Source: Aurantiochytrium sp. KH105 (taxonomy: Eukaryota > Sar > Bigyra > Thraustochytrida > Thraustochytriidae). Taken from it: a stretch of 64,000 nt of DNA. This document shows positions 1 through 64,000 of this stretch, in pieces. The notes beneath the pieces were generated by a model. That model was given only the letters and a program-made list of their open reading frames with translations, had not been told where the DNA came from and made no database searches. The stretch covers positions 186,001 through 250,000 of the forward strand of contig BGKB01000094.1 in NCBI GenBank assembly GCA_003116975.1, in the 5' to 3' direction. Every line of letters begins with the position of its first letter. Within the stretch, counting starts at the first letter, position 1. A program made the position numbers and the translations under genes.

Positions 1-56
1 GAGCAGAGCAGAGCAGAGCAGAGCAGAGCAGAGCAGAGCAGAGCAGAGCAGAGCAG
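1..56. repeat. (GAGCA)11 pentanucleotide microsatellite
   Basis: Eleven perfect GAGCA units begin at the first base of the window, so the array probably continues outside it. Confidence 0.95.
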
Positions 57-737
57 ACGGAGGTCGAGGAGCAAGTGCAAGGGAGCGAGCGGTGTGCAGC
101 TTCGCGAGCTAGCTTGGTAGCGAGGCGTGCAGCTCCAACCAAGCCCGCCCGCGACCGAGGAGCGCCCGCCGGCCGGCGCGGCTCGGCTCGCTAGCTAGCT
201 CGCTAGCTGGCCGGCGGGCGACCGAGACCGAGACCGAGACCGAGAGCACGCGGCCTCGCTCCTCGGTTTAGTCTCGCGCACCTGTCTGTGCGTCTGTCTG
301 TGTGCGTGAGTGCGTGCGTGCCTGTGCTTGTGCTTCCTCTCGTCTCTTCCTTCTTTCGTCCCTCTCCTATCTTTCTTCCTGCCCTCTTTACTCGCGGTAC
401 TTGCGCCGCGGCAGAGCAGGGAGAAAGCGAGCCGGACCGCGCGCGCGCGAAGAGTCGCCAGTCGGACCACTTCGCCTCGAAGCCAGCCCGGCGAGCGGAA
501 GCACGCGAGGGCGAGAGCGGGAGCGGTCGTGCAGGCATCCATCCATCCACCCAACCGTGCAAGGCAGGCGAGCCAGCCAGCCAGCCAGCCAGCCGGTCGA
601 CCGGCTCGCGCGACGAGCTCGAGGTCAATCAATCGATTCGGTCGATCCGCTTTGCGAGATTGGTGAAAGATAAGTGAGACAGAAACGGACGAAAGAGGAG
701 AGCTTAGGACAAGAATAAGGGTCCTTGGGCCGAAAGA

Positions 738-738
<1 letters not shown>

Positions 739-769
<31 letters not shown>
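739..769. repeat. (GA)n microsatellite
   Basis: Uninterrupted GA dinucleotides, about 15 units, in the region upstream of the Myb gene. Confidence 0.95.
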
Positions 770-771
<2 letters not shown>

Positions 772-1039
772 GACGGAGGGAGCTTGGTCTTTCTTTCTCC
801 ATTCATTCACTCGCTCGTCTTGACCCAAGGATTTTGACCTGCACCTGAATTGCTTGTCTGCCCACACACACGCACACACACGCACACGCGACCTTGGCCT
901 TGTCCCGGGGGTGAAGGGTAAGAAAGAAGTGAAAAACCAATATCCCAAGCAACCAAGGAAAGGCAAAAAGGCACGCACGCAAGCACGCACGCTCGCCTGC
1001 GCGAAAAGGACAAAAGTGCACCAAACACAGTACGCGACA

Positions 1040-2680
1040 ATGTTCCTCGAAGACGGAACACGGAAAGGCATCGTTCTCATGCGGCGCGAAAGCGCAGGCT
1101 CAGAACGAGGTGGCGCAACGGCAGCGTCGCTCGCGCCATGGGCGCGAGACCAGCCCGACAATGTCGCGCATCTTCAAAGCGCGCACGCGCACATCCACCC
1201 GCAACACTTGGCGTCCGCACATCCATATCGCCCCCATCTATCGCGATACGAGGTTTCAGAGCATCATGATCACCTCCACCACCACCACCACGGTAGCGGC
1301 GGCGGCGGCGGCGGCGGCACGCAACACGTTTACCAATACCACGGTCACGAGGGCTACGAGATGCCCCAACCAGAGCCGCGAGCCGGAGAACACTCCAAAG
1401 GCGGCGCTTCATATATGTTCGGCGATGAGCTCTTCGACTACGCAGAAATCGGCGGCGAAGCGACAGGCCCTCCGCCGCCCCCGCCGCCCACCGCGTCAGC
1501 CAGAGTCCTGCCGCCGCCAACGGCCGCCAGTCGGCCCGGAGAAGAGGCGAGCTTTTACTATCGCCCTCCGCCCACTCCCCCGTCCCCAAACGCAGCTCAT
1601 CCGCTCGCCTTCTCCCGCTACGAAGGAGATCTCGACCACCACAGTCTCCAGGTTCCTCGACTCGAACAACGGCGCTACTCCTCGCAGCATCTCCAGCAGC
1701 AGCAGGAGCCGCCCCAAGAACAACCACAAGATACGACGCCTAGCGGCAACCATGCTTCGCTCGCCCGAGGCCATACTGCCGCCGAAGACAACCAGAACGA
1801 ACCACAACGAGGCAACCAGCACCACCCCAGGCACTCTTCCCATCATCCCGTCCGTCATGACGACCCCACCTCGAGGCCGGACGCCAGCGACACGATGAAG
1901 CGCGAGCACCAAGCACGCTCCCACGGGGGAGTCATGACTCGACGCTCGTCTCTCATGGTGTCCCCTCACGCGCGTGGAGAAAACGGGTACGCGCAACAGC
2001 ACTCAAGTCCGCACAGTAGAACACCGGGGACAAACGCGGGCGCCCTCGATCCCCTGGCAAGCACGCAGAGCGAGGGCGCAGGGCGCACCTCAATCAAGCG
2101 CTCGCGCGCTGAGTTCGACGAAGCCTCGGAACCCCCTGGCTCCCCGCAGAGTGCAAAGTCGGCACCCAACTCGTACGCCAAGAAACGCCGCCGCCGCTGG
2201 CTCAACTTTGAAGACGAGCTCTTGCGCGACAGCGTTCAGTCGTACCTGGATACGCAAGCCCCGCACCACGAAAGCAGCAAAATCAAGATTCCCTGGAACA
2301 AGATCGCGCAGCTCATCCCCAATCGCAACGCAAAGCAGTGCCGCGACCGCTGGCAGGCCATGCGTGGCCCGCACAGTAAACGCGAGTGGTCGATGGAAGA
2401 TGACCTCTGCTTGCTGCAGCTGCAAAAGCGCTTCAGCAACCGATGGGTGCGCATCGCTGCTGCCTTTCCTGACCGCAACGACAACATGGTCAAATCCCGC
2501 TTCCGTGTGCTCAGCAAGCTCAAAATCACGCCCGAGCACCTCATTGCCCAGATCGATCGCTGTAATGCTTCAAAGCAGGCGCGTAAAGCCGTGGTCGACG
2601 ACGGTCGGGGCAGCATGTCCAAGCCAAGTATCCAGGAATTTGACGGCCACGCTCCGTCTCACGTACTTGGGGGTGCGCAT

Positions 2681-2717
<37 letters not shown>

Positions 2718-3142
2718 TCGCGCATCTCCCGTACGGCCACACGAGGGCGAACGCTTTGCCGCTTGCGCCCTCCGTGTCCACATCCTCTTCATCGTCCGCA
2801 TCATCGTCGGCGTCTGCGGCATCTGCGGGGCCTTCCTATGTTGACCATGCCAGGGACGCCTCTGCTCCGTCTTCCTCTTCTTCCTCTTCTCCCACGAAGA
2901 CGACGACGAGAACGATGATGATGCCGATGACGACGCCGCCACCTCCTGCGGTTCTTGCCCAGCAGCGTCAATATCTCGCATCCTCGACAGCGGGACCTCC
3001 ACCGCCCTCGCCCCCGCCCACCGCAGCGTCGGCGGCAGTGGCGATGCGCATGCCAATGCGTATGCCAAGAAGGAGGAGCACGGCGCAGTCGTCGCAGCGC
3101 GAGCCCGATTTGGCAGAGTGGTGTTCCATGTTGCTCGATTGA
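1040..3142 (+). CDS. two-repeat Myb/SANT DNA-binding protein
   Basis: Probably a sequence-specific nuclear transcription regulator. From the ATG at 1040 the protein is 700 residues; the frame stays open upstream to 854 without an ATG, and a second ATG lies at 1079. Two adjacent Myb repeats span about residues 384-441 and 449-505, with spaced tryptophans (RRRWLNFEDE; REWSMEDDL; NRWVRIAAAF) and the recognition-helix motif NAKQCRDRW. A basic KKRRRR run just before repeat 1 could be a nuclear signal. The rest is low complexity: His/Gly tract, Pro runs, 12 Gln (2681-2716) and Ser runs. This is the R2R3-like Myb layout; the target genes are unknown. The Myb call is firm, the exact start less so. 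Confidence 0.85.
2681..2716 (+). repeat. (CAG)12 coding polyglutamine repeat
   Basis: Twelve perfect CAG codons inside the Myb gene encode 12 consecutive glutamines after the DNA-binding repeats. Confidence 0.95.
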
Positions 3143-3441
3143 CTGACAGACGTGCCATGTTGCTCTTCTTTCTCACAATCTAGACCTTCGACCCAAGCGA
3201 GCAAGACTCTAAACGATCCTGATGAAAGGGGCCGACACCAAAATATGGGATTCCGTGTTCACGTGATGGTCTCTTGTCCATGAAGGCGGGCTGGTCAATC
3301 GATCGTGGTCGCCCACCTGTTTGTGAGAAAAACATGACGAGACGATAGTTCGGTAGTAAAAAACATACTCGCATACAAAAACACAATTTTGAACTGCTCT
3401 GGAATTAGAGATTGTCGTGTGCATTGCAAATGGATTCGCAA

Positions 3442-3463
3442 GCTGCTGCTGCTGCTGCTGCTG
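3442..3463. repeat. (CTG)7 microsatellite
   Basis: Seven CTG units in the noncoding region after the Myb gene. Confidence 0.9.
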
Positions 3464-3782
3464 CCAAGTCGATGTGCCACCAAGTTTCTGAGAGGTCGTC
3501 TGCCTCAAGAGAGCGGACAAAACGTTCGTCTGACAGACAGATCTCCTTGATCTGGCGCTCATTCTTCACAGAGAATAGGTCTGCCTAGGCAAGACGCGAG
3601 GACGAAGGGCAAGTTCAAGGAAGAAGAATATCAGGAAATCAGGAACAAAAAGATGGCAATCTGTATTTATTGAATTTGTAGTGTTCATGTGAGAATTGAT
3701 TGGGTCGTACGGTTAGTCAAACACATTCGCAAAGATAAAATAACACTCGACAAACCCAATTACTCTGGCGTCTATCCATCCT

Positions 3783-3806
3783 CCATCCATCCATCCATCC
3801 ATCCAT
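3783..3806. repeat. (CATC)6 microsatellite
   Basis: Six tetranucleotide units, with a further imperfect unit just upstream. Confidence 0.9.
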
Positions 3807-4012
3807 CACTCGACAATTTTCATTGATTGTCGCAAGTATGACACGTCTTCGCTCGGTAGAGCCAATCACGATCAGTGCATTCCTTGCATCATTATTGCTT
3901 CCCCAGACCTGCCTGTCCGAAGCCGTGGGTTACGACTTAGCCAGTGAGCTTGACAAACAAGGGAGCGTACACGATGGCGGCATTGGCATTTCTTTATACC
4001 TGCCTGCCATTG

Positions 4013-4018
<6 letters not shown>

Positions 4019-4046
<28 letters not shown>
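4019..4046. repeat. (TC)14 microsatellite
   Basis: Perfect TC dinucleotide tract in noncoding DNA. Confidence 0.95.
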
Positions 4047-4051
<5 letters not shown>

Positions 4052-5662
4052 GCTCCAGCGCCTCCTCGTCCTGCTCGCCATCTTTCGTCGACGGACGTCA
4101 CTCTGTCCCTCATCGCGCCGTGGCGCACGTACCGCTCGAGCGCGCGGGCTGCTGCGTCTGCATCCTGTGTCGGTCGACGGATGGTCGCTCCACGCTCACG
4201 CGAAGATGTATGTTTGGGTGGGTCTCCGAAGGTTGGAGAACTGCTGCTCCTCTGGCGAGGCTCGATCGACAGCGAAGAAGAAGATCAAGATGGACGCAGG
4301 CAGGATCGAGAGCCTCGGAGCCATCAATCTCTAAAAGTCCCCGTGTTCCCCTGTTCTTTAACGTTCTTCACCAGTCAAAACAAGGGTATAGGGCGATAAC
4401 AAGGCTTCCTTCGTATCGTTGCAGCCGTTCGAATCGCTGCACGAAATGATGCAAGCAATTGAAGTCTGTCTCAACCTTGGCCCTAACAGTAAGGTCACAT
4501 TTCTCTGACGATGACGGTCTCTAAAGATCATAAAGTCCAAGCGATCACATGCAAGCAACTTGGTCATCTATAATGTTTATGCGCCGAATTGACGATGCCC
4601 GTCAGGATGAGCTTGCTATCACCTTAACACACATCAGGTGGCGAACTCCTATAGCATCCACGCACGCACAGTGTGAATCAGACTTTGCGTCATTAAGCCC
4701 CAACGCGAATGTTTCACAAGATTCCAAAGTCTTCGGCTCATCGCACGCACGCACGGACGCACGCACAAACAAACAAACCCTTTGCACAAAGCACTACTAC
4801 CTTGCAGAGCAAGAGAACGAGCAAGGCACACACCTTGCCTGTAGTGCTCAAGCGCACCATTGCGCGAGAGAGCTCGCTCATGACATAAAGCTGTCAAACT
4901 CTGCGAGCTCGAATTCATTCTTGACAACATCTTGCGCAAAATGTTTCGCTACACCAAGTCGGGACTCCGCGCACGCCAGCCTGGACGCCACGCCACATAC
5001 TTTCCCCTCTTTACCCCTCCTCTCCCCTCCTCTCTCCTTTCCTTCCCTTTCCGCCACTTGCCATCGTTCGCCGCACCCCTGCTCTGCGTGCGTAGTACTA
5101 TGATAGAATACCATGGTGTCATCGTGCGCAGCTCACGCAGCTCTGCGGGGTCGCTCGATCTTTGTGCCAGCGCAGCGGCCCCCGATGCGAACTATGCTCC
5201 GCTGCCGGCGCAGCCCCCGCGGGCGGGGCGGGTTTCCCTCCCTCATGGCGCCCAGCACGCGCGGCACGAAGCGCGCGCAGCCCAAGACTTTGTGCCGGAG
5301 GCCGAGACCCACGTGCGAAAAATCGTCCCAGCGCAGGCACAGTGGGCTATACGCGGGAAGGCGCGGAGCACACAGTGAGTTTTACAGTTAGGCCACTCGG
5401 GCGCGGCGGATACTCGACTGGCGGGCTGGACACTGAGAGAGAGAGAGAGAGGAAAGAAGATGGACGAAGGAAGAACCCAGAGGATACGGCTGCGCGCGAA
5501 AGCAAACCCGCCTCGGACGCGCAAACTCGCAACTCGAGGGCCCTCGCGCGCACCGTTCGCTTGAATACCTGACGCGGACGGAGCGAGGACACTCGTAGAG
5601 AAACAGCCGAAGAAGAAGAAGAAGAAGAAGGAGCAGGAGGAGAAGAGAGCGCGTGCAGGAAG

Positions 5663-7087
5663 ATGCTCATGCTGCGAGGACTCGGGAGCCGCGCGGCGAA
5701 GCCGAGAAAGGTCGTCGCGGCCACGAGGACGGCCACGAGGACGGCGGGAAACGCACGAGGACTCGCGTGGAAGGCCGAGGAACAGCGACAGGCGCAGGAA
5801 GAGGCGCAGGCAGAGGCCGCGGCCAGAGGCACCGCGTCGACCACCTTGCTCGACGACGATGGTTCCAGAACCAGCCTCAACCTGCGCGTCAAGCACCAGA
5901 GCGGCGCGCTCGAGACCGTGCTGCGGCTCTTCTGGAAGTACGACCTGAATCTCACGCGCATCGAGTCGCGACCCTCCATGTTCGACTCGAGCAAGTTCGA
6001 AATCGATATTGACTTCCAGGGCTCTGCCGACAACGAGGCCGTGAGCGCCATCATGAACAAGCTCCAGGAAACGTGCGAGGACGTCCGCCTCAGCGATCCC
6101 GTTGAGGTGCCTTGGTTCCCCACAAAGATTAGCGACCTCGACTTTTTCTCGCAAAAGACGCTCGACGCCGGCGCCGACCTCGAATCCGATCACCCGGGCT
6201 TTTCCGACAAGGTCTACCGCGAGCGACGCGAGATGATCGTAGCCAACGCGGGCACCTACCGCTACGGCCAAGAGATTCCTCGCGTCGACTACAGCGAAGA
6301 TGAAATCAAGACTTGGGGCACAGTGTACAGGCGGCTCAAGGAGTACTTTCCCGCGTATGCGTGCCAAGAGTACATCGACGTCATCGACAGCCTCGAGCGG
6401 GAGGTCGGCTATGGCGAAGACAACATTCCGCAACAGCAGGACGTGTCTGAATTCCTCAAGGCATCCACTGGCTTCCAGCTTCGACCTGTGGCAGGACTGC
6501 TCTCGGCGCGCGACTTTCTCAACGCGCTTGCCTTCAAGACCTTCTTCTCTACCCAGTACATTCGTCACCATTCCATGCCTCTCTATACCCCCGAGCCGGA
6601 TGTCGTGCACGAGCTCATGGGCCACGCCCCGTTGCTCGCCAACCCCGACTTTGCCGAGCTCAGTCAGACGTACGGCATTGCATCGCTTGGCGCGAGTGAT
6701 CGTGATATTACGCGCCTCGCCACATGCTATTGGTTCACCATTGAGTTTGGGCTCTACCGCCAGGGCGAGGATGTCAAGGCATACGGCGCTGGTCTCTTGT
6801 CCTCCTTTGGCGAGCTCGAGTACGCCTGCGGGCCCAAGCAACCCGGTGACGAGGCCCCAGAATTGCTTCCGTGGGACCCTACCGTTGCGGCCGATACGGA
6901 ATACCCGATCACCACGTACCAGCCCAAGTACTTTGTGGCCGATTCGCTTCAAGACGCGACGGACCGGCTCAAGGATTTTGGAGAGCGCCAAATTGTGCGT
7001 CCCTTCCGGGTGTCCTACATTCCCGAGGAGAAGCGCGTGCAATGCGACCGCAACGTCAGCCGCGTGCGCTACAACCCCGACGTTTAA
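5663..7087 (+). CDS. PAH: phenylalanine 4-hydroxylase (aromatic amino acid hydroxylase)
   Basis: Converts phenylalanine to tyrosine using O2, non-haem iron and a pterin cofactor. The protein is 474 residues, close to the animal enzyme. An Arg/Ala-rich N-terminus (residues 1-45) could be a mitochondrial presequence. An ACT regulatory domain follows at about 68-145, then the catalytic domain. The iron ligands are visible: HELMGH gives His316 and His321, and FTIEFG gives Glu361; the 40-residue His-Glu spacing equals that of human PAH (His290-Glu330). No C-terminal tetramerisation coil is obvious. Tyrosine and tryptophan hydroxylases share this fold; the ACT domain and the sequence around HELMGH favour phenylalanine as substrate, but that is inference. 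A long antisense frame over this gene is judged spurious. Confidence 0.93.
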   Translation: MLMLRGLGSRAAKPRKVVAATRTATRTAGNARGLAWKAEEQRQAQEEAQAEAAARGTASTTLLDDDGSRTSLNLRVKHQSGALETVLRLFWKYDLNLTRIESRPSMFDSSKFEIDIDFQGSADNEAVSAIMNKLQETCEDVRLSDPVEVPWFPTKISDLDFFSQKTLDAGADLESDHPGFSDKVYRERREMIVANAGTYRYGQEIPRVDYSEDEIKTWGTVYRRLKEYFPAYACQEYIDVIDSLEREVGYGEDNIPQQQDVSEFLKASTGFQLRPVAGLLSARDFLNALAFKTFFSTQYIRHHSMPLYTPEPDVVHELMGHAPLLANPDFAELSQTYGIASLGASDRDITRLATCYWFTIEFGLYRQGEDVKAYGAGLLSSFGELEYACGPKQPGDEAPELLPWDPTVAADTEYPITTYQPKYFVADSLQDATDRLKDFGERQIVRPFRVSYIPEEKRVQCDRNVSRVRYNPDV

Positions 7088-8218
7088 AATGATCATAAAT
7101 GTTTCCAAGAAATTGACAGTAAAAAGCATACAATTTACCTTTGTGTGCTATCACGAACATCCAGTAGATATCATAAGATGAATGCAGCTTTCGCCGAAAT
7201 GAAGCAGTAAAAGTCACTGAAAGTTGGGCTTTCCTGACTAGCTGCCCTTTTAAAAACTTGGGGATCGGTCGTTCTTGCTTGCGGCACTTGTCCAACTTGG
7301 AGATCAGTCTTTCTTGCTTGCGGCACTTGTCCATCTTGAGGGTCGGTCTTACTTGCTTGCACCACCTGAATAACTCGAGGATCGGTGCTCGTCGGCTTAC
7401 AGCACTTATCAGCCTTCAAAGCCGCTGGCAGATCGGATGTTCTTCTGATTGACCACGATCATCAACCTATTAGACCACCGTAAGGATGTAGACCTTCCCA
7501 AAGACCTAATGTCAAGCGGGAAGATACTCTATGAGAGACAGACTGCCGATGATGAATATCGAAAAGGCACGATGCGAGAACAACGCATCGACACGCGCCA
7601 TGGGAACGCGCCCAAAATAATATAGACCTTCTTGGTAAAGTGGGACCAGGGTCGCGACCTGGGATCATTGAGCCGAATTGACCTGGCGGCGACCAAAGTC
7701 AATGCCAGAAGCCGGCAGAACCGAAACGTACACCAAAAATTTTGAAGCTGACTCCGAGCAGCAGCTTTCAATCTACTTTCCCGTTTCGTGCTGGCCACGA
7801 AGCGAATTTTTTTTACGAATAGATAAATCGAGTTTTTCTTGCCATTTCTTTTTGTTCTCTGAGGAATTACCGTCAACAACAACCATATCTTCCTTACATC
7901 ACCACCCAAGTACGAGCACAAAATTGAAATAAAGCAAAGCACATCGTTTTCTTTTGTCTCTGATAAGATAACACAAAAAGTCTAGCCACCTGCAGACTGA
8001 TCACATGGCAATTCTCGGGTCGCCACCACGTTCTTCTGACCTCGACCGCTTCCACGGCACCCGCTTTCGAAGAACGATCGGGTGAAGAAGCGAATAGGGG
8101 ATCTCTTTTCTAAATGAAATGTGTTCAGAAGAGTCTCTTCTCAAATAAAGTGGCCGACAGAGGGTTTCCTTTTTGATGTTTTTTTTTCGTTGAAGCTATT
8201 CCTCGATTAATAGGCTTC
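7088..8218. other. intergenic region with a 39-bp minisatellite
   Basis: This lies between the 3' end of phenylalanine hydroxylase and the 3' end of the prefoldin gene (convergent). It is lower in GC than the genes. It contains four imperfect 39-bp tandem repeats (7256-7411) and AATAAA-type signals near 7927 and 8136. No coding region is recognised. Confidence 0.55.
7256..7411. repeat. 39-bp minisatellite, about four diverging copies
   Basis: Copies start near 7256, 7295, 7334 and 7373. Each contains a variant of GATCGGTC, then CTTGCTTGCGGCACTTGTCC. Copies 1 and 2 are nearly identical; copies 3 and 4 are diverged. The 39-bp unit equals 13 codons, so two minus-strand frames read as 13-residue peptide repeats. 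Confidence 0.85.
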
Positions 8219-8536
8219 TTAGCTCCCGCGCGTCTTGGCAGCGACAGCCTTGACCTCCTTCTCGATCTCCAACGACCGGTTGGTATCGAGCTCAATCTGC
8301 TTCTGAATACGCTCCATGTTGCCGCGCACGCTCATGAGAGCCTCGTCGCGCGTCTTCTCGACGAGCACATCGCCCACGAGCCGGTAACACTGCCTCTCGC
8401 CGCTCAGCTCGTCGAGCACTTCGGCGGCCACGATATGCTCGCGCTCCTCGGCCTCCAACTGCGCGACGCGATTCCTCAGCATCTGCGCCTCGTTGGCGAG
8501 CTTTTCGAACTCGGCGCGCACTGCGTTCGGGTCCAT
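8219..8536 (-). CDS. PFDN2: prefoldin subunit 2
   Basis: A beta-type subunit of the hexameric prefoldin co-chaperone, which hands nascent actin and tubulin to the cytosolic chaperonin CCT. From the ATG at 8536 the protein is 105 residues, near the yeast Gim4 length. It is one helical hairpin: a first coil (EFEKLANEAQMLRNRV), a central beta segment with the family motif CYRLVGDVLVE, and a second coil (NMERIQKQIELD). The frame stays open upstream to 8761 but becomes Arg/Ser-rich without similarity, so the internal ATG was preferred. The gene is divergent from the small coiled-coil ORF at 8912. Confidence 0.85.
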   Translation of the reverse strand: MDPNAVRAEFEKLANEAQMLRNRVAQLEAEEREHIVAAEVLDELSGERQCYRLVGDVLVEKTRDEALMSVRGNMERIQKQIELDTNRSLEIEKEVKAVAAKTRGS

Positions 8537-8911
8537 CTTGCCGCGCTCCGCCGCGCTTCTCCGCCGCTCCGCTCCGCGCTCCACGCTGCCCTCGCTCGCG
8601 CACGGACGGCGTCGCTCTCTTCTCGTGCCTGCTTCTTGCGCGTCTGCTGGACGTTGCGGACGATCCCTGCTGGATCTTGTAGAACTTCTGGAGCCACGCG
8701 AATCTGCGCAACGTAATTTGCAAACGGCGAGAGGCGCCTCCTGCAATAAAGATCCATCCACACAATCAGTCCGTCAAGCTCTGATCTTGCCACGACGCCA
8801 TTCCTCGAGCGAGCTCATGGCACGATAAACATAATCTCTCCACCCGGACGCGCACGTCACCTCGTCAGAAGCGGTACGCCTGCTCGTGGACCTGGCGGCT
8901 CGGGTCGTGGA
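8537..8911. other. divergent promoter region, prefoldin / small coiled-coil ORF
   Basis: A 375-bp GC-rich stretch between two genes pointing away from each other. It presumably serves both as promoter. No clear motif was identified. Confidence 0.4.
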
Positions 8912-9142
8912 ATGAGGGCTGCGCACAAGGACGTGGAGGCGAGGCTCGAGGCGGAGATGCGCCGGCGCGTCGAAAAGGAGACGGCGCTGCTGCGCAGGAG
9001 CTCCGCGGAGGCCGCAACGAGCGCGAGGAAGGTCGCGCGAGACACAGCGGACAGTCTTCGGGCGATGGCTATTGCAAAGGACGCCCTGGCCAAGCTGGAG
9101 AGCGGGCTTTCCGAGCCTCGCGCCAGTCTTCTTGACTCTTGA
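8912..9142 (+). CDS. small coiled-coil protein, unknown function
   Basis: A 76-residue ORF starting at ATG 8912. Almost the whole protein is a charged, Ala/Glu/Arg-rich heptad-like helix (for example EARLEAEMRRRVEKETALL), so a short coiled coil is predicted. An AATAAATAA signal at about 9222-9230, some 80 bases after the stop, supports a real transcript ending here. The family is not recognised; a subunit of a small helical complex is conceivable but unproven. The frame is open for some codons upstream, so an earlier exon cannot be excluded. Confidence 0.45.
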   Translation: MRAAHKDVEARLEAEMRRRVEKETALLRRSSAEAATSARKVARDTADSLRAMAIAKDALAKLESGLSEPRASLLDS

Positions 9143-9552
9143 TGTGATCGCAGCTGCAGACCCCATCTCAGGTTCGGACCCAATGTGAAACCCCAAGAAT
9201 CCAATTCCATTTGATACTGTGAATAAATAACAAAAAGCGAAGTAGACGTAGCTTGCTTGCGGCAACGATTAGCTCGGATGGCAGCCAGATCCCACCCGCC
9301 ACGCTTGAACAACCGCCCGCTACTGCTGCAACTCCTAGTCAGCTCTTGCTTGCTTGCTTACTGCTGCTGGCTACTTGGCTGGTTGGCTGGCGGCCGGCCC
9401 CTTACGACCGACACCACCGCCCAGACTACTGCAGTGCAGCTTGCAGTTGACACGCCTGGACCCTTGCGGATAGTGAGTGTGAGTCACAGTGAGATCACGG
9501 TATAGGCTTATTTCAGAAAATGCAGTCCACGCAACCTGCACCAAAGCATAGA
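9143..9552. other. convergent intergenic region
   Basis: Lies between the 3' ends of the small coiled-coil ORF and the sulfatase gene. It has a polyadenylation-like AATAAATAA near 9222. A Leu-rich frame at 9257-9505 (+) has no supporting domain. Confidence 0.45.
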
Positions 9553-11388
9553 CTAGAGGGCCACCGAAATGGTTGCACGGCTGCCAGTGGCACTGGTGGC
9601 TGGCCGGCTGGCCGTGGATGGCTGCCTGGTGGACGAATTGTCGGTCGGCAGCAATGGGTCCAAGTCTTGGTCGTGTGCTTCACTCCGACCGGCAGCGGAA
9701 GGACAGTATGGCCACCATGCCGGACCGACTTGTTCAACGAATTTGGAGACAGGCGCCTTGTGACAATCACGCGCAGTGGTCCGGAATGTTTTGAGCTCCT
9801 GGAAGAGCAGCGCCTTGTAGCGCGCGAGCTCCCGCGCGAAGCGTGGGTCCTGGGCAAGGTCCTTGCGCTCTTGCGGGTCCGAGGTCAGCTCAAAGAGGCA
9901 GAAGCCACCGTCGCACGGTCTCGAGCCAAAGTCGCCACCCGTGCGCTCCCCGCTGCGTCCGGCGCCGTCCGCAGCCGCCGCCGCGGCTGCGGCCGGCAGT
10001 TGCGGCAGCTCGCGGGCCTCTGCCTTCGCTTCAAGTTTGGACCACCCGTCCGGAAATCCCGCTGAGTCAACAATTATCTTCCACTGACGCCCGTCTGGGG
10101 CATCATAGAGCATACCAAAACCCAAATTCCCGTGGTCGGAGGTATTTCCCAGAGCCACAGAGGTGCGGACAGGCGACTTGTGAGAAGAACCACCATGGTC
10201 GACTTCATCGTTGGGGGCAGCTGAAAGCTGTGACCAGTGTGAGAGTGAGTCCAAGGGAACGGCAGAATGCATCGAAAGCGACGCCGCCTCTGCGAGCGTG
10301 GCCACCCAGTCCGCAATGTGCATGAGACCGCTGTACGTGCCTCGCCGCTTGATCCCGTAGCCGGCGAGCACGCAGGTCCCGCGCACGCCGCCCTCATATA
10401 GAGAGTGCTTCCCACCACGAAAGGGCGTGTTCCGGCTGCCAACGGCATCACTTGTGTCGACGGGCCCGCCGTTGTCTGTTGTGATGACCACAAGAGTCTC
10501 GTCGCCGCCCATTCCGTTTCGCTCGAGAGCTCGGGTGATATTGCCGATCCCGTAGTCGACGGCCGCGAGCATCCCGGCGAACTGGCGCCGTTGCCCTGGG
10601 CCAAGCGTCTCGAGATACGGGGACACGTACTCTTGGGGCACCTGCGTGCCCTGCCAGCCGCCGTAGTGCACGCCTTGATACGCGACGAACAGAAACAGAG
10701 GCGTCTCTCTCCCCGAGGACCCATGGCGATCGATGATCTTGACCGCTCTTTCTGTAAAGTACTCTGTAGAGTATTGCAGTTGCGCCTCTTGTGCAACGCG
10801 AAAGCAAGACTCTGCATTGCAGCGAGGCGCGGTGCCCTCGAGAATGTGAAACCAGCTGTGTCCGGGATCATACGAGCGGCCAAGAAAGTAGTCCCCGCCA
10901 CCGTTGATTAGACCCAAGTACGAATTGAACCCACGATACGTTGGTAGGTACTCCCACGTATGATGACCCAGGTGCCACTTGCCCACCATGTGCGTGGCGT
11001 ACCCGGCACTCTGGAATCTCTCGCTGAGGAGCGTATTGTCGAGTTCGAGGCCGAGACCTGACGCTGGCGTGAGCCAATTATGCAATCCATGGTGATGTGA
11101 GAACCGGCCGCTCATGAGCGCGGCGCGGCTCGGCACGCACGCCGTGTGCGTGTAGTAGCGGCCGAGCTCCAGACCTCTTTGCCGTATCGCGTCAATCTCT
11201 GGCGTGCAGATCTGGTCACCGTTGCGAAAGCCAACATCCGCCCACCCCAGATCGTCAACCACTATCATGACCACGTTTGGTCTCGTCTGCTCCGCCGTCG
11301 CGACCGCCGCCAGGGCTGCGGCCCACGCCCACGCCCACGCCCACGCCCACGCCCACGCCCACGCCCACGCCCACGCCCGCGCCATCAT
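9553..11388 (-). CDS. secreted arylsulfatase B/I/J-like sulfatase with an Ala-Trp repeat signal peptide
   Basis: A type I sulfatase that hydrolyses sulfate esters, probably on glycans, in the secretory or lysosomal route or outside the cell. From the ATG at 11388 it is 611 residues. The core motif CVPSR (Cys84) is the site for conversion to formylglycine. Metal-binding and family motifs follow: VVDDLGWAD near residue 42, GKWHLGHH, TDNGGP and NTPFRGGKHSLYEGGVRG, the last typical of the ARSB/ARSI/ARSJ group. The N-terminus is odd: after Met-Met-Ala-Arg come nine Ala-Trp dipeptides encoded by a perfect hexanucleotide repeat (11321-11374), then AAALAAVATA, which looks like a cleavage region. The gene shares a 652-bp divergent promoter with a sulfotransferase gene. 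Confidence 0.9.
   Translation of the reverse strand: MMARAWAWAWAWAWAWAWAWAWAAALAAVATAEQTRPNVVMIVVDDLGWADVGFRNGDQICTPEIDAIRQRGLELGRYYTHTACVPSRAALMSGRFSHHHGLHNWLTPASGLGLELDNTLLSERFQSAGYATHMVGKWHLGHHTWEYLPTYRGFNSYLGLINGGGDYFLGRSYDPGHSWFHILEGTAPRCNAESCFRVAQEAQLQYSTEYFTERAVKIIDRHGSSGRETPLFLFVAYQGVHYGGWQGTQVPQEYVSPYLETLGPGQRRQFAGMLAAVDYGIGNITRALERNGMGGDETLVVITTDNGGPVDTSDAVGSRNTPFRGGKHSLYEGGVRGTCVLAGYGIKRRGTYSGLMHIADWVATLAEAASLSMHSAVPLDSLSHWSQLSAAPNDEVDHGGSSHKSPVRTSVALGNTSDHGNLGFGMLYDAPDGRQWKIIVDSAGFPDGWSKLEAKAEARELPQLPAAAAAAAADGAGRSGERTGGDFGSRPCDGGFCLFELTSDPQERKDLAQDPRFARELARYKALLFQELKTFRTTARDCHKAPVSKFVEQVGPAWWPYCPSAAGRSEAHDQDLDPLLPTDNSSTRQPSTASRPATSATGSRATISVAL
11321..11374 (-). repeat. (GCCCAC)9 hexanucleotide repeat coding for the signal peptide core
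   Basis: Nine perfect hexamers on the plus strand, with a degenerate tenth (GCCCGC). Read on the minus strand in frame they encode alternating Ala and Trp in the N-terminus of the sulfatase. Confidence 0.95.
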
Positions 11389-12040
11389 CGTCTCCGCTCG
11401 CGCCCAGTCCCAATCCCGTTTTGCCGCGTCCCACTGACCGCCGCCGCTCCCCACCCCCTCCCCTATACTACCTGCCTGTCTTTCAGGTTGCGCTCCGGGC
11501 CGCCATACTAACGCTAGTGAGCGCCGCGGCGTGCACACCCCGCCACGCTTCCTCCTGTGGTAGCTCACCCACTTCCGTGCCGAATTGAGCTTTCGTAGGC
11601 GCTACCAAGAGAGATCGCAGGGTCGGAGAAGTAGTCGGCCGCCAGGGCAGCCAGCGAGGCCCGTGACCGCCTCGCGGCTTGCGACTGCGACGCGGCGCGC
11701 GGGGAGGGAGGGAGGGAGGGAGGGAGGGAGGGAGGGAAGGAGAGCGGGAATGGTCGGCGCGTCTGTACTGAACGGCCCCAAGCGCTCCTGTGGGACGAGT
11801 GTTGATCGTCAAAATTGCGAGGATAAGGTATTTTTTTTACACGGACAGTGAGGCGGCAACAGCCGAGCATCAAAACTGCAACGCGAGGCAACGCAAAGAC
11901 GCTCATCCTCGGGCAAAGCTGAAGGCGTCTGCGAGTGCGAGAGCGAACGTTGTCTTGGCGGGACGGGGCTGGAAAGCTGTTTGTGCCCGGGCGTGCTGGT
12001 ACCAGGCCGCGCAAGAGAGCAAACTTGGAAAGAGCCGCCA
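11389..12040. other. divergent promoter region, sulfatase / sulfotransferase
   Basis: A 652-bp gap between two head-to-head genes of opposite chemistry (sulfate removal and sulfate addition). It contains a GGGA tetranucleotide tract at 11701-11736 able to form a G-quadruplex. No coding sequence is supported. Confidence 0.5.
11701..11736. repeat. (GGGA)n tract, G-quadruplex-capable
   Basis: About nine near-perfect G-run units lie between the divergent sulfatase and sulfotransferase genes. Confidence 0.9.
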
Positions 12041-13327
12041 ATGGGGCCAAAAGACAATATGCTTCTCTCGCAGAGCCCAGCTTCGTCGCCGAGAAAGGCG
12101 CAGTACCTGACGACGAAGCAGTGCATCCTGGCGCTCGCAGTACTCTTCTGCGCAATGTCGTGCGTCTTTGTCGGGGCCATGGTCTTCTTTCTCGGACCAC
12201 AAGAGATCAGCTCCCTCTCAATGAATTTGCCGCTGGGAAAGACCAATATGCTTGACGAGAGCACTTCCTCGACACAAGTCGATGATCCGGAGGACGTTGC
12301 TCTCCTGCAACGCACGTCTCAGATGATCCTGCAGCGTCGTTGTCCCGCAAATGCGCACCTTGAATTCGTCTTTCCTCATGTTCCCAAGGCTGGCGGCCGA
12401 AGCATCGAGACCACCTTCAACGCCGTCGACTTTTTGAGGACGGAAGCACGACATCATCACGTTTCGCTCGAGCCCAGGTCCCAAACGCACAATTTCACAC
12501 TACAAAATGGTCATCGCGACTTTGCGCAGCTCGCCCGAGATCTACGGTGCAATTCCCTGACTTGCGAAGTCACTTCGGACAACTTTTGCAGGCGCTGGAT
12601 TTACGCCGTCCGGGAGCCCGTCGCCCGCTTTGTTTCGGCATTCTACACATCGACCGGGCGGGGCGACGGTGGGCACTTTTTGTGCGCGGTGAACTCAACC
12701 GCGAAACGCATCATCGCAGCAGACCCCGACTTATCAATCGAAGACTGGGCTCGTCTCCCACGCGAGGAACGCGATAAGTGCCGAGGAGTCTTCAACGTCC
12801 ATGTCAATTTTCTTGCGCCTGAGCTGCGCAACGACCCCAAGAGGCAGCTCGAGCTTGCCAAGCAAAGACTTACCTCTGTTATGAGTTGGACACTCATTGT
12901 TGAGGAGCTCGCAGAATCTTTTGAGCTCTTCTCGTATATCTTTGGCTCGGACCTCGTTCATCATGTGCCCGCCTTTAACTACAACAAGTACGAGAAGAAA
13001 CTGAGCGCGCACGCACAAAAGGTCATCGAAGAACACAACCTGTACGACATCGAGCTCTACCAACACGCTCTGGAACACCACCGCATCATGGTAGACCTGA
13101 TGCGCGCTGACAGCTCTGGCCCATTTTACAACAAAACCCCGTTCCGCTGCGACAAGGATGTTGTTTGCTGGGACAAGCTTGCCGGACGCGGTTCCACGTG
13201 GGATGTCACGCAAGCACCAGCTTGGCAGAAGCACTTTCCCAGCAAAGGGCAGGCGAAGACGCGTCAGCTTTGCGCGCCAAGACGCGGGTGTTGGCGAGAG
13301 GATCTCGCGGACTCCAAATTTACATGA
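12041..13327 (+). CDS. Golgi-type carbohydrate sulfotransferase (type II membrane protein)
   Basis: Transfers sulfate from PAPS to a sugar, most likely in the Golgi lumen. From ATG 12041 it is 428 residues: a short cytosolic tail with Lys/Arg, one signal-anchor helix at about 28-51 (CILALAVLFCAMSCVFVGAM), then a lumenal domain. PHVPKAGGRSIETTF (P115-K116) fits the 5'-phosphosulfate loop and REPVARFVSAFY the 3'-phosphate site of the Sulfotransfer_2/HS2ST-type families. Candidate N-glycosylation sites include NFT, NST and NKT. The acceptor is unknown. The stop codon sits in the first unit of a long ATGA repeat. The divergent neighbour is a sulfatase. Confidence 0.8.
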   Translation: MGPKDNMLLSQSPASSPRKAQYLTTKQCILALAVLFCAMSCVFVGAMVFFLGPQEISSLSMNLPLGKTNMLDESTSSTQVDDPEDVALLQRTSQMILQRRCPANAHLEFVFPHVPKAGGRSIETTFNAVDFLRTEARHHHVSLEPRSQTHNFTLQNGHRDFAQLARDLRCNSLTCEVTSDNFCRRWIYAVREPVARFVSAFYTSTGRGDGGHFLCAVNSTAKRIIAADPDLSIEDWARLPREERDKCRGVFNVHVNFLAPELRNDPKRQLELAKQRLTSVMSWTLIVEELAESFELFSYIFGSDLVHHVPAFNYNKYEKKLSAHAQKVIEEHNLYDIELYQHALEHHRIMVDLMRADSSGPFYNKTPFRCDKDVVCWDKLAGRGSTWDVTQAPAWQKHFPSKGQAKTRQLCAPRRGCWREDLADSKFT

Positions 13328-13384
13328 ATGAATGAATGAATGAATGAATGAATGAATGAATGAATGAATGAATGAATGAATGAA
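13324..13384. repeat. (ATGA)15 tetranucleotide repeat overlapping a stop codon
   Basis: A perfect tetranucleotide array whose first unit supplies the TGA stop (13325-13327) of the sulfotransferase gene. Confidence 0.95.
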
Positions 13385-13800
13385 AGGTTAATTGATTGAT
13401 AGTCGTGCACGCATGCATGCGTGGGGGGGGGGGGGGGGGGGGTTCGGGGCCAGTACAATGCAGATTTGTTATTCAACCATGTTATTGTATATGTCATGAG
13501 AGGAGAGAGCCGAAAGTTAAAATGAGAGGAAAGTGATCTTGTGATCTTCTTGCTCTTTACGATTGGTCATGTTGAAGAGGGAGAAATAAGCAGCTTTCTC
13601 TGTCCTTGTCCTCGTCCCTTTTTTTGAAGAATATCCTTGTCCGTATGCGTGCGCAGTCTACTGCAGAAAAAAAAAGGAAGGAGGGAAGGAAAGAATTGGG
13701 AGAGCAATCCATTACGGAAGAAACGTTAAGATGACCGCACGAAACTCCGAAGACGAGCACACTGCATCAGCAAAGAAACTCGCGTGCGACTTTTGCGATA
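13328..13800. other. convergent intergenic region
   Basis: Lies between the 3' ends of the sulfotransferase and the MRH-GH47-PA gene. It has the ATGA array, a 20-base G run (13423-13442) and A-rich sequence near 13670. No gene is seen. Confidence 0.6.
13423..13442. repeat. G20 homopolymer
   Basis: Twenty consecutive G on the plus strand in the 3' intergenic region. The length may be imprecise in any assembly. Confidence 0.85.
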
Positions 13801-16800
13801 CTACAAGAGCTTTGAATCAGAAAGTGGGTCTACCTGACCAGCATTTGGACTTGCCAAGGGTTGATGAATGAGTGAGATCGTCCAGGCATTCGGCGAGCTC
13901 TTCGTGACTGAAAAGCCCCAAGAGTCGAGAACCATTCCGATGAGCTCCTGACCCGTCCACACGGCCCATGGATAGCCCGACGTCTCGAGACGCGTGCGTG
14001 ACGTCTCAATACGCACGTGCACGACATCGTCTGCATCTTTCGCTGCATCCGGGTTACTCTCCGGCGCGTCATTTTCGTCTACATCTACCTCCTCGTCGTC
14101 ATACTCTTCCAGGTCGCGATCCTGCTGCTTGGTGTTACGATGGCGCCCAGCCTGCTGACGAATGCGGTGATAAAGAATGTCCCCATCACGTTTTGACAAC
14201 ATGAACGTGGGCAATTTGGCCCGCGTCGAGGAGAAAAGCGCCGCCATGGCCTTGCCAAAAAGGTCGTCCTGTGCCATGCCCACCATGTAGAAAAGACCTT
14301 CCTCGTCTTTATTCTGTGCGATAAGGAGTGCGAGCGCCCCGGCCTTTTCGGCAAAGAGCGCCTTTTGCTCGAACATGCAGGTTCCACGCCGCACGAGGAC
14401 GACACGATTTGCAACAAGTTCCGGGGGGTAGGCTGCTGCAGAACATCCTTCGGGTTCGACGGCGAGGACTACAGAGCCCTCCACCACTTGTGGAACGGCT
14501 CCGGGCCCAAACTCGGAAAAGCTGCATGCCGTAGGGGCCTGCAGCCGCGACAATGGCGCGCGCGCGTGCTCCATCGTGGACCATGGGCTCGGCCTTGGCG
14601 CGCACGTTGGCCCTGGCCCAGTCGAGATCTCGATGGAACATCGAAGAGCAAAGCCTGGTTTCTTCTGGTTCACATACAGAAACGAAGAATGCATTGGCTC
14701 GCCCTCCATGACTTCTATGGCAGCCAAATCCGTCTCCAGACTTGAGATGGTCACTGCCGAGTTACTAAATTCGTGGTAAAGGTGAAAGCCTGCTTGGAGC
14801 GGTTGGACTTCGTACACTGCGTCTTCCTCCGGTCCAAGACGCACTGTTTGCACATTGGCAAAATCCTCAGCGTCCGCATCTTCTTCCTCCCCCGCAAAAC
14901 CAAGTTCTTCCCGACCATGGTCGGGGTCGTCATTGTCATCGTCGGCAGCGTCAATGTCAACATCGACACCGTCTCTTTGTTCCGAACTGCTTCTGCGCGC
15001 GCTGCCGCCGGCGTCCTCCCCCGAGGCGAGCCTGCTCGCGCGCTTAGCGGCCTTAGAAAGGTAGCCGAATCGCCTGGGTTTGCGAAGGGCCGGGTTTGCG
15101 CCATAGTACGAGGAGACCTGGGAGCTGTCCTGGTCATTGCGATCGATCGCGGGACACATCCATTCCGAGCTCATCGCCTCGTCAGTAAGAGAAGGGACGC
15201 CCCACAGACCTTTGACCTGTTCGCGCAGCGCTGCACGCGCGGAGTTGCTGCGCGGTTTGCGAGAAAATGCAAAACCCATCTCCCGGGCCTTGCGCTGAAA
15301 GTCGGCACGCACAGGGATGAGATGCGCTTCGGTAGAAAACACATAGTTTGCGCCATTATCCTCACGAAATGGACTTTCCTCGTCAAAAAGCAAATAGAGG
15401 TACTTGAGCAGCTCTGAAAGGAAAAACGAGGGCATGGTGTCGTGTAGTCGCTCCGTTTTAATGTCCTTTATACTCGCGTAGCCGCACTCGACGAAGCAGG
15501 CCTGCTCGAGTCCGCGCACCATGTCCCGGCCAGCGACAAGCCAGGCTGGATCTTGCGTGGTAGTGCTCATGTAGAAAACACTCTCTGCCAGCTCGGGTCG
15601 CAAGGGGTAGCCGCGACGAGTGCCTCCGACGAGAGGCTCCCAGCGATCAATGCCAAAGTCCTCTGGAGTGAAGCCAAACTCATTCCAGACGCGCAAGAAG
15701 GCATTGATGGTTCTGCTTGCAGCTTCGGCGTCGCCGACAAGAGTCTGCATGCCCGGCCAAAAGGCTTGCAGATTGTTGAACTGGCGTCGCAGGGTGCTGC
15801 CGCGGTGCATGTTGACCTCAATATACCACGTGTCCCCAACACGCAATCGCCGCACGGCCGCTGCGTAGAGCTTTTGAAACATGACAAAGGCCTCCTCGTC
15901 GCCAAAGGCAATGTAGTGCTTGATGTAATATTCGTAGAGCGAATCAATGTTGGACCCGATTCCGGCTGTCGGTTCGGTCCACCTGCCAGTCTGCACGTCG
16001 ATGTGGCGCCCCACCAGATCGAGCTTGGACCGGTGGTCAAAGATGGCTTTGAGTGCATCTCGCGCGGCAACGCCGTAGCGCGCGTCGTCCGTGAGCACGG
16101 AAAGCAAGCCAAACTCGAGCGAGAGCGAGCCGGCCGCTGCTGTGCACGCTTCCGTCGTCTCGCCGCGTGGCACACCGTGGCGCAGGTTCACAGTTCCGTA
16201 CGGGATCGAGGTTGTGGTTTCAAAGGCAGGAAGGAGTCTGTCGCCGAGGTCACGGGCGAGACGCAAGAGATCGCCATCGTAGTCAGGCATGATGGCCAGA
16301 TCCGGGTCGCTGGCCAACAAGTGAGCGGAAAGCAAGCCTCCAAGAATACGAATCGTCGTCTCAAAGACAGAGACAGTCTGATCGAGGTCAAAGTCGGCAT
16401 GGCTCGAGACGACGCGCACGGCACGCGCAAATTCCGTGTAGTTGCCCACAATGGCAAGCATGTCAAGAGAGTCGATCAAAGTGAGCATGTTGCCAGCGGT
16501 GAGACCAAAGCGCTCGCCGCGGCACGAGAGCGGTTTGAGCTCGTCGAGAGGAAAGGCGTTCTCCATGTAGGCATTGTAACCATGGTAGAACATGCCGCGG
16601 ACCTGCTCGCGAAGATTGATGCGCTCAGTTTCGGAGATGTGCATACGCTTATTTCCTGCGTTGCGCTTCTGGTGGCCAGGAGACGCCCCCTGTGTTGCTT
16701 GCTTTTCCTGAATTCCGCCAATTCCACCGGCCTCTGAGCGCGATTTCGTCGTCGATTGGACAGTCCCAAGATTGTCGATGTCGACGCCATAATCATCATC

Positions 16801-17559
16801 GCTGATTTTCTTTTCTTCGTCATTGTCATTGGACTCGCGTCGAATAGTCCATCGATCTTTCCGTTTGGCGCCTTCTGCAGTACCCTCATTCTCGCGATCA
16901 TCCAGCACGCTACACTCTTGGCTTTCTTCTTCCCAGAGCCGTGGCAACATGCATCCTATGGGGGAGCAGACGGACATAGCGTAGGCGCAAGTAGATACCT
17001 CGGAAACCGTGAGAATGTGCGCAAGCTCGGAAGTTGGGATGGAAGGCGCGGCAGCCAGATCTTCGTCCATGTGCTTGGCTTGGGCAGCGTGTCTGCCGCA
17101 GCAGCGGATCCTGACAATAGTAGACCGCTTCGTCCCAGCTTGCTCGCAGGGCTGGCCGCCTTCGAATTTGTAGGCAATGTAGGTCGGCCGATTATTCTTC
17201 CAGCCGCCCAAGGTGGGCTCGCCGCCGTTGGCCGCGAGCGTGCCTGCCGACCAGTCGACGGATCGAGGGCCCGTTCTGGACTCCATGTGGAACTGACGCA
17301 CCTCTTTTCCATGGCACCATGCGTACTGCCACCATCCGCTACCGCTGGACTCCACGCAGACGCCCTCGAGCGGGCGCAGGAGGTCCTCGACCCGGGCGGC
17401 GACAACCTGGCCCACGGCGGCTCGCGGGTCTCCCGCATCCTCGGTCTCTGCGCGAGCTGCCGTCGTCGCCGCCAGCTGCAGCAGGACGGCCGCCGCCAGG
17501 ACCGCCGCCGCCAGCCGCGCCAGGACCGCCGGCCCTGGCAGCCGCGCGGGCCCCGCCAT
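13801..17559 (-). CDS. MRH lectin + GH47 alpha-mannosidase (EDEM-like) + PA domain fusion
   Basis: Predicted ER-lumen protein of glycoprotein ERAD, 1,252 residues from ATG 17559 with a signal peptide (LARLAAAVLAAAVLLQL). Residues about 66-200 form an MRH domain like OS-9/Yos9: Cys68, the double Trp76-Trp77, Gln89 (VRQFH), Arg152 (VRIRC), Glu187 and Tyr193 match the OS-9 mannose-binding set, including the Glu-to-Tyr spacing. After an acidic linker, a GH47 domain (about 314-750) carries the candidate catalytic acids Glu400 (VFETTIR), Asp539 (NIDSLYEYY) and Glu659 (AESVFYM), and the C-terminal STEAH calcium motif of EDEMs. A second acidic linker precedes a PA domain (about 1005-1135; LVRRGTCMFEQKA), as in EDEM3. 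There is no KDEL-type tail. Domain calls are firm; trimming activity is inferred. Confidence 0.9.
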   Translation of the reverse strand: MAGPARLPGPAVLARLAAAVLAAAVLLQLAATTAARAETEDAGDPRAAVGQVVAARVEDLLRPLEGVCVESSGSGWWQYAWCHGKEVRQFHMESRTGPRSVDWSAGTLAANGGEPTLGGWKNNRPTYIAYKFEGGQPCEQAGTKRSTIVRIRCCGRHAAQAKHMDEDLAAAPSIPTSELAHILTVSEVSTCAYAMSVCSPIGCMLPRLWEEESQECSVLDDRENEGTAEGAKRKDRWTIRRESNDNDEEKKISDDDYGVDIDNLGTVQSTTKSRSEAGGIGGIQEKQATQGASPGHQKRNAGNKRMHISETERINLREQVRGMFYHGYNAYMENAFPLDELKPLSCRGERFGLTAGNMLTLIDSLDMLAIVGNYTEFARAVRVVSSHADFDLDQTVSVFETTIRILGGLLSAHLLASDPDLAIMPDYDGDLLRLARDLGDRLLPAFETTTSIPYGTVNLRHGVPRGETTEACTAAAGSLSLEFGLLSVLTDDARYGVAARDALKAIFDHRSKLDLVGRHIDVQTGRWTEPTAGIGSNIDSLYEYYIKHYIAFGDEEAFVMFQKLYAAAVRRLRVGDTWYIEVNMHRGSTLRRQFNNLQAFWPGMQTLVGDAEAASRTINAFLRVWNEFGFTPEDFGIDRWEPLVGGTRRGYPLRPELAESVFYMSTTTQDPAWLVAGRDMVRGLEQACFVECGYASIKDIKTERLHDTMPSFFLSELLKYLYLLFDEESPFREDNGANYVFSTEAHLIPVRADFQRKAREMGFAFSRKPRSNSARAALREQVKGLWGVPSLTDEAMSSEWMCPAIDRNDQDSSQVSSYYGANPALRKPRRFGYLSKAAKRASRLASGEDAGGSARRSSSEQRDGVDVDIDAADDDNDDPDHGREELGFAGEEEDADAEDFANVQTVRLGPEEDAVYEVQPLQAGFHLYHEFSNSAVTISSLETDLAAIEVMEGEPMHSSFLYVNQKKPGFALRCSIEISTGPGPTCAPRPSPWSTMEHARAPLSRLQAPTACSFSEFGPGAVPQVVEGSVVLAVEPEGCSAAAYPPELVANRVVLVRRGTCMFEQKALFAEKAGALALLIAQNKDEEGLFYMVGMAQDDLFGKAMAALFSSTRAKLPTFMLSKRDGDILYHRIRQQAGRHRNTKQQDRDLEEYDDEEVDVDENDAPESNPDAAKDADDVVHVRIETSRTRLETSGYPWAVWTGQELIGMVLDSWGFSVTKSSPNAWTISLIHQPLASPNAGQVDPLSDSKLL

Positions 17560-18001
17560 CGCGCACCGCGTTTTGAATTTGCTCTGCTCTGCTCTGCTTC
17601 GCGTTGCGTTGCGTTGCCTTGTTGTAAAAGGAGTCTCGGTCTCAGGGCTCGGCACGCTCGCATTCCCACAACTCTTATCGTGCGTGCGTCGCGAGCAGCG
17701 GCGGCGCGCAGGGGAAGAGCGAGGCAAAGCGAGGCGAGGCGCGGCGAGGCGAGACGCACGAGAACGAGCGCGACGCGAAGGACTCGGACCTCGTGTGGAA
17801 AGACGGCGACGCCGCCGACGACGACGACGACAACGAAGACGACGACGACGAAGACGAAGACCTCGTCAACGACCTTGACGTCGACGACGACGTTGACATC
17901 GAGAGCAAGCGCAGAGATTGGATAGAACAAACAGGAGCTGCAGGAGAAGGCGCGACATCCAGCGCAGAGATAAAGTTGAAGGTGGAAGGAGGGCGAGTGA
18001 G
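17560..18001. other. divergent promoter region, MRH-GH47-PA / PRKRIP1
   Basis: 442 bp with a GAC-rich tract at about 17815-17890. One plus frame reads as an Asp/Glu run followed by a plausible-looking peptide, but it has no ATG and ends before 18005. It is treated as noncoding. Confidence 0.4.
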
Positions 18002-18673
18002 ATGAACGGCGGTGGCGGCGCTCGATCGGCCGAAGCCTCGCGGGCAATCCAACAGGCCGTGGCGCAGGGCGACAAGGCGGCTGTCGCTGACGACGCCAAA
18101 TTCCAGCTGAAAAAAGTTGACAACTACTATGGCAGCACTGCAGGCGCAGGGAGCGGCGAGTTCCACGCATACAGACACCTTCGACGCAAAGAGCAAGAGC
18201 GCATGGCAGCGCTTGAGAAAAGCGATGAGGATGCCAGGGCCCGAAACGAGTTCAATGCGCGTCGTAAACGTGATCAAGAGGCCATCGATGCAAAGTCGCG
18301 AAAACGTGCAGAAAAGCGCAAACGCCAAAAGGAACGAAAACGTCTCCACGCTTCTTCTCATTCTGCTGCTATTGCTGTGGCTACTTCTTCTTCATCTTTA
18401 TCTGCAACATCTTCACAAGGGCCAGCCACTAAAACGGACAATCTCGATCATGCTCATGAACCATCATCAACTCTCGAAAATGTTGGAAAGATAGAAGCAC
18501 CGCCACCAGAACCCAAGACAAATGCTGTGGAGAAGAAGAAGGGCGAGGATGAGGACGAGGACGCCGAGGAAGCGATGCGAGCGCGCAAATTGAACAAGTT
18601 TTCTAACGACGGTAGTTTCCTAGACGCTGTCAACGCGCTCAAGGAGTATGCGGCTGCACCCGAGACCAAATGA
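18002..18673 (+). CDS. PRKRIP1: PRKRIP1-like spliceosome protein (DUF1168)
   Basis: A small, highly charged nuclear protein; in animals PRKRIP1 is found in catalytic-stage spliceosomes. It is 223 residues from ATG 18002; the frame is open upstream to 17918 without an ATG. The family signature is clear: YYGSTAGAGSGEFHAYRHL (about 41-59), then a long Lys/Arg/Glu helix (RRKEQERMAALEKS... RKRAEKRKRQKERKR). A Ser/Thr-rich region, an acidic EDEDEDAEE stretch and a conserved-looking C-terminus (FSNDGSFLDAVNALKEY) follow. The first 40 residues match animal PRKRIP1 poorly, so an upstream exon is possible. Confidence 0.8.
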   Translation: MNGGGGARSAEASRAIQQAVAQGDKAAVADDAKFQLKKVDNYYGSTAGAGSGEFHAYRHLRRKEQERMAALEKSDEDARARNEFNARRKRDQEAIDAKSRKRAEKRKRQKERKRLHASSHSAAIAVATSSSSLSATSSQGPATKTDNLDHAHEPSSTLENVGKIEAPPPEPKTNAVEKKKGEDEDEDAEEAMRARKLNKFSNDGSFLDAVNALKEYAAAPETK

Positions 18674-18725
18674 GTCCACTTCATTAGGAAGAGAAGATAC
18701 AGGTGCATCACAAGAGCGAGAAAAT

Positions 18726-18773
<48 letters not shown>
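18726..18773. repeat. (AGC)16 microsatellite
   Basis: Sixteen perfect AGC units between the convergent ends of the PRKRIP1-like and ARPC3 genes. Confidence 0.95.
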
Positions 18774-18774
<1 letters not shown>

Positions 18775-18876
18775 GGGATGTGAAAAAGGAACATGTAACG
18801 ATTTTTTGGGGGATAAAAGAGGGAAAGGCGTGATGGGTATTTGCAGTCGCAGGGGTGGAGATGAGGGCGAGCGAGC

Positions 18877-19404
18877 CTAGCGGACGAGAATGTTCATGAA
18901 CTTGCGCTTGGAGAAGCCCATCCAGAACTTGTCCGGTGCGGCCTCCGAATGCGCGTAGAGCCTGTCGAGCATACGGTTGCAGCACTCTTCACGGAGCTGC
19001 TTCATGTAGTTGCGGCACTTATCCTCCTCATCGCGGCCCTTGGGCGCCGGAATGTGGCCACCAAGAGGCCAGCCGGACTCGCCGGGCAGAGGGAATTTCT
19101 CCTTGGAAAGATCAAACATGATCTTGGCGCCAGACTGCTTGTTACCAGCCTTTTCCATGCGCTTGAGAATCTGCGAGATAAAGAGCGTGAGGAAGATGAT
19201 GACGCGGTCTGCAGGGCCTTCGATCACATAGCTTGCAAAGAGGACATTGGCGCGAAAGAACTTGATCGCCTCGTCAATGATGTCCTCGTCACTGCCGCTG
19301 GCTCGCGGGGCTGGCCCCTTGACGCTGGTCTTGAGAGGCAGCACAGACATGCCGCACACTACGTTGCCGCCGTCATCGTTGAGCGTCGAGTGATACGCCG
19401 GCAT
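18877..19404 (-). CDS. ARPC3: Arp2/3 complex subunit 3 (p21-Arc)
   Basis: A subunit of the seven-protein Arp2/3 complex that nucleates branched actin. It is 175 residues from ATG 19404, the family's usual size. The N-terminus MPAYHSTLNDD and the motifs MSVLPLKTSVKGPAP, IIDEAIKFFRANVLFASY, DRVIIFLTLFI and FPLPGESGWPLGG are characteristic, and the C-terminus KFWMGFSKRKFMN fits p21-Arc. It is complete and apparently intronless. It is convergent with the PRKRIP1-like gene; the 203-bp gap carries the AGC repeat. Confidence 0.96.
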   Translation of the reverse strand: MPAYHSTLNDDGGNVVCGMSVLPLKTSVKGPAPRASGSDEDIIDEAIKFFRANVLFASYVIEGPADRVIIFLTLFISQILKRMEKAGNKQSGAKIMFDLSKEKFPLPGESGWPLGGHIPAPKGRDEEDKCRNYMKQLREECCNRMLDRLYAHSEAAPDKFWMGFSKRKFMNILVR

Positions 19405-20433
19405 GCTTGCGCGCTGCGCTTCTGCCCGCTGGGCGTGGGTTTATTTTCGATCCCTCGTTCGCCTTGGCGGCGTGCGCGCGGCGCTCGAGCGAGCAAGTCG
19501 GCGCGCGGCGGTACTTCGAGGCGGGCCGAGGGGTGGAGGCAGGCGACAGCGGGGCGGGGCGCTGCTCGCGAGGACAAGGCTAGCACGCGAGGCACGCGGA
19601 CGCGGGTTGTGAAGGTTCTGTTGAGCGCTCAGGCCGGAGGCGGCCAAATGAAAGTAAAAAGTAAAAAGGAAAAAGGAAAAAACACAAGGGGGAAAAGGCA
19701 AAAGGAAAGAAAAAGCAACTTGAAAGAAGATCTTTGATCATCGTGATGAGAGAGAGATTAGGAAGAATTAAAAAAAAAAATAGGCCTAGGCCTATCGCGA
19801 AAGAGTTCTCAGACTATAAACACCACGACTCGGAAAAGCCGAGCCGGAGGCGGCCTTGACACAGGCCGAGCGAGCCTGATGATTATTCCCCTCGCTCGCT
19901 CGGACTTGAACTTGAAGAAAGTGAAAACGCAAGACCGGTAAGGAGAATCAGAGGGATGCGAAGAGCAGCGAGCGCTATGCGTCTTGATAGTGAGCAGCCA
20001 AGTCCAAGTTCACGTTCAACGAGGGAGACTCATGCGAGTTGTCTACTTGCGCAGCGTTTTGTGGAGAGACTGTAGTGGAGAGACTGTAGCACAATGAGTA
20101 AGCAGCCAATGTGCCTACAACGACAGATGATTGAAAAAACATGCCATGTGATGTGAATGCAGAATTGGGCCAATGCAATGCAAAAGAGCATTTTCAGAGG
20201 AACACCGACACGCACGAAAAAGACAAGAAACAAGAGAGTGAACGCAACAGCAACAGCAGTCGAGTAAAATAGGGCACTCATTTCTCGAAGCGGGCAATTA
20301 AGGGGTTAATGAAAAGGCCATCATCGTCCGCCAAGGCTGATTGAACAGACGGCAGCGACAGCCGACAGGAACCTTCAAAGGATAATACGTGGGGAGAAAG
20401 AAAACCCCAAGCTCATCCACAAAGACTCGACCT
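19405..20433. other. intergenic region with a structured element
   Basis: Lies between the 5' end of ARPC3 and the 3' end of prohibitin-1. GC-rich near ARPC3 (its promoter), AT-richer after about 19,640. It contains a cluster of hairpins and a poly-A tract at 19770-19903, reported separately. No coding region is recognised; + frames crossing 19405-19737 are low complexity. Confidence 0.5.
19770..19903 (-). ncRNA. possible structured noncoding RNA ending in a T run (speculative)
   Basis: Read on the minus strand: a 10-bp perfect stem (19903-19894 with 19875-19866) around an 18-base loop, a 5-bp stem (19868-19864 with 19855-19851), a CTCGG/CCGAG hairpin with a 5-base loop (19843-19829), then a 16-bp perfect palindrome (19795-19780) followed directly by 11 T. 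Hairpins followed by a T run suggest an RNA polymerase III end, but no known RNA family, A/B box or promoter was recognised. Confidence 0.2.
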
Positions 20434-21455
20434 CTACTGACCGATGCTCATGAGCATGCTGACGTTGCTGCCCTCACCCTTGCCACCTGACGGAAGGTAG
20501 ACAACGTTGCGCGAGCGTGCGAGCGTGGCGGCAATGTCCTTGGCGGCGTCAATGCGACGGACCTCAATGAGACCACGGCCGTTCTTCTTGAGGGCATCGG
20601 AAATGAGCTCGGCAGCCTGGGCCTCACCCTCGGCCTCGATAACGCGGACCTTCTTCTCCTGCTCGGCCTTGGCGACGAGGAACTTGGAGCGCTCAGCCTC
20701 CTGGTGGGCGACCTGCTTGGCCTCGACGGCAGTGGAGAAATCCTGCGAGAAGAGAACTGTGGACGGTAAACAAAGCAAACAAGAAAACAAAAGTAGCGAC
20801 CGAGAGTTAGCGCTGCGTGCATCGAGATAAACATGGAAAATCGGGGCACCCCCGAAAATGCGAAATACAAGCTCTGTGAAGCAAAGTGTCATCACAAAGC
20901 GACGCGAGGGCGAAGAAACTTACCAGTGACAAGGGAGACATCGTCAAGAGTGATGTGAAAGTTGCGGGCACGGGCCTGGAGCGTCTCGATGATCTGCTGG
21001 GAGACCTTCTCACGCATGGTGATGAGCTGATCGGCGTTGTACTGAGCGACGACGGACTTGAGGACCTCGTTGACAATGGAAGGGAGGACGCGGTCGTCGT
21101 AGTTCTGGCCGAGCTCACGGTGAATCTTGGGGAGCTGGTCGACCTCGGGCCTCGAGAGGACACGCAGGCCGATGTTGACGGTCTGGAGATCCTTGGTCGG
21201 GGTGGTGCTGTTGACCACACGAGGCTTGGAGCGGATGGAGTAAATGTAGGGCGTCTGCACGAAGGGAAGCTTCAGGTGCGTGCCCTCGGTGCGGGCGACG
21301 GGCTGGACACCATCGCGGAGCATATCGTAGAGCACGGCGGCCTCGCCGGCGTCCACATTGTACAGCGCGTTCTGGCCGGCCCAGCCGACGATGCCGGCCG
21401 TGGCGGCCAGCTGCGCCACGCGCGTGAGGCCAACGGCAACCTGTCGTGCGGCCAT
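20434..21455 (-). CDS. PHB1: prohibitin-1, two exons
   Basis: A ring-forming mitochondrial inner-membrane scaffold protein that works with prohibitin-2. Exon 1 is 21455-20924 and exon 2 is 20756-20434; together they give 284 residues. The split follows from alignment: exon 1 ends in LDDVSLVT and exon 2 resumes with [15 protein letters not shown], matching the PHB1 pattern without a gap. The N-terminus has a hydrophobic anchor (about 8-28), then the SPFH domain ([38 protein letters not shown]) and a C-terminal coiled coil ([17 protein letters not shown]). The sequence sides with PHB1 over PHB2. The start MAARQVAV is close to animal PHB1. Confidence 0.95.
20757..20923 (-). other. spliceosomal intron of prohibitin-1
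   Basis: 167-base phase-1 intron: donor G|GTAAGT at 20924/20923 and acceptor CACAG|TT at 20757/20756, preceded by a T-rich tract. Removing it joins two frames into an ungapped prohibitin. Confidence 0.93.
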
Positions 21456-23346
21456 CCTTGCTAGCTACGGTCTGTAGCTGCTGCTGCTGCTGCTGCTGCT
21501 GCTCGCGAGCTCGCCGCGGAACTTCTCGCGCTCCGCCTCGTCGGGGATCCGCGCTCCTTGTGCGCCGCCGCTCCGGGAGAAGGGGCGAGCGAGAGCTGCG
21601 AGGGGCGTGCGAGTGCCGGCGCGCTGCCTGCCGCCTGCGTCCGCGCTTCGGGCGTCGGGGCGTGCGTCCCTTGCGTCGCGTGAGCTCGCTCGCGAGTGGC
21701 GCGGATGGGTGATTGGATTCCAGACGCCGCGCGGCGCCCCTAGCGTTTCCCCTGGCCGCCGCCTAGGATCCCCGCGCCGCAGCGCCTGGCTGCCTGCCGC
21801 CGGCATTCGCGAAGCCACAGATCGCGGCGCCGATAGTCCACTTGCAGCGCGCCGCCGCAAGTCGGGAATGGCGCCGCGCAAAGGGCCTGCCCGGCCGCGC
21901 CACTGGAGGCGGCGTGCCACGGGCAGGTTGATTTCACTCGAAGTGAACTTTCCAGTCCTCGCGACTGCGATGTGGTGTCTATAGGACAGTTGTAGTAGTG
22001 GTAGGCGAGAGGGCGACGGCGAGTGAGAATGGTTTAGGCCGCGGAATGAAAGAAGAAAGCAGGGAAGAAAGATGAGAGAAAGAAGATAAGAAAGAAAGAA
22101 AGCTGCGCGACTTCGCCTGGATGGGCGAAGAACTTGAACTTGAAGGACGGAGAGGCGTGCTTGGAGAAAGCGCGGGAGGAGATGGGGACGAAGTGAAGAG
22201 TCGATGGGATGAGGAGAGGAGGGATCAATCAATTTTTTTAACAGTAAATGCGGACGATGCGGAGCGGGGAGCTTGGGAAGAGCAAGAGGAGAAATAGCAA
22301 GGGGATCAAGGAGAAAAGGACGCGCGTCGCCAGCGCGAACCAAGAAGAAGAAAATGGCCCTAGGAGTGTATTCTTGCCTGCAGGTGTGGACTCTGCAAGC
22401 AAGCAAGCGAGCAAGCATGCATAGGAGGGAGTGACCGAGGGACTTGGGAAAAAGAGCGCTACAGCTACCAACTACAATTTGATAAATTTGTCGTATCCCC
22501 GCGATCTAAAATGCATTTCTAGTATAAGCGCGCGTATCTACAAATGCGCACGAAAGCAAACCAAACAGAGCGCTTTTCTTATTTTGCCTGACTCGCTCCT
22601 CGACCGATCATCCTGCGCACGGGGAACGCCACCAACATCCACCATCATCATCGGACACTCATAATTCGTCGACCGAATTCGATGCGCTCGAGTCTTGTAT
22701 CCTCTTTTCATTTCCTTTCACGGGCGATCCTTATCTTTTTCTCACGCATCTTTAAAACCGGACTCGGGGCCCAACCGCTGTCTCTGCCAGCTCCGCTTTC
22801 TCTCCGCAGTTCACAGGCAATCATCGATCCCAGTCCTTCGCGGGTCGCATCGCGAGGCGCCGGACGCGCGCAGGAGCAGCACGAGACCGCGCCACGCGTC
22901 GCGCGGTGCATCGCGAGGGCGGAGGGCGAGCGCCACGCCAGCCAGGCAGCCAGGCACAGGCAGCCAGGCCGTCCGTCCTTCCGAGGCGCCCAGGTCTTCG
23001 GTTCAAGGCGGGCCATCGCGGCAACGGCGGGTGGTGACATTCCGGGCTCCCAAACCGCTACCGAGCACGGCAGCAAGGAGCGACGAAGAGGGCGCAGAGG
23101 CCTGGCCAAGGCGAGGTTCGAGAGGACCGGGGCGAGGTGGCGACCCAGAGCAGGACTGGGCGCCCACGCGAGAGGAGAACGACCCGAACGCCTCGAGGTC
23201 CGGAAATCGCGCGCCTTGTTGAACGTGCGTGCGATCGAGGAGTCAGTCAGTCAGCCTGACAGCCCGAGAGGCAACGTCTGTCTGTTTTTCTGTCTGTCTG
23301 TCTGTCTGCCTGCCTGGTTGCGCGCTTGCTCTTTAGCTTGCTCGCG
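21456..23346. other. long divergent intergenic region
   Basis: 1.9 kb between prohibitin-1 (minus) and the first PGAP4-like gene (plus). It starts with a CTG repeat (21477-21502) and has TCTG repeats near 23277-23312 just before the next gene. A minus frame at 21465-22418 is low complexity, with no recognisable domain. No gene is called. Confidence 0.5.
21477..21502. repeat. (CTG)8 microsatellite
   Basis: Starts about 20 bases upstream of the prohibitin-1 start codon, so probably in its 5' UTR. Confidence 0.9.
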
Positions 23347-25119
23347 ATGTGGCACTCTGCAAAGAACGCGGGCACCAAGTTGCGCAACAAGTCGGGTGAC
23401 GCGTTTCTTCGAAGCAAACGAATCGTAAAGAACGCGCATGGGGCCTTGCACTCGTCCGTGCCAGCCCCAGTCTCGCGCCTCGTGTCCTCTGCTCTTCGGG
23501 GCATCGATTTGTGCTTGTGGAGTGTCATCAAAGCAACGTACAATGCCGCCAGAAAGATCAATGTGCGGCTGCTTTTGGCTCTCATTGTGTACGCAGCCAT
23601 CTTGAGCACGATCATCGCCAAGATGCGCTACAGCGCGCACTTTCAGCCGTCCGTACGCATCGTTGAGGACATTGAAGAGCAGCGCACGCAATGGGCGAAG
23701 GATTTTATCGTTCCATACGGCAACGAGCTCCTTGCCACAGACAGTGTGGCAACCTCGGCAGACCACCATATCGAGCTCTGCATCGCTGTGCCCACGGCAG
23801 AACGCCGGCACTCCTTTTTACTCCAAACCGTTGCCACCGTGGTCCGCAGCATCGTGCGCGCTGACAATAGTGACGTGGTTCTCATCGTCAACGACGTCAA
23901 CAAGCGCAGAATGGGCCACACCGATCCGTACGTGGCTTACTTGGAGCAGCATGGCGTCAACGTGATTCGGAGCTCTCTTTGTCTGAAAAAGGGCGTCACC
24001 TGCAGGTCCAAGGAGAAAGCGGTGCTTGACATGGCCACCAGTGTCGACGCCTGCTTGACCATGACGTCGGCACCCTACATTGTCCTTCTCGAAGACGACA
24101 TGGTCGTCTCTGCCCACTTTATTGACCGCGTGCTTCAGGCCGCAAAAAAGCTGTCTGCGGGCGAGGAACCGTGGGCTTTTCTCAGCCTCTTCCGCACCGG
24201 GCACTACGACGGTTTCTCGCGATCATGGGCGTCCATCTCTGAGCTCCTGAGCGTCAGCATGGCCATCACAGCCATTCTCACAGCCCTGGTCTACGCCATT
24301 GCGGGACTGCAGCGAGTCACCTCCTCTGCGTCTCCCTCGACGACCAGCACCGCCACGGTTGCTGTCGCCGCCGCCACCACCACGAGCACCGCCACCGCTA
24401 CGGGGCCTCGGCGTGGGGAGCGTGTTTTGCGGTTTTTGATGCGTTTCGTGGGCTTTACCATGGCAATTGCCGCCAGCATCTACGTACTCGGGCGCCAGAA
24501 CACATTGCTCCCGCTCTACCTGAACGAGGGCCTTTACGAGGACATTTCGAGCGCCAGCACTGCTGGTCTCGTTTTCCCACGGAGGTCCGCGGAAAAGTTC
24601 ACTGCTTGGCTGCAAAATCCAATTCTCGATGTCGACAAGTCGCAGGCTGCCGTGGAATTCGCTGCGGCCCACGGCCTCAAGTCGTACTTGATGCGGCCCA
24701 ATCCTGTTGAGCACGTGGGTCGCTTCACGTCAATTGCCGCAAAACGCATGAAACGGGAGATTGCTGATCCCCGTCTTCATTTCGCAAATTTCATGAAGGT
24801 CTCGGAATGGTTTGAGGAGGATGACTTCAAGGTCAGTTTGCGTTTTCCGCGTGACATCAATCCCGCGAACAGACAATCTTCAAAAGACGGGGATCCGGGG
24901 CGGTTCATTCAGGCCAACGTTCGGGGCAGTGTGTCGGGCGATGTGCATTACGTCAAGACTACCAAGCTGGCTCGGGCAGTGGGGCTGTTGTTTGTCGCCA
25001 GTTCCATCTTCCTCATTATGCTCATTAGCCATTTCGATACGTCTCGTGTGGGGGTAATTGATACCTTGGTCCTCACTTGCGACGGGGATCGACCTGTTCG
25101 CGGCGAAAAGAACAATTGA
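23347..25119 (+). CDS. PGAP4-like multi-TM glycosyltransferase, copy A
   Basis: Predicted Golgi or ER membrane GT-A glycosyltransferase related to PGAP4/TMEM246, which adds GalNAc to GPI anchors. It is 590 residues from ATG 23347. TM1 lies at about 72-92 (RLLLALIVYAAILSTIIA). The catalytic half starts at IELCIAVPTAERR and has the acidic triad EDD (249-251, VLLEDDMVVS). Two further TM segments (about 300-322 and 358-380) interrupt the fold, as in PGAP4, with a Thr/Ala-rich loop between. Then come GRQNTLLPLY, VFPRRSAEKF and the PGAP4-like RPNPVEHVGRFTS. A fourth TM (about 543-563) lies near the C-terminus. It is paralogous to the next gene. The donor and acceptor are inferred. Confidence 0.65.
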   Translation: MWHSAKNAGTKLRNKSGDAFLRSKRIVKNAHGALHSSVPAPVSRLVSSALRGIDLCLWSVIKATYNAARKINVRLLLALIVYAAILSTIIAKMRYSAHFQPSVRIVEDIEEQRTQWAKDFIVPYGNELLATDSVATSADHHIELCIAVPTAERRHSFLLQTVATVVRSIVRADNSDVVLIVNDVNKRRMGHTDPYVAYLEQHGVNVIRSSLCLKKGVTCRSKEKAVLDMATSVDACLTMTSAPYIVLLEDDMVVSAHFIDRVLQAAKKLSAGEEPWAFLSLFRTGHYDGFSRSWASISELLSVSMAITAILTALVYAIAGLQRVTSSASPSTTSTATVAVAAATTTSTATATGPRRGERVLRFLMRFVGFTMAIAASIYVLGRQNTLLPLYLNEGLYEDISSASTAGLVFPRRSAEKFTAWLQNPILDVDKSQAAVEFAAAHGLKSYLMRPNPVEHVGRFTSIAAKRMKREIADPRLHFANFMKVSEWFEEDDFKVSLRFPRDINPANRQSSKDGDPGRFIQANVRGSVSGDVHYVKTTKLARAVGLLFVASSIFLIMLISHFDTSRVGVIDTLVLTCDGDRPVRGEKNN

Positions 25120-25884
25120 CGCATTTCCTGCGTCATGCATCTTGCTTGATATGGCTTCTGATCTTATAGTATCTGCTCTACGAATGCAACACACATTGAA
25201 AGGATTATCTCTTTTATACGCCATTCACAGTTGAATCAATCTCGTGACTCGCCTCATAGCGACGGGGCGAAGGCCTTCCTTGACGCTGCGCACAAAAAGC
25301 TCAATCTCGTGCTCTCAGAGTAGTATTTCGATTGACTCGCAGATGAGGTCCAAGTCGTCGGCTTCTCTCCCACCCACAAACTCACATCCGGCCTGACTGT
25401 GAGTAAGCCTATGTTTTCCTGCTGTGCCGCGGTGTGCAGGGCGCGGCCCACCAGCGTAAATCAATGCACACACAGGCAGAGGGAGTGCAGGCTGGAACTT
25501 GAATACAGATAGCCTGGGTCAGACACTCAACGTTGCGGCTGCCGGCCGCCGTGGAGGTGCCTTGGCGTGTGGCGGCCAGCGCGGCACCAGCCAGGAGGCC
25601 GCGCAGACGAGGTCAGGGCTGTGCACGCGCGCGCGCGCCCTCGCGCGACCGCGAGGGCGAAGCCAAGCGAACGGGCCTCGCTCTCTGTTTTTCTCTCGGG
25701 CAGCGCATGCTGGGCGAGACCTCGCGCTGCGCCTGCTGGGATTGACGTGGGCGCGCGCCCGGTCTGCGAAGAGCAAGAGCAAGAGCAAGAGTAAGAGCAA
25801 GAGCAAGGAAAGGAGCAGCCGCTCGCGCGGTGAACGACGGGGCAAGGCCAGCAAGGAGGTCGAAGGCAACAGAGACGTGGGGCC
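25120..25884. other. intergenic region between the PGAP4-like pair
   Basis: 765 bp with a GAGCAA repeat (25771-25806). A fragment around 25166 resembles the branch-recognition part of U2 snRNA, but nothing else of U2 is present. No gene is called; the end presumably carries the promoter of copy B. Confidence 0.5.
25771..25806. repeat. (GAGCAA)6 hexanucleotide repeat
   Basis: Six units, one with a single change (GAGTAA), about 80 bases upstream of the start of PGAP4-like copy B. Confidence 0.9.
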
Positions 25885-27732
25885 ATGCGGTCCCGAAGCT
25901 CCTCCGATGCAACTTCAATTAGGTCTCTTGAGGCTGGCACGAAGCCAACGTCTAACATGAGCGAGCACATGGCGTCTACTTTAGGACAAGGATCGTCACC
26001 TACATCGGTGGCCTCGACACCAACATCAACCCGAAGAAGAGAGAAAACTCGAAGAACGTCGCTGCCCTCGCGCTCGCTTAGCATGAACGTAGGAATGATG
26101 AGGGCCATGGTAGAGCATGAAAGATATTTCAGGGACAAGCGAGACCTGCACTCGAGGAGAACGCTTGGCATCATGAGAGATAGACTCAGATTCTGGTGTA
26201 CACCGGTGCACCGATTGTTTCTTCTCCTGGCATGGGCTCTTCGCTTAGCCGGACGCTACACTTCCTGGCGAAAGAAACCTCGAGTATTTGCGGGACTCAT
26301 TGTCTATTTATTGCTGCTCATGGCGGTTGCCTCGAACTTGAGACATAGTCTCTTCTTCTCCCCGGATTTGAAGGAGGTCATTGCCAACGAAAATGCGCTC
26401 ACGGCATGGTCCAAGCCCACACTCATGTCGCTCGGGTTCAACGTTGATTCACTCGACGAAACTGCCGACGAGCTCGCAGCGCCGCGCATTTGCATTGTGA
26501 TGACCACCGCCGAACGAAAAATACCCTATTCGTACGCCGCTGCGGCCACTGTGCTGCGCAGTCTGATTGAGTCCAAGGAAGACGGCGCCTTTATCGTCAA
26601 TGATGTTGGGTTTTACAAGGATCGAAAGAGACCAGGTGTCGACCTCCTCGAGCTGTCTGGGGTCCAGGTCGTGCGAAGACGTGGATGCGACTACTCCAAG
26701 CGCGGGGCGAGCAGGTGCTCGAGACACGTCAAGGCAAAACTTGACTACATACAGAGTCTAAAGGCCTGCCTAGACACCACGAGCGCGCGCTATGTGACCG
26801 TGATTGACGACGATGTCGTGGTATCCAAGCGCTTTGTCCAACGCCAGCTCCTCGCAGCAGATGCCTTGCAGGAGAATGCCATGCCGTGGACCCTGCTGCG
26901 CCTTTTCCGGACCGACGCGTACGACAACTTTTCGCTGGCATCGCCAACTTCGCTGCTGGAACTTGTACTTTTCAGCGCGGCAAACTCCTTTCTCTGGATT
27001 TTCATTTTGGGAAAACCATTTTGGACCGTGCAGACGTGGAGTGCCGAGTTGCGCCACCTCTTTATATCTCGGGCTTTTACCTTTTTTAGTCTCAGCGCGC
27101 TGAGTCTTCTCGTCTTTGGCCGACAGAACACTTTTGCACCCTTTGGTATCCACAGCGGAGTCTTCAAAAGTCCCAGCGAGGCTGGAAGTGTCGGAATCAT
27201 GTATCCGCGCCAGATTGCAGATGCGCTCGTTGACTTTCTTCAAAATGGCAAAGGACCATCTGCTGTGGACGAGGCCATCAACGACTTTTGCGGCCAGTAT
27301 CATAAAAATGCACCTTGTTTGGTACTGCGCCCCAACCTCATGGAGCACGTCGGTCGATTTTCGTCTCTGTCAAGCCGGAGGACGATCTTGGAGAATACGA
27401 GGCTACAGCTGCACTTTGCGTCAGGCATGCGAACATCCGAGTGGTTCATTTCCGACGATACTTCTCTGCAAGATAAATTTGAAGCCAGGCGGGCAAAGGC
27501 AACGGAGAGTCTAGACTCTCCGCTCTTTGTGTCAGCCTTGGACAATGTCAATCAGATTCTAGCGGATACGGGCGGCCTTACGCGACGGCCGCTGATTTTC
27601 ATTATATCTTCCATCGCACTCATCAACATCGTCGGCTTTGGGGAGCACTTTTTCATTCCTGTCTCGAGAAAGCACATGCGCAACATTTTGCGCGCCATGC
27701 GCCCTCCTCGCCCCCCCATGCGGTCTGTGTAA
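25885..27732 (+). CDS. PGAP4-like multi-TM glycosyltransferase, copy B
   Basis: 615 residues from ATG 25885 (alternative ATG at 25957). It has the same architecture as copy A: Ser/Arg-rich cytosolic N-terminus, TM1 (FAGLIVYLLLLMAVASNL, about 138-155), ICIVMTTAERKIPYSYA, acidic triad DDD (308-310, VTVIDDDVVVS), a pair of TM segments in the middle, GRQNTFAPFG, MYPRQIADALVDFLQ, RPNLMEHVGRFSS and TSEWF. A C-terminal hydrophobic stretch (RPLIFIISSIALINIVGF) ends it. The shared blocks, in the same order, show a tandem duplication with strong divergence. Probably a GPI-anchor or other glycan-modifying enzyme; the substrate is unknown. Confidence 0.65.
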   Translation: MRSRSSSDATSIRSLEAGTKPTSNMSEHMASTLGQGSSPTSVASTPTSTRRREKTRRTSLPSRSLSMNVGMMRAMVEHERYFRDKRDLHSRRTLGIMRDRLRFWCTPVHRLFLLLAWALRLAGRYTSWRKKPRVFAGLIVYLLLLMAVASNLRHSLFFSPDLKEVIANENALTAWSKPTLMSLGFNVDSLDETADELAAPRICIVMTTAERKIPYSYAAAATVLRSLIESKEDGAFIVNDVGFYKDRKRPGVDLLELSGVQVVRRRGCDYSKRGASRCSRHVKAKLDYIQSLKACLDTTSARYVTVIDDDVVVSKRFVQRQLLAADALQENAMPWTLLRLFRTDAYDNFSLASPTSLLELVLFSAANSFLWIFILGKPFWTVQTWSAELRHLFISRAFTFFSLSALSLLVFGRQNTFAPFGIHSGVFKSPSEAGSVGIMYPRQIADALVDFLQNGKGPSAVDEAINDFCGQYHKNAPCLVLRPNLMEHVGRFSSLSSRRTILENTRLQLHFASGMRTSEWFISDDTSLQDKFEARRAKATESLDSPLFVSALDNVNQILADTGGLTRRPLIFIISSIALINIVGFGEHFFIPVSRKHMRNILRAMRPPRPPMRSV

Positions 27733-28158
27733 CGCGCGTCTGAAAAATAATTGGACATGTATTTTTTTTATTTCGTGGGACGGTGTCGTGGGGAAGAACA
27801 CCTCACGTTCACGGCTAATCTGTCATCGATTGTTGGGCAGCAGGGGAACTTCGTCATCTCGCTGCCGTTCGGGAAGCCTATGCATGGCTCGACCAAGTTT
27901 GCCTTGCCCCATGTCTTGAAAGGTCGAGGCCGAATGTCTTGTCATCTTGTTTCCCAGAACCTGCGCCCAAACGTTATTTCTCTCGCGTGGGGCCAAGCCC
28001 AGGCCCTGCCTGCAGCGAGCGAGCAAGCAAGAGGAACGAAAAGCCAAAGCTACGGCTCTCGCGCGCGCTAGGGTGGGCGGTGCGGCGGTGCGAGCTGCTC
28101 TGGGACGGGTCTGCCTCGTGTGCTTTCTTTGCAAGAGGCCAAAAAGGCGCAGCACGCC
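27733..28158. other. intergenic region
   Basis: 426 bp between two same-strand genes. A T-rich run after the stop (about 27760-27775) is followed by ordinary sequence. No separate gene is seen. Confidence 0.5.
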
Positions 28159-31100
28159 ATGAGCCATGGCGCACTGATTGTAGCGCTCGTCTCGACCGTC
28201 TTACTTTCGATACTCTTGGCTCCTACCTGCGTAGGAAGCCCTGGCCCAGAATTCGAATGCCGCGAGCATAATGGCAGCGACGGCTCCGTCATCGCCACGG
28301 CTGCAGTCCTCGAGATACCTTGTCTCGAAGATGATCGCGCCGACTTTGAGGACAACTTGCTGTCTCTTTGTCATCTCGACGCGGTCCTTGTGCAGCACAA
28401 GCTCCAGCCAGCAGAGCAGCCACGCATCGATGGCTTGCATCAGCGAAGTGGGAAGATCATGGCAAAGGCAATCCTTTCCGATGACCTTGGACCATTTTTG
28501 GGCGTTTGGTTTGACGTTGCCCAACCGGAAATTGCCCTTCCTGTTGCCGCGCTTCCCAAGGACCAAGGATGCCTGAATATTTGCATCGCGAACGCAACTG
28601 ATAAATGCGGAAGCTTTTGTTCTGTTCAAAATTTTGACTATGCAAATGCTCCTCGTGTGAAAATGGTTGCTCCCCCGGTCGTCGACCCCGTGGCTCCATT
28701 ACGCCACGTTCGAGAACGCGCCTGGCGCGGCGATCCAATCCGCATTGTGCTTGGCGCTGGCCCCGCTCCTGTGCAGGCGGGATGGATCCCAACGCAGCGT
28801 CCCGAGCTCGACATTTCGTCAGATGCCGCTTGGAAGGCGGCCCTAGGACTTGTGCGACCCGATGCGCTCCTCGCAGAACACGTGTGGGAGCATCTCGACC
28901 TTGTTAATAGTCTGCGCGCTGCAATGCTAGCCGCGCGCCATCTCGAGACCACACACGGCTATTTACGTCTCGCCGTGCCCAATGCGCTCTTTGACCAAAA
29001 TGACGCCAAGGACCTTGCCGACGGACACTGGGTTCAGTACTCTGCGCGCGGCCTCGCTACAATGCTCCAAGCCGCTGGATTTTCGCGAATTGACACGCTC
29101 GAGGCGCACAACATGCAGCTCGAGCCTTGGGCGGCATTTCCCCACGAGGACACCCGTCGCTGGGGGCGCATCATGCGGTCATCGCGCTTCGACCGTCGCG
29201 GTCCCGTGAGTATCATTCTCGATGCGTCCAAACCTCTCACGCAACGACGGCCTGAAGCCATGCGAAAAGAGGCATTACGCGTCCTCGCGCAAAGTCCTGG
29301 TGATCCTGATGCTCTGACGGTACTTGCCTCCCACGAACGGGATGCTCGCCGGCTCGTTCGTGCCATTGCAAGCGCAAGCGACGTTCGCATTAAGACGAAG
29401 CTGCTCACCGAAGCCCTGCGTATTGACCCTTTATGTTGCGATGAAGCGCTCGCTTCATTGAGCACCGCAACAACAGAGAACCAGTCGCTTGCTGCCGAAG
29501 AGTTTCGGGCCCAAGTACAATACGCTGTTCACGCGAATGACACTCACGCAGAGCAAATGGTTACAGCTATGCTTCGCGTGCAGGCTGCACGTGTGAGTGC
29601 AAGCAAGCGTCAGGACGACTCGTCGCCCCTGCTGCTTTGCGCATTCACACTGGTGCTCAATGGAATGCCGTTTCTTCGGCATCATGTCGGAGCTTTGCAA
29701 ATTGCCGCACTTGAGCATGGTCTACGCTGGGAGTGGCATCTCGTGGAAGGCGTTGCGCACGGACGCGCCCATCAGAGTCGGCCTTACGCGAGAGCTCCGC
29801 TCCCTCGAGCATCCTACGACCCAGAACGCGGGACCAGTATTGACGGGACGAGCGAGTACTTGGATTGGCTTCAACAAGCGTATCCTGACCAAATCTTTGT
29901 TCACAGACCCTCGGCGGAGCAGCCATTTTGGCGGGACAAGCTGGAGATGGCCAATCGCGCGCTCTCTGAAATGCGCGAACCCTGCGTCCTTCTCGAACTC
30001 GATGCGGATGAACTTTGGCTTCCCGATGCGCTGTCTCGCGCGATGCGCATGATGAGTAAGCCGAGGTCGCCATCGTGTGCCTATGTTGACTGTCATTTTT
30101 TCATTGCGCCCGGTCTCGTAACGCAATCGCGAGGGCCTCATGTGTATTCTCACGATGACGAGCGCGAGTGGCTTCGTCTTTGGCGATTGCAAGCAGCGCC
30201 AAACTCGGGTCGGTATGTTTGGCTTTCGCACGCGCCACCCCGCCTCGCAGTGCTGGAAGACATGCGCTTGGGCACTCGAGAAGGCGTCAGGTGGCACGTT
30301 CTCGAAGGGCATCGGATTTGCGCTTCGCAGTCAGCAACTGCATCGGCAGGAATCGGTTTCTCACATTATGCCTATGTGATGGAGCACCAAGTCGCGTTTA
30401 AAGAAGAGTTTTATGGCTACGAGGGGGGTATGGCGGCGTGGCGGCGCTTGCAAACGCTGGATCCACCGATCGACATTGCTCGTGAACTGCCGTGGGTAGC
30501 GCGGGACAAGGGCCGCGTTGCGGGTTCGCATCCAGTGTGGGCCGACCGACCCGAGCGGCGCACGATTCTCTCCAATCTTGCCATTGCCCCCGTTCCTTTG
30601 CAAGGGGGATCTGTACATACGCAAGCAGGCAGCAAGCGACGGCCGACAGTCGTATTAGATGGCGTCATTTTTCAATTGCACATGTTTGGCGGCATTCTGC
30701 GACTCTGGGCCGACTTGCTGCCGTCGCTGGCGCGAGAGCTTGCTGGAAAGGGTCTGGTCTTGCATCTCGTTTTGCGGGGCGAAGCTAACGCGCAGCGGTC
30801 TGTAGCCCTGACTCGCCAAGTGCCGAGATTGATCCAGGAAGGGGTCCTCGAACTCAGCTTTGCGCCACTGTGGGACGAAAATCGTCTCGATGAGGGTGAG
30901 GCCACCTTGCAGGCCTTGTGCACTCGTCTCGGCGCGAGCGCCATGGTGAGCACGCTGTACACGCGATGTCCAGCGACGTCCTCTGTGCTCCTTGTCCACG
31001 ACATGATTCCAGAAGCTATGGGATGGGACTTACGACTGCCCGAGTGGGCAGCCAAGCATCGTGTACTCGCGTCTGCATCTGCGATTGTGGCCGTTTCTGA

Positions 31101-31785
31101 ATCGAGTGCATCGGCGCTGCAGAATTTTGCGCAGAGACGCGCGTTGCGTATTCCTCAACCATCGGTCATTCCGCTTGCCGTTGGCGCCGCGTTTCAGCGC
31201 ACCTTTATCGAGTCTTCGCGCAGAGACTCGTTTTGGCTCATTGTAGGGCAGCGGCATGGTTACAAGGGCAGTGGCATTCTTTTTGGTTCGCTCGAGATGT
31301 TGCGAAGCCTCGGTGCCGAGACAATGGCGGTGCGTATCGTAGGTGGGCCACCTCTGACGCACGAAGAAGCAACGGTCGCGGCGCGTGCCGGAGCGGACGT
31401 GGTGCACCTCGCCAACGTCGACTCGGATGAGGCCCTTGCAAATCTGTATGCAGAGGCACGTGGGCTGTTGTATCTTTCGTTGCAGGAAGGCTTTGGTTTT
31501 CCTGTTGCCGAGGCCATGGCTGTTGGATGCCCAGTGGTGCTCCTCCGCTCCAATCGTGCGAGCCTGGAGGTAGCGACGGAGGAGGTTGCCTTTGTGATTG
31601 AGAACCCGACGGATCCGCGCGATGTGGCTGAGACGCTCTTGCGCGTGGAGCGCGCGTCTGGATCTGAGATGACTGCAAGGATGTCGCGTGGGCAACGTCG
31701 CGTGAGCGCGTTGTATTCCTCGTGGCAACCTGCGGCGGCTCATCTCGCGCGCACATTGATGAGTCTGTCGAACCATGTGTTGTAA
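28159..31785 (+). CDS. secreted SAM methyltransferase + GT-A + GT4-type glycosyltransferase fusion
   Basis: 1,208 residues from ATG 28159, with a signal peptide (LIVALVSTVLLSILLA). Residues about 195-355 resemble a class I SAM methyltransferase of the bacterial polysaccharide type (LLAEHVWEHLDLV, GYLRLAVPN, AAGFSRID), although motif I (VLGAGPAPV) is only fair. A helical linker follows. A GT-A-like domain starts near 490 (FTLVLNGMPFLRHH) with the metal motif D615-A-D617 (LELDADELW). The C-terminal half (about 827-1200) is a GT-B/GT4 enzyme: MFGGILRLWADLLP, VSESSAS, YKGSGILF and the EX7E motif E1110-E1118 (EGFGFPVAEAM). Probably builds and methylates a glycan. Such chains of modules are commoner in bacteria, so transfer is possible. 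Confidence 0.75.
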   Translation: MSHGALIVALVSTVLLSILLAPTCVGSPGPEFECREHNGSDGSVIATAAVLEIPCLEDDRADFEDNLLSLCHLDAVLVQHKLQPAEQPRIDGLHQRSGKIMAKAILSDDLGPFLGVWFDVAQPEIALPVAALPKDQGCLNICIANATDKCGSFCSVQNFDYANAPRVKMVAPPVVDPVAPLRHVRERAWRGDPIRIVLGAGPAPVQAGWIPTQRPELDISSDAAWKAALGLVRPDALLAEHVWEHLDLVNSLRAAMLAARHLETTHGYLRLAVPNALFDQNDAKDLADGHWVQYSARGLATMLQAAGFSRIDTLEAHNMQLEPWAAFPHEDTRRWGRIMRSSRFDRRGPVSIILDASKPLTQRRPEAMRKEALRVLAQSPGDPDALTVLASHERDARRLVRAIASASDVRIKTKLLTEALRIDPLCCDEALASLSTATTENQSLAAEEFRAQVQYAVHANDTHAEQMVTAMLRVQAARVSASKRQDDSSPLLLCAFTLVLNGMPFLRHHVGALQIAALEHGLRWEWHLVEGVAHGRAHQSRPYARAPLPRASYDPERGTSIDGTSEYLDWLQQAYPDQIFVHRPSAEQPFWRDKLEMANRALSEMREPCVLLELDADELWLPDALSRAMRMMSKPRSPSCAYVDCHFFIAPGLVTQSRGPHVYSHDDEREWLRLWRLQAAPNSGRYVWLSHAPPRLAVLEDMRLGTREGVRWHVLEGHRICASQSATASAGIGFSHYAYVMEHQVAFKEEFYGYEGGMAAWRRLQTLDPPIDIARELPWVARDKGRVAGSHPVWADRPERRTILSNLAIAPVPLQGGSVHTQAGSKRRPTVVLDGVIFQLHMFGGILRLWADLLPSLARELAGKGLVLHLVLRGEANAQRSVALTRQVPRLIQEGVLELSFAPLWDENRLDEGEATLQALCTRLGASAMVSTLYTRCPATSSVLLVHDMIPEAMGWDLRLPEWAAKHRVLASASAIVAVSESSASALQNFAQRRALRIPQPSVIPLAVGAAFQRTFIESSRRDSFWLIVGQRHGYKGSGILFGSLEMLRSLGAETMAVRIVGGPPLTHEEATVAARAGADVVHLANVDSDEALANLYAEARGLLYLSLQEGFGFPVAEAMAVGCPVVLLRSNRASLEVATEEVAFVIENPTDPRDVAETLLRVERASGSEMTARMSRGQRRVSALYSSWQPAAAHLARTLMSLSNHVL

Positions 31786-32006
31786 TAGATTTCTTGTTTG
31801 TGTATTGTTATCGCCCACGGTGAGACGTTATCTTAGTGTGCATGACACAATGCTCGCTTCGGGCTCGTTGATTCGTTTCTCGATCAGGGTGAGACGACTG
31901 CCAGCTTTCTCTTGCGATCTCGTCACTACTTGGAAAGCTAAAGTTTGAGAAATGGTCAGTCAAAGAGAACCAGGCGACTTTCTAAGCTTGTATACAGGGA
32001 TAATGA

Positions 32007-32618
32007 TCAAACGACTGCCATGGTCTGCATGGCAATGCCCCCTGCGGGCTCGTCGCTTCTTGAACTATTCGAGGTGGTCGTCCGCGTGTTGCGAGGCGAC
32101 TCCGTGATGGTCGGCACGATAACGTGTTTGTCTGCTGACGCAAGCGAGTCCCTCGAGGGCCATTTTCCGGTGCAAAACCTCACCGCGCACGCCAAGCACG
32201 CCAGCGCTGCGACGATCAAGATGACGATTGCGTACGCGACGGCGCTGTAGATGATCAAAATTTTCGCCCAAGTGCCGCCAGTTCCACGCGCGCTGTTCAC
32301 CTCCGTCACGACCGTGGCCACGATGCCGAGTACGACGCAGGCTACCGCGACAGCGAGCCCGCATTTGGGGCGTCGGCACCGCCGCGCCGTGGCCCAGGTT
32401 AGGAGCGCTGCCACACCCCACGCGATGGTGCCCGCGGCCACGAGGATTTGCTCGCCGCCCGAGACGCGCACCCCTTGCGAAGGCGCGAAGTCCCTCTGCG
32501 GCGACGCCGCGACGGCCCTGGCCAGGCCCAGCACGGGGAGCACCGCGACGAAGAAGCCCACGTAGACGAGGAGTCGCGGGGCCGCGACGACGAGCATCGC
32601 GGCGGCCGCCTCGTCCAT
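32007..32618 (-). CDS. four-TM membrane protein, unknown
   Basis: 203 residues from ATG 32618 (open upstream to 32660 without an ATG). Four hydrophobic helices are visible: PRLLVYVGFFVAVLPVLGLA, QILVAAGTIAWGVAALLTW, GLAVAVACVVLGIVATVV and ILIIYSAVAYAIVILIVAAL; a Ser/Thr-rich, probably cytosolic, tail follows. No family was recognised; the size and layout are tetraspan-like, but no tetraspanin CCG motif is present. It is convergent with the methyltransferase-glycosyltransferase gene. Confidence 0.6.
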   Translation of the reverse strand: MDEAAAAMLVVAAPRLLVYVGFFVAVLPVLGLARAVAASPQRDFAPSQGVRVSGGEQILVAAGTIAWGVAALLTWATARRCRRPKCGLAVAVACVVLGIVATVVTEVNSARGTGGTWAKILIIYSAVAYAIVILIVAALACLACAVRFCTGKWPSRDSLASADKHVIVPTITESPRNTRTTTSNSSRSDEPAGGIAMQTMAVV

Positions 32619-33972
32619 CGTGACCCCTTCAAGGCCTTCAACTTGTTTCGAGGATGACAACTACTCGAAGGCTTGGCAGGTCCAGGATCTTGTCTCCACT
32701 GCCGTCGGCGTGGCGTCGCCCACGGGTGCAAAGCTTCGCGAAAGTCCGCCGCCGTCGCGATGGGCGACGACTTGCGCTTATTAGCTAGGTTGATAAGAGC
32801 CCGCCTCAGGAGCCCCGGAGTGGCGGTGCGACGGTTTGCACCGCATACTACGCTCCTCTCCTCGCTGTTGATCGTCTGCAGGCTCGATGGCATCCGGCGC
32901 TGGTGGCTGTGCTGGCTGCAGCCGCAGCCGCCCCAGCGTCGCGTCGCATTGCGTTGAAGGCCATGCGGATCTCTTGACCTAGCCAGGCCTGTTTCCCTGG
33001 CCTCCTGCTGGGGAAAGAGGGTGAGCCACACGCAGCCCTTTGGCTTGGCGCACTGCGTTTTCGAGAATGAATACATTTCTTGGCACCGAGCACCAGCAGC
33101 AGCCAGCCAGCCAGCTGGGCGCTCGCGTCTGCCAGCTGGGCGCTCGCCACCGACCGACCCTGCGGCCGTCCGCGTCGCGGTGCGGGGGCGAGGCCGCCCC
33201 GGGCTGGAGCTGCGGAGACTGCCCGCGGCGCGGCGTCCGTCTCCCGCGTCGTCATCGTCCGCACTCTCCCCGCTGGTCGTGCGCCAAAGCCCAAGCTTGC
33301 CTTATTACGACTTCCTCTGTCTTTCTCCCTCTCTCTCTCTCTGCGGCTCTGCCTCTGCGTCGTCGGGAAACATCGAATTCAAATCTCCCGCCAGGCAGAC
33401 AGACAGAAACGACGATTTTCAAATCCAATGCAAATGCAAACTCAAATCCAAATTCAAATTCGAATTTGCGCAGACCCCGTCAGCCAGGTCGACCTTGGCT
33501 CGGTTGAAGAAATCGGGCAGAGAAAGCAAATCCCGTTCCAGTACCGGCACCAGCGCCAGCCCGAGGCCGCGAGCTGCGTCGCCTTGCGTCGCCCCGCCTC
33601 GCCTCGCCTCGCCTCGCCTCGCCTTTGCTCGCGCCGCGATCGCCCGAGTCGGAGACAAACAGACCCGGCCGGCCTTGACTCTGGCGAGGCGGCAAAGCGA
33701 GAAAGGCGCCGGGTCGCAGCGGCGATCGCGAAGCGGCGGCGGGCGGACTGCGTGCGAGGCAGCGCGGCGCGGCGGCGGCAGAGCGGAAAGGAGCGGAAAG
33801 GAGCGGCGCGAGGGAGCGAGGGGCGCAGGCCCGTGCCGCGCCGAGGCCGCGTCGGAGCAGACGGAGCGGCGGGCAGTACTCGAGGCCGAGGGAGGAAGCC
33901 GAGGGAAGGAAGGCCGGAACCAGGATCTAGGCGCGGCCGATCTGGAGACCGCGCGAAGCGCGAGCAGACGCG
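32619..33972. other. divergent promoter region upstream of Lon
   Basis: 1.35 kb. It contains degenerate CAAATC-like repeats ending in CAAATTCGAATTTG (33418-33467), a GCCTC tract (33596-33624) and AGGAGCGGAA-type repeats near 33780. Several + frames run through this region into the start of Lon, but they are Arg/Ser-rich and lack domains. No gene is called. Confidence 0.5.
33596..33624. repeat. (GCCTC)6 microsatellite
   Basis: Near-perfect pentanucleotide tract upstream of the Lon gene. Confidence 0.85.
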
Positions 33973-35325
33973 ATGAAGGCCAACACGACGTCGATGCCGG
34001 CGCACAAGCCGACGCAGCTGCCGCTGCTGACGATCAGGAGGCGCGTGCTCGTGCCGGGCGTCCTGCTGCGGCTGCAGATCGGGAGGCCCAACAGCGTGCG
34101 GCTCGTCGAGTCCATCTGGGATAGCTCCACGCGGTCCTTCAAGAAGGGCGCCCTCCTGGCGGTGTCCACCGTCAAGACCGAGAGCGACGCCGCCTCTTCT
34201 TCGTCCGGCGCGAGCGCGAAAAAGGCAATCGGCGACAAGAATAACAACAAGGATGCCGGCGCCGGCGCCGAGCCGCTCGAGGTCGTTGACATGCCGGGCG
34301 CCAGCGAGGATGGCCCCACCTCGTGCTACAAGGCTGGCACGGTGGCGCGTGTCCTGCAGCTTTCCAAGATCAATGGCAAGGACTCGTCGAACTTTCAGTT
34401 TACTCTCCTGGTAGAGGGTCTCTCGCGCATGAGCGTCGAGGAAATTGTCCGCACGGAACCGTACACGGTGGCCAAGATCGCCTGGAAGGCCGACATTGGG
34501 TCCGTGAACGACACCGAGGTCCGGGCGCTGGCCATCAACGTGCGAGAGATCGCCCAAGACCTGCTTGAGCTGCAGCGCAAGCGCAACTCGCCGCTGGGCA
34601 AAAAGACCAAGGAGGTGATTGATAATCTCGACCGCGCATCGCCCGGACGGCTGGCCGATCTTCTCGCCGCCAACCTCGACGCCTCCGTTGAGGAGAAGCA
34701 GCACGTGCTTGCAGAGCAAGAGCTCGCACCGCGCCTGCGACGCACGCTCGAGCTGCTGAACCGCCAAGTTGAGGTCTTTCGTATGAGTGACAAGATCCAA
34801 AACGAGGTCGAGGGCAAGCTCAAGAACACCCAGCGCGAATACTACCTTCGCCAGCAACTGCGGGCCATCAACGAGGAGCTCGGCCAGATGAATGGCAAGG
34901 GCGGCGCTGGCAGCGAACAGGACGAGATCGAAGCCCTCGAGGAGAACCTTGCCGGCATCAAGCTGCCGGAAGAACCGCGCCAGGTCGCGGACCGTGAGCT
35001 GCAGCGCCTCAAGCAGATGCAGCCCTCGCAGCCCGAGTACGCCGTGATTCGCTCGTACCTCGAGCTCATGGCCGAGCTTCCCTGGGGCAAGGTCTCCAAG
35101 GACAATTTGGACATTGGCCACGCCCGCGCGCAGCTCGACGCGGACCACCACGCTCTCGAGCGCGTCAAGAACCGCATCATCGAATTTCTCGCCGTACGCT
35201 CTTTGAAGAATGACATGAAGGGTCCGATCCTTTGCCTCGCCGGCCCGCCTGGCGTGGGCAAGACCTCGTTGGGCAAGAGTGTCGCCGAGTCGCTCGGACG
35301 ACAGTTTCGCCGTCTCGCGCTCGGT

Positions 35326-35360
<35 letters not shown>

Positions 35361-36969
35361 TCGCACCTATATTGGCGCTTTGCCGGGCAACATTATCACG
35401 ACCTTGAAAAAGGCAGGCACGGAGAACCCTGTCATCTTGTTGGACGAAATCGACAAGCTCGGTCGTGACGTGCGCGGCGATCCTGCCTCTGCGCTGCTCG
35501 AGGTCCTCGACCCGGAACAGAATGACAAATTTGTCGATCACTACTTGAACGTGCCGTACGACCTGAGCAAGGTCCTCTTTATCGCCACGGCCAATCGTCT
35601 CGACACGATCCCGGGACCTCTGCTCGACCGCATGGAGGTGATCGAGCTGCCGGGCTATACGCAGGCGGAGAAGCACGAGATTGCCATCCAACATCTCATT
35701 CCGAAGCAAATGGAGCGTCATGGCATCGCCAAGGATCACATTGAGTTCACCCCGTCGGCCGTCGACAAGGTCATTGACTCGTACACTCGCGAGGCGGGCG
35801 TGCGCAGCTTGGACCGCGAGATTGCCGCCCTTTGCCGACATGCTGCCGTCAAGGTGGCGCAATCGCGCGATCGTCGCCGTTCGCACTCGCTTTCCTTTGA
35901 CGAGGAGGAGGGCGCTGCCACTGCCGCTGCCGAGACGACAGCGGCAGCGGCGACAAAGAGCGCCAATCCTCAAGACGAGGATGCCGACGGCACGAGCACA
36001 ATCGCGAATGCCGGCGCCGACGACGAGGAGGAGCAGCTGCTGCCCCTTTTGTTGGAGTCGGATTTTAAGATGATTCTCATCACCCCCGCAGTAGTGGAGG
36101 AAGTCCTCGGCCCGGCAAAGTACGAGTCTGAGATTGCGCAGCGCATGGCCATCCCAGGTGTGTCGACGGGTCTCGCCTGGACTCAGGTCGGCGGCGAGAT
36201 TCTCTTTATCGAATCCTGGCTGCACCGCGGCTCGGGACGCGTGCAGCTCACGGGCAGGCTCGGCGAAACCATGTCCGAGAGTGTCCGTGCGGCGCTCAGC
36301 TTTGTTCGCGGCAATCTGCACGAGCTCGGCCTTGACCATCTCAAGGACTGCGACGTGGATCTGCAGACGGCCATCTCCAAGGCGGATTTGCACGTCCATT
36401 TCCCCGCTGGAGGTGTCCCCAAGGACGGTCCCTCGGCGGGCGTGGCCGTGACTGCATCGATCCTCAGCGCTCTTTCAGGCCGCTGCGTGCGCGCAGACAC
36501 GGCCTGCACAGGCGAGATCACGCTGCGTGGTCTGGTTCTCCCCGTGGGTGGAATCAAAGAGAAGGTGATTGCCGCGCACCGCGCTGGTCTCAAGCGCGTC
36601 GTCCTGCCCAAACGCAACGAAAAGGACGTGGTGGAGATTCCCGACGAAGTGCGCAAGGGTCTCGAGATTGTCTTTGTGGACAACATTGTCAGCGCCATGG
36701 CCCAGCTCTTTGAGCCGTCCGGCAAGCTTCCCGTTCCGCGTTGGCTTTTGGAGATCGCCGAGGAAACTGCTCGCGTTGAGCGCGTCAAGAACGCGCGCGA
36801 GGACTCCTCGGGCGGTAATGGCGGTGGCAGCGGTGGCGCTGGCGGCCACAAGGACACGCGCATTCCGCCTTCGGCCCATAATTCGGGCGATAAACCCGGC
36901 CAACCAACGTCGCAGTGGTCGCAGGTCCGCCGCGACCTCTGTGGCCCGGTTCTTGAGTCGAACTTGTAA
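33973..36969 (+). CDS. LONP2: Lon protease, peroxisomal type
   Basis: ATP-dependent protease and chaperone. It is 998 residues from ATG 33973. An N-terminal substrate domain ([14 protein letters not shown]) with a coiled region ([17 protein letters not shown]) leads to the AAA+ module: Walker A G424-PPGVGKT and Walker B VILLDEID (D491-E492). The protease domain has the Ser-Lys dyad S821 (KDGPSAGVA) and K864 (GGIKEK), 43 residues apart as in known Lons. An acidic, Ala-rich insert separates the AAA+ and protease parts. There is no evident mitochondrial presequence, and the last residues are Ser-Asn-Leu, a plausible PTS1 variant of SKL, so the peroxisome is the likely site of action (inference). 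It is intronless. Confidence 0.93.
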
Positions 36970-37413
36970 GCAAAAGAAAAACCTAAAACGATGTGCGTCT
37001 CGCTTTCGAGCCGACGCACAAGCGCCACTGCGGCCCTCTTTATTTCCTTATGCAGCACACACACCCACGTGAAACGAACACACGAACAGTGGGGCGGCGG
37101 GGTGGGTGCAGGAAGATGGTGTTCTCTGCCAGCCAGCCAGCCAGCGACCGCCGCCGCCACCGCCGCCATGTTGTGGCGTTGATTATTTCATTAGAGCGCC
37201 ACTAACTTATACATGATGGAGTTGCTGCTTTTTCACACTGTGTGTGTATGCTCAATGGTGAGGAAGAGCACTGTTGTCGAATGCCAATCATCAAGATATT
37301 GGTCTCGTTGGGGTGGAGGAGCTTGGTGCGGGCGTTGTGTATCACGTGTCGTCGCGACCGAAATAGAATGAAAGAGGAGACACGGGCTACACAACGATGC
37401 AATGTCATTATAT
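36970..37413. other. convergent intergenic region
   Basis: 444 bp between Lon and the coiled-coil gene. It has a short CCAG repeat near 37130-37145 and CCGCCG/CCACCG runs. No gene is seen. Confidence 0.55.
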
Positions 37414-39383
37414 TTATTTTCCAAGAAGTTCCTGCAAATCCGAAAGAATGCCTTCAATATCCTCCATCATGGCGGCATGCGCGCGATCTACAAGATGCAA
37501 AAGATCTGGATCACCCGCATGCGTTGCGTGAAGACTTGCCACACGCTTCATGCAATCACGCATGCGCGTATCCATTTTATAGAGCAGGCCTTCGAACTCG
37601 TCCCGGATCTCGGGCTGAAGCACGAGCACACCCGTACTGCCTCGACGAGGGGATGCCGCTTTGCGCGCGAGCGCAACTTGTTGCTCCAGTTCATCGTTCT
37701 CCTGACGGAGTTGATCGAGCTGATTTGTGAGCTGATCGATTTCACGAAGGCAAGCGGCAAGAGAGGAGCCGGACGCGGCGCTCGGAGCCTCGCGCGTAGT
37801 ATTGAAAAGACCACCTCCTTTGTGTGAGGCGTCGCGACGACCCACGCGATTACGGTTCATTACCTCTTCATAGGATGTTTGGTGCTGCACGCGTCGTTTT
37901 ACATCCTGCAGGTGACGTTGGTGACGATCCTTTTGTCGCTTGAGTAACTTGGCATGGTGCGCGTGCCAGACTTTGCCCAGGTCGCGAAGGAGATGATCGA
38001 CGAGGTCGATGGCGACATGTGGAAGGTAGCGGTTACGAAAGGCAATCATAATGCGAACAGCTTCGGCAGGGACCCAGTGTTCGAGCTCTGCGGCGGCATC
38101 GCTCGAGGGAACACGATCGCCGGCAAGGAGAGAGGCGTACGACTTGTCGAGTTGGCGGAGCTCGCGGCGTTGCTCAGGTCCCCATGCAAGCGTGGCTGAC
38201 CCTCGGGCATCGACAGCTGCGGGGGTTTTGACGTGACTCGAGGGATGCAACGCGTGGTGGTCGGGAAGATCTCGCACGGACTTAGAAGGCAAATAGGAGA
38301 GGTTGGCATCGTCTGTGACCTCGCACAGAGACATGAACTGCTTGAAGGCTGGAGTGTTCCGCAGGAGCGCCAAGAGACGCGCATTGTCGACGCGAAGGTG
38401 ATCGATTCGCGCCTGTGCGTCGCGTTGCTGGTCAAGTGCTGCCTTGTGTGCGCCGCCCTTGAGCTCTTGGGTCTGCACCTCAATCTTGCGGTGGAGACGG
38501 GCGATTTCGACGTCCCGTTCCTGGACGAGAAGCGTTTGGTTTTCGAGGGCCGCCTGCGCGGCCTGTCGCGCATCCTCTGCGCGCTGCAGATCAAGAGCAA
38601 GAGCTTGCGCTTTGGTCTCGAGCGCGGCAAGACGATCTTGCGAGGCGGCACTAAGCTTCCCGCGAGCGCTTGAATTCTCGTCCACTCGTCTTTGCAGCTC
38701 CTCGTTGTGGCATTCGAGTTCCCTGTTTTCACGCTCGAGTTCTGTGGCATGTGCCTCGAGCGTGCTGGCACGGTGTCGCGCATCATCTTGGGCGCCGCGA
38801 ATAGCACATAGCTCGCTGCTCAACTTTTCGTAATTTGCAGCCCAGCGTTCGTTCTCCGCGCGTGCAGCTTGAAGTTCTTGTGTGTTGGTCCGTAGGCGCT
38901 CGCGCAGTACGCTTACGTCTCGAAGAAGCTCTTCATTTTCTGCCATGCTCAACCTAGAAAGTCGTGCTTCGACTTCGTTGCGTCCGAAGGATGCGCGCAA
39001 GGATGCGATTTCCTCTGTTCGTTCACGTAGTTCGCGCTTGGCATGCTGCCAAAGTTCATAGATGCGGGCGAGTTCTGCCTTGGTGGCCGCAGTTTGGCAA
39101 GCGCTGAGCGTCGCATGTGCGTCAGCAATCTGCCTTGCATCCCGAGTCTCCTTTTCCTCTTCGTCTTCGATGTCGTCGTCGTCCAGGTCGGCGGCGCCTC
39201 GGGAAGAGTTATGCTTCCCTGCGACTTGTTGCGATTTGCGAAGAGGCGTGTTCTTCCCGGTCGCGTAGTCGGCGAAGATTTCCCCGACGGCCTCGATAAC
39301 GCTGACGCTGCCGCTGCGTGCTCTTACGCGTCGCGGCGATGTCGGTGGGGAGATGCTCGCCATCGCTACGGCTGCCTTTGACG

Positions 39384-39417
<34 letters not shown>

Positions 39418-39495
39418 GGGTGGGGGCGGAGGGCCTCTTCCCAGTCCAGCCCACGGTCGCGGCTGCAGCTTGACTGAGAGTATCCTGTCCGCCAT
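37414..39495 (-). CDS. long coiled-coil protein, probably cytoskeletal or centrosomal
   Basis: 693 residues from ATG 39495. A Pro run and a Ser run near the N-terminus (the latter from a GAC/TCG repeat at 39380-39406) are followed by an SP-rich basic segment (SPPTSPRRVRARSGS), an acidic DDDDIEDEEE patch and a long heptad-rich coiled coil (about 140-400). A compact non-coil block then follows at about 470-560 (WVPAEAVRIMIAFRNRYLP, DLVDHLLRDLGKVWH), which looks like a conserved domain, and a short C-terminal coil ends the protein. The family is not recognised. The polyadenylation-like AATAAA overlaps the stop codon (37413-37418). Function is unknown; a structural role is only a guess from the architecture. 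Confidence 0.75.
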
Positions 39496-41382
39496 GCCTT
39501 GCCTCGTGGACTGCCTGCGCTGCCGCGCGCAGAATGCCTCGAGGATCAGCGCATGCTCGGCGAAAAGGCCGGCGAAGAGGTCGACGAAGAGGCCGCAGGG
39601 ATAGAAAGCGGGGTGGAAAGGGTCCCACCCGCCCGCCCGGAGCCCTGCGAAACGCCAGCGCAACCCCAAATAACGTAACGGACACGTAATATCCTCTCTG
39701 TCTTATCGGATTCTTCATTTTCCGTCTAAAACAGATATTAATCTGCTAAGTCTGGTATTTTTATCTCATTTTGATAAAACAAGACAGAGGCGGGAAAAAT
39801 GTTCTATGTCGACTATTGCGCGGAGTCTGGTGCGATCACGCCACGCGTCTCTTGAGCTCCACCAATTTGCACTAGTACGTGCCCAGCCCATGCAGCCCTG
39901 CTGCCTTTTCTGAGCTCGGCCATAGTCGGCGGCCTCACCTCTTCTCGTCTCGCCACAACACGCCAGCGTCGGTGCGTCCTCGGTGCGGCCTGCGCGGCTG
40001 CAGCGGCCTTCGCGGAAGCGTCTTGGAGCTCGTCAGCGCAGGCGCTCGCGCGGAGGCCGCTCTCAGCGCCGGCTGGCTAGCCGCCAGCTACCGCCGCCGC
40101 TAGCAGTCGCGAGGCCAGCATTGCCCGGCTGCGGCGCATTGCATTGCCGCCCACAGAGAGAGAGAGAGAGAGAGCAAAGCACACCGCGCCCCATGAGTGT
40201 ATAGTATAGTAGTGTGGAGGAAAGCCGCGAGCTGGAATGCAGGACCAAGCTGCCCTGCGCAACACAGGCAACGCAATGGCGAGCAGCGCAAGCAAGCAGC
40301 TGCAGACAGCGGGCGGGGAGGTGACGTTTGGCAAGTCAAGGTGGTGCAGCTGCTGCAGGGGCGAGAGCCGGGTGGAAGAAGGCGCGGCAAGTGGGCTCAG
40401 TGCGTGCACAGGAGTGAATGAATGAATGCGCGATTCGACGTGAATAGAGGAGGGAGGGCACGGGTGAGCGCGCATGGCGACGCGCGCAAGCCCACGTGGC
40501 CAGAGGCGGGAGGGGATGCACGTGTGGCTGGATGAAATCTCCGGTGTGGTGTCGATGACGGGGCAGCTGGCAAAGATGGACGAGAGAGAGAGAGCAAGAA
40601 GCAGCGCAGCTTGCCAAGAAAAGGGGCCTCGTGCCAACAACCAACTTGGTTGAGTGAAGAAATGAGCAGCCAGAAAAAGAAAAGAAGAAAAGAAAAGAAA
40701 AGAAAGAATCGGAAAGAAAAGAAAGAAAGTGCTGCCGCTGCTTGAAGATCAAGGCGCACGCGGCACAAGGACGCGGCGCGGGGGGGGGGGGGACGAGGCG
40801 CGGGAACGGCGCAGGGGCGCGCGCGCGCGCCGCGGGTCTGTGGCGCTTGCGTCCCGGCGCGGGAAGGAGCGGCGCTTCGCGCTGCCTTCGCAGCAAGGCT
40901 GTGCCTGGTGGAGCAGGAAGAAGGAAACCTGAAAAACCTAGTTTCAACGGGGTTTTTCCGAGTCGGGCGAGACAGTGCGAGCGCGGGAGATACTGCACTT
41001 GTATGCGGAGAATCTTGACTTGCGGAAAGGGATACGCCACTTGCGGTGCGTGCACTTGGGCGCGTCTACTTGTGCATGGATGATACGCCGTGAATCCTGC
41101 AGGGCCCCCCTTCGATACGTAGGAAATCTGCACTAGGATACACAGATAAAGGGGGGTGCGAAAGGAGTTGCGGCGGCAAAGCGGAGAGGCAGAAAGGCCG
41201 GTCGTCTGGACCTCTAATTTCCTCCTGTCGTGGGCGCCAGACTCGGATTGACTGATCTCCGCGCAGCCGCCGCCCCGCTCGAGCCCGGCCCGCCGCAACA
41301 GCCTCGCAGCCTCGCAGCAGCAGCGCGACCCCGTTCCGCCGCCCTTCCCCTCCCCTCTCCCCCGCAAGACTCTTTGAGCAAG
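39496..41382. other. long divergent intergenic region
   Basis: 1.9 kb between the coiled-coil gene (minus) and acetohydroxyacid reductoisomerase (plus). It contains GA (about 40157-40174), AAAGA-type repeats near 40680-40730, a 13-base G run (40780-40792) and, just upstream of the reductoisomerase, a C/T-rich leader. A 630-codon minus frame reaches in from the reductoisomerase gene and is judged an antisense artefact. Confidence 0.5.
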
Positions 41383-42570
41383 ATGGCCTCCCGCCTTGGC
41401 ATGAGGGCCGTGCGCCTTGCGACCGTCGCGCAGCGCAGCGGTGCGCTCCGCACGGCCACCCGCACCGCGGCGCCCCGCGCCGCCGCTGCCGTTGCCGCGC
41501 CGATGATGCAGCAGGCCCGCGGCCTCAAGACCCTGAACTTTGGCGGCTCGCAGGAGGACGTCATCGAGCGCTCGGACTACCCCCAGTCCCGCTACGGCAA
41601 CATCTTCAAGGATGACACCCTCTGCATGCTCGGCTACGGCACCCAGGGCCGCGGCCAGGCCCTCAACCTCCGCGACAACGGCATGCCCGTCATCGTCGGT
41701 GTCCGCAAGGATGGTGGCTCGTGGCAGAAGGCCATCGATGATGGCTGGGTCCCGGGCACCAACCTCTTCGACATTGACGAGGCCCTCAGCAAGGGTACCG
41801 TCATCATGTACCTGTTGTCCGATGCCGGCCAGATGATGGCCTGGGACCAGGTCAAGCCCCACCTCACCCCGGGCAAGACCCTCTACGTCTCGCACGGCTT
41901 CTCGGTCGTCTTCAAGGAGGACACCAAGGTCATCCCGCCCACTGACATTGACGTCATCCTCTGCGCCCCCAAGGGCTCCGGCACCACCGTCCGCAACCTC
42001 TTCCTCGAGGGCCGCGGCATCAACGGCTCCGTCGCCGTCTACCAGGACGTCAGCGGCAAGGCTCAGGAGCGCGTTGAGGCCCTCGGTATCGCCGTCGGCT
42101 GCGGCTACCTCTACAACACCACCTTCCAGAAGGAGACCTACTCCGATCTCGTCGGTGAGCGTGGTGTCCTCATGGGCATGATCGCTGGTGCCTTCCACGC
42201 CCAGTACGACGTGCTCCGCGCCAAGGGCCACTCCCCGTCCGAGGCCTTCAACGAGACCGTCGAGGAGGCCACCCAGAGCCTGTACCCGCTCATTGGCGCC
42301 AACGGCGCTGACTGGATGTTTGCGCAGTGCTCCACCACCGCCCAGCGCGGCGCCCTCGACTGGGCTCCCCGCTTCGAGGAGGCCCTCAAGCCTGTCTTCG
42401 AGAAGCTCTACGCCGAGGTCGAGAACGGCAACGAGGCCCGCCGCTCGCTCGATGTCAACAGCCGCCCCGACTACAAGGAGTCCCTCGAGAAGGAGCTCGC
42501 CGCCATCGACCAGTCCGAGATCTGGCAGGCCGGCAAGACCGTGCGCCAGCTCCGCCCGGAGAACCAGTAA
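41383..42570 (+). CDS. ILV5: ketol-acid reductoisomerase (acetohydroxyacid reductoisomerase), mitochondrial
   Basis: Second enzyme of valine, leucine and isoleucine synthesis: isomerises and NADPH-reduces acetolactate or acetohydroxybutyrate. It is 395 residues from ATG 41383; the open frame upstream lacks an ATG. An Arg/Ala-rich mitochondrial presequence covers about the first 45 residues. The dinucleotide-binding loop is GYGTQGRGQ (from G84), followed by LSDAGQMMAWDQV, SHGFS and CAPKGSGTTVR; the Mg-binding pair is D255 and E259 (SDLVGER). The short class I form resembles fungal Ilv5. Codons are overwhelmingly C-ended, stronger than in neighbours, consistent with high expression. Confidence 0.96.
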   Translation: MASRLGMRAVRLATVAQRSGALRTATRTAAPRAAAAVAAPMMQQARGLKTLNFGGSQEDVIERSDYPQSRYGNIFKDDTLCMLGYGTQGRGQALNLRDNGMPVIVGVRKDGGSWQKAIDDGWVPGTNLFDIDEALSKGTVIMYLLSDAGQMMAWDQVKPHLTPGKTLYVSHGFSVVFKEDTKVIPPTDIDVILCAPKGSGTTVRNLFLEGRGINGSVAVYQDVSGKAQERVEALGIAVGCGYLYNTTFQKETYSDLVGERGVLMGMIAGAFHAQYDVLRAKGHSPSEAFNETVEEATQSLYPLIGANGADWMFAQCSTTAQRGALDWAPRFEEALKPVFEKLYAEVENGNEARRSLDVNSRPDYKESLEKELAAIDQSEIWQAGKTVRQLRPENQ

Positions 42571-43104
42571 GCACTGCCCACAAACAGCTAGCTATGCTTG
42601 CTATACTATTTTTTCCCTGTGCCGCTGCTTTTCCCTTTCTTTTTCTTTTTTTTGTTGAGAATCACCCGCCGACTTCTTGTCGTCGTTGTTTGCTTACTTG
42701 CTTGTCTGTGTTCATCATCCTCATCAAAGCGCAGCAGCGCGCCTGTTCTTGCTTGTTGTTGGCCTCGATCCATCCATTGGTGAAATGCTGGCCTCCCTCC
42801 CCCTTCTTTTCAAGCTATTATTTTTTATTTCGAACGAAAGTTTTGCAAGACTCTGAGAAGAATACACGATTGGCCACAAAGTGGGAATGCGCCGTGAATG
42901 AATGAATGGATGAATGAATGGATGAATGATCTGAGAAGAAGGCTTACGTGACCACAAAGAAGAGGGAGGACAAAGACAAGCGGAGAGAATCGAGTGGCTG
43001 CTCGCAATATTCGCTTTCGTTGGGGAGGGCGGACGCGAAGGGTGATGGGGAGAGGATGACTTTTGCAAGAGTTTATTGCGAGTTGGCTAGAGACAATCTC
43101 TCCG
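42571..43104. other. convergent intergenic region with GAAT repeats
   Basis: 534 bp: a T-rich 3' UTR-like segment after the reductoisomerase, then GAAT/GGAT repeats at 42895-42929. No gene is seen. Confidence 0.6.
42895..42929. repeat. (GAAT)n/(GGAT) repeat
   Basis: GAATGAATG units interrupted by GGATG variants, of the same family as the ATGA array at 13324. Confidence 0.85.
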
Positions 43105-44127
43105 TTAGACCGCGCAAGCGAATCCGTAGTCGTGGTCGATCTCGACGCTGTCGGGGCGTGCAATCTGCGACGCAATGCCCGAATCACGACGCGTGCGGCC
43201 CGCCACCTTTTGAAAGATGGGCCCACTGCGGCATTCGTCGCACTGAAGACACGAGTTCAAGCGGTACTCTCCGTTCTCGTATTGAAAGTCCTTGCAGGCA
43301 TTGTCCGGCGAGGCATCCGGCGCGCGCTGGATTTTGTTCTTGCACCCTAAGGGATTCCAGAAGGCGCGATAGGGCGCGCAGTAATTGACGTCGTAAAAGT
43401 TCTTGACGGGATCATTGTTGGGTGCAGACGAGTACGCCAGACACACACTGGCACACTCGTTCAGCGTCGAGCGCGTATTGTAGTACCAAATGTACCGGCA
43501 TGAGGGTTGCGTGAATCCAACATTCTCGAGGCAGTTCAGAACCATTGTCTTGGCCCGTTCCGGACTGATGATCCCCAAGACATTGAGCGCCGCGCACTGC
43601 CTGACGGGAGACGTAAGGTCCGTCACATTCAGGTACAGCGCAAGATCCTCGAGTGTAGAGCAGGCACCACACGGAGTCACGTGCGTCAAGTACACGGTTC
43701 CGCTCGTGTTTTGCGAAGTCGCCTCGCTCGGTGAGAGTGTCAGTAGATTGTAGCGAATCGTCTCCGTATCCGACTCGCGCGCCTCCGGATTGACAAACTC
43801 CACGTAGCAATTCTGCGTCTCGTCAATCTCCGTTACGTAGCCCTGCTCCTCCGGGTACGGATCGACGGTCTCGTACGAGGTAAAATCCACGGCGCTGAGG
43901 ACCTCGTTCAAGTTTTCGCAGCTCGTTCGCGTTTTGAGCGTCTCATAGCACGCTTCGTCCCAGGAGAGCATCCTGCCGTCTCGGGTTTGGGTCGTCTCGG
44001 CCACCAGATTCATCGCGCGAAGGTTCGCCTTTTCCTCTGCGAGTGTCGCCTCGGCCTGCGCAGCCTCCACGCACGCCACTGCTGCCACCGCGAGCACAAG
44101 CACGACGACCCCGCGAAGAGTCGTCAT
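43105..44127 (-). CDS. secreted cysteine-rich protein, unknown
   Basis: 340 residues from ATG 44127 with a clean signal peptide (LRGVVVLVLAVAAVACVEA). The mature part has about 20 cysteines, several in close pairs (PCGACSTL, CLQCDEC), and candidate N-glycosylation sites (NTS, NVT), so a disulfide-bonded extracellular or vacuolar protein is likely. There is no second TM segment. Motifs such as NYCAPYRAFWNPLGCKNK look conserved, but no family was recognised. It lies between the reductoisomerase (convergent) and the RAD5-like gene (same strand). Confidence 0.7.
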   Translation of the reverse strand: MTTLRGVVVLVLAVAAVACVEAAQAEATLAEEKANLRAMNLVAETTQTRDGRMLSWDEACYETLKTRTSCENLNEVLSAVDFTSYETVDPYPEEQGYVTEIDETQNCYVEFVNPEARESDTETIRYNLLTLSPSEATSQNTSGTVYLTHVTPCGACSTLEDLALYLNVTDLTSPVRQCAALNVLGIISPERAKTMVLNCLENVGFTQPSCRYIWYYNTRSTLNECASVCLAYSSAPNNDPVKNFYDVNYCAPYRAFWNPLGCKNKIQRAPDASPDNACKDFQYENGEYRLNSCLQCDECRSGPIFQKVAGRTRRDSGIASQIARPDSVEIDHDYGFACAV

Positions 44128-44592
44128 CTTTGACGAGTCCGCCGGCCAGCTCCGACTTGGCTGCACGTGCGGTCACGCGTCCCGACGCGAGGGTGGGGCG
44201 CACGTGGGGAGGAGAACGGGGGAGAGGAGGCGAGGGGGCGTGGCGGCTCGCACGACGATAGATTCTTTGCTATTTGAGGGACTGCCCGCTTTCCGCTTCC
44301 GCGCCGCGTGAAAAACCTAATAAACTGAAGAGAGTCATTTATTGCGTATGCGTGTGCACACCCTCATTGACGACAACACCTGAGTCGCCAGCGTGACGGG
44401 ACGGAAGGGCACTCACAGAAACGCTTCGAGCGGTGCGTGAGAATGGTAAGATGACGTATACATACTGGTGAAGGTGTTTAAGCTGTCTGTCTATCTGTGG
44501 TCTTGATCGTCCTCCTCCTCCTCGTTATCATCCTTATTCTCATCGACATCTGTGATTGCCTTTCAAAAAAAAACTACGTATGCTATCTATAC
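44128..44592. other. intergenic region
   Basis: 465 bp between two minus-strand genes: presumably the promoter of the secreted protein and the 3' UTR of the RAD5-like gene. It has a TCCTCC/TTATCC low-complexity stretch at about 44508-44545. Confidence 0.5.
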
Positions 44593-47500
44593 CTAGGCGC
44601 TGCGAAAAAGGTCGAAAAGATCCTCCATGGACAGCTTTTGGCTCTTTTGCGCGGCCGGATCGAGCGAAAGACCGTCGGCCTGGAGAGCGTCGTTGGCCAT
44701 ACTAGCCTTGCGTGCCTGGAGAGCCAGAATCTTTTGCTCCACAGTTGCCGTTGCGATGAGCCGATAGACGTGCACGGGCCGCGTCTGGCCAATTCGATGC
44801 ACGCGGTCAATGGCCTGCTCCTCAATCTGAGGATTCCACCAGGCGTCCACGAGAAAGACGACCGAGGCGCGGACGAGATTGAGTCCCACGCCGCCAGCCT
44901 TGAGGCTGACGAGGAAAATGTTGCACTTGGGGTCAGTATTGAATTGGTCAATGGCGGCCTGACGACGCTTCTGCGTCAACGAGCCGTCGAGACGCGCGCT
45001 CGTCATGTCAAGCTCACGCAAACCGCGCTCAACCATATCGAGCATCTTTGTCCATTGTGAAAAGATGAGAACCTTGATTGGGGCCTGGTTTGCGGGCTTT
45101 TGACCAGCGCCAAGAAACTTTTCACCCTGCTCACGGAGCGCTTCGCTGCCCCACACGGTCCCTCCAAGGGACTTGTTGACAGCCTCAATGCGCTGCAAGT
45201 GCTGCAGCACAAGGTCGAGTTTCGACGAGGACCGCCAGCGCGTCGAAAGCGCCTTATCTGCTGCTAGACGTCGGCCCTGCTCTTCGGCCTTCTTCTTCTT
45301 TACCTCGGACGGAAGTCGCAGCGGATTGATGTCAAGGCGACTTAGCTTGCGCCGACATACAGGACAGGCCATCTCCGCTCCTTTGTACGTGAGCACGCTT
45401 TCAAGACAAGGCTTGCACATGACATGGCCACACGTTGTGATGACAGCATCTTTGGGGGCGTCGAGGCAAATGGGGCAGTCTCCACCCTTTGATTGCTCGA
45501 GGTCGGCCAAGGCAGACTCCAAATAGGCGGCCGAGCACTCCGCGTTCGACGCTGTTCCCGCAGCAGCAGCAGCAGCAGCTGTCGACACCGTCGCAGCTGC
45601 AAAGAGGCGATCTCGCAACTGCGCAATGTATTCACGATCCGAGACAGCCTTTGGCGTGAGCGTGTCTGTTTGAGTGCCGCTCGCGCGATCTTCTTCGGCG
45701 TGACTGGAGAGCACGAGAAAGGGATGGTCACAGGCCTGACGCATACGCAAAAGGAGCGTAAAGATGGCCGCATACTTTGTGTTGGCGGACCCCGACGATA
45801 CGAAGCCGTCAAACTCGGCCTTGGAACGCGAGTAGATGGCATTGTAAAATGCGCGTTCCGCCTCGGAGAGTGTCACGTAGAGCACCTCGAGATGCTTTTC
45901 GGGTAGTTTATGCTGGGTGCTTGCCTCGGCACTCGCTTCAACGTCACGCTTGGTTCGCCGCAGCATGACGGGGCCGTCACTGAGCACCGCGCGAAGACGT
46001 TGCATTGCAGCAGCACTCTTTTCCTTGTCAACTTGCTGCTCGAAGGGCATGCGAATGATCTTGGACCACCATCCATACGAGTTCCACGGTTCGTAGCGCA
46101 AAAAGAGAAAAAGCGAATAAATGTCATCGACGCTGTTTTGCAGGGGCGTTCCCGTGAGACACCACCGGTATTGCGCCTCGAGGGCCGCCGATGCGCGCGC
46201 TGCGTCGGTCGTGCGGTTCTTTACATTGTGCGCCTCGTCGAGCACAACGCGCTCCCACGCCGTGGAAAAGAGGTCCGAGCCAGAATTTTGGAACTCGGAC
46301 GCCACCGTTCCGTAGGTGGTGAGGACGCAGTCGTAGTTTCCCAAAACGTTGACTCCACGGTTTCGGTCACTGCCGTGGAAGCGCAAGACGCGTAGACGCG
46401 CCTCCTCACTGACTTTGTCTGACAGTTCAGCCTCCCACTGACCAATGAGAGAGGTGGGACATACGATCAAGGTTCCAGGTCTCGCGCGCCGTCGACGCTT
46501 GCGCGCAGCCTTGCCGCACGATGTCGAGGACTGCGACGTTTCAAGAGTTATCTCCTCGCTTTGGGTCGACGTCGTCGCCACCAAGTCCACCTCGGCGCTG
46601 TTGCGACTACCTGTGTCCAGGTCGACACACTCCATGCCTTCGTCAGCCTCGTCTGCCGCTGCCTGGCGCTGCGCCAGCTTATCATTCGAAGCGAGAATGA
46701 GCGCAATCACCGAAACAGTTTTGCCAAGACCCATTTCATCTGCAAGGATGCCGCCGCGCAAAGGATCGACGGTGGGCGGCTCTTGAAATTGAACTTGACG
46801 CGTATACACATTGACGTAATACTTGGATGCCTTGCGGTCGCGAAACGTGCGTTCTTGCCACAAACTTTCATCTTTGGCAATCTGGGGAAGGTCCTCACGA
46901 TCAAGCATCCAACGAAGTGCTACTCGCTGATGCGGGCGCAGTGAAACGCTGAGGCCCGGGGGGTCCTCGGCGGTGCCCTCGAGGTTCTTGACGCCCAAAG
47001 TCTCTTCGATGCCTCGAGCGTCCTTTTCTGTGAGCGTGAGGACTGATCCAGCATCGCCTTGGTCGAGCGCTCCGCAGCCAGCGAACTCGAGGTTGCCTGA
47101 AGCTCCGATTGCGACGGACCCATATTTGAGTGGGTTATTGATCACCTCGCATAGCTCAAAAAAGGCAACCGCCAAGGGCTCCGTATTGTCCACGGAACGC
47201 TTGGGGTCCGGAAAAAAAGAGAAAATTTCGGGTCCTAGCAGGTCGAGGTGAAGCACGATGGGAATCTGCGAAAAAGGTCGGAGTTCTTCGGGCAAAAACG
47301 CTTGAATTGAGGCCGTCGCTCGGACGACGCCGTGGACCAGGAGCGGGTGAAGGCGACTCGAGATCCACTTGGGCAGGCGACCGAGGAAGACCTCTTTGCA
47401 GCCTTGGCCTACGCCGATGCGTACCATTGTGGAACGTCCCTTTTTCCATGTGCGTCCACGTCCTTTGCCCTTGCCCGATGCCTCTGCGGTGCTTCCCAAG

Positions 47501-47946
47501 GTTCGTTTGGTTTTCGGTTGTCCGAGAGGTTTGCTTTCCTCCACAGAGACGTTGAGTTCGGAATTTCCTACAAAGGTTTCGGTCGTCTCTTGCACGCTCA
47601 TGCTCGTAGTTGACTCGGCGTCGACTGCTAGAGAGCACAGTCGTTTCGGCCATTCGCGGCGTTTGCTCGTGGCAGCTCGTTTCGCGCTGGGATCTTGAAT
47701 TGTGAGGCGGCCGCTTCCCGTGTTGCTCGGTGCGCGTCGTTTTTTGGTCGAAAGCTGGCTGCTATCCGCGTTTACCTTTTTCATGGCTTCGTGCACGGCC
47801 TCCATGCCTCGATCAAAGTACTTGTTGAGTGCGTTTTCGACATTGCCCTCGCAGGCGTCCACAAGCGCCTTGATCTCGCGGTCACCCAGCGTCGTGCCCA
47901 GCACGCCTCGGAGCTGCGCTGCGGCGTCAGCGTTGGCTGGCGCCAT
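44593..47946 (-). CDS. RAD5: RAD5/HLTF-like SNF2 helicase with RING E3 domain
   Basis: Predicted replication-stress factor that polyubiquitinates PCNA and remodels stalled forks. It is 1,117 residues from ATG 47946. A UBA-like helix bundle opens the protein (about 8-45, ALVDACEGNVENALNKYF); a HIRAN domain lies at about 172-270 (FLGRLPKWISSRLHPLL). The SNF2 ATPase has K409 in DEMGLGKT and D570-EAH, and LTGTPLQN. A C3HC4 RING from C824 (CPICLDAPKDAVITTCGH... CPVC) is embedded between the two helicase lobes, as in RAD5 and HLTF. The C-terminal lobe has LIFSQWTKMLDM, LVSLKAGGVGLNL and DRVHRIGQTRPV. Domain order is diagnostic. An Ala run in the pre-RING linker comes from a GCA repeat. Confidence 0.93.
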   Translation of the reverse strand: MAPANADAAAQLRGVLGTTLGDREIKALVDACEGNVENALNKYFDRGMEAVHEAMKKVNADSSQLSTKKRRAPSNTGSGRLTIQDPSAKRAATSKRREWPKRLCSLAVDAESTTSMSVQETTETFVGNSELNVSVEESKPLGQPKTKRTLGSTAEASGKGKGRGRTWKKGRSTMVRIGVGQGCKEVFLGRLPKWISSRLHPLLVHGVVRATASIQAFLPEELRPFSQIPIVLHLDLLGPEIFSFFPDPKRSVDNTEPLAVAFFELCEVINNPLKYGSVAIGASGNLEFAGCGALDQGDAGSVLTLTEKDARGIEETLGVKNLEGTAEDPPGLSVSLRPHQRVALRWMLDREDLPQIAKDESLWQERTFRDRKASKYYVNVYTRQVQFQEPPTVDPLRGGILADEMGLGKTVSVIALILASNDKLAQRQAAADEADEGMECVDLDTGSRNSAEVDLVATTSTQSEEITLETSQSSTSCGKAARKRRRRARPGTLIVCPTSLIGQWEAELSDKVSEEARLRVLRFHGSDRNRGVNVLGNYDCVLTTYGTVASEFQNSGSDLFSTAWERVVLDEAHNVKNRTTDAARASAALEAQYRWCLTGTPLQNSVDDIYSLFLFLRYEPWNSYGWWSKIIRMPFEQQVDKEKSAAAMQRLRAVLSDGPVMLRRTKRDVEASAEASTQHKLPEKHLEVLYVTLSEAERAFYNAIYSRSKAEFDGFVSSGSANTKYAAIFTLLLRMRQACDHPFLVLSSHAEEDRASGTQTDTLTPKAVSDREYIAQLRDRLFAAATVSTAAAAAAAGTASNAECSAAYLESALADLEQSKGGDCPICLDAPKDAVITTCGHVMCKPCLESVLTYKGAEMACPVCRRKLSRLDINPLRLPSEVKKKKAEEQGRRLAADKALSTRWRSSSKLDLVLQHLQRIEAVNKSLGGTVWGSEALREQGEKFLGAGQKPANQAPIKVLIFSQWTKMLDMVERGLRELDMTSARLDGSLTQKRRQAAIDQFNTDPKCNIFLVSLKAGGVGLNLVRASVVFLVDAWWNPQIEEQAIDRVHRIGQTRPVHVYRLIATATVEQKILALQARKASMANDALQADGLSLDPAAQKSQKLSMEDLFDLFRSA

Positions 47947-48575
47947 TGATGGCTCTCTCTGGGCCTGTTTGCTCCCACTGCTCGCGTGACGGCGACGGAA
48001 ACCGCGTACAAGGTCGGTCTGCAGTTGTCTTCTTGTCAAGGTGGTCGTTAACCACCACCACCACCTGCCGAGGTCCGGCTCGACCTCGATCAGCGCCCCA
48101 GTAGAGAGAGCAAGGGCGCAAGGCAAACGAGACAGTGAGTAGCGACTTTGGCTGGCACGCGCGCCGTTGTCGAGACGGCGTCGCGATAAAGAGGATGGTG
48201 TTTGTTCTGCGACAGGGATTTCTTGCTTGTGCCCGGTAGCCCGCCCGCGACCTTTGTTTGCGTCGCGACGATCAAAGAAGAGGCCCCTGTGCGGTCTGCG
48301 GCAAGTCCGCGGTACAGAGTCCTTTCTCCTTGAGCGCACACGCGTGCGTCCCCCCACCCCGAAGCCCGGAGGTCAAGACAGCGACCGGGTTTGTCTCGCG
48401 CGCCTCGGAGTCCGCTGCGTAAAAATGGGTTGCGCAAGATGTTGCACATCGCACAGACACCCGAGAGTATACGATGGTGTCTACAATGGCCGGGGCAGCG
48501 CGAGACTCGTAGTAAAGCGGGAATCGCGATCGTCGTTGCGCGGCGGCGCGGCGCGGCGCGGCGCGGCGCGGCGCG
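47947..48575. other. divergent promoter region
   Basis: 629 bp between the RAD5-like gene and a small three-exon gene. It ends in a GCGGC tract (48541-48575) that abuts the start codon of the small gene. Confidence 0.5.
48541..48575. repeat. (GCGGC)n tract next to a start codon
   Basis: Pentanucleotide GC-only repeat in the presumed 5' UTR, ending immediately before ATG 48576. Confidence 0.85.
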
Positions 48576-49046
48576 ATGGATGAGGATCAGGTGGAGCTGC
48601 TGGCGGAACTGCGCGCGCTGCAGTTCACTGTGGACAAGATGTACGTGCGGGGGAAGGGGGAGACCTCACGATAGACCTGGCAGGCGATGAGATGGGCAGA
48701 CGACGTGGTGGGTGACGAAGCTGACTTGACTAACCGTGGCGACGCGACGAATCAAATGATGGAACGAATAATCAAACGAATGATGGAACAAACACAGCGT
48801 GGTGGCGCTTCGCAAGCTGCGCGAAATGACAGAGCCTGGGGGCGGGTTCTATGAAGCGCAAAAGCGAGCAGCTGAGGTACGTGCAATGTGGACCTGATGA
48901 TCCGCAATTTGGATACATTCATGGCTGACGGCGTCAACACCTTGGTGCAGTCGATGCGAATATGGGACACGCTCTTTCAGGCTGCGCGCGATGCTGAGGA
49001 GAACAAGGAGACAGGAGCTACAGACATGAACGACCAGGATGAATGA
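48576..49046 (+). CDS. small three-exon helical protein, possibly DASH Duo1-like
   Basis: Built from splice sites: exon 1 48576-48640, exon 2 48798-48876, exon 3 48951-49046, giving 79 residues. Both donors read GTACGT and phases match (2, then 0); intron 1 has a CTAAC branch-like motif (TGACTAAC near 48729). The product starts MDEDQVELLAELRALQF, continues VVALRKLREMTEPGGG and ends in SMRIWDTLFQ and a polar tail. It looks like a two-helix protein; the spacing and the Trp near the second helix recall fungal Duo1 of the kinetochore DASH complex, but this is weak. Each exon alone is too short to stand out. The stop lies in a GAATGAATGA motif. Confidence 0.55.
48641..48797 (+). other. intron 1 of the small three-exon gene
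   Basis: 157-base phase-2 intron, GTACGT donor and ACACAG acceptor, with TGACTAAC as candidate branch point. Confidence 0.6.
48877..48950 (+). other. intron 2 of the small three-exon gene
   Basis: 74-base phase-0 intron, GTACGT donor and GTGCAG acceptor, with a GGCTGAC branch-like motif. Confidence 0.6.
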
Positions 49047-49488
49047 ATGAAAGATGAGCTCAGGTGGCCAAATCATCTGCAGCAGGGTAGGGCAGGACAG
49101 GACAGGGCAAAGTTTCTGCGGCACTAACGCTCAGCGTTGGTTGCCATGAAAGAATTTCTAAGCTTGTCCGGGGCTGCTACTGCAAGCTGGGCCAAGCCGG
49201 AAATAAATTGTTCTGTGGATAGACACAACGAAAGCGCATGAGAACTAGTACTACTTTTACGAAAAAGTTGTGTGCATTTTGTTATCTCATTGTGGGGGTA
49301 CACTTGTTTGTTTTTTCGAGCTCGCCCATGTCCTTTCTTTGACGGCACGCACAGAGGTCGTTCTCGACGAGACGTAGCCTTTTACTTCTTATTTCCTCCT
49401 TTTCTTTTATTTATAAGTTGGTTCCAGAGCATAAGCTACGTGGAACGCATTGCACTAGAGGACATGATCCTTGCCGCTACGTGCTCTG
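49047..49488. other. convergent intergenic region
   Basis: 442 bp between the small three-exon gene and a minus-strand coiled-coil gene. AT-richer with T-rich runs near 49380-49410. No gene is seen. Confidence 0.5.
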
Positions 49489-49839
49489 TCAGTTGTTAGG
49501 CGAAGAAGACGAAGATGAAGACGACGACGAAGACGAAGTAGAAGCAGAAGCAGAGGACGCCGATGGTGGGCTTGCCTGTTTACCCTGCGCCTCGGCGGCT
49601 CGTCTTCGCGCGAGAATCTCCTCGACTTTGGCGTCAACTGCGCGCTGAGCGTCCATGATGGTGTTTGCGTGCTGCTTGACGGCGCTGCGAAGGCGCTGCT
49701 CGTTGAGCTGCTCCGTCTGCCGCATCTTCTTCTCCATTCTCGACACCACTTGTTCGGCCTCGCGCACCTCTCTGCGCAGTGTCTCGAGCTCTGATCTGCG
49801 CATGGGCAGGGATGCCAGCGAGCGCATGGCGTTACCCAT
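49489..49839 (-). CDS. small coiled-coil protein with Ser-rich tail
   Basis: 116 residues from ATG 49839; the frame continues upstream to 49887 without an ATG, and other in-frame Met codons follow. Residues about 14-85 form a charged heptad-like helix (RRSELETLRREVREAEQVVSRM, broken only by short polar segments), then comes a Ser tract encoded by a GAC/GAA-type repeat on the plus strand (about 49500-49545). The family is not recognised; a subunit of a cytoskeletal or trafficking complex is possible. Confidence 0.55.
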   Translation of the reverse strand: MGNAMRSLASLPMRRSELETLRREVREAEQVVSRMEKKMRQTEQLNEQRLRSAVKQHANTIMDAQRAVDAKVEEILARRRAAEAQGKQASPPSASSASASTSSSSSSSSSSSSPNN

Positions 49840-50756
49840 CTTTTGCTCGCCTGCCAGCCCGTCCGCCGCGCTGGCCCTCTGTGGCAAGCCCCGGTCGCGC
49901 CGCTGCCGCCAATCACAATTTGGTTAGTATCCCTTTCGATCCCATTCGCTCCCATTCCAAAATTTCTTTTGCCATTGTTCGTAGTAGGCCCAGCACCTGG
50001 CCGCGACGCTCGTATGAATCGCATTGATTGTGCTGTTCATCTTTGCAAAGATGACAGGAGTTCCGGACCTCTGTCAGCACACGAATCTTATCTATTGACC
50101 ACGATGGACGAAGTGAGGGAAAAAGGAAAAATGAGAATCATCGGCGTCATCATTTGCGCCGGTAAAAAAAAAAAAAAAGCATGAAAGATGACTGACCTCT
50201 GCGAAACTGGTTCTCATGCGAATTCATTTTCGGATTCTTCTCTGCGCAGGTCCGCCCATGAGCGCCTGTGATCTTTAGATTTCACAAATGCGTTCTTCCC
50301 GACCGATCTCGAGCAAGACACGCCTTTACACGAGCAAGGAAGACCTCCTGACTGCAAAGGCACGAAGACAATGGCGTGGTGCCTGCCTTGCCTTGCCTTG
50401 CCTTGCCTTGCCTTGCCTTGCCTTGCGAGTCCCATGTCTGCGACGATGTTGCGGTCTCACATGGAACGAAGGTCACTTCTTCAAATGCGGCTCAAGAAAA
50501 TCGACTCTTCCCCCCTCTCAAACAAGATCGCTCACTTGCGCACAAACTCGCAACGCAGCAACAACAACAACAACGCCTCTCGTCTTGCTCTGACTCGACG
50601 CCGCGCGCCTCGGTCGCACGCGGGCGGCTCGGTCGCTCCGTCGCGCAGCGCGCGCAAGCACGCGGGCAACGCTCGCGCGGGGCAGCGCAAGGAGCACTTG
50701 CGCGGGCAGCAGAGAAGCGAGGAACACGATAGCGAAAAGCGCCAACGTGGACAACG
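49840..50756. other. divergent intergenic region upstream of SLY1
   Basis: 917 bp with an A-run (50164-50178) and a CCTTG pentanucleotide repeat (50385-50426). Plus and minus frames here are Ser/Arg-rich and lack domains. Confidence 0.5.
50385..50426. repeat. (CCTTG)8 microsatellite
   Basis: Eight pentanucleotide units upstream of the SLY1 gene. Confidence 0.95.
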
Positions 50757-52775
50757 ATGAACGTGCGCGCCAAGCAGCTGAGCGCCGTGGAGCGAATGCT
50801 CCGGCTGGAGTCGCCGATGGGGGGCGGGGCAGCGAACGGCAGCGCAGCCAGTGGCGGCACCGGCGCAGGCCCGAACCTGAGTCAGCAGTGGAAGGTGCTC
50901 ATCTACGATGCTGCCTGCAGGGATATCATCTCGCCGCTCATGACGGTGGGCAAGCTCCGCGAGAATGGCGTAACGTTGCACATGCTCTTGGAGAGTCCGC
51001 GAGAAAGCATTCCCGAGGTCCCGGCCGTGTACTTTTTTGAGCCCACAGATGCCAACATCCAGCGCTTTGTCCAAGATTGCGAGAAGCAGCTCTACGATGC
51101 TGCATACCTGAACTTTAGCTCGCCCATTTCAAAGTCGCTCATGGACTTGCTAGCACGGCGACTTGTAGAGATCAACGCCGTCGGGCGTGTCGCTAAAGTG
51201 TACGACCAGTACCTGGGCTTTGTCTCACTGGAGCCGCATCTCTTTTCGCTGAACCTGCGCGATTCCTTTGTGAAATACAACAGCCCGGCGCTGCCGGACA
51301 CGGCAATTGAAGAAAGCATGCGGTCAATGGCGACGGGTGCTCTTTCGCTCGTGGCTACCCTGGGCGCCGTGCCGATTATTCGGTGTCCGCCTGGGGGCCC
51401 AGCCGAAATGGTTGCGCGACAGGTGAACGAGATGTTACAGAACCTTTTACAAAACCAGGCTGGTTTCTTGTCACAAAACGCGGGGCGCGGGGTACTCGAG
51501 CAGCGACCGATGCTTCTCATTGTGGACCGTAGCGTCGACCTGGGCGGCCCGCTCCTGCACACTGCGGGATACCAGAACCTCGTTGATGATGTCTTGGACT
51601 TTGGGCTCAACCGCGTGCGCATCCACGAGGCCTCCGGGGCCGAGGGCGGCAACAACGCTGGTGCCAGCGGCGCCGGAGCCAATAAGAGCAACGGGAAGGT
51701 GGTGACGCTGGACAAGGACACGGACAGCTTTTGGGCCGAGTATGCAGGGTCGATGATCTCTACGGCCGTGGAAACGCACAAGCAGGAGCTGGCGAGCGCC
51801 AAACAGCAGGAGGAGCGCATCAAGCAGCAGACGGGACGCGACCTGTCCTCATTCAAGGACGCAGAGGACAGCGGCACTTCGTCGCTGCTCGGCATTGTGC
51901 AGTCGCTTCCTGAGCTCAATAAGAAAAAGGAAACCCAGCTCAAGCATGGCGAAGTCTTGGTTGCAACCATGGGTGTAGTCTCGCGGCGCAAGCTGCACAT
52001 GTTTGTAGAGCCGGAGGAACAAATGGTATTCTCCCAGTACGCGGACAAGAAGGCCGTCCTGCAGCTGGCCTCGGACGCGCAGTTGTCATTGGAAGACAAG
52101 GTTCGCTTCCTTGCGGTTTATATTCTTTACACTTCGCCCTCTCAGCAGGACGTTGACGAGGTGAAGCAGGCCATGGTCGCTGCTGCTGAAACAGAGTCGC
52201 TCGACCAGACCAAGCGCGACGAGCTTTTGCACGCCCTCGAGTACGTTCGCAAGATTCTCTCCTTGACGCGCTTTGGTGCTGGCGGTGGCGACGCGGGCGC
52301 GTCCACGTCGGCCCAGACTGGCGGTGGTGGGCTCTGGGACATTGCCAGCCTCACAAAGACGGCCCTGCACAACGCCAGCCGCCAGGTCAAGAGCATGGTG
52401 GCCGACAACAAAGTCATGGCGGCCATCCGCCTCATGGACCTTGCCTGCCGTGAAGCGACGTCAGAGGCGCAGATTGCCGAACAAGATGCCCAGCTCTTGT
52501 ATCTTGACCCGAAGGTCAAGGGCGAGGTTGCTTCGCATGCCAGGATACGCGCAGGCTTCAACCGAGGTGTACTCTTTGTTGTGGGGGGAGGCTGTTTTGC
52601 CGAGTACAACAATCTCCAAGACTATGCCACGGGCAAGCTCTCCGTCAAGTCGACCCTGCCTCTTGGCGTCTCGAGTTCTTCGAGCAATCGCACGCAGAAA
52701 ACTTACATTTATGGCTGCTCTGAGCTCGTCAATGCTTCTCGCTTTATGCAGCAGCTGGCCAAATGCATTAGCTAG
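50757..52775 (+). CDS. SLY1: SLY1/SCFD1 Sec1-Munc18 family protein
   Basis: An SM protein that controls SNARE pairing in ER-Golgi transport through syntaxin-5/Sed5. It is 672 residues from ATG 50757. After a Gly/Ser-rich segment the SM domain starts with QWKVLIYDAACRDIISPLM and PAVYFFEPTDANI, both typical of SLY1 rather than Sec1, Vps45 or Vps33; LLIVDRSVDLGGPLLHT, DSFWAEYAG and VGGGCFAEYNNLQDY are further SM-family blocks. Two low-complexity insertions (about 295-312, Ala/Gly/Asn; about 505-520, Gly-rich) lie in loops. It is complete and intronless. Confidence 0.94.
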   Translation: MNVRAKQLSAVERMLRLESPMGGGAANGSAASGGTGAGPNLSQQWKVLIYDAACRDIISPLMTVGKLRENGVTLHMLLESPRESIPEVPAVYFFEPTDANIQRFVQDCEKQLYDAAYLNFSSPISKSLMDLLARRLVEINAVGRVAKVYDQYLGFVSLEPHLFSLNLRDSFVKYNSPALPDTAIEESMRSMATGALSLVATLGAVPIIRCPPGGPAEMVARQVNEMLQNLLQNQAGFLSQNAGRGVLEQRPMLLIVDRSVDLGGPLLHTAGYQNLVDDVLDFGLNRVRIHEASGAEGGNNAGASGAGANKSNGKVVTLDKDTDSFWAEYAGSMISTAVETHKQELASAKQQEERIKQQTGRDLSSFKDAEDSGTSSLLGIVQSLPELNKKKETQLKHGEVLVATMGVVSRRKLHMFVEPEEQMVFSQYADKKAVLQLASDAQLSLEDKVRFLAVYILYTSPSQQDVDEVKQAMVAAAETESLDQTKRDELLHALEYVRKILSLTRFGAGGGDAGASTSAQTGGGGLWDIASLTKTALHNASRQVKSMVADNKVMAAIRLMDLACREATSEAQIAEQDAQLLYLDPKVKGEVASHARIRAGFNRGVLFVVGGGCFAEYNNLQDYATGKLSVKSTLPLGVSSSSSNRTQKTYIYGCSELVNASRFMQQLAKCIS

Positions 52776-53233
52776 AAGAACATTTTAGTTAGACCTTGTT
52801 GACATTTACGGATGATGCGGCGATCGATCTTTGCAGTACATGAGTATCTGGGAAGTACTGCTGTCTGGGGCTGGCAAAAGAAATGACTAATGTCTTCCAT
52901 CCAAGGAAGTAGATGAGGCGAGCTCATGTGTGACGGACGGTCAATCAGTCAGTTCGTCGATTCATTCACGTTTGTCGATCGAGGGACAAGAATTTCTTGA
53001 AAAAAACAAAACAAAACCAAACAAAACAAAACCTTGACTCGGAACTTGAACAAGACTGTCTCAACGAAGTTATTTCTGCACTGCAAGTGGGCAAGAACTT
53101 CTTTTTAGGGGGAGGGCGCTGGTGCGCGCTTCTTTGCACAGTTGTGCCAGTGCCACAGTGAAGAGCATCCTGTAGTAAAGTAAAAGCTCAAAAATCACCT
53201 CTTTTCTTTTTTCCATTTTCAGAGATTACAAAG
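52776..53233. other. convergent intergenic region
   Basis: 458 bp between SLY1 and the kelch gene. It has an AAAAC-type repeat at about 53000-53031 and T-rich stretches. No gene is seen. Confidence 0.6.
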
Positions 53234-54319
53234 TTAGCCTAGCTCTTCTCTTTCAGCCTCGGCGCGCTGCTCCTCGAGAGAAAGCTCGATCGCACCTAAA
53301 CCTTGGCCAACAAAGAGCTCGTCGAGAGCCCGATTGCCACCCCATCCGCCATAAAGAATGACTTGGTCCGCAGCAAGAGAGATGCTCTGTCCGTACGAGT
53401 CATCCGGACAATTTCCAAAAAATTGAGGCGAAAACCACTCGAGCTTTTCTGTATCGAGCGCGATGATGCGATCGGCCCGAATTGGCTTTTTGATGCGCTG
53501 GCCAACGCCATCAGAAGCTTCTGCTTCGAGGCGCTTTTGCTTGTCATTGCGCAAAATAAAGCCACCAATGCAAATGAAGTACTTGCCGAGCATACAGGAG
53601 GCCGCATACATGCGTGGCTCCACCACGTCTCCTGCGATGCCAGGACGCGTCCAGACCATCGTCTCGATATCAAGCGACCAGACGTCGTTCAAATATCCGG
53701 GATAGCCTTCCTCATTCATTGTAGATCCAGCAAAGACGATGATGCGGCCATCAAAGGTGAGCTCCATGTTGTGGCCTTGTCGTGCACTTGGGGGCTTTCC
53801 GGAAACCTGAGGCTCGATCCAAGTACTTGTGGCAGTATCAAAAATCCACATGTCATCGAAACACTCGGTTCCGTTCCATCCACCGTGAATTACAATTTTG
53901 TCGCCAACGAGCGTCTGCGCATGGTTAAAGCGCGGTCGGGGACCAGCATTTGTTGCCGTGACTTCAACCCAGCACCATGTGGTGGTGTCGAGGAAGAAAA
54001 CTTCGTTGTGTAGCTTGCCGTTTGGTCCGCTTCCGCCAAAAATATACATGCGCTCTCCCACGACAGAAGCCCGGTGGCCATACCTTCCTGTTGGCGCACG
54101 TCCGCCCGTGCGAACTTTGTGCCACGTGTTGGTCTCCAAGTCGAGCGCCATGGTGTCACTGTAGTAGTCGAACTTGCCCTTGCCGCCATAGCAATGACCG
54201 CCAAAGAACAAGAGGTCACTGCCTACCACGGCAGCGGCATGACCACCTCGCGCGCTCACGCGGCGCCCTTCGGTTTGCGGCTTGCGCCATTTCAGCATGG
54301 CCTCCTCGGCGTCCTGCAT
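53234..54319 (-). CDS. kelch-repeat beta-propeller protein
   Basis: 361 residues from ATG 54319. Six kelch blades are visible, each with a Gly-Gly pair and a Trp about 20 residues later (LLFFGGHCYGGKG... NTWHKV; MYIFGGSG... WCWVEV; IVIHGGWNG... STWIEP; IIVFAGST... MVWTRP; FICIGGF... LEWFSP; VILYGGWGG). There is no BTB or F-box domain, so this is a stand-alone propeller, like Rab9 effector p40 or Tea1-type proteins; the partner is unknown. A short acidic helix ends the protein. Confidence 0.85.
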   Translation of the reverse strand: MQDAEEAMLKWRKPQTEGRRVSARGGHAAAVVGSDLLFFGGHCYGGKGKFDYYSDTMALDLETNTWHKVRTGGRAPTGRYGHRASVVGERMYIFGGSGPNGKLHNEVFFLDTTTWCWVEVTATNAGPRPRFNHAQTLVGDKIVIHGGWNGTECFDDMWIFDTATSTWIEPQVSGKPPSARQGHNMELTFDGRIIVFAGSTMNEEGYPGYLNDVWSLDIETMVWTRPGIAGDVVEPRMYAASCMLGKYFICIGGFILRNDKQKRLEAEASDGVGQRIKKPIRADRIIALDTEKLEWFSPQFFGNCPDDSYGQSISLAADQVILYGGWGGNRALDELFVGQGLGAIELSLEEQRAEAEREELG

Positions 54320-54576
54320 TTCGACGAGCGCCTGCCTCGCTGGGCTGGGAGCTATGCAACTCGGTTTGCTCCTCCACGGTCAAGAGCGTAGCCTCTTGAC
54401 ATCTATCGCGCACTTTCTTTTGTATGCGTATGCTGTGTATATCCAAGAAAGGCAGACGCGTACGCCAACTCCAGCCAACTCCAACTCCTCAGCCCAGCTC
54501 AGTCACTCTAAAAAAGAGGTCTAACGGATCGATTCCAGATTTTGCGCCACTTTTCTGGGATCAAGTCTCAAAAAAA

Positions 54577-55978
54577 ATGCATCGGAACAAGGAGCGCGCT
54601 CTACAAACGATCTTTACGCGTGCGCACGCCATGGTCAACGACGCAGCAGCGACGGGCGTAGCCATCCTTGGGGCCGCGCTCGTTCTCGCGGCGGTGCGTA
54701 TTCGACAACAAAGGGACAATGAAGACTTGTAAGAAGGAAAGGGAAAGGAAAGGAATGGAACGGAGAAAAATAAAAAGGGAAAGGCGTGAAGCCCCAAAGC
54801 GCAGCTGACACGCGATCGTGATCGAGCGTAGGTTTGACGCGTGGTTCTCCGCACGCGATCTCTTGGATGCAACGACAAGCTTGTCGTCACCTCATGCTGC
54901 GTCGCCGTACTCCACGGCGTCTCTTCGTGCGGCTGCGTGGAACTTGTGTCTCGTGGGTGCCGAGGGCACAATTTCATCCCGCGTTGTGGACGTCGGGCCT
55001 GGATGTGGCGCGCGACTCCAGTGGCTACGTCAATACAATCCTCAACTTGAAGCAAAGGGCATCTCCGTGGCAGGACTATGCGCAATGGAGAAGAAGGGAA
55101 ACGCGATGCAATCCTGGGATGCAGTTGCAACATGGTACGGCGTGGGCCTCGCAGCCGCCGAGGATGAGCGCGCAGCTCGTCTCGTGGCGATCCATGGTCT
55201 TCTCAAGCCCGGAGGGCGATTCTTTGGTGAATTTATCGTCTGCAAGGGACAGACGCATTGGCAAGACGTCTACGAAAGTCGAGACGCGCTAAAAGCAGCC
55301 ATGATGAAGGCCGGCTTTGTTGACCTGGTTCTGCTGCAATTACCGGAAAGCTGGAGCAATGCCGTGCGCCAGGCTTCTCCGCAAACCATGGGCCCTCGCG
55401 CAGCGTGGATTCGAACGCTCGCGGTCCAGGATAAGGTGAGCGGCGTGCGCGTCTTTGGTCGGCGAAAGGGGGGCGAGGCTTCATACAAGGCGCCACAAAC
55501 ACGGTTGTTTGACAAAGATGGGGCTTATTTACGCGCAGGGTGTCTGTGCGTCCGCAAAGAATCAGCCAGCAACGGACTTCAGGTCTTGCTTGTACGACGG
55601 AGAAGCAAAGAAAATGGCAAGTGGTCGTTGCCGGGTGGCGGCCAGGAGCATGGCGAAGCCCCCGGAGACACGGCGAAACGCGAGGCATTTGAGGAAGCAG
55701 GCGTGGAAGGGACCCTTGGTCCGTGCCTGGGAAGCTTTGCGAACACGAGCAAAATGTCGAGCGGCAAGAAGACGCTAACGACGGCTTTTGTGATCTTTGA
55801 GTCGAGGTTTCTTGATGACGGCCTGTGGCCAGAATCACTTTTGCGTGAGCGAAAATGGGTTTCTTTCGACCCTGATGCAGTGACCACCTTGCTGGACAAG
55901 GCGCACGACATGGAGATTGTTCGCGAAGGCGCGCGTCAGCTCGGGGCAGGCGCTGTTGTCTCTGCGTCATCCGACTGA
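54577..55978 (+). CDS. membrane-anchored methyltransferase + Nudix hydrolase fusion, two exons
   Basis: Exon 1 54577-54728, exon 2 54832-55978; 432 residues. The downstream frame has no ATG before 55085, inside the methyltransferase, but a GTAAGA donor and GCGTAG acceptor of matching phase join it to a 50-codon upstream frame. Exon 1 supplies one TM helix (TGVAILGAALVLAAVRI). Next comes a SAM-methyltransferase-like part (VVDVGPGCG as motif I, HGLLKPGGRFFGEF), shorter than usual between motifs I and IV. The C-terminal domain is Nudix, with a full box G-X5-E-X7-REAFEEAGV (PGGGQEHGEAPGDTAKREAF), probably a diphosphate hydrolase. An earlier in-frame ATG lies at 54424. The 3' end overlaps the MYST gene by 43 bp. 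Alternative: exon 1 is a separate 51-residue protein. Confidence 0.65.
54729..54831 (+). other. predicted intron of the methyltransferase-Nudix gene
   Basis: 103-base phase-2 intron: donor TT|GTAAGA, acceptor GCGTAG|G, CAGCTGAC as branch-like motif. An AATAAA at 54769 lies inside it, which also allows an alternative 3' end after exon 1. Confidence 0.6.
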
Positions 55979-57354
55979 GTAGGGGTCGATGATGAGGGCG
56001 GGGCTGCTGAAGTTTGAGAGAAATCCTTGAGGTGCAAGAGCTCGGGCTTGCAAAACGAGCTCGCGAACTTGCGTTTCTTGTACGGGGCCAAAAGGTCCTG
56101 GATCTGTGCGCGCTCAATTCGGATCACATACTGTCCTTTGAGATGATAAATGAGAGAGAGTGATTGCATTGTGCTAAGAATGTCCTCAGGTTTGATGCCA
56201 GTGGCCAGCGAGAGCGCTTCGAGAGTGAGCTGGTTGAGGTCTTGGTCCGAGAGCGCCACAAGGTGCTCTAAGAGAACGTAGGTCCAGTACGTTCTGTAGC
56301 TGAGCTTGCCGAGGTCGGAGAGCGGTTTTTCGGGGCTTCCCACTTCTTTCCGGCGCTTTGTGACCTCGTAGGAGAGTGAAATGATGAATTTTCCATAGCC
56401 TTTGCGCTGAAAGGGGGGCAGTGTGACGATGCAAGCGAGATTGTAGTTTTCCTTGGAGTCCTTTTCTTTGCTAAAGTAGCCAACTGGGTGTAAACCCTCA
56501 TCGTCTTCCTCGTAGAGCACGTAAAAGAAGAACGGCGTGGGGTCAAAGGACAAGGTCTTGTGCTCGATGAAGAGCTTGCCAAAGAGACAGAGATTCTCGC
56601 CAAAGAGCTCTTCCCTCGAGCCTTCGATCTCGTATACGCAAATACTTCGAGACGGATCGCGGTAGATCATTTCGCCCGGGGGGCGCTGCTCTTCGCCCGC
56701 TCGGGAGGCCTGATAGGCTTCGAAACTAGCGCGCGTGGCAAAGTATTTAAAGGTGGTCTCGCAAATGTAAAGTTTGTCGCATTTTCCAAAATCTTCCGGG
56801 TATGGACTGTAGTACCAGCAGTCAATTTCGTGCTTGCCAAGCTGGACGCGATTGATATTGCGGACCTTGGTGACTTCGTGCAGCTGATCCGAGCGCGTAC
56901 GTTTTCGGTGTGAGGCATCGTCGGCTTCAACGTGTGCGCCAACGCCCAAGTTGCTGGAGCTGTCTCGATCGCGTCGCTTTCGATCAGACCGAGGAGCAGG
57001 AAGAATAACTCGTTCCCCGAGACGATCGCGCGCGACCCAGGTGTCGAGACGGCGATCGAGTTCGGCAAAGTGAACATAGTATTCGTCTTCGCCTGCGAGC
57101 GAGGTCCGCGCCTGAATGACTGTCGCGGGGTGCACGACGGAATCTTCGCCGCTGAATCTTGTGCACAGGTACGTGCTCCCGACCTGGACCTTCACGGCGC
57201 CGTCGGTATCCGTGGCGGTGGCAGCTCCATCAGCAGCACCAGCACTTTCCTCTTTCTTCGTACCATCCTTTTCTCGATCCTGCTGATCCGCGATCGACGC
57301 CGGTGCGTCGGCAGACGACGCGGCGGCCTCCGACGGCATCTCGGCGGCGGGCAT
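55936..57354 (-). CDS. ESA1: MYST histone acetyltransferase, Esa1/Tip60 type
   Basis: Acetylates histone H4/H2A, as in NuA4/TIP60 complexes. It is 472 residues from ATG 57354; further upstream the frame lacks an ATG. An acidic/Ala-rich N-terminus leads to a chromo-barrel (about 55-110, YYVHFAELDRRLDTWVARDRL), a basic linker, then the MYST domain (INRVQLGKHEIDCWYYSPYP). Active-site residues are C308 (ACIVTLP), E342 (SPEKPLSDLG) and the autoacetylated Lys of LFIEHKT; the acetyl-CoA loop is QRKGYGK. The usual C2HC finger is degenerate (YICETTFKYF), as in budding yeast Esa1. It is divergent from the LRR/IQ gene and overlaps the Nudix gene tail to tail. Confidence 0.92.
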   Translation of the reverse strand: MPAAEMPSEAAASSADAPASIADQQDREKDGTKKEESAGAADGAATATDTDGAVKVQVGSTYLCTRFSGEDSVVHPATVIQARTSLAGEDEYYVHFAELDRRLDTWVARDRLGERVILPAPRSDRKRRDRDSSSNLGVGAHVEADDASHRKRTRSDQLHEVTKVRNINRVQLGKHEIDCWYYSPYPEDFGKCDKLYICETTFKYFATRASFEAYQASRAGEEQRPPGEMIYRDPSRSICVYEIEGSREELFGENLCLFGKLFIEHKTLSFDPTPFFFYVLYEEDDEGLHPVGYFSKEKDSKENYNLACIVTLPPFQRKGYGKFIISLSYEVTKRRKEVGSPEKPLSDLGKLSYRTYWTYVLLEHLVALSDQDLNQLTLEALSLATGIKPEDILSTMQSLSLIYHLKGQYVIRIERAQIQDLLAPYKKRKFASSFCKPELLHLKDFSQTSAAPPSSSTPTQSDDAETTAPAPS

Positions 57355-57645
57355 GGGGCCGGCGCGCGCGTCTGACGCTTTCGATGGTTCGTTTGATTTG
57401 TTTGATTTGTTTGATTTGTTTGCTTCTCTGGGCTCGTGGCTGGGGTTCCCATTGTTCCCTCGAGCTATCCGTTTGCAGCTCCTTCTTCGTGTTTCCTTCT
57501 TTTTGACGAAGGCAAGAGCAAGCTGCACTGCACGCACGATTCATCTGGCAGGGCGTTGGCGAGGCGGATCGATGTGAAGACATTGCATTGGACGTCTGTG
57601 GCCCGAGAGCACGATGCCACTGCAGCGAGAGGGGCGCAAAGAAAA
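57355..57645. promoter_or_regulatory. compact bidirectional promoter, MYST / LRR-IQ gene
   Basis: 291 bp between two divergent start codons, with a TTTGATTTG repeat (about 57388-57420) close to the MYST start. Both frames stay open across it, so coding extensions cannot be fully excluded. Confidence 0.4.
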
Positions 57646-60600
57646 ATGGCCCAGGCGCCGGCGTGCAGCGGCAGGGGAGATGACTGGGTCGCGGCTGCGG
57701 CGCTGGGGAGCGCGTGCACCGGCCCAAGGGCAGCAGTGTCCGGAAAAGAAGAAGAAGGAGGAGGAGAAGAAGAATTGGAGCACACGTGGCCAGCATGGGC
57801 GGAAGCGCCTTCATCGCCGCACTTTGACGCGGCCAAGGACGCTCTCGTTTCGCTGATCCCCGCGCGAGAATGCGCGCTGGCTTCAGGGCAAATGCTCGTG
57901 GCGCGCATACTTGGCAAAGAAGGTATCGAGGCGAGCGTGGAGCTTGTCGAGGCTATTTTAGCGGCAAAACGGCACATGACCGCGCGCGAGGCTCGAGATT
58001 TCCCGCACAAGTTTTCGTGCGTCCGTGTGGCAGACTTGGCGCACGGAAATCTTCAGGACGAAGACCTGCTCGAGGTTTGCTGTGGCGTATTTCCTCGGCT
58101 CAAGATCCTCAAACTGCATGGAAATCGCTTGCGCAGTCTGCCGAATCTGTACACGCTTGGATCGCACCTTCGCATGCTCGATCTTTCGGCCAATGGACTT
58201 GAAAGATTGCCGCACAACGAGTCTGTTTGGGCGCACTTTCGGTGTCTTGGCGTCCTTTTCCTGCACGACAATCAGATTACCGAGCCGCAGTCATTGCTGG
58301 CACTCGTTTCGTGCCATGCACTGCGGCATCTCACCCTCCGAGGGAATCCTTTGGCGCAGCGCGAGCGATATCGTGGGCTTGTACTCGAGCGCGTGCCGCA
58401 ACTCTCTGCGATTGATGCCTTTGTTGTCGCCGACATGGAGCAGCACGTGTGCGAAGCGTGCTCGCCTGGACTTTTGCGGGCAAAGGGTTCGCCCTTTGCA
58501 AGCCACGCATGCGGCGACCAGCTCAGTTTTACCTTTGCTCTGCCACGCACCTTTGCAGGCGGGCTTTCGTATGCAGGCGCGTATGCGATGAGCCAGGCGA
58601 TCACAGGTCGCTCGACGAGCACCCTAGAGAGCGCCAAAGATCGTCTCCTTTGGGAGCTAGACACTCATTTATACGCGTTGACGCGAGTGCGACGAAAGTC
58701 ATCTCCAGCAACGAGCATCCAATGCGTGCTGCGGGGCTGGCTGTGTCGACGTGCGGAGCGACGACGATGTGGCCGCGAGAGCGGGGCAGCGCGGCGTATT
58801 CAAGCACTTTGGCGTGGCTGGGAGCTGCGCGACAGGCTGGAGCGTGATGCGGAGAGCTTGCTGTTGGATCTTGCTCCAGACCTGCTTATTCGTCATGATG
58901 GTACGCGTGTGGAGCGCCATGGGGTCGCAGCGCGGCGGCGGCGCCAAGGTGGGTCGGAGATCGAGGACGAAAAAGCACGGGCCGAGGCGGCTCGGCGTCG
59001 GCGACTTTTCAAAGGCGTGGGATCTGTAGAGCAGCAAGCCGCTGTGGCCATTCAGCGTGTGTGGATGAAACGCGACGTGCGCGCACACCGCGCGGCAAGT
59101 GCGACAGTACTTGCCTCCTTTTTCTCCTCGGTGCAGACGTATCGGCGAGGCGCCACAGAGACGCTTCGACGGCGTGGGTTTTCTGGACAAGACGTCGCTT
59201 TTCTTGCGTGCCACCGCGACATTGACCCCGAGGCATTCGAAGCCGTCTTGAAGTTTTCTTGCGCTTATGCTTTGCGAGTCGCTGATGCGAATATTGACAC
59301 GGGGGCCTCGGACACGACATTGGCCGAGTGTTTTCTCGGCAAGAGCGCGCTGGAGGTGCAGCGGGGCGACTTGAAGGAGAGCTTTTCCTATCTTTCGGGT
59401 AAAAGGCGACTCGAGACATCTTTGCAGTCGATGCACGCAAGATGCGCCTCTATGCAAGCCATGTGTGCGCGCTGGGGCGATGCCGAGGCATGGAATGCCA
59501 AGCGAAACAGGTTTTGGCGCGACATTCGCAGACTCGAGGCCTCGATGGCGGTCATGCAAGACAGATTGACTGCCTTGCTTTCGAATCCTCGATCTCTTGC
59601 TCACACGTGCTGGTCTCGTGACGCTCGTTTTGCCAAAGTCTCGCGGCGTGTTGCGGGAATCCGCCGGCCGCCTCGATTGGATGCGATGCTGGCATCGATG
59701 CAAGCGCAACGTCACGAGGACGCCAGAGCCGATGTGGTTGAGACGCAACTTTCGCGAAGCCCGCTCTACGTGCTATATGGCCCGCTTGCTCAGCCAAGCG
59801 TCCTGGCATGGGCCATGCACGCGTTACGTGCGCTCCTGCGGCGCGAAAAGGTCGCGCGTCGCTTGAAGATTATCAGTGGTCCACTTCTCGCTGCGAAAAA
59901 GTCGAGGACGCAGGGAGCCCTCGTGGAGGTTTATCCTGGCGAGAAGGTTTTGCGGGAAGCGGGCGTCCGTCTTGCGCAGAGTGTATGGCGCGCGTATGCA
60001 GCACGCAAGGCGCATAATGTCCAAGCACGAGCCCTTTTGCAGCGCGGGGCAACATGCATTCAGCGTGCGTGGAGAAGTGCCCCGTTCCGAGCACGAATGG
60101 CATTTGTGGAGAGTTTGGCGCAATACTTGCAGAGACTTGACGTGATGACGTACCGCAAGGCGTATTATTTGCTCCCGGGCGATGCCACAAACGGAAGCCT
60201 GGACTGGGCCAAGAACGGTGCAGACAGTGACGATGCGGACAAGGAAGATGCTGACAAAGAGTCTTCGTTTCGCATAGGGCAGGCACAAGAAGTCCCTACG
60301 GAGGAAGCGAACCAGTCGCCGTGCTTGTTTATCGAGGAATCTGTGCTGCGCGTAATTCGCCGACTCAAGGGACGCAAACTTTTGCGAAATCCATCAACGT
60401 TGATGGCGGCGCAGGAATCGAGTCTCGGGAGTGAGTGCACCTTTAGTTATGCCAACCACCTGCGTTTACTGTCGGCACGTAGTAGTCCAACGACCCTTGG
60501 ACGCGAGGTTCGGGACTCGGCACCAGAGGCTATCGCTTCATCGGATGGCGAAAATGCCGACTTTTGGATTCGTCCCCCGCCTTGGCACCGCGCGTTTTTA

Positions 60601-62583
60601 AGGCATGGTGCTGCACACGCCAGGGAAGGTTTTGTGGAGGATACTTTGTTGGAACAGTGCGAAGGAAATCGTCCAGGCTTGCTTCGCGTTGGCATTCCAG
60701 ACTGGATGCACGTAAGTCCAGGACTTCTCGAAGCCACGCAGCGCAATGCGCAAACGTCGAATGCAGACCTGTGCCGGATCATTACGCGGGGGGCGATCCT
60801 CACGTCTGGCGAGCTCGTTGTGCCCCGTGACGGCGCGGCAGGAACAGGAAAATACTTTGAGAAGATCTCCATGGCACAACGTCTCGCGGATTCGACCTCC
60901 ACCGAGGAACCAGCGTCCGAGTCAGTGGAAGACTCGCAGACATTGACATCCGTTGTAAAGACGGGAATTGTCCTTGTTCGTCTCAAGTTTCAATCACATG
61001 CTGAGGCACGTGCTCGGGCAGCCATGTGCTTTGCCCGCACCTGGCAAGCCCGCACACGAGAGTCACTCTTTGTCGTCGCCGAACACATGCTCGGCGACGC
61101 GTATGGTAAGACTCGGCAGAACCAAACGAGGGTTGCATGGGGCGGTATCCCATCGACTTATACAAGCATTATCAAGCGTGTGATTTCCCAGCACGATAGA
61201 ATTGAGGAGAACGCACGTCGAGCCCGTGCCGTCCAAACATCATCCGAGTACGCGCACCGTGCAAGCACGCTACAGGGTCGCCGCAAGCGTCGATTTGGGC
61301 GCCAGACAGGAAATGACGATGGCGGCGAGCAGGAAGAGGACGCGGTGGAAGCATGGAAGGAGGAGGATGACGGCAACGACGACGACACCGTTCCGAATGA
61401 CGAAGGCGAAGACGAGGTCGCTGCGCAGTTGGCGGAGCAGCTTGCAGCCTTGGACGCTTTTAATTCCACCTTTTCCATTCGCAAAGGATCGGTAAGAAAG
61501 CCGCAAAGCGTTTTGAGAGCCCGGAAGCGTCACCCACGACGCACCAAACCAGCTCAACTTGCTGAACACGGTCAATTCCTTGCCAGCCTTGATACTTTGC
61601 CTCTTCTCGCGCCAACAGGAGAGCGTGTAGGCGTGGTGGCGAGTGCGAAGGGCACTGGGCGTGCACCCATCAATGATGCAGGTCAGGATGTAGATGGACT
61701 CTGGCCAAAAAGCAGTCCCACCTCGCAGTCGCAATCAGCGGAAGACCACCACCACCACCACCACCTCGAAGACATTTCTCGAGCTGCCGAGATGGTCCGC
61801 ATTGAAGGACTTTGGCTCGACTCGCACCTTCGCGCTGCGGATGAGGCGAAGCACAAAAGATTGGTGCGTCACGTCAAGCAGCTGCGTGAGAAAGAAAGGG
61901 CGCGGCAAGGTGTCAAACAAGCACGTATCTCACAGCACGCAGTTCACCTCGATCGAAATCATATCGGCGAACCGTCCCGTCCTCGGTGCACAGAAGCGCC
62001 AGTACGGATACCACCACGCAACGAAGACAATGAGCTTGGGCAAAAGGTGCGCCGAGGACGTTTTCTTGTCGATCGTGTCCCGCGCGTGGTTACCGAGACT
62101 TCTGACCGGGCGTTCAGGACGAAGGAGCGGATGATGTACGATGAAGAGCTGGCTCGCATGACGAAGAGACGCGAACAAGTGCAACGAGAGCGCGCGCGGC
62201 GCAACGCTCATCGTGAAGAGCGCGAGGAGAGTCTTTTCCAGTCACAAGCTACACTTTCTGTCACCAAGCAGGAAAGTCGTCGCAAAGCACGCGCGGTCAT
62301 TTGCGCGCGATGGGAAAAGATGCAAAAGCGCGTAGCTCAGGTGCGGGAGGAGGACGAACGTCGGCGTGAACGCATTTTGCACGCGCGCCAGACGAGTGTC
62401 CAAATGCGCCAAGAGGATTCAAAGATGGGTCGTCTGTTTCTGCGGATGCGTCAAACTCGTGCGAATGCAGTTCGGCAGGCCGAGGAGCGCAAGCTGCGAA
62501 TGCGTGTGCAACATGAAGAGGGACTTCGATCCATCGTGCGTGCTCTGCAAGGTCAAAGCAGGCCGCGACCTCCAGTGTGCTAA
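57646..62583 (+). CDS. LRR + IQ + coiled-coil protein (LRRIQ3-like), probable ciliary protein
   Basis: 1,645 residues from ATG 57646. Leucine-rich repeats at about 125-265 (VRVADLAHGNLQDEDL, LKILKLHGNRLRSLPNL, LRMLDLSANGLERLP, LRHLTLRGNPLAQRERYR with a cap) are followed by five IQ-type calmodulin-binding motifs near 356, 385, 468, 779 and 805 (SIQCVLRGWLCRR; RIQALWRGWELRDR; AIQRVWMKRDVR; SVWRAYAARKA; CIQRAWRSAPFR). Then come acidic linkers, a His run at about 61749-61764 and a long Arg/Glu helix (about 1405-1640). The LRR-IQ-coil order resembles LRRIQ3 and other axonemal proteins, but this gene is much longer. A role in motile cilia is inferred. Confidence 0.8.
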   Translation: MAQAPACSGRGDDWVAAAALGSACTGPRAAVSGKEEEGGGEEELEHTWPAWAEAPSSPHFDAAKDALVSLIPARECALASGQMLVARILGKEGIEASVELVEAILAAKRHMTAREARDFPHKFSCVRVADLAHGNLQDEDLLEVCCGVFPRLKILKLHGNRLRSLPNLYTLGSHLRMLDLSANGLERLPHNESVWAHFRCLGVLFLHDNQITEPQSLLALVSCHALRHLTLRGNPLAQRERYRGLVLERVPQLSAIDAFVVADMEQHVCEACSPGLLRAKGSPFASHACGDQLSFTFALPRTFAGGLSYAGAYAMSQAITGRSTSTLESAKDRLLWELDTHLYALTRVRRKSSPATSIQCVLRGWLCRRAERRRCGRESGAARRIQALWRGWELRDRLERDAESLLLDLAPDLLIRHDGTRVERHGVAARRRRQGGSEIEDEKARAEAARRRRLFKGVGSVEQQAAVAIQRVWMKRDVRAHRAASATVLASFFSSVQTYRRGATETLRRRGFSGQDVAFLACHRDIDPEAFEAVLKFSCAYALRVADANIDTGASDTTLAECFLGKSALEVQRGDLKESFSYLSGKRRLETSLQSMHARCASMQAMCARWGDAEAWNAKRNRFWRDIRRLEASMAVMQDRLTALLSNPRSLAHTCWSRDARFAKVSRRVAGIRRPPRLDAMLASMQAQRHEDARADVVETQLSRSPLYVLYGPLAQPSVLAWAMHALRALLRREKVARRLKIISGPLLAAKKSRTQGALVEVYPGEKVLREAGVRLAQSVWRAYAARKAHNVQARALLQRGATCIQRAWRSAPFRARMAFVESLAQYLQRLDVMTYRKAYYLLPGDATNGSLDWAKNGADSDDADKEDADKESSFRIGQAQEVPTEEANQSPCLFIEESVLRVIRRLKGRKLLRNPSTLMAAQESSLGSECTFSYANHLRLLSARSSPTTLGREVRDSAPEAIASSDGENADFWIRPPPWHRAFLRHGAAHAREGFVEDTLLEQCEGNRPGLLRVGIPDWMHVSPGLLEATQRNAQTSNADLCRIITRGAILTSGELVVPRDGAAGTGKYFEKISMAQRLADSTSTEEPASESVEDSQTLTSVVKTGIVLVRLKFQSHAEARARAAMCFARTWQARTRESLFVVAEHMLGDAYGKTRQNQTRVAWGGIPSTYTSIIKRVISQHDRIEENARRARAVQTSSEYAHRASTLQGRRKRRFGRQTGNDDGGEQEEDAVEAWKEEDDGNDDDTVPNDEGEDEVAAQLAEQLAALDAFNSTFSIRKGSVRKPQSVLRARKRHPRRTKPAQLAEHGQFLASLDTLPLLAPTGERVGVVASAKGTGRAPINDAGQDVDGLWPKSSPTSQSQSAEDHHHHHHLEDISRAAEMVRIEGLWLDSHLRAADEAKHKRLVRHVKQLREKERARQGVKQARISQHAVHLDRNHIGEPSRPRCTEAPVRIPPRNEDNELGQKVRRGRFLVDRVPRVVTETSDRAFRTKERMMYDEELARMTKRREQVQRERARRNAHREEREESLFQSQATLSVTKQESRRKARAVICARWEKMQKRVAQVREEDERRRERILHARQTSVQMRQEDSKMGRLFLRMRQTRANAVRQAEERKLRMRVQHEEGLRSIVRALQGQSRPRPPVC

Positions 62584-63012
62584 GCGAAACGAAGCAACGC
62601 TCATCTTGTTATTGTAGTATACTTTTGCAAAGTGAGATGATAAAACTTCAATGCTTTTTGGGTGTTCATGATTGTCGAAAAGTTAGGGCAAAGAAGATGT
62701 AGAGCGGATCATTTTAAAAATCGCTCGTGCTTACTATCGGCACGGGTCGTAGTCTCGGAAATGAAAGCGAGGCTGTGGTCCACGAACAATCTCTTCGGGC
62801 TGCTGCAACCTTTTTTCACGGAAGCGTCTGGCTCACTGTCAGACCCCTTCACTTCAAGTCCTTGAATAGCAAATACTCTAGGCATAAAACGAAAAAGAAA
62901 AACAGAAAGAAACGAGAAAAAAGAAAGAAGCAGGCCAGATAACGGCCAGCCCAACTTTTCGTGAGCTGGTGAGCAAGCAGAACAAGAACGCCATCGCGGC
63001 GCAGGAGCAGCG
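62584..63012. other. intergenic region
   Basis: 429 bp between two plus-strand genes, with an A-rich stretch at about 62886-62935. No gene is seen; it presumably carries the promoter of the PP2A subunit gene. Confidence 0.5.
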
Positions 63013-64000
63013 ATGAAAGAGACGGAAGGCGAGCGCGAACGCGAGAGCACGCGCGAAAAGGCGTGGCCTGTGCTGCTGCAGGAGTATGAGTCGGCGCACG
63101 CGATCCGAGGGGAGATTGATGCAGACCACGAGGTGCTGAGGAGGCTGGAGGAGATCTTTGCGGAGCGGCGCGCACGCGCGAGCAAGAGGGACGCGAGTCT
63201 GCAGCGGATCCCCAGGTTCCATTGGAGGCGCAAAGCCCTGGAGCAGAGCGACAATCAGGCCCCGGAAACGGCGCAGAGACTCGTGCGACGACTTGCTCGG
63301 AGCCAGAGCGCCCAACGCACGAGCGCTGCCAATCTTGCAGACGAGGACGTGCATCGAATGTACGAGCTACTCGCCACACACAATAGCGGGCCCTTTGTAT
63401 CCATGTCGCGCGGAAAGGCAGCACGCAGCGATTCCAAAGAGGAGCAGGATGAAAGTCCGAGAGAAGGGATGGAAATGAGCGGGCGCATCAACTATGACGA
63501 TTTTTGCACGGTCCGTTCACTGCTTCCAGCGGGACTTGCGCAGTTTTTCCAAGCAGACACATTTTGCAAGTTCCGGCGTGATGACTGGGGCCGAATCAGC
63601 ACACAACTCTTTTTCCAATATGTATGCCGTCACATTACGCTTCAGCAAACACGAGCTCATCTTGCCCTTTACGACTCTCACGGGGACGGCTGTCTACGCG
63701 AACAGGACCTGGAAAACTATATATACGAACTCATTCCCTCGCTGGAGGCACTCGAGGATCTGCAGGAAAACTTTTATCCCTTTTACGTTTTCACTGCTGT
63801 GCGCAAATTCTTTTTCTTTCTAGACCCAAGAAAAATGGGCCGTATTCCGCTCCGCGAGCTCATTACCTCGCCAATTTTGCATGAACTCCTCCACCTGCAG
63901 AACGCCCCCAACGATGAGGACATCGAGTTCAACTGGTTTTCCGCACACAACACTCTCCGGGTGTACAGCCAGTACCTGGAACTGGACATTGATCACAATG
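63013..64000 (+). CDS. PPP2R3C: PP2A regulatory subunit B'' gamma (PPP2R3C/TON2-FASS), 3' end cut off
   Basis: A targeting subunit of protein phosphatase 2A; TON2/FASS organises cortical microtubules in plants, G5PR acts in animals. The frame opens at ATG 63013 and is still open at the window end (329 codons seen). Landmarks in order: LQRIPRFHWRRK, a low-complexity Ser/Glu/Arg segment (about 130-155), INYDDFCTVRSLLPAG, GRISTQLFFQYV, LALYDSHGDGCLREQDLENYIYELIP, FYPFYVFTAVRKFFFFLDP, FNWFSAHNTLRVYSQYLELD, then the first residues of the EF-hand loop (DIDHN). All align with PPP2R3C. A later ATG (63475) would lose the N-terminal motif, so 63013 is preferred. Confidence 0.92.
   Translation, partial: MKETEGERERESTREKAWPVLLQEYESAHAIRGEIDADHEVLRRLEEIFAERRARASKRDASLQRIPRFHWRRKALEQSDNQAPETAQRLVRRLARSQSAQRTSAANLADEDVHRMYELLATHNSGPFVSMSRGKAARSDSKEEQDESPREGMEMSGRINYDDFCTVRSLLPAGLAQFFQADTFCKFRRDDWGRISTQLFFQYVCRHITLQQTRAHLALYDSHGDGCLREQDLENYIYELIPSLEALEDLQENFYPFYVFTAVRKFFFFLDPRKMGRIPLRELITSPILHELLHLQNAPNDEDIEFNWFSAHNTLRVYSQYLELDIDHN

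Follow-up and report, generated by a model that had tools for sequence, protein, structure and literature searches.

A polypeptide of Aurantiochytrium sp. KH105 that joins an MRH lectin domain, an EDEM/Mnl1-type GH47 mannosidase domain, and a PA domain, with a possible role in ERAD

The stretch of 64,000 nucleotides from contig BGKB01000094.1 that we analyzed (hereinafter, the window) carries a single open reading frame on the minus strand, running from an ATG at 17559 to a stop at 13801 and encoding a protein of 1252 amino acids, which is flanked by a sulfotransferase-family gene and a DUF1168 gene (Table 1). The protein combines, in this order, a signal-like N terminus, an MRH lectin domain, a 95-residue linker, a full-length GH47 alpha-mannosidase domain, and a PA domain. 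That the last three domain types lie in one polypeptide had been claimed from the sequence alone, and Pfam indeed recovers all three, both here and in a second copy of the gene on another contig (C82; the contig of the window is C94). Likewise, the unbroken frame supposed to run from the MRH to the GH47 part is borne out at the DNA level, neither copy having a stop between them.

Table 1. Features of the fusion gene and its neighbors, in window coordinates
Feature	Position	Strand	Basis or remark
Sulfotransferase-family gene	11981..13327	+	
Whole fusion gene	13801..17559	-	1252 codons + stop; contig C82 has the same domain order
C-terminal segment, residues 1181-1252	13804..14019	-	terminates in SKLL here and in STLL on C82
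Acidic stretch, residues 1136-1180, 38% Asp+Glu	14020..14154	-	composition
PA domain, residues 1026-1129	14173..14484	-	Pfam
GH47 alpha-mannosidase domain, residues 323-750	15310..16593	-	Pfam, PDB matches
Charged linker, residues 216-310	16630..16914	-	frame open in both copies
MRH lectin domain, residues 63-215 (Pfam core 66-138)	16915..17373	-	Pfam, PDB matches, alignment
Hydrophobic N terminus (probable signal peptide), residues 1-37	17449..17559	-	Kyte-Doolittle
DUF1168 gene	17918..18673	+	

The PRKCSH/MRH profile (PF07915) detects the lectin domain with an E value of 1.1e-8 (36.3 bits; cut-off, 27), and its best PDB matches are ERLEC1 (8kes_E, 2.2e-12) and OS-9 (3aih_A, 3.1e-5). Its pocket is complete, comprising Trp76, Trp77, Gln89, Arg145, Glu187, and Tyr193, the first four of which align with Trp117, Trp118, Gln130, and Arg188 of OS-9, as counted on the 9og0_E row. 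Five of these six residues had been picked out in the sequence-only reading, which took Arg152 for the arginine; the true arginine is Arg145, and the site remains complete. Across 11 aligned MRH rows, all from this genome and with probable allele pairs counted apart, Trp77, Gln89, Arg145, Glu187, and Tyr193 do not vary; position 76 holds either Trp (six rows) or Tyr (five rows), and the column of Arg152 is unconserved (R,R,V,V,M,M,F,F,K,K,V). Further, the domain displays a double Trp (GWWQYAWC) as found in the OS-9/ERLEC1 class, to which, judged by its sequence, the MRH part belongs. A nine-row MRH tree with long branches leaves five of its six inner branches open and sets the fusion beside a partial ERLEC1 MRH2 at 81/84. 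We also considered the protein as a glucosidase II beta subunit and rejected it as such: the glucosidase-II-beta model PF13015 scores 18.5 bits, below its cut-off of 23, and the N-terminal domain of that subunit (PF12999) is absent among the matches to an E value of 1.

The GH47 domain is recognized over the whole of its profile (PF01532, positions 1-455 of 455; E 2.8e-108). Its best PDB match is 8zpw_A (270.7 bits), followed by 29te_A (“alpha-1,2-mannosidase”; 222.8 bits) and the bacterial 4ayo_A (172.4 bits), and mammalian mannosidase I chains reach at most 170.3 bits. These scores place it nearest yeast Mnl1/Htm1, in the EDEM/Mnl1 subgroup. As for the catalytic acids, Glu400 and Asp539 stand as originally proposed, and the third is Glu656 of an LRPE motif, rather than Glu659, so that this site too is still complete. 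In the 4ayo chain, their counterparts are residues 98, 226, and 342, which we take to be the catalytic ones, shifted throughout by 23 relative to the numbering of the enzyme's catalytic residues; for the Caulobacter GH47 enzyme, a literature search on such residues found no paper. The column of Glu659 has Asp in the 4ayo chain, yet Glu in all five GH47 rows of our alignment (A1). Two cysteines, Cys346 and Cys692, align with Cys65 and Cys445 of Mnl1, which form a needed disulfide; their equivalents are kept in an EDEM-type paralogue of this genome and are missing from a Golgi-type one. Another cysteine, Cys802, sits between the GH47 and PA domains. The chain 8zpw comes from the yeast Mnl1-Pdi1 complex, and Asp539 aligns with Asp279 of Mnl1, for which D279N served as the active-site mutant (PMC12170172).

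The PA domain (PF02225) is likewise matched over the full profile (positions 1-95 of 95) with an E value of 9.8e-15 and 54.9 bits (cut-off, 23.9); on the same stretch, NCBIfam gives three M36 peptidase models, all far below their cut-offs. At the N terminus, Kyte-Doolittle means peak at 2.2 in the 19-residue windows starting at residues 11 and 12, and windows above 1.5 begin only at residues 7-19, making this the sole strongly hydrophobic segment of the protein and a probable signal peptide. Neither copy ends in a KDEL-like motif. The protein may nevertheless reside in the ER.

The genome that we searched (76.0 Mb in 367 contigs) has many genes paired on different contigs, and the copy on C82, syntenic and about 95% identical over 6.2 kb, is probably the other allele. 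It encodes 1247 amino acids with the MRH, GH47, and PA domains in identical order, the join in frame, and a sulfotransferase-like ORF as its neighbor; the sole gaps between the two ORFs are five codons after residue 1135. Between the copies, the MRH region (residues 63-215) has three synonymous and no non-synonymous changes (pN/pS 0.00), residues 311-755 have 19 and two (pN/pS 0.033), and the linker (residues 216-310) has seven of each, without gaps (pN/pS 0.28). By base composition, an open frame as long as the linker would arise by chance about 1% of the time; hence, the open frame in itself is modest evidence. The occurrence of the same join in frame on two contigs, on the other hand, makes an assembly error, which had been raised as its possible source, very unlikely. 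Thus, the MRH-GH47-PA fusion, seen on both contigs, is very likely real at the DNA level.

We also surveyed the genome for related genes, the counts from profile searches across its contigs being lower bounds. GH47 gave at least six matches, forming three probable allele pairs: one Golgi type (C84/C158), so assigned by an N-terminal anchor-like segment and no added domain, one EDEM type (C83/C85), and the fusion (C94/C82). Besides that of the window, the GH47 ORFs of C82, C84, C83, and C85 were scanned, and an MRH domain was found in that of C82 only; further, PF07915 had no match on C83, C84, C85, or C158. This model did yield at least 11 matches on seven contigs, which cover tandem-MRH lectins (C259/C235 and C21/C68), the fusion itself (C94/C82), and a single-MRH protein on C26. 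The last of these is matched best in the PDB by the gamma chain of GlcNAc-1-phosphotransferase (7s69_A), followed by ERLEC1. Glucosidase-II-beta types are indicated by PF12999 in at least five places and PF13015 in at least six, five of the latter being the PF12999 genes and the sixth the single-MRH protein on C26. Three of the five glucosidase-II-beta-type loci yielded an MRH stretch, with YKYEIC or YKYSLC and without the double Trp, and at the other two the motif used recovered no such stretch. The UGGT model is found in at least two places and Der1 in at least four. PF03901 has at least 10 matches, which sort into four probable pairs, and an ALG9 match was obtained for one of these pairs; of three such sequences used as queries, one retrieved ALG9, one a chain named “Mannosyltransferase,” and one nothing. 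The presence of separate OS-9 and EDEM genes had been left as a point to check, and ERLEC/OS-9-like and EDEM-like genes were both found. Given these separate lectin and EDEM-type genes, the fusion cannot be assumed to be the sole reader or writer; with tandem-MRH lectins, an EDEM-type enzyme, glucosidase-II-beta types, UGGT, Der1, and an ALG9 match all in place, it adds to the usual parts.

Two observations concern other parts of the genome. The ACP model PF00550 has 31 matches without a long tandem array; a long tandem ACP array is expected of the PUFA synthase of thraustochytrids, so that this outcome is neutral or contrary to a thraustochytrid origin. The mitochondrial contig (C366) has 30,955 bases, with 34.2% GC over 25,000 bases (N included), and TTA is rare there beside TTG and the CTN codons; among the 16 longest table-23 frames listed, six are runs of N, and of the other 10, seven end in TTA and three in TAA. 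The mitogenome of Schizochytrium sp. TIO1101 has 31,494 bp with 33.92% GC and counts TTA among its stop codons (PMC7799850). The mitochondrial data point to a thraustochytrid.

Searches for relatives in other records covered a non-eukaryote collection of genome contigs and a collection of viral contigs. The fusion protein retrieved 45 pattern stretches from the former and 10 from the latter, with no relative in either. With the GH47 alignment A1, 42 stretches and four relatives, all in records titled bacterial, came from the genome contigs, and 110 stretches and no relative came from the viral contigs; the MRH alignment A2 gave 52 stretches and no relative in the viral contigs. As neither is a collection of eukaryote genomes, these misses say little on how widespread the fusion is. 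No MRH-GH47 fusion is named in the literature found, which was covered by titles and the starts of abstracts, with most subscription journals outside this coverage. A table of diatom enzymes gives each of the two Pfam accessions a row of its own (PMC7864949). Both parts are known, and their order in one chain appears to be new, although architecture lists of the InterPro type may already show it.

Several parallels are suggested by known systems. In yeast, Mnl1 exposes alpha-1,6-mannose, which Yos9 reads at the Hrd1 complex (PMC12170172). The GH47 domain of the fusion is of the same subgroup as Mnl1/Htm1 (8zpw) and mammalian EDEM1-3 by score (compared with yeast Mnl1 only) and shares the catalytic acids, and in Mnl1, also the cysteine pair; further, extra domains follow GH47 in Mnl1 and EDEM3, as they do here. 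Mnl1 differs from the fusion in its Pdi1-binding loop and CTD after the mannosidase domain, and for neither Mnl1 nor the EDEM proteins is an MRH domain described in the parts of PMC12170172 covered here. The EDEM-type paralogue on C83/C85, the GH47 domain of which is of the EDEM/Mnl1 subgroup (best PDB matches, 29te_A and then 8zpw_A), differs in lacking an MRH domain; it has a PA similarity that is weak and below the cut-off, and one copy ends in RDEL. On the lectin side, OS-9/Yos9 and ERLEC1 (XTP3-B) share an MRH pocket with Trp-Trp (or Tyr-Trp) and the Gln-Arg-Glu-Tyr set, but they are described as separate lectins, and ERLEC1 has two MRH domains versus the one in the fusion. The OS-9 pocket rejects a branch that still bears the outer alpha-1,2-mannose (PMC6272264). 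Glucosidase II resembles the fusion in pairing an MRH domain with a glycosidase that acts on N-glycans, the MRH domain of its beta subunit helping the catalytic subunit; it differs in consisting of two chains with a GH31 rather than a GH47 enzyme (PMC6272264) and in that its MRH domain is scored by PF13015.

Taking these findings together, we propose, with a probability of roughly 0.4, that the fusion is a secretory-pathway alpha-1,2-mannosidase of the Mnl1/EDEM type with its own lectin of the OS-9/ERLEC1 class, which would act in the ER lumen and hold an ERAD client. The GH47 domain would remove alpha-1,2-mannose from the N-glycans of misfolded proteins there, and the MRH domain would bind the newly exposed alpha-1,6-mannose on the same client (in cis); an OS-9-class lectin carried by the enzyme would, in this manner, bind the enzyme's own product. 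The enzyme might thereby stay on the client for more trimming or for hand-over to the degradation machinery. The MRH residue set, the Mnl1-like GH47 domain, the low pN/pS values, and the presence of the pathway genes all support this proposal, under which activity, glycan specificity, cis binding, and the link to ERAD are predicted properties of the protein. Three points count against it: no KDEL-like motif closes the protein in either copy, whereas one copy of the separate EDEM-type gene does terminate in RDEL; tandem-MRH lectins exist as separate genes, so that a reader is not missing; and the MRH tree leaves most of its inner branches open. The writer-plus-reader of the degradation signal that the sequence-only reading suggested as a possibility is consistent with the site residues. 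A further version, in which one chain both writes and reads the ERAD sugar code in an irreversible commit-and-hold step that could proceed with no transfer of the client to OS-9/Yos9 as a separate protein, we regard as rather unlikely.

An alternative that we consider rather unlikely is that the MRH domain positions the substrate, as in glucosidase II, binding another branch of the glycan and raising high-mannose trimming without reading the product. Precedent for an MRH domain arranged with a hydrolase exists in that enzyme (PMC6272264), and joining the lectin to the enzyme in a single chain would direct both to the same class of glycan; however, the double Trp of the fused domain is absent from the glucosidase-II-beta MRH stretches recovered at three of the five loci, and PF13015 stays below its cut-off for the fusion. 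Thus, the residue class favors product reading over substrate positioning, without proving it. A role outside ERAD, as a secreted or vacuolar alpha-mannosidase that uses its MRH and PA domains on high-mannose glycans beyond the ER, appears improbable. Secreted and vacuolar hydrolases often carry PA domains, and both the missing KDEL-like end and the sub-cut-off M36 matches on the PA stretch would accord with such a role, but the GH47 domain is nearest Mnl1, with cysteines at the places of Cys65 and Cys445, and the MRH domain is nearest ERLEC1/OS-9. Slightly more improbable still is a docking role, in which the MRH domain would tether the enzyme to N-glycans carried by a partner, for instance Hrd3/SEL1L, and so bring the mannosidase to the retrotranslocation complex: OS-9 is presumably tethered via the N-glycans of SEL1L, the binding of EDEM1 and EDEM2 to SEL1L is glycan mediated (PMC6272264, PMC6272441), and docking by a lectin could serve retention given that there is no KDEL end, but Hrd3/SEL1L is for the fusion a putative partner drawn by analogy. 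Finally, it is highly improbable that the protein is an artefact, whether of an assembly join or of two separate genes or transcripts. Third-position GC in the linker (0.52) is lower than in the domains, falling between the values of the GH47 region (0.68) and of the intergenic stretch downstream (0.44), and the linker has a second open sense frame; against this, the two similar contigs share the join, the linker is gap-free between them with a pN/pS of 0.28, and no hydrophobic segment precedes the GH47 domain to send it alone into the ER.

In yeast and humans, the trimming and the reading of the degradation signal fall to separate proteins, which each have to locate the same client. A natural fusion suggests that trimming and reading can act on one client at once. 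It also offers a single protein in which to ask whether reading of the product serves to retain the client, to accelerate trimming, or to dock the enzyme.

The separate EDEM-type gene, which lacks an MRH domain, is present on contigs C83 (L029) and C85 (L030), probably as an allele pair; the C83 copy ends in RDEL, whereas the C85 copy lacks this ending because of a stop codon near its 3' end. Among PDB sequences, the single-MRH protein on C26 matches 7s69_A, the gamma subunit of GlcNAc-1-phosphotransferase, best (1.2e-8), with ERLEC1 a close runner-up; the PF07915 search of the genome's contigs yielded no partner for this protein on a second contig. Within the window, the sulfatase gene adjoins the sulfotransferase-family gene.

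Features and supporting matches
Feature	Location	Strand	Evidence
Single-MRH protein (L035)	C26:293048-293179		PF07915 search; PDB sequence match
Sulfatase	window 9553-11391	-	PF00884, E 3.9e-42
Sulfotransferase-family gene	window 11981-13327	+	PF03567, E 4.1e-5

The sequence of the mitochondrial contig C366 (L050-L052), which consists of N in parts, has a GC content of about 34%. The TTA codon is rare on this contig, where it is apparently a stop codon, as in NCBI table 23.
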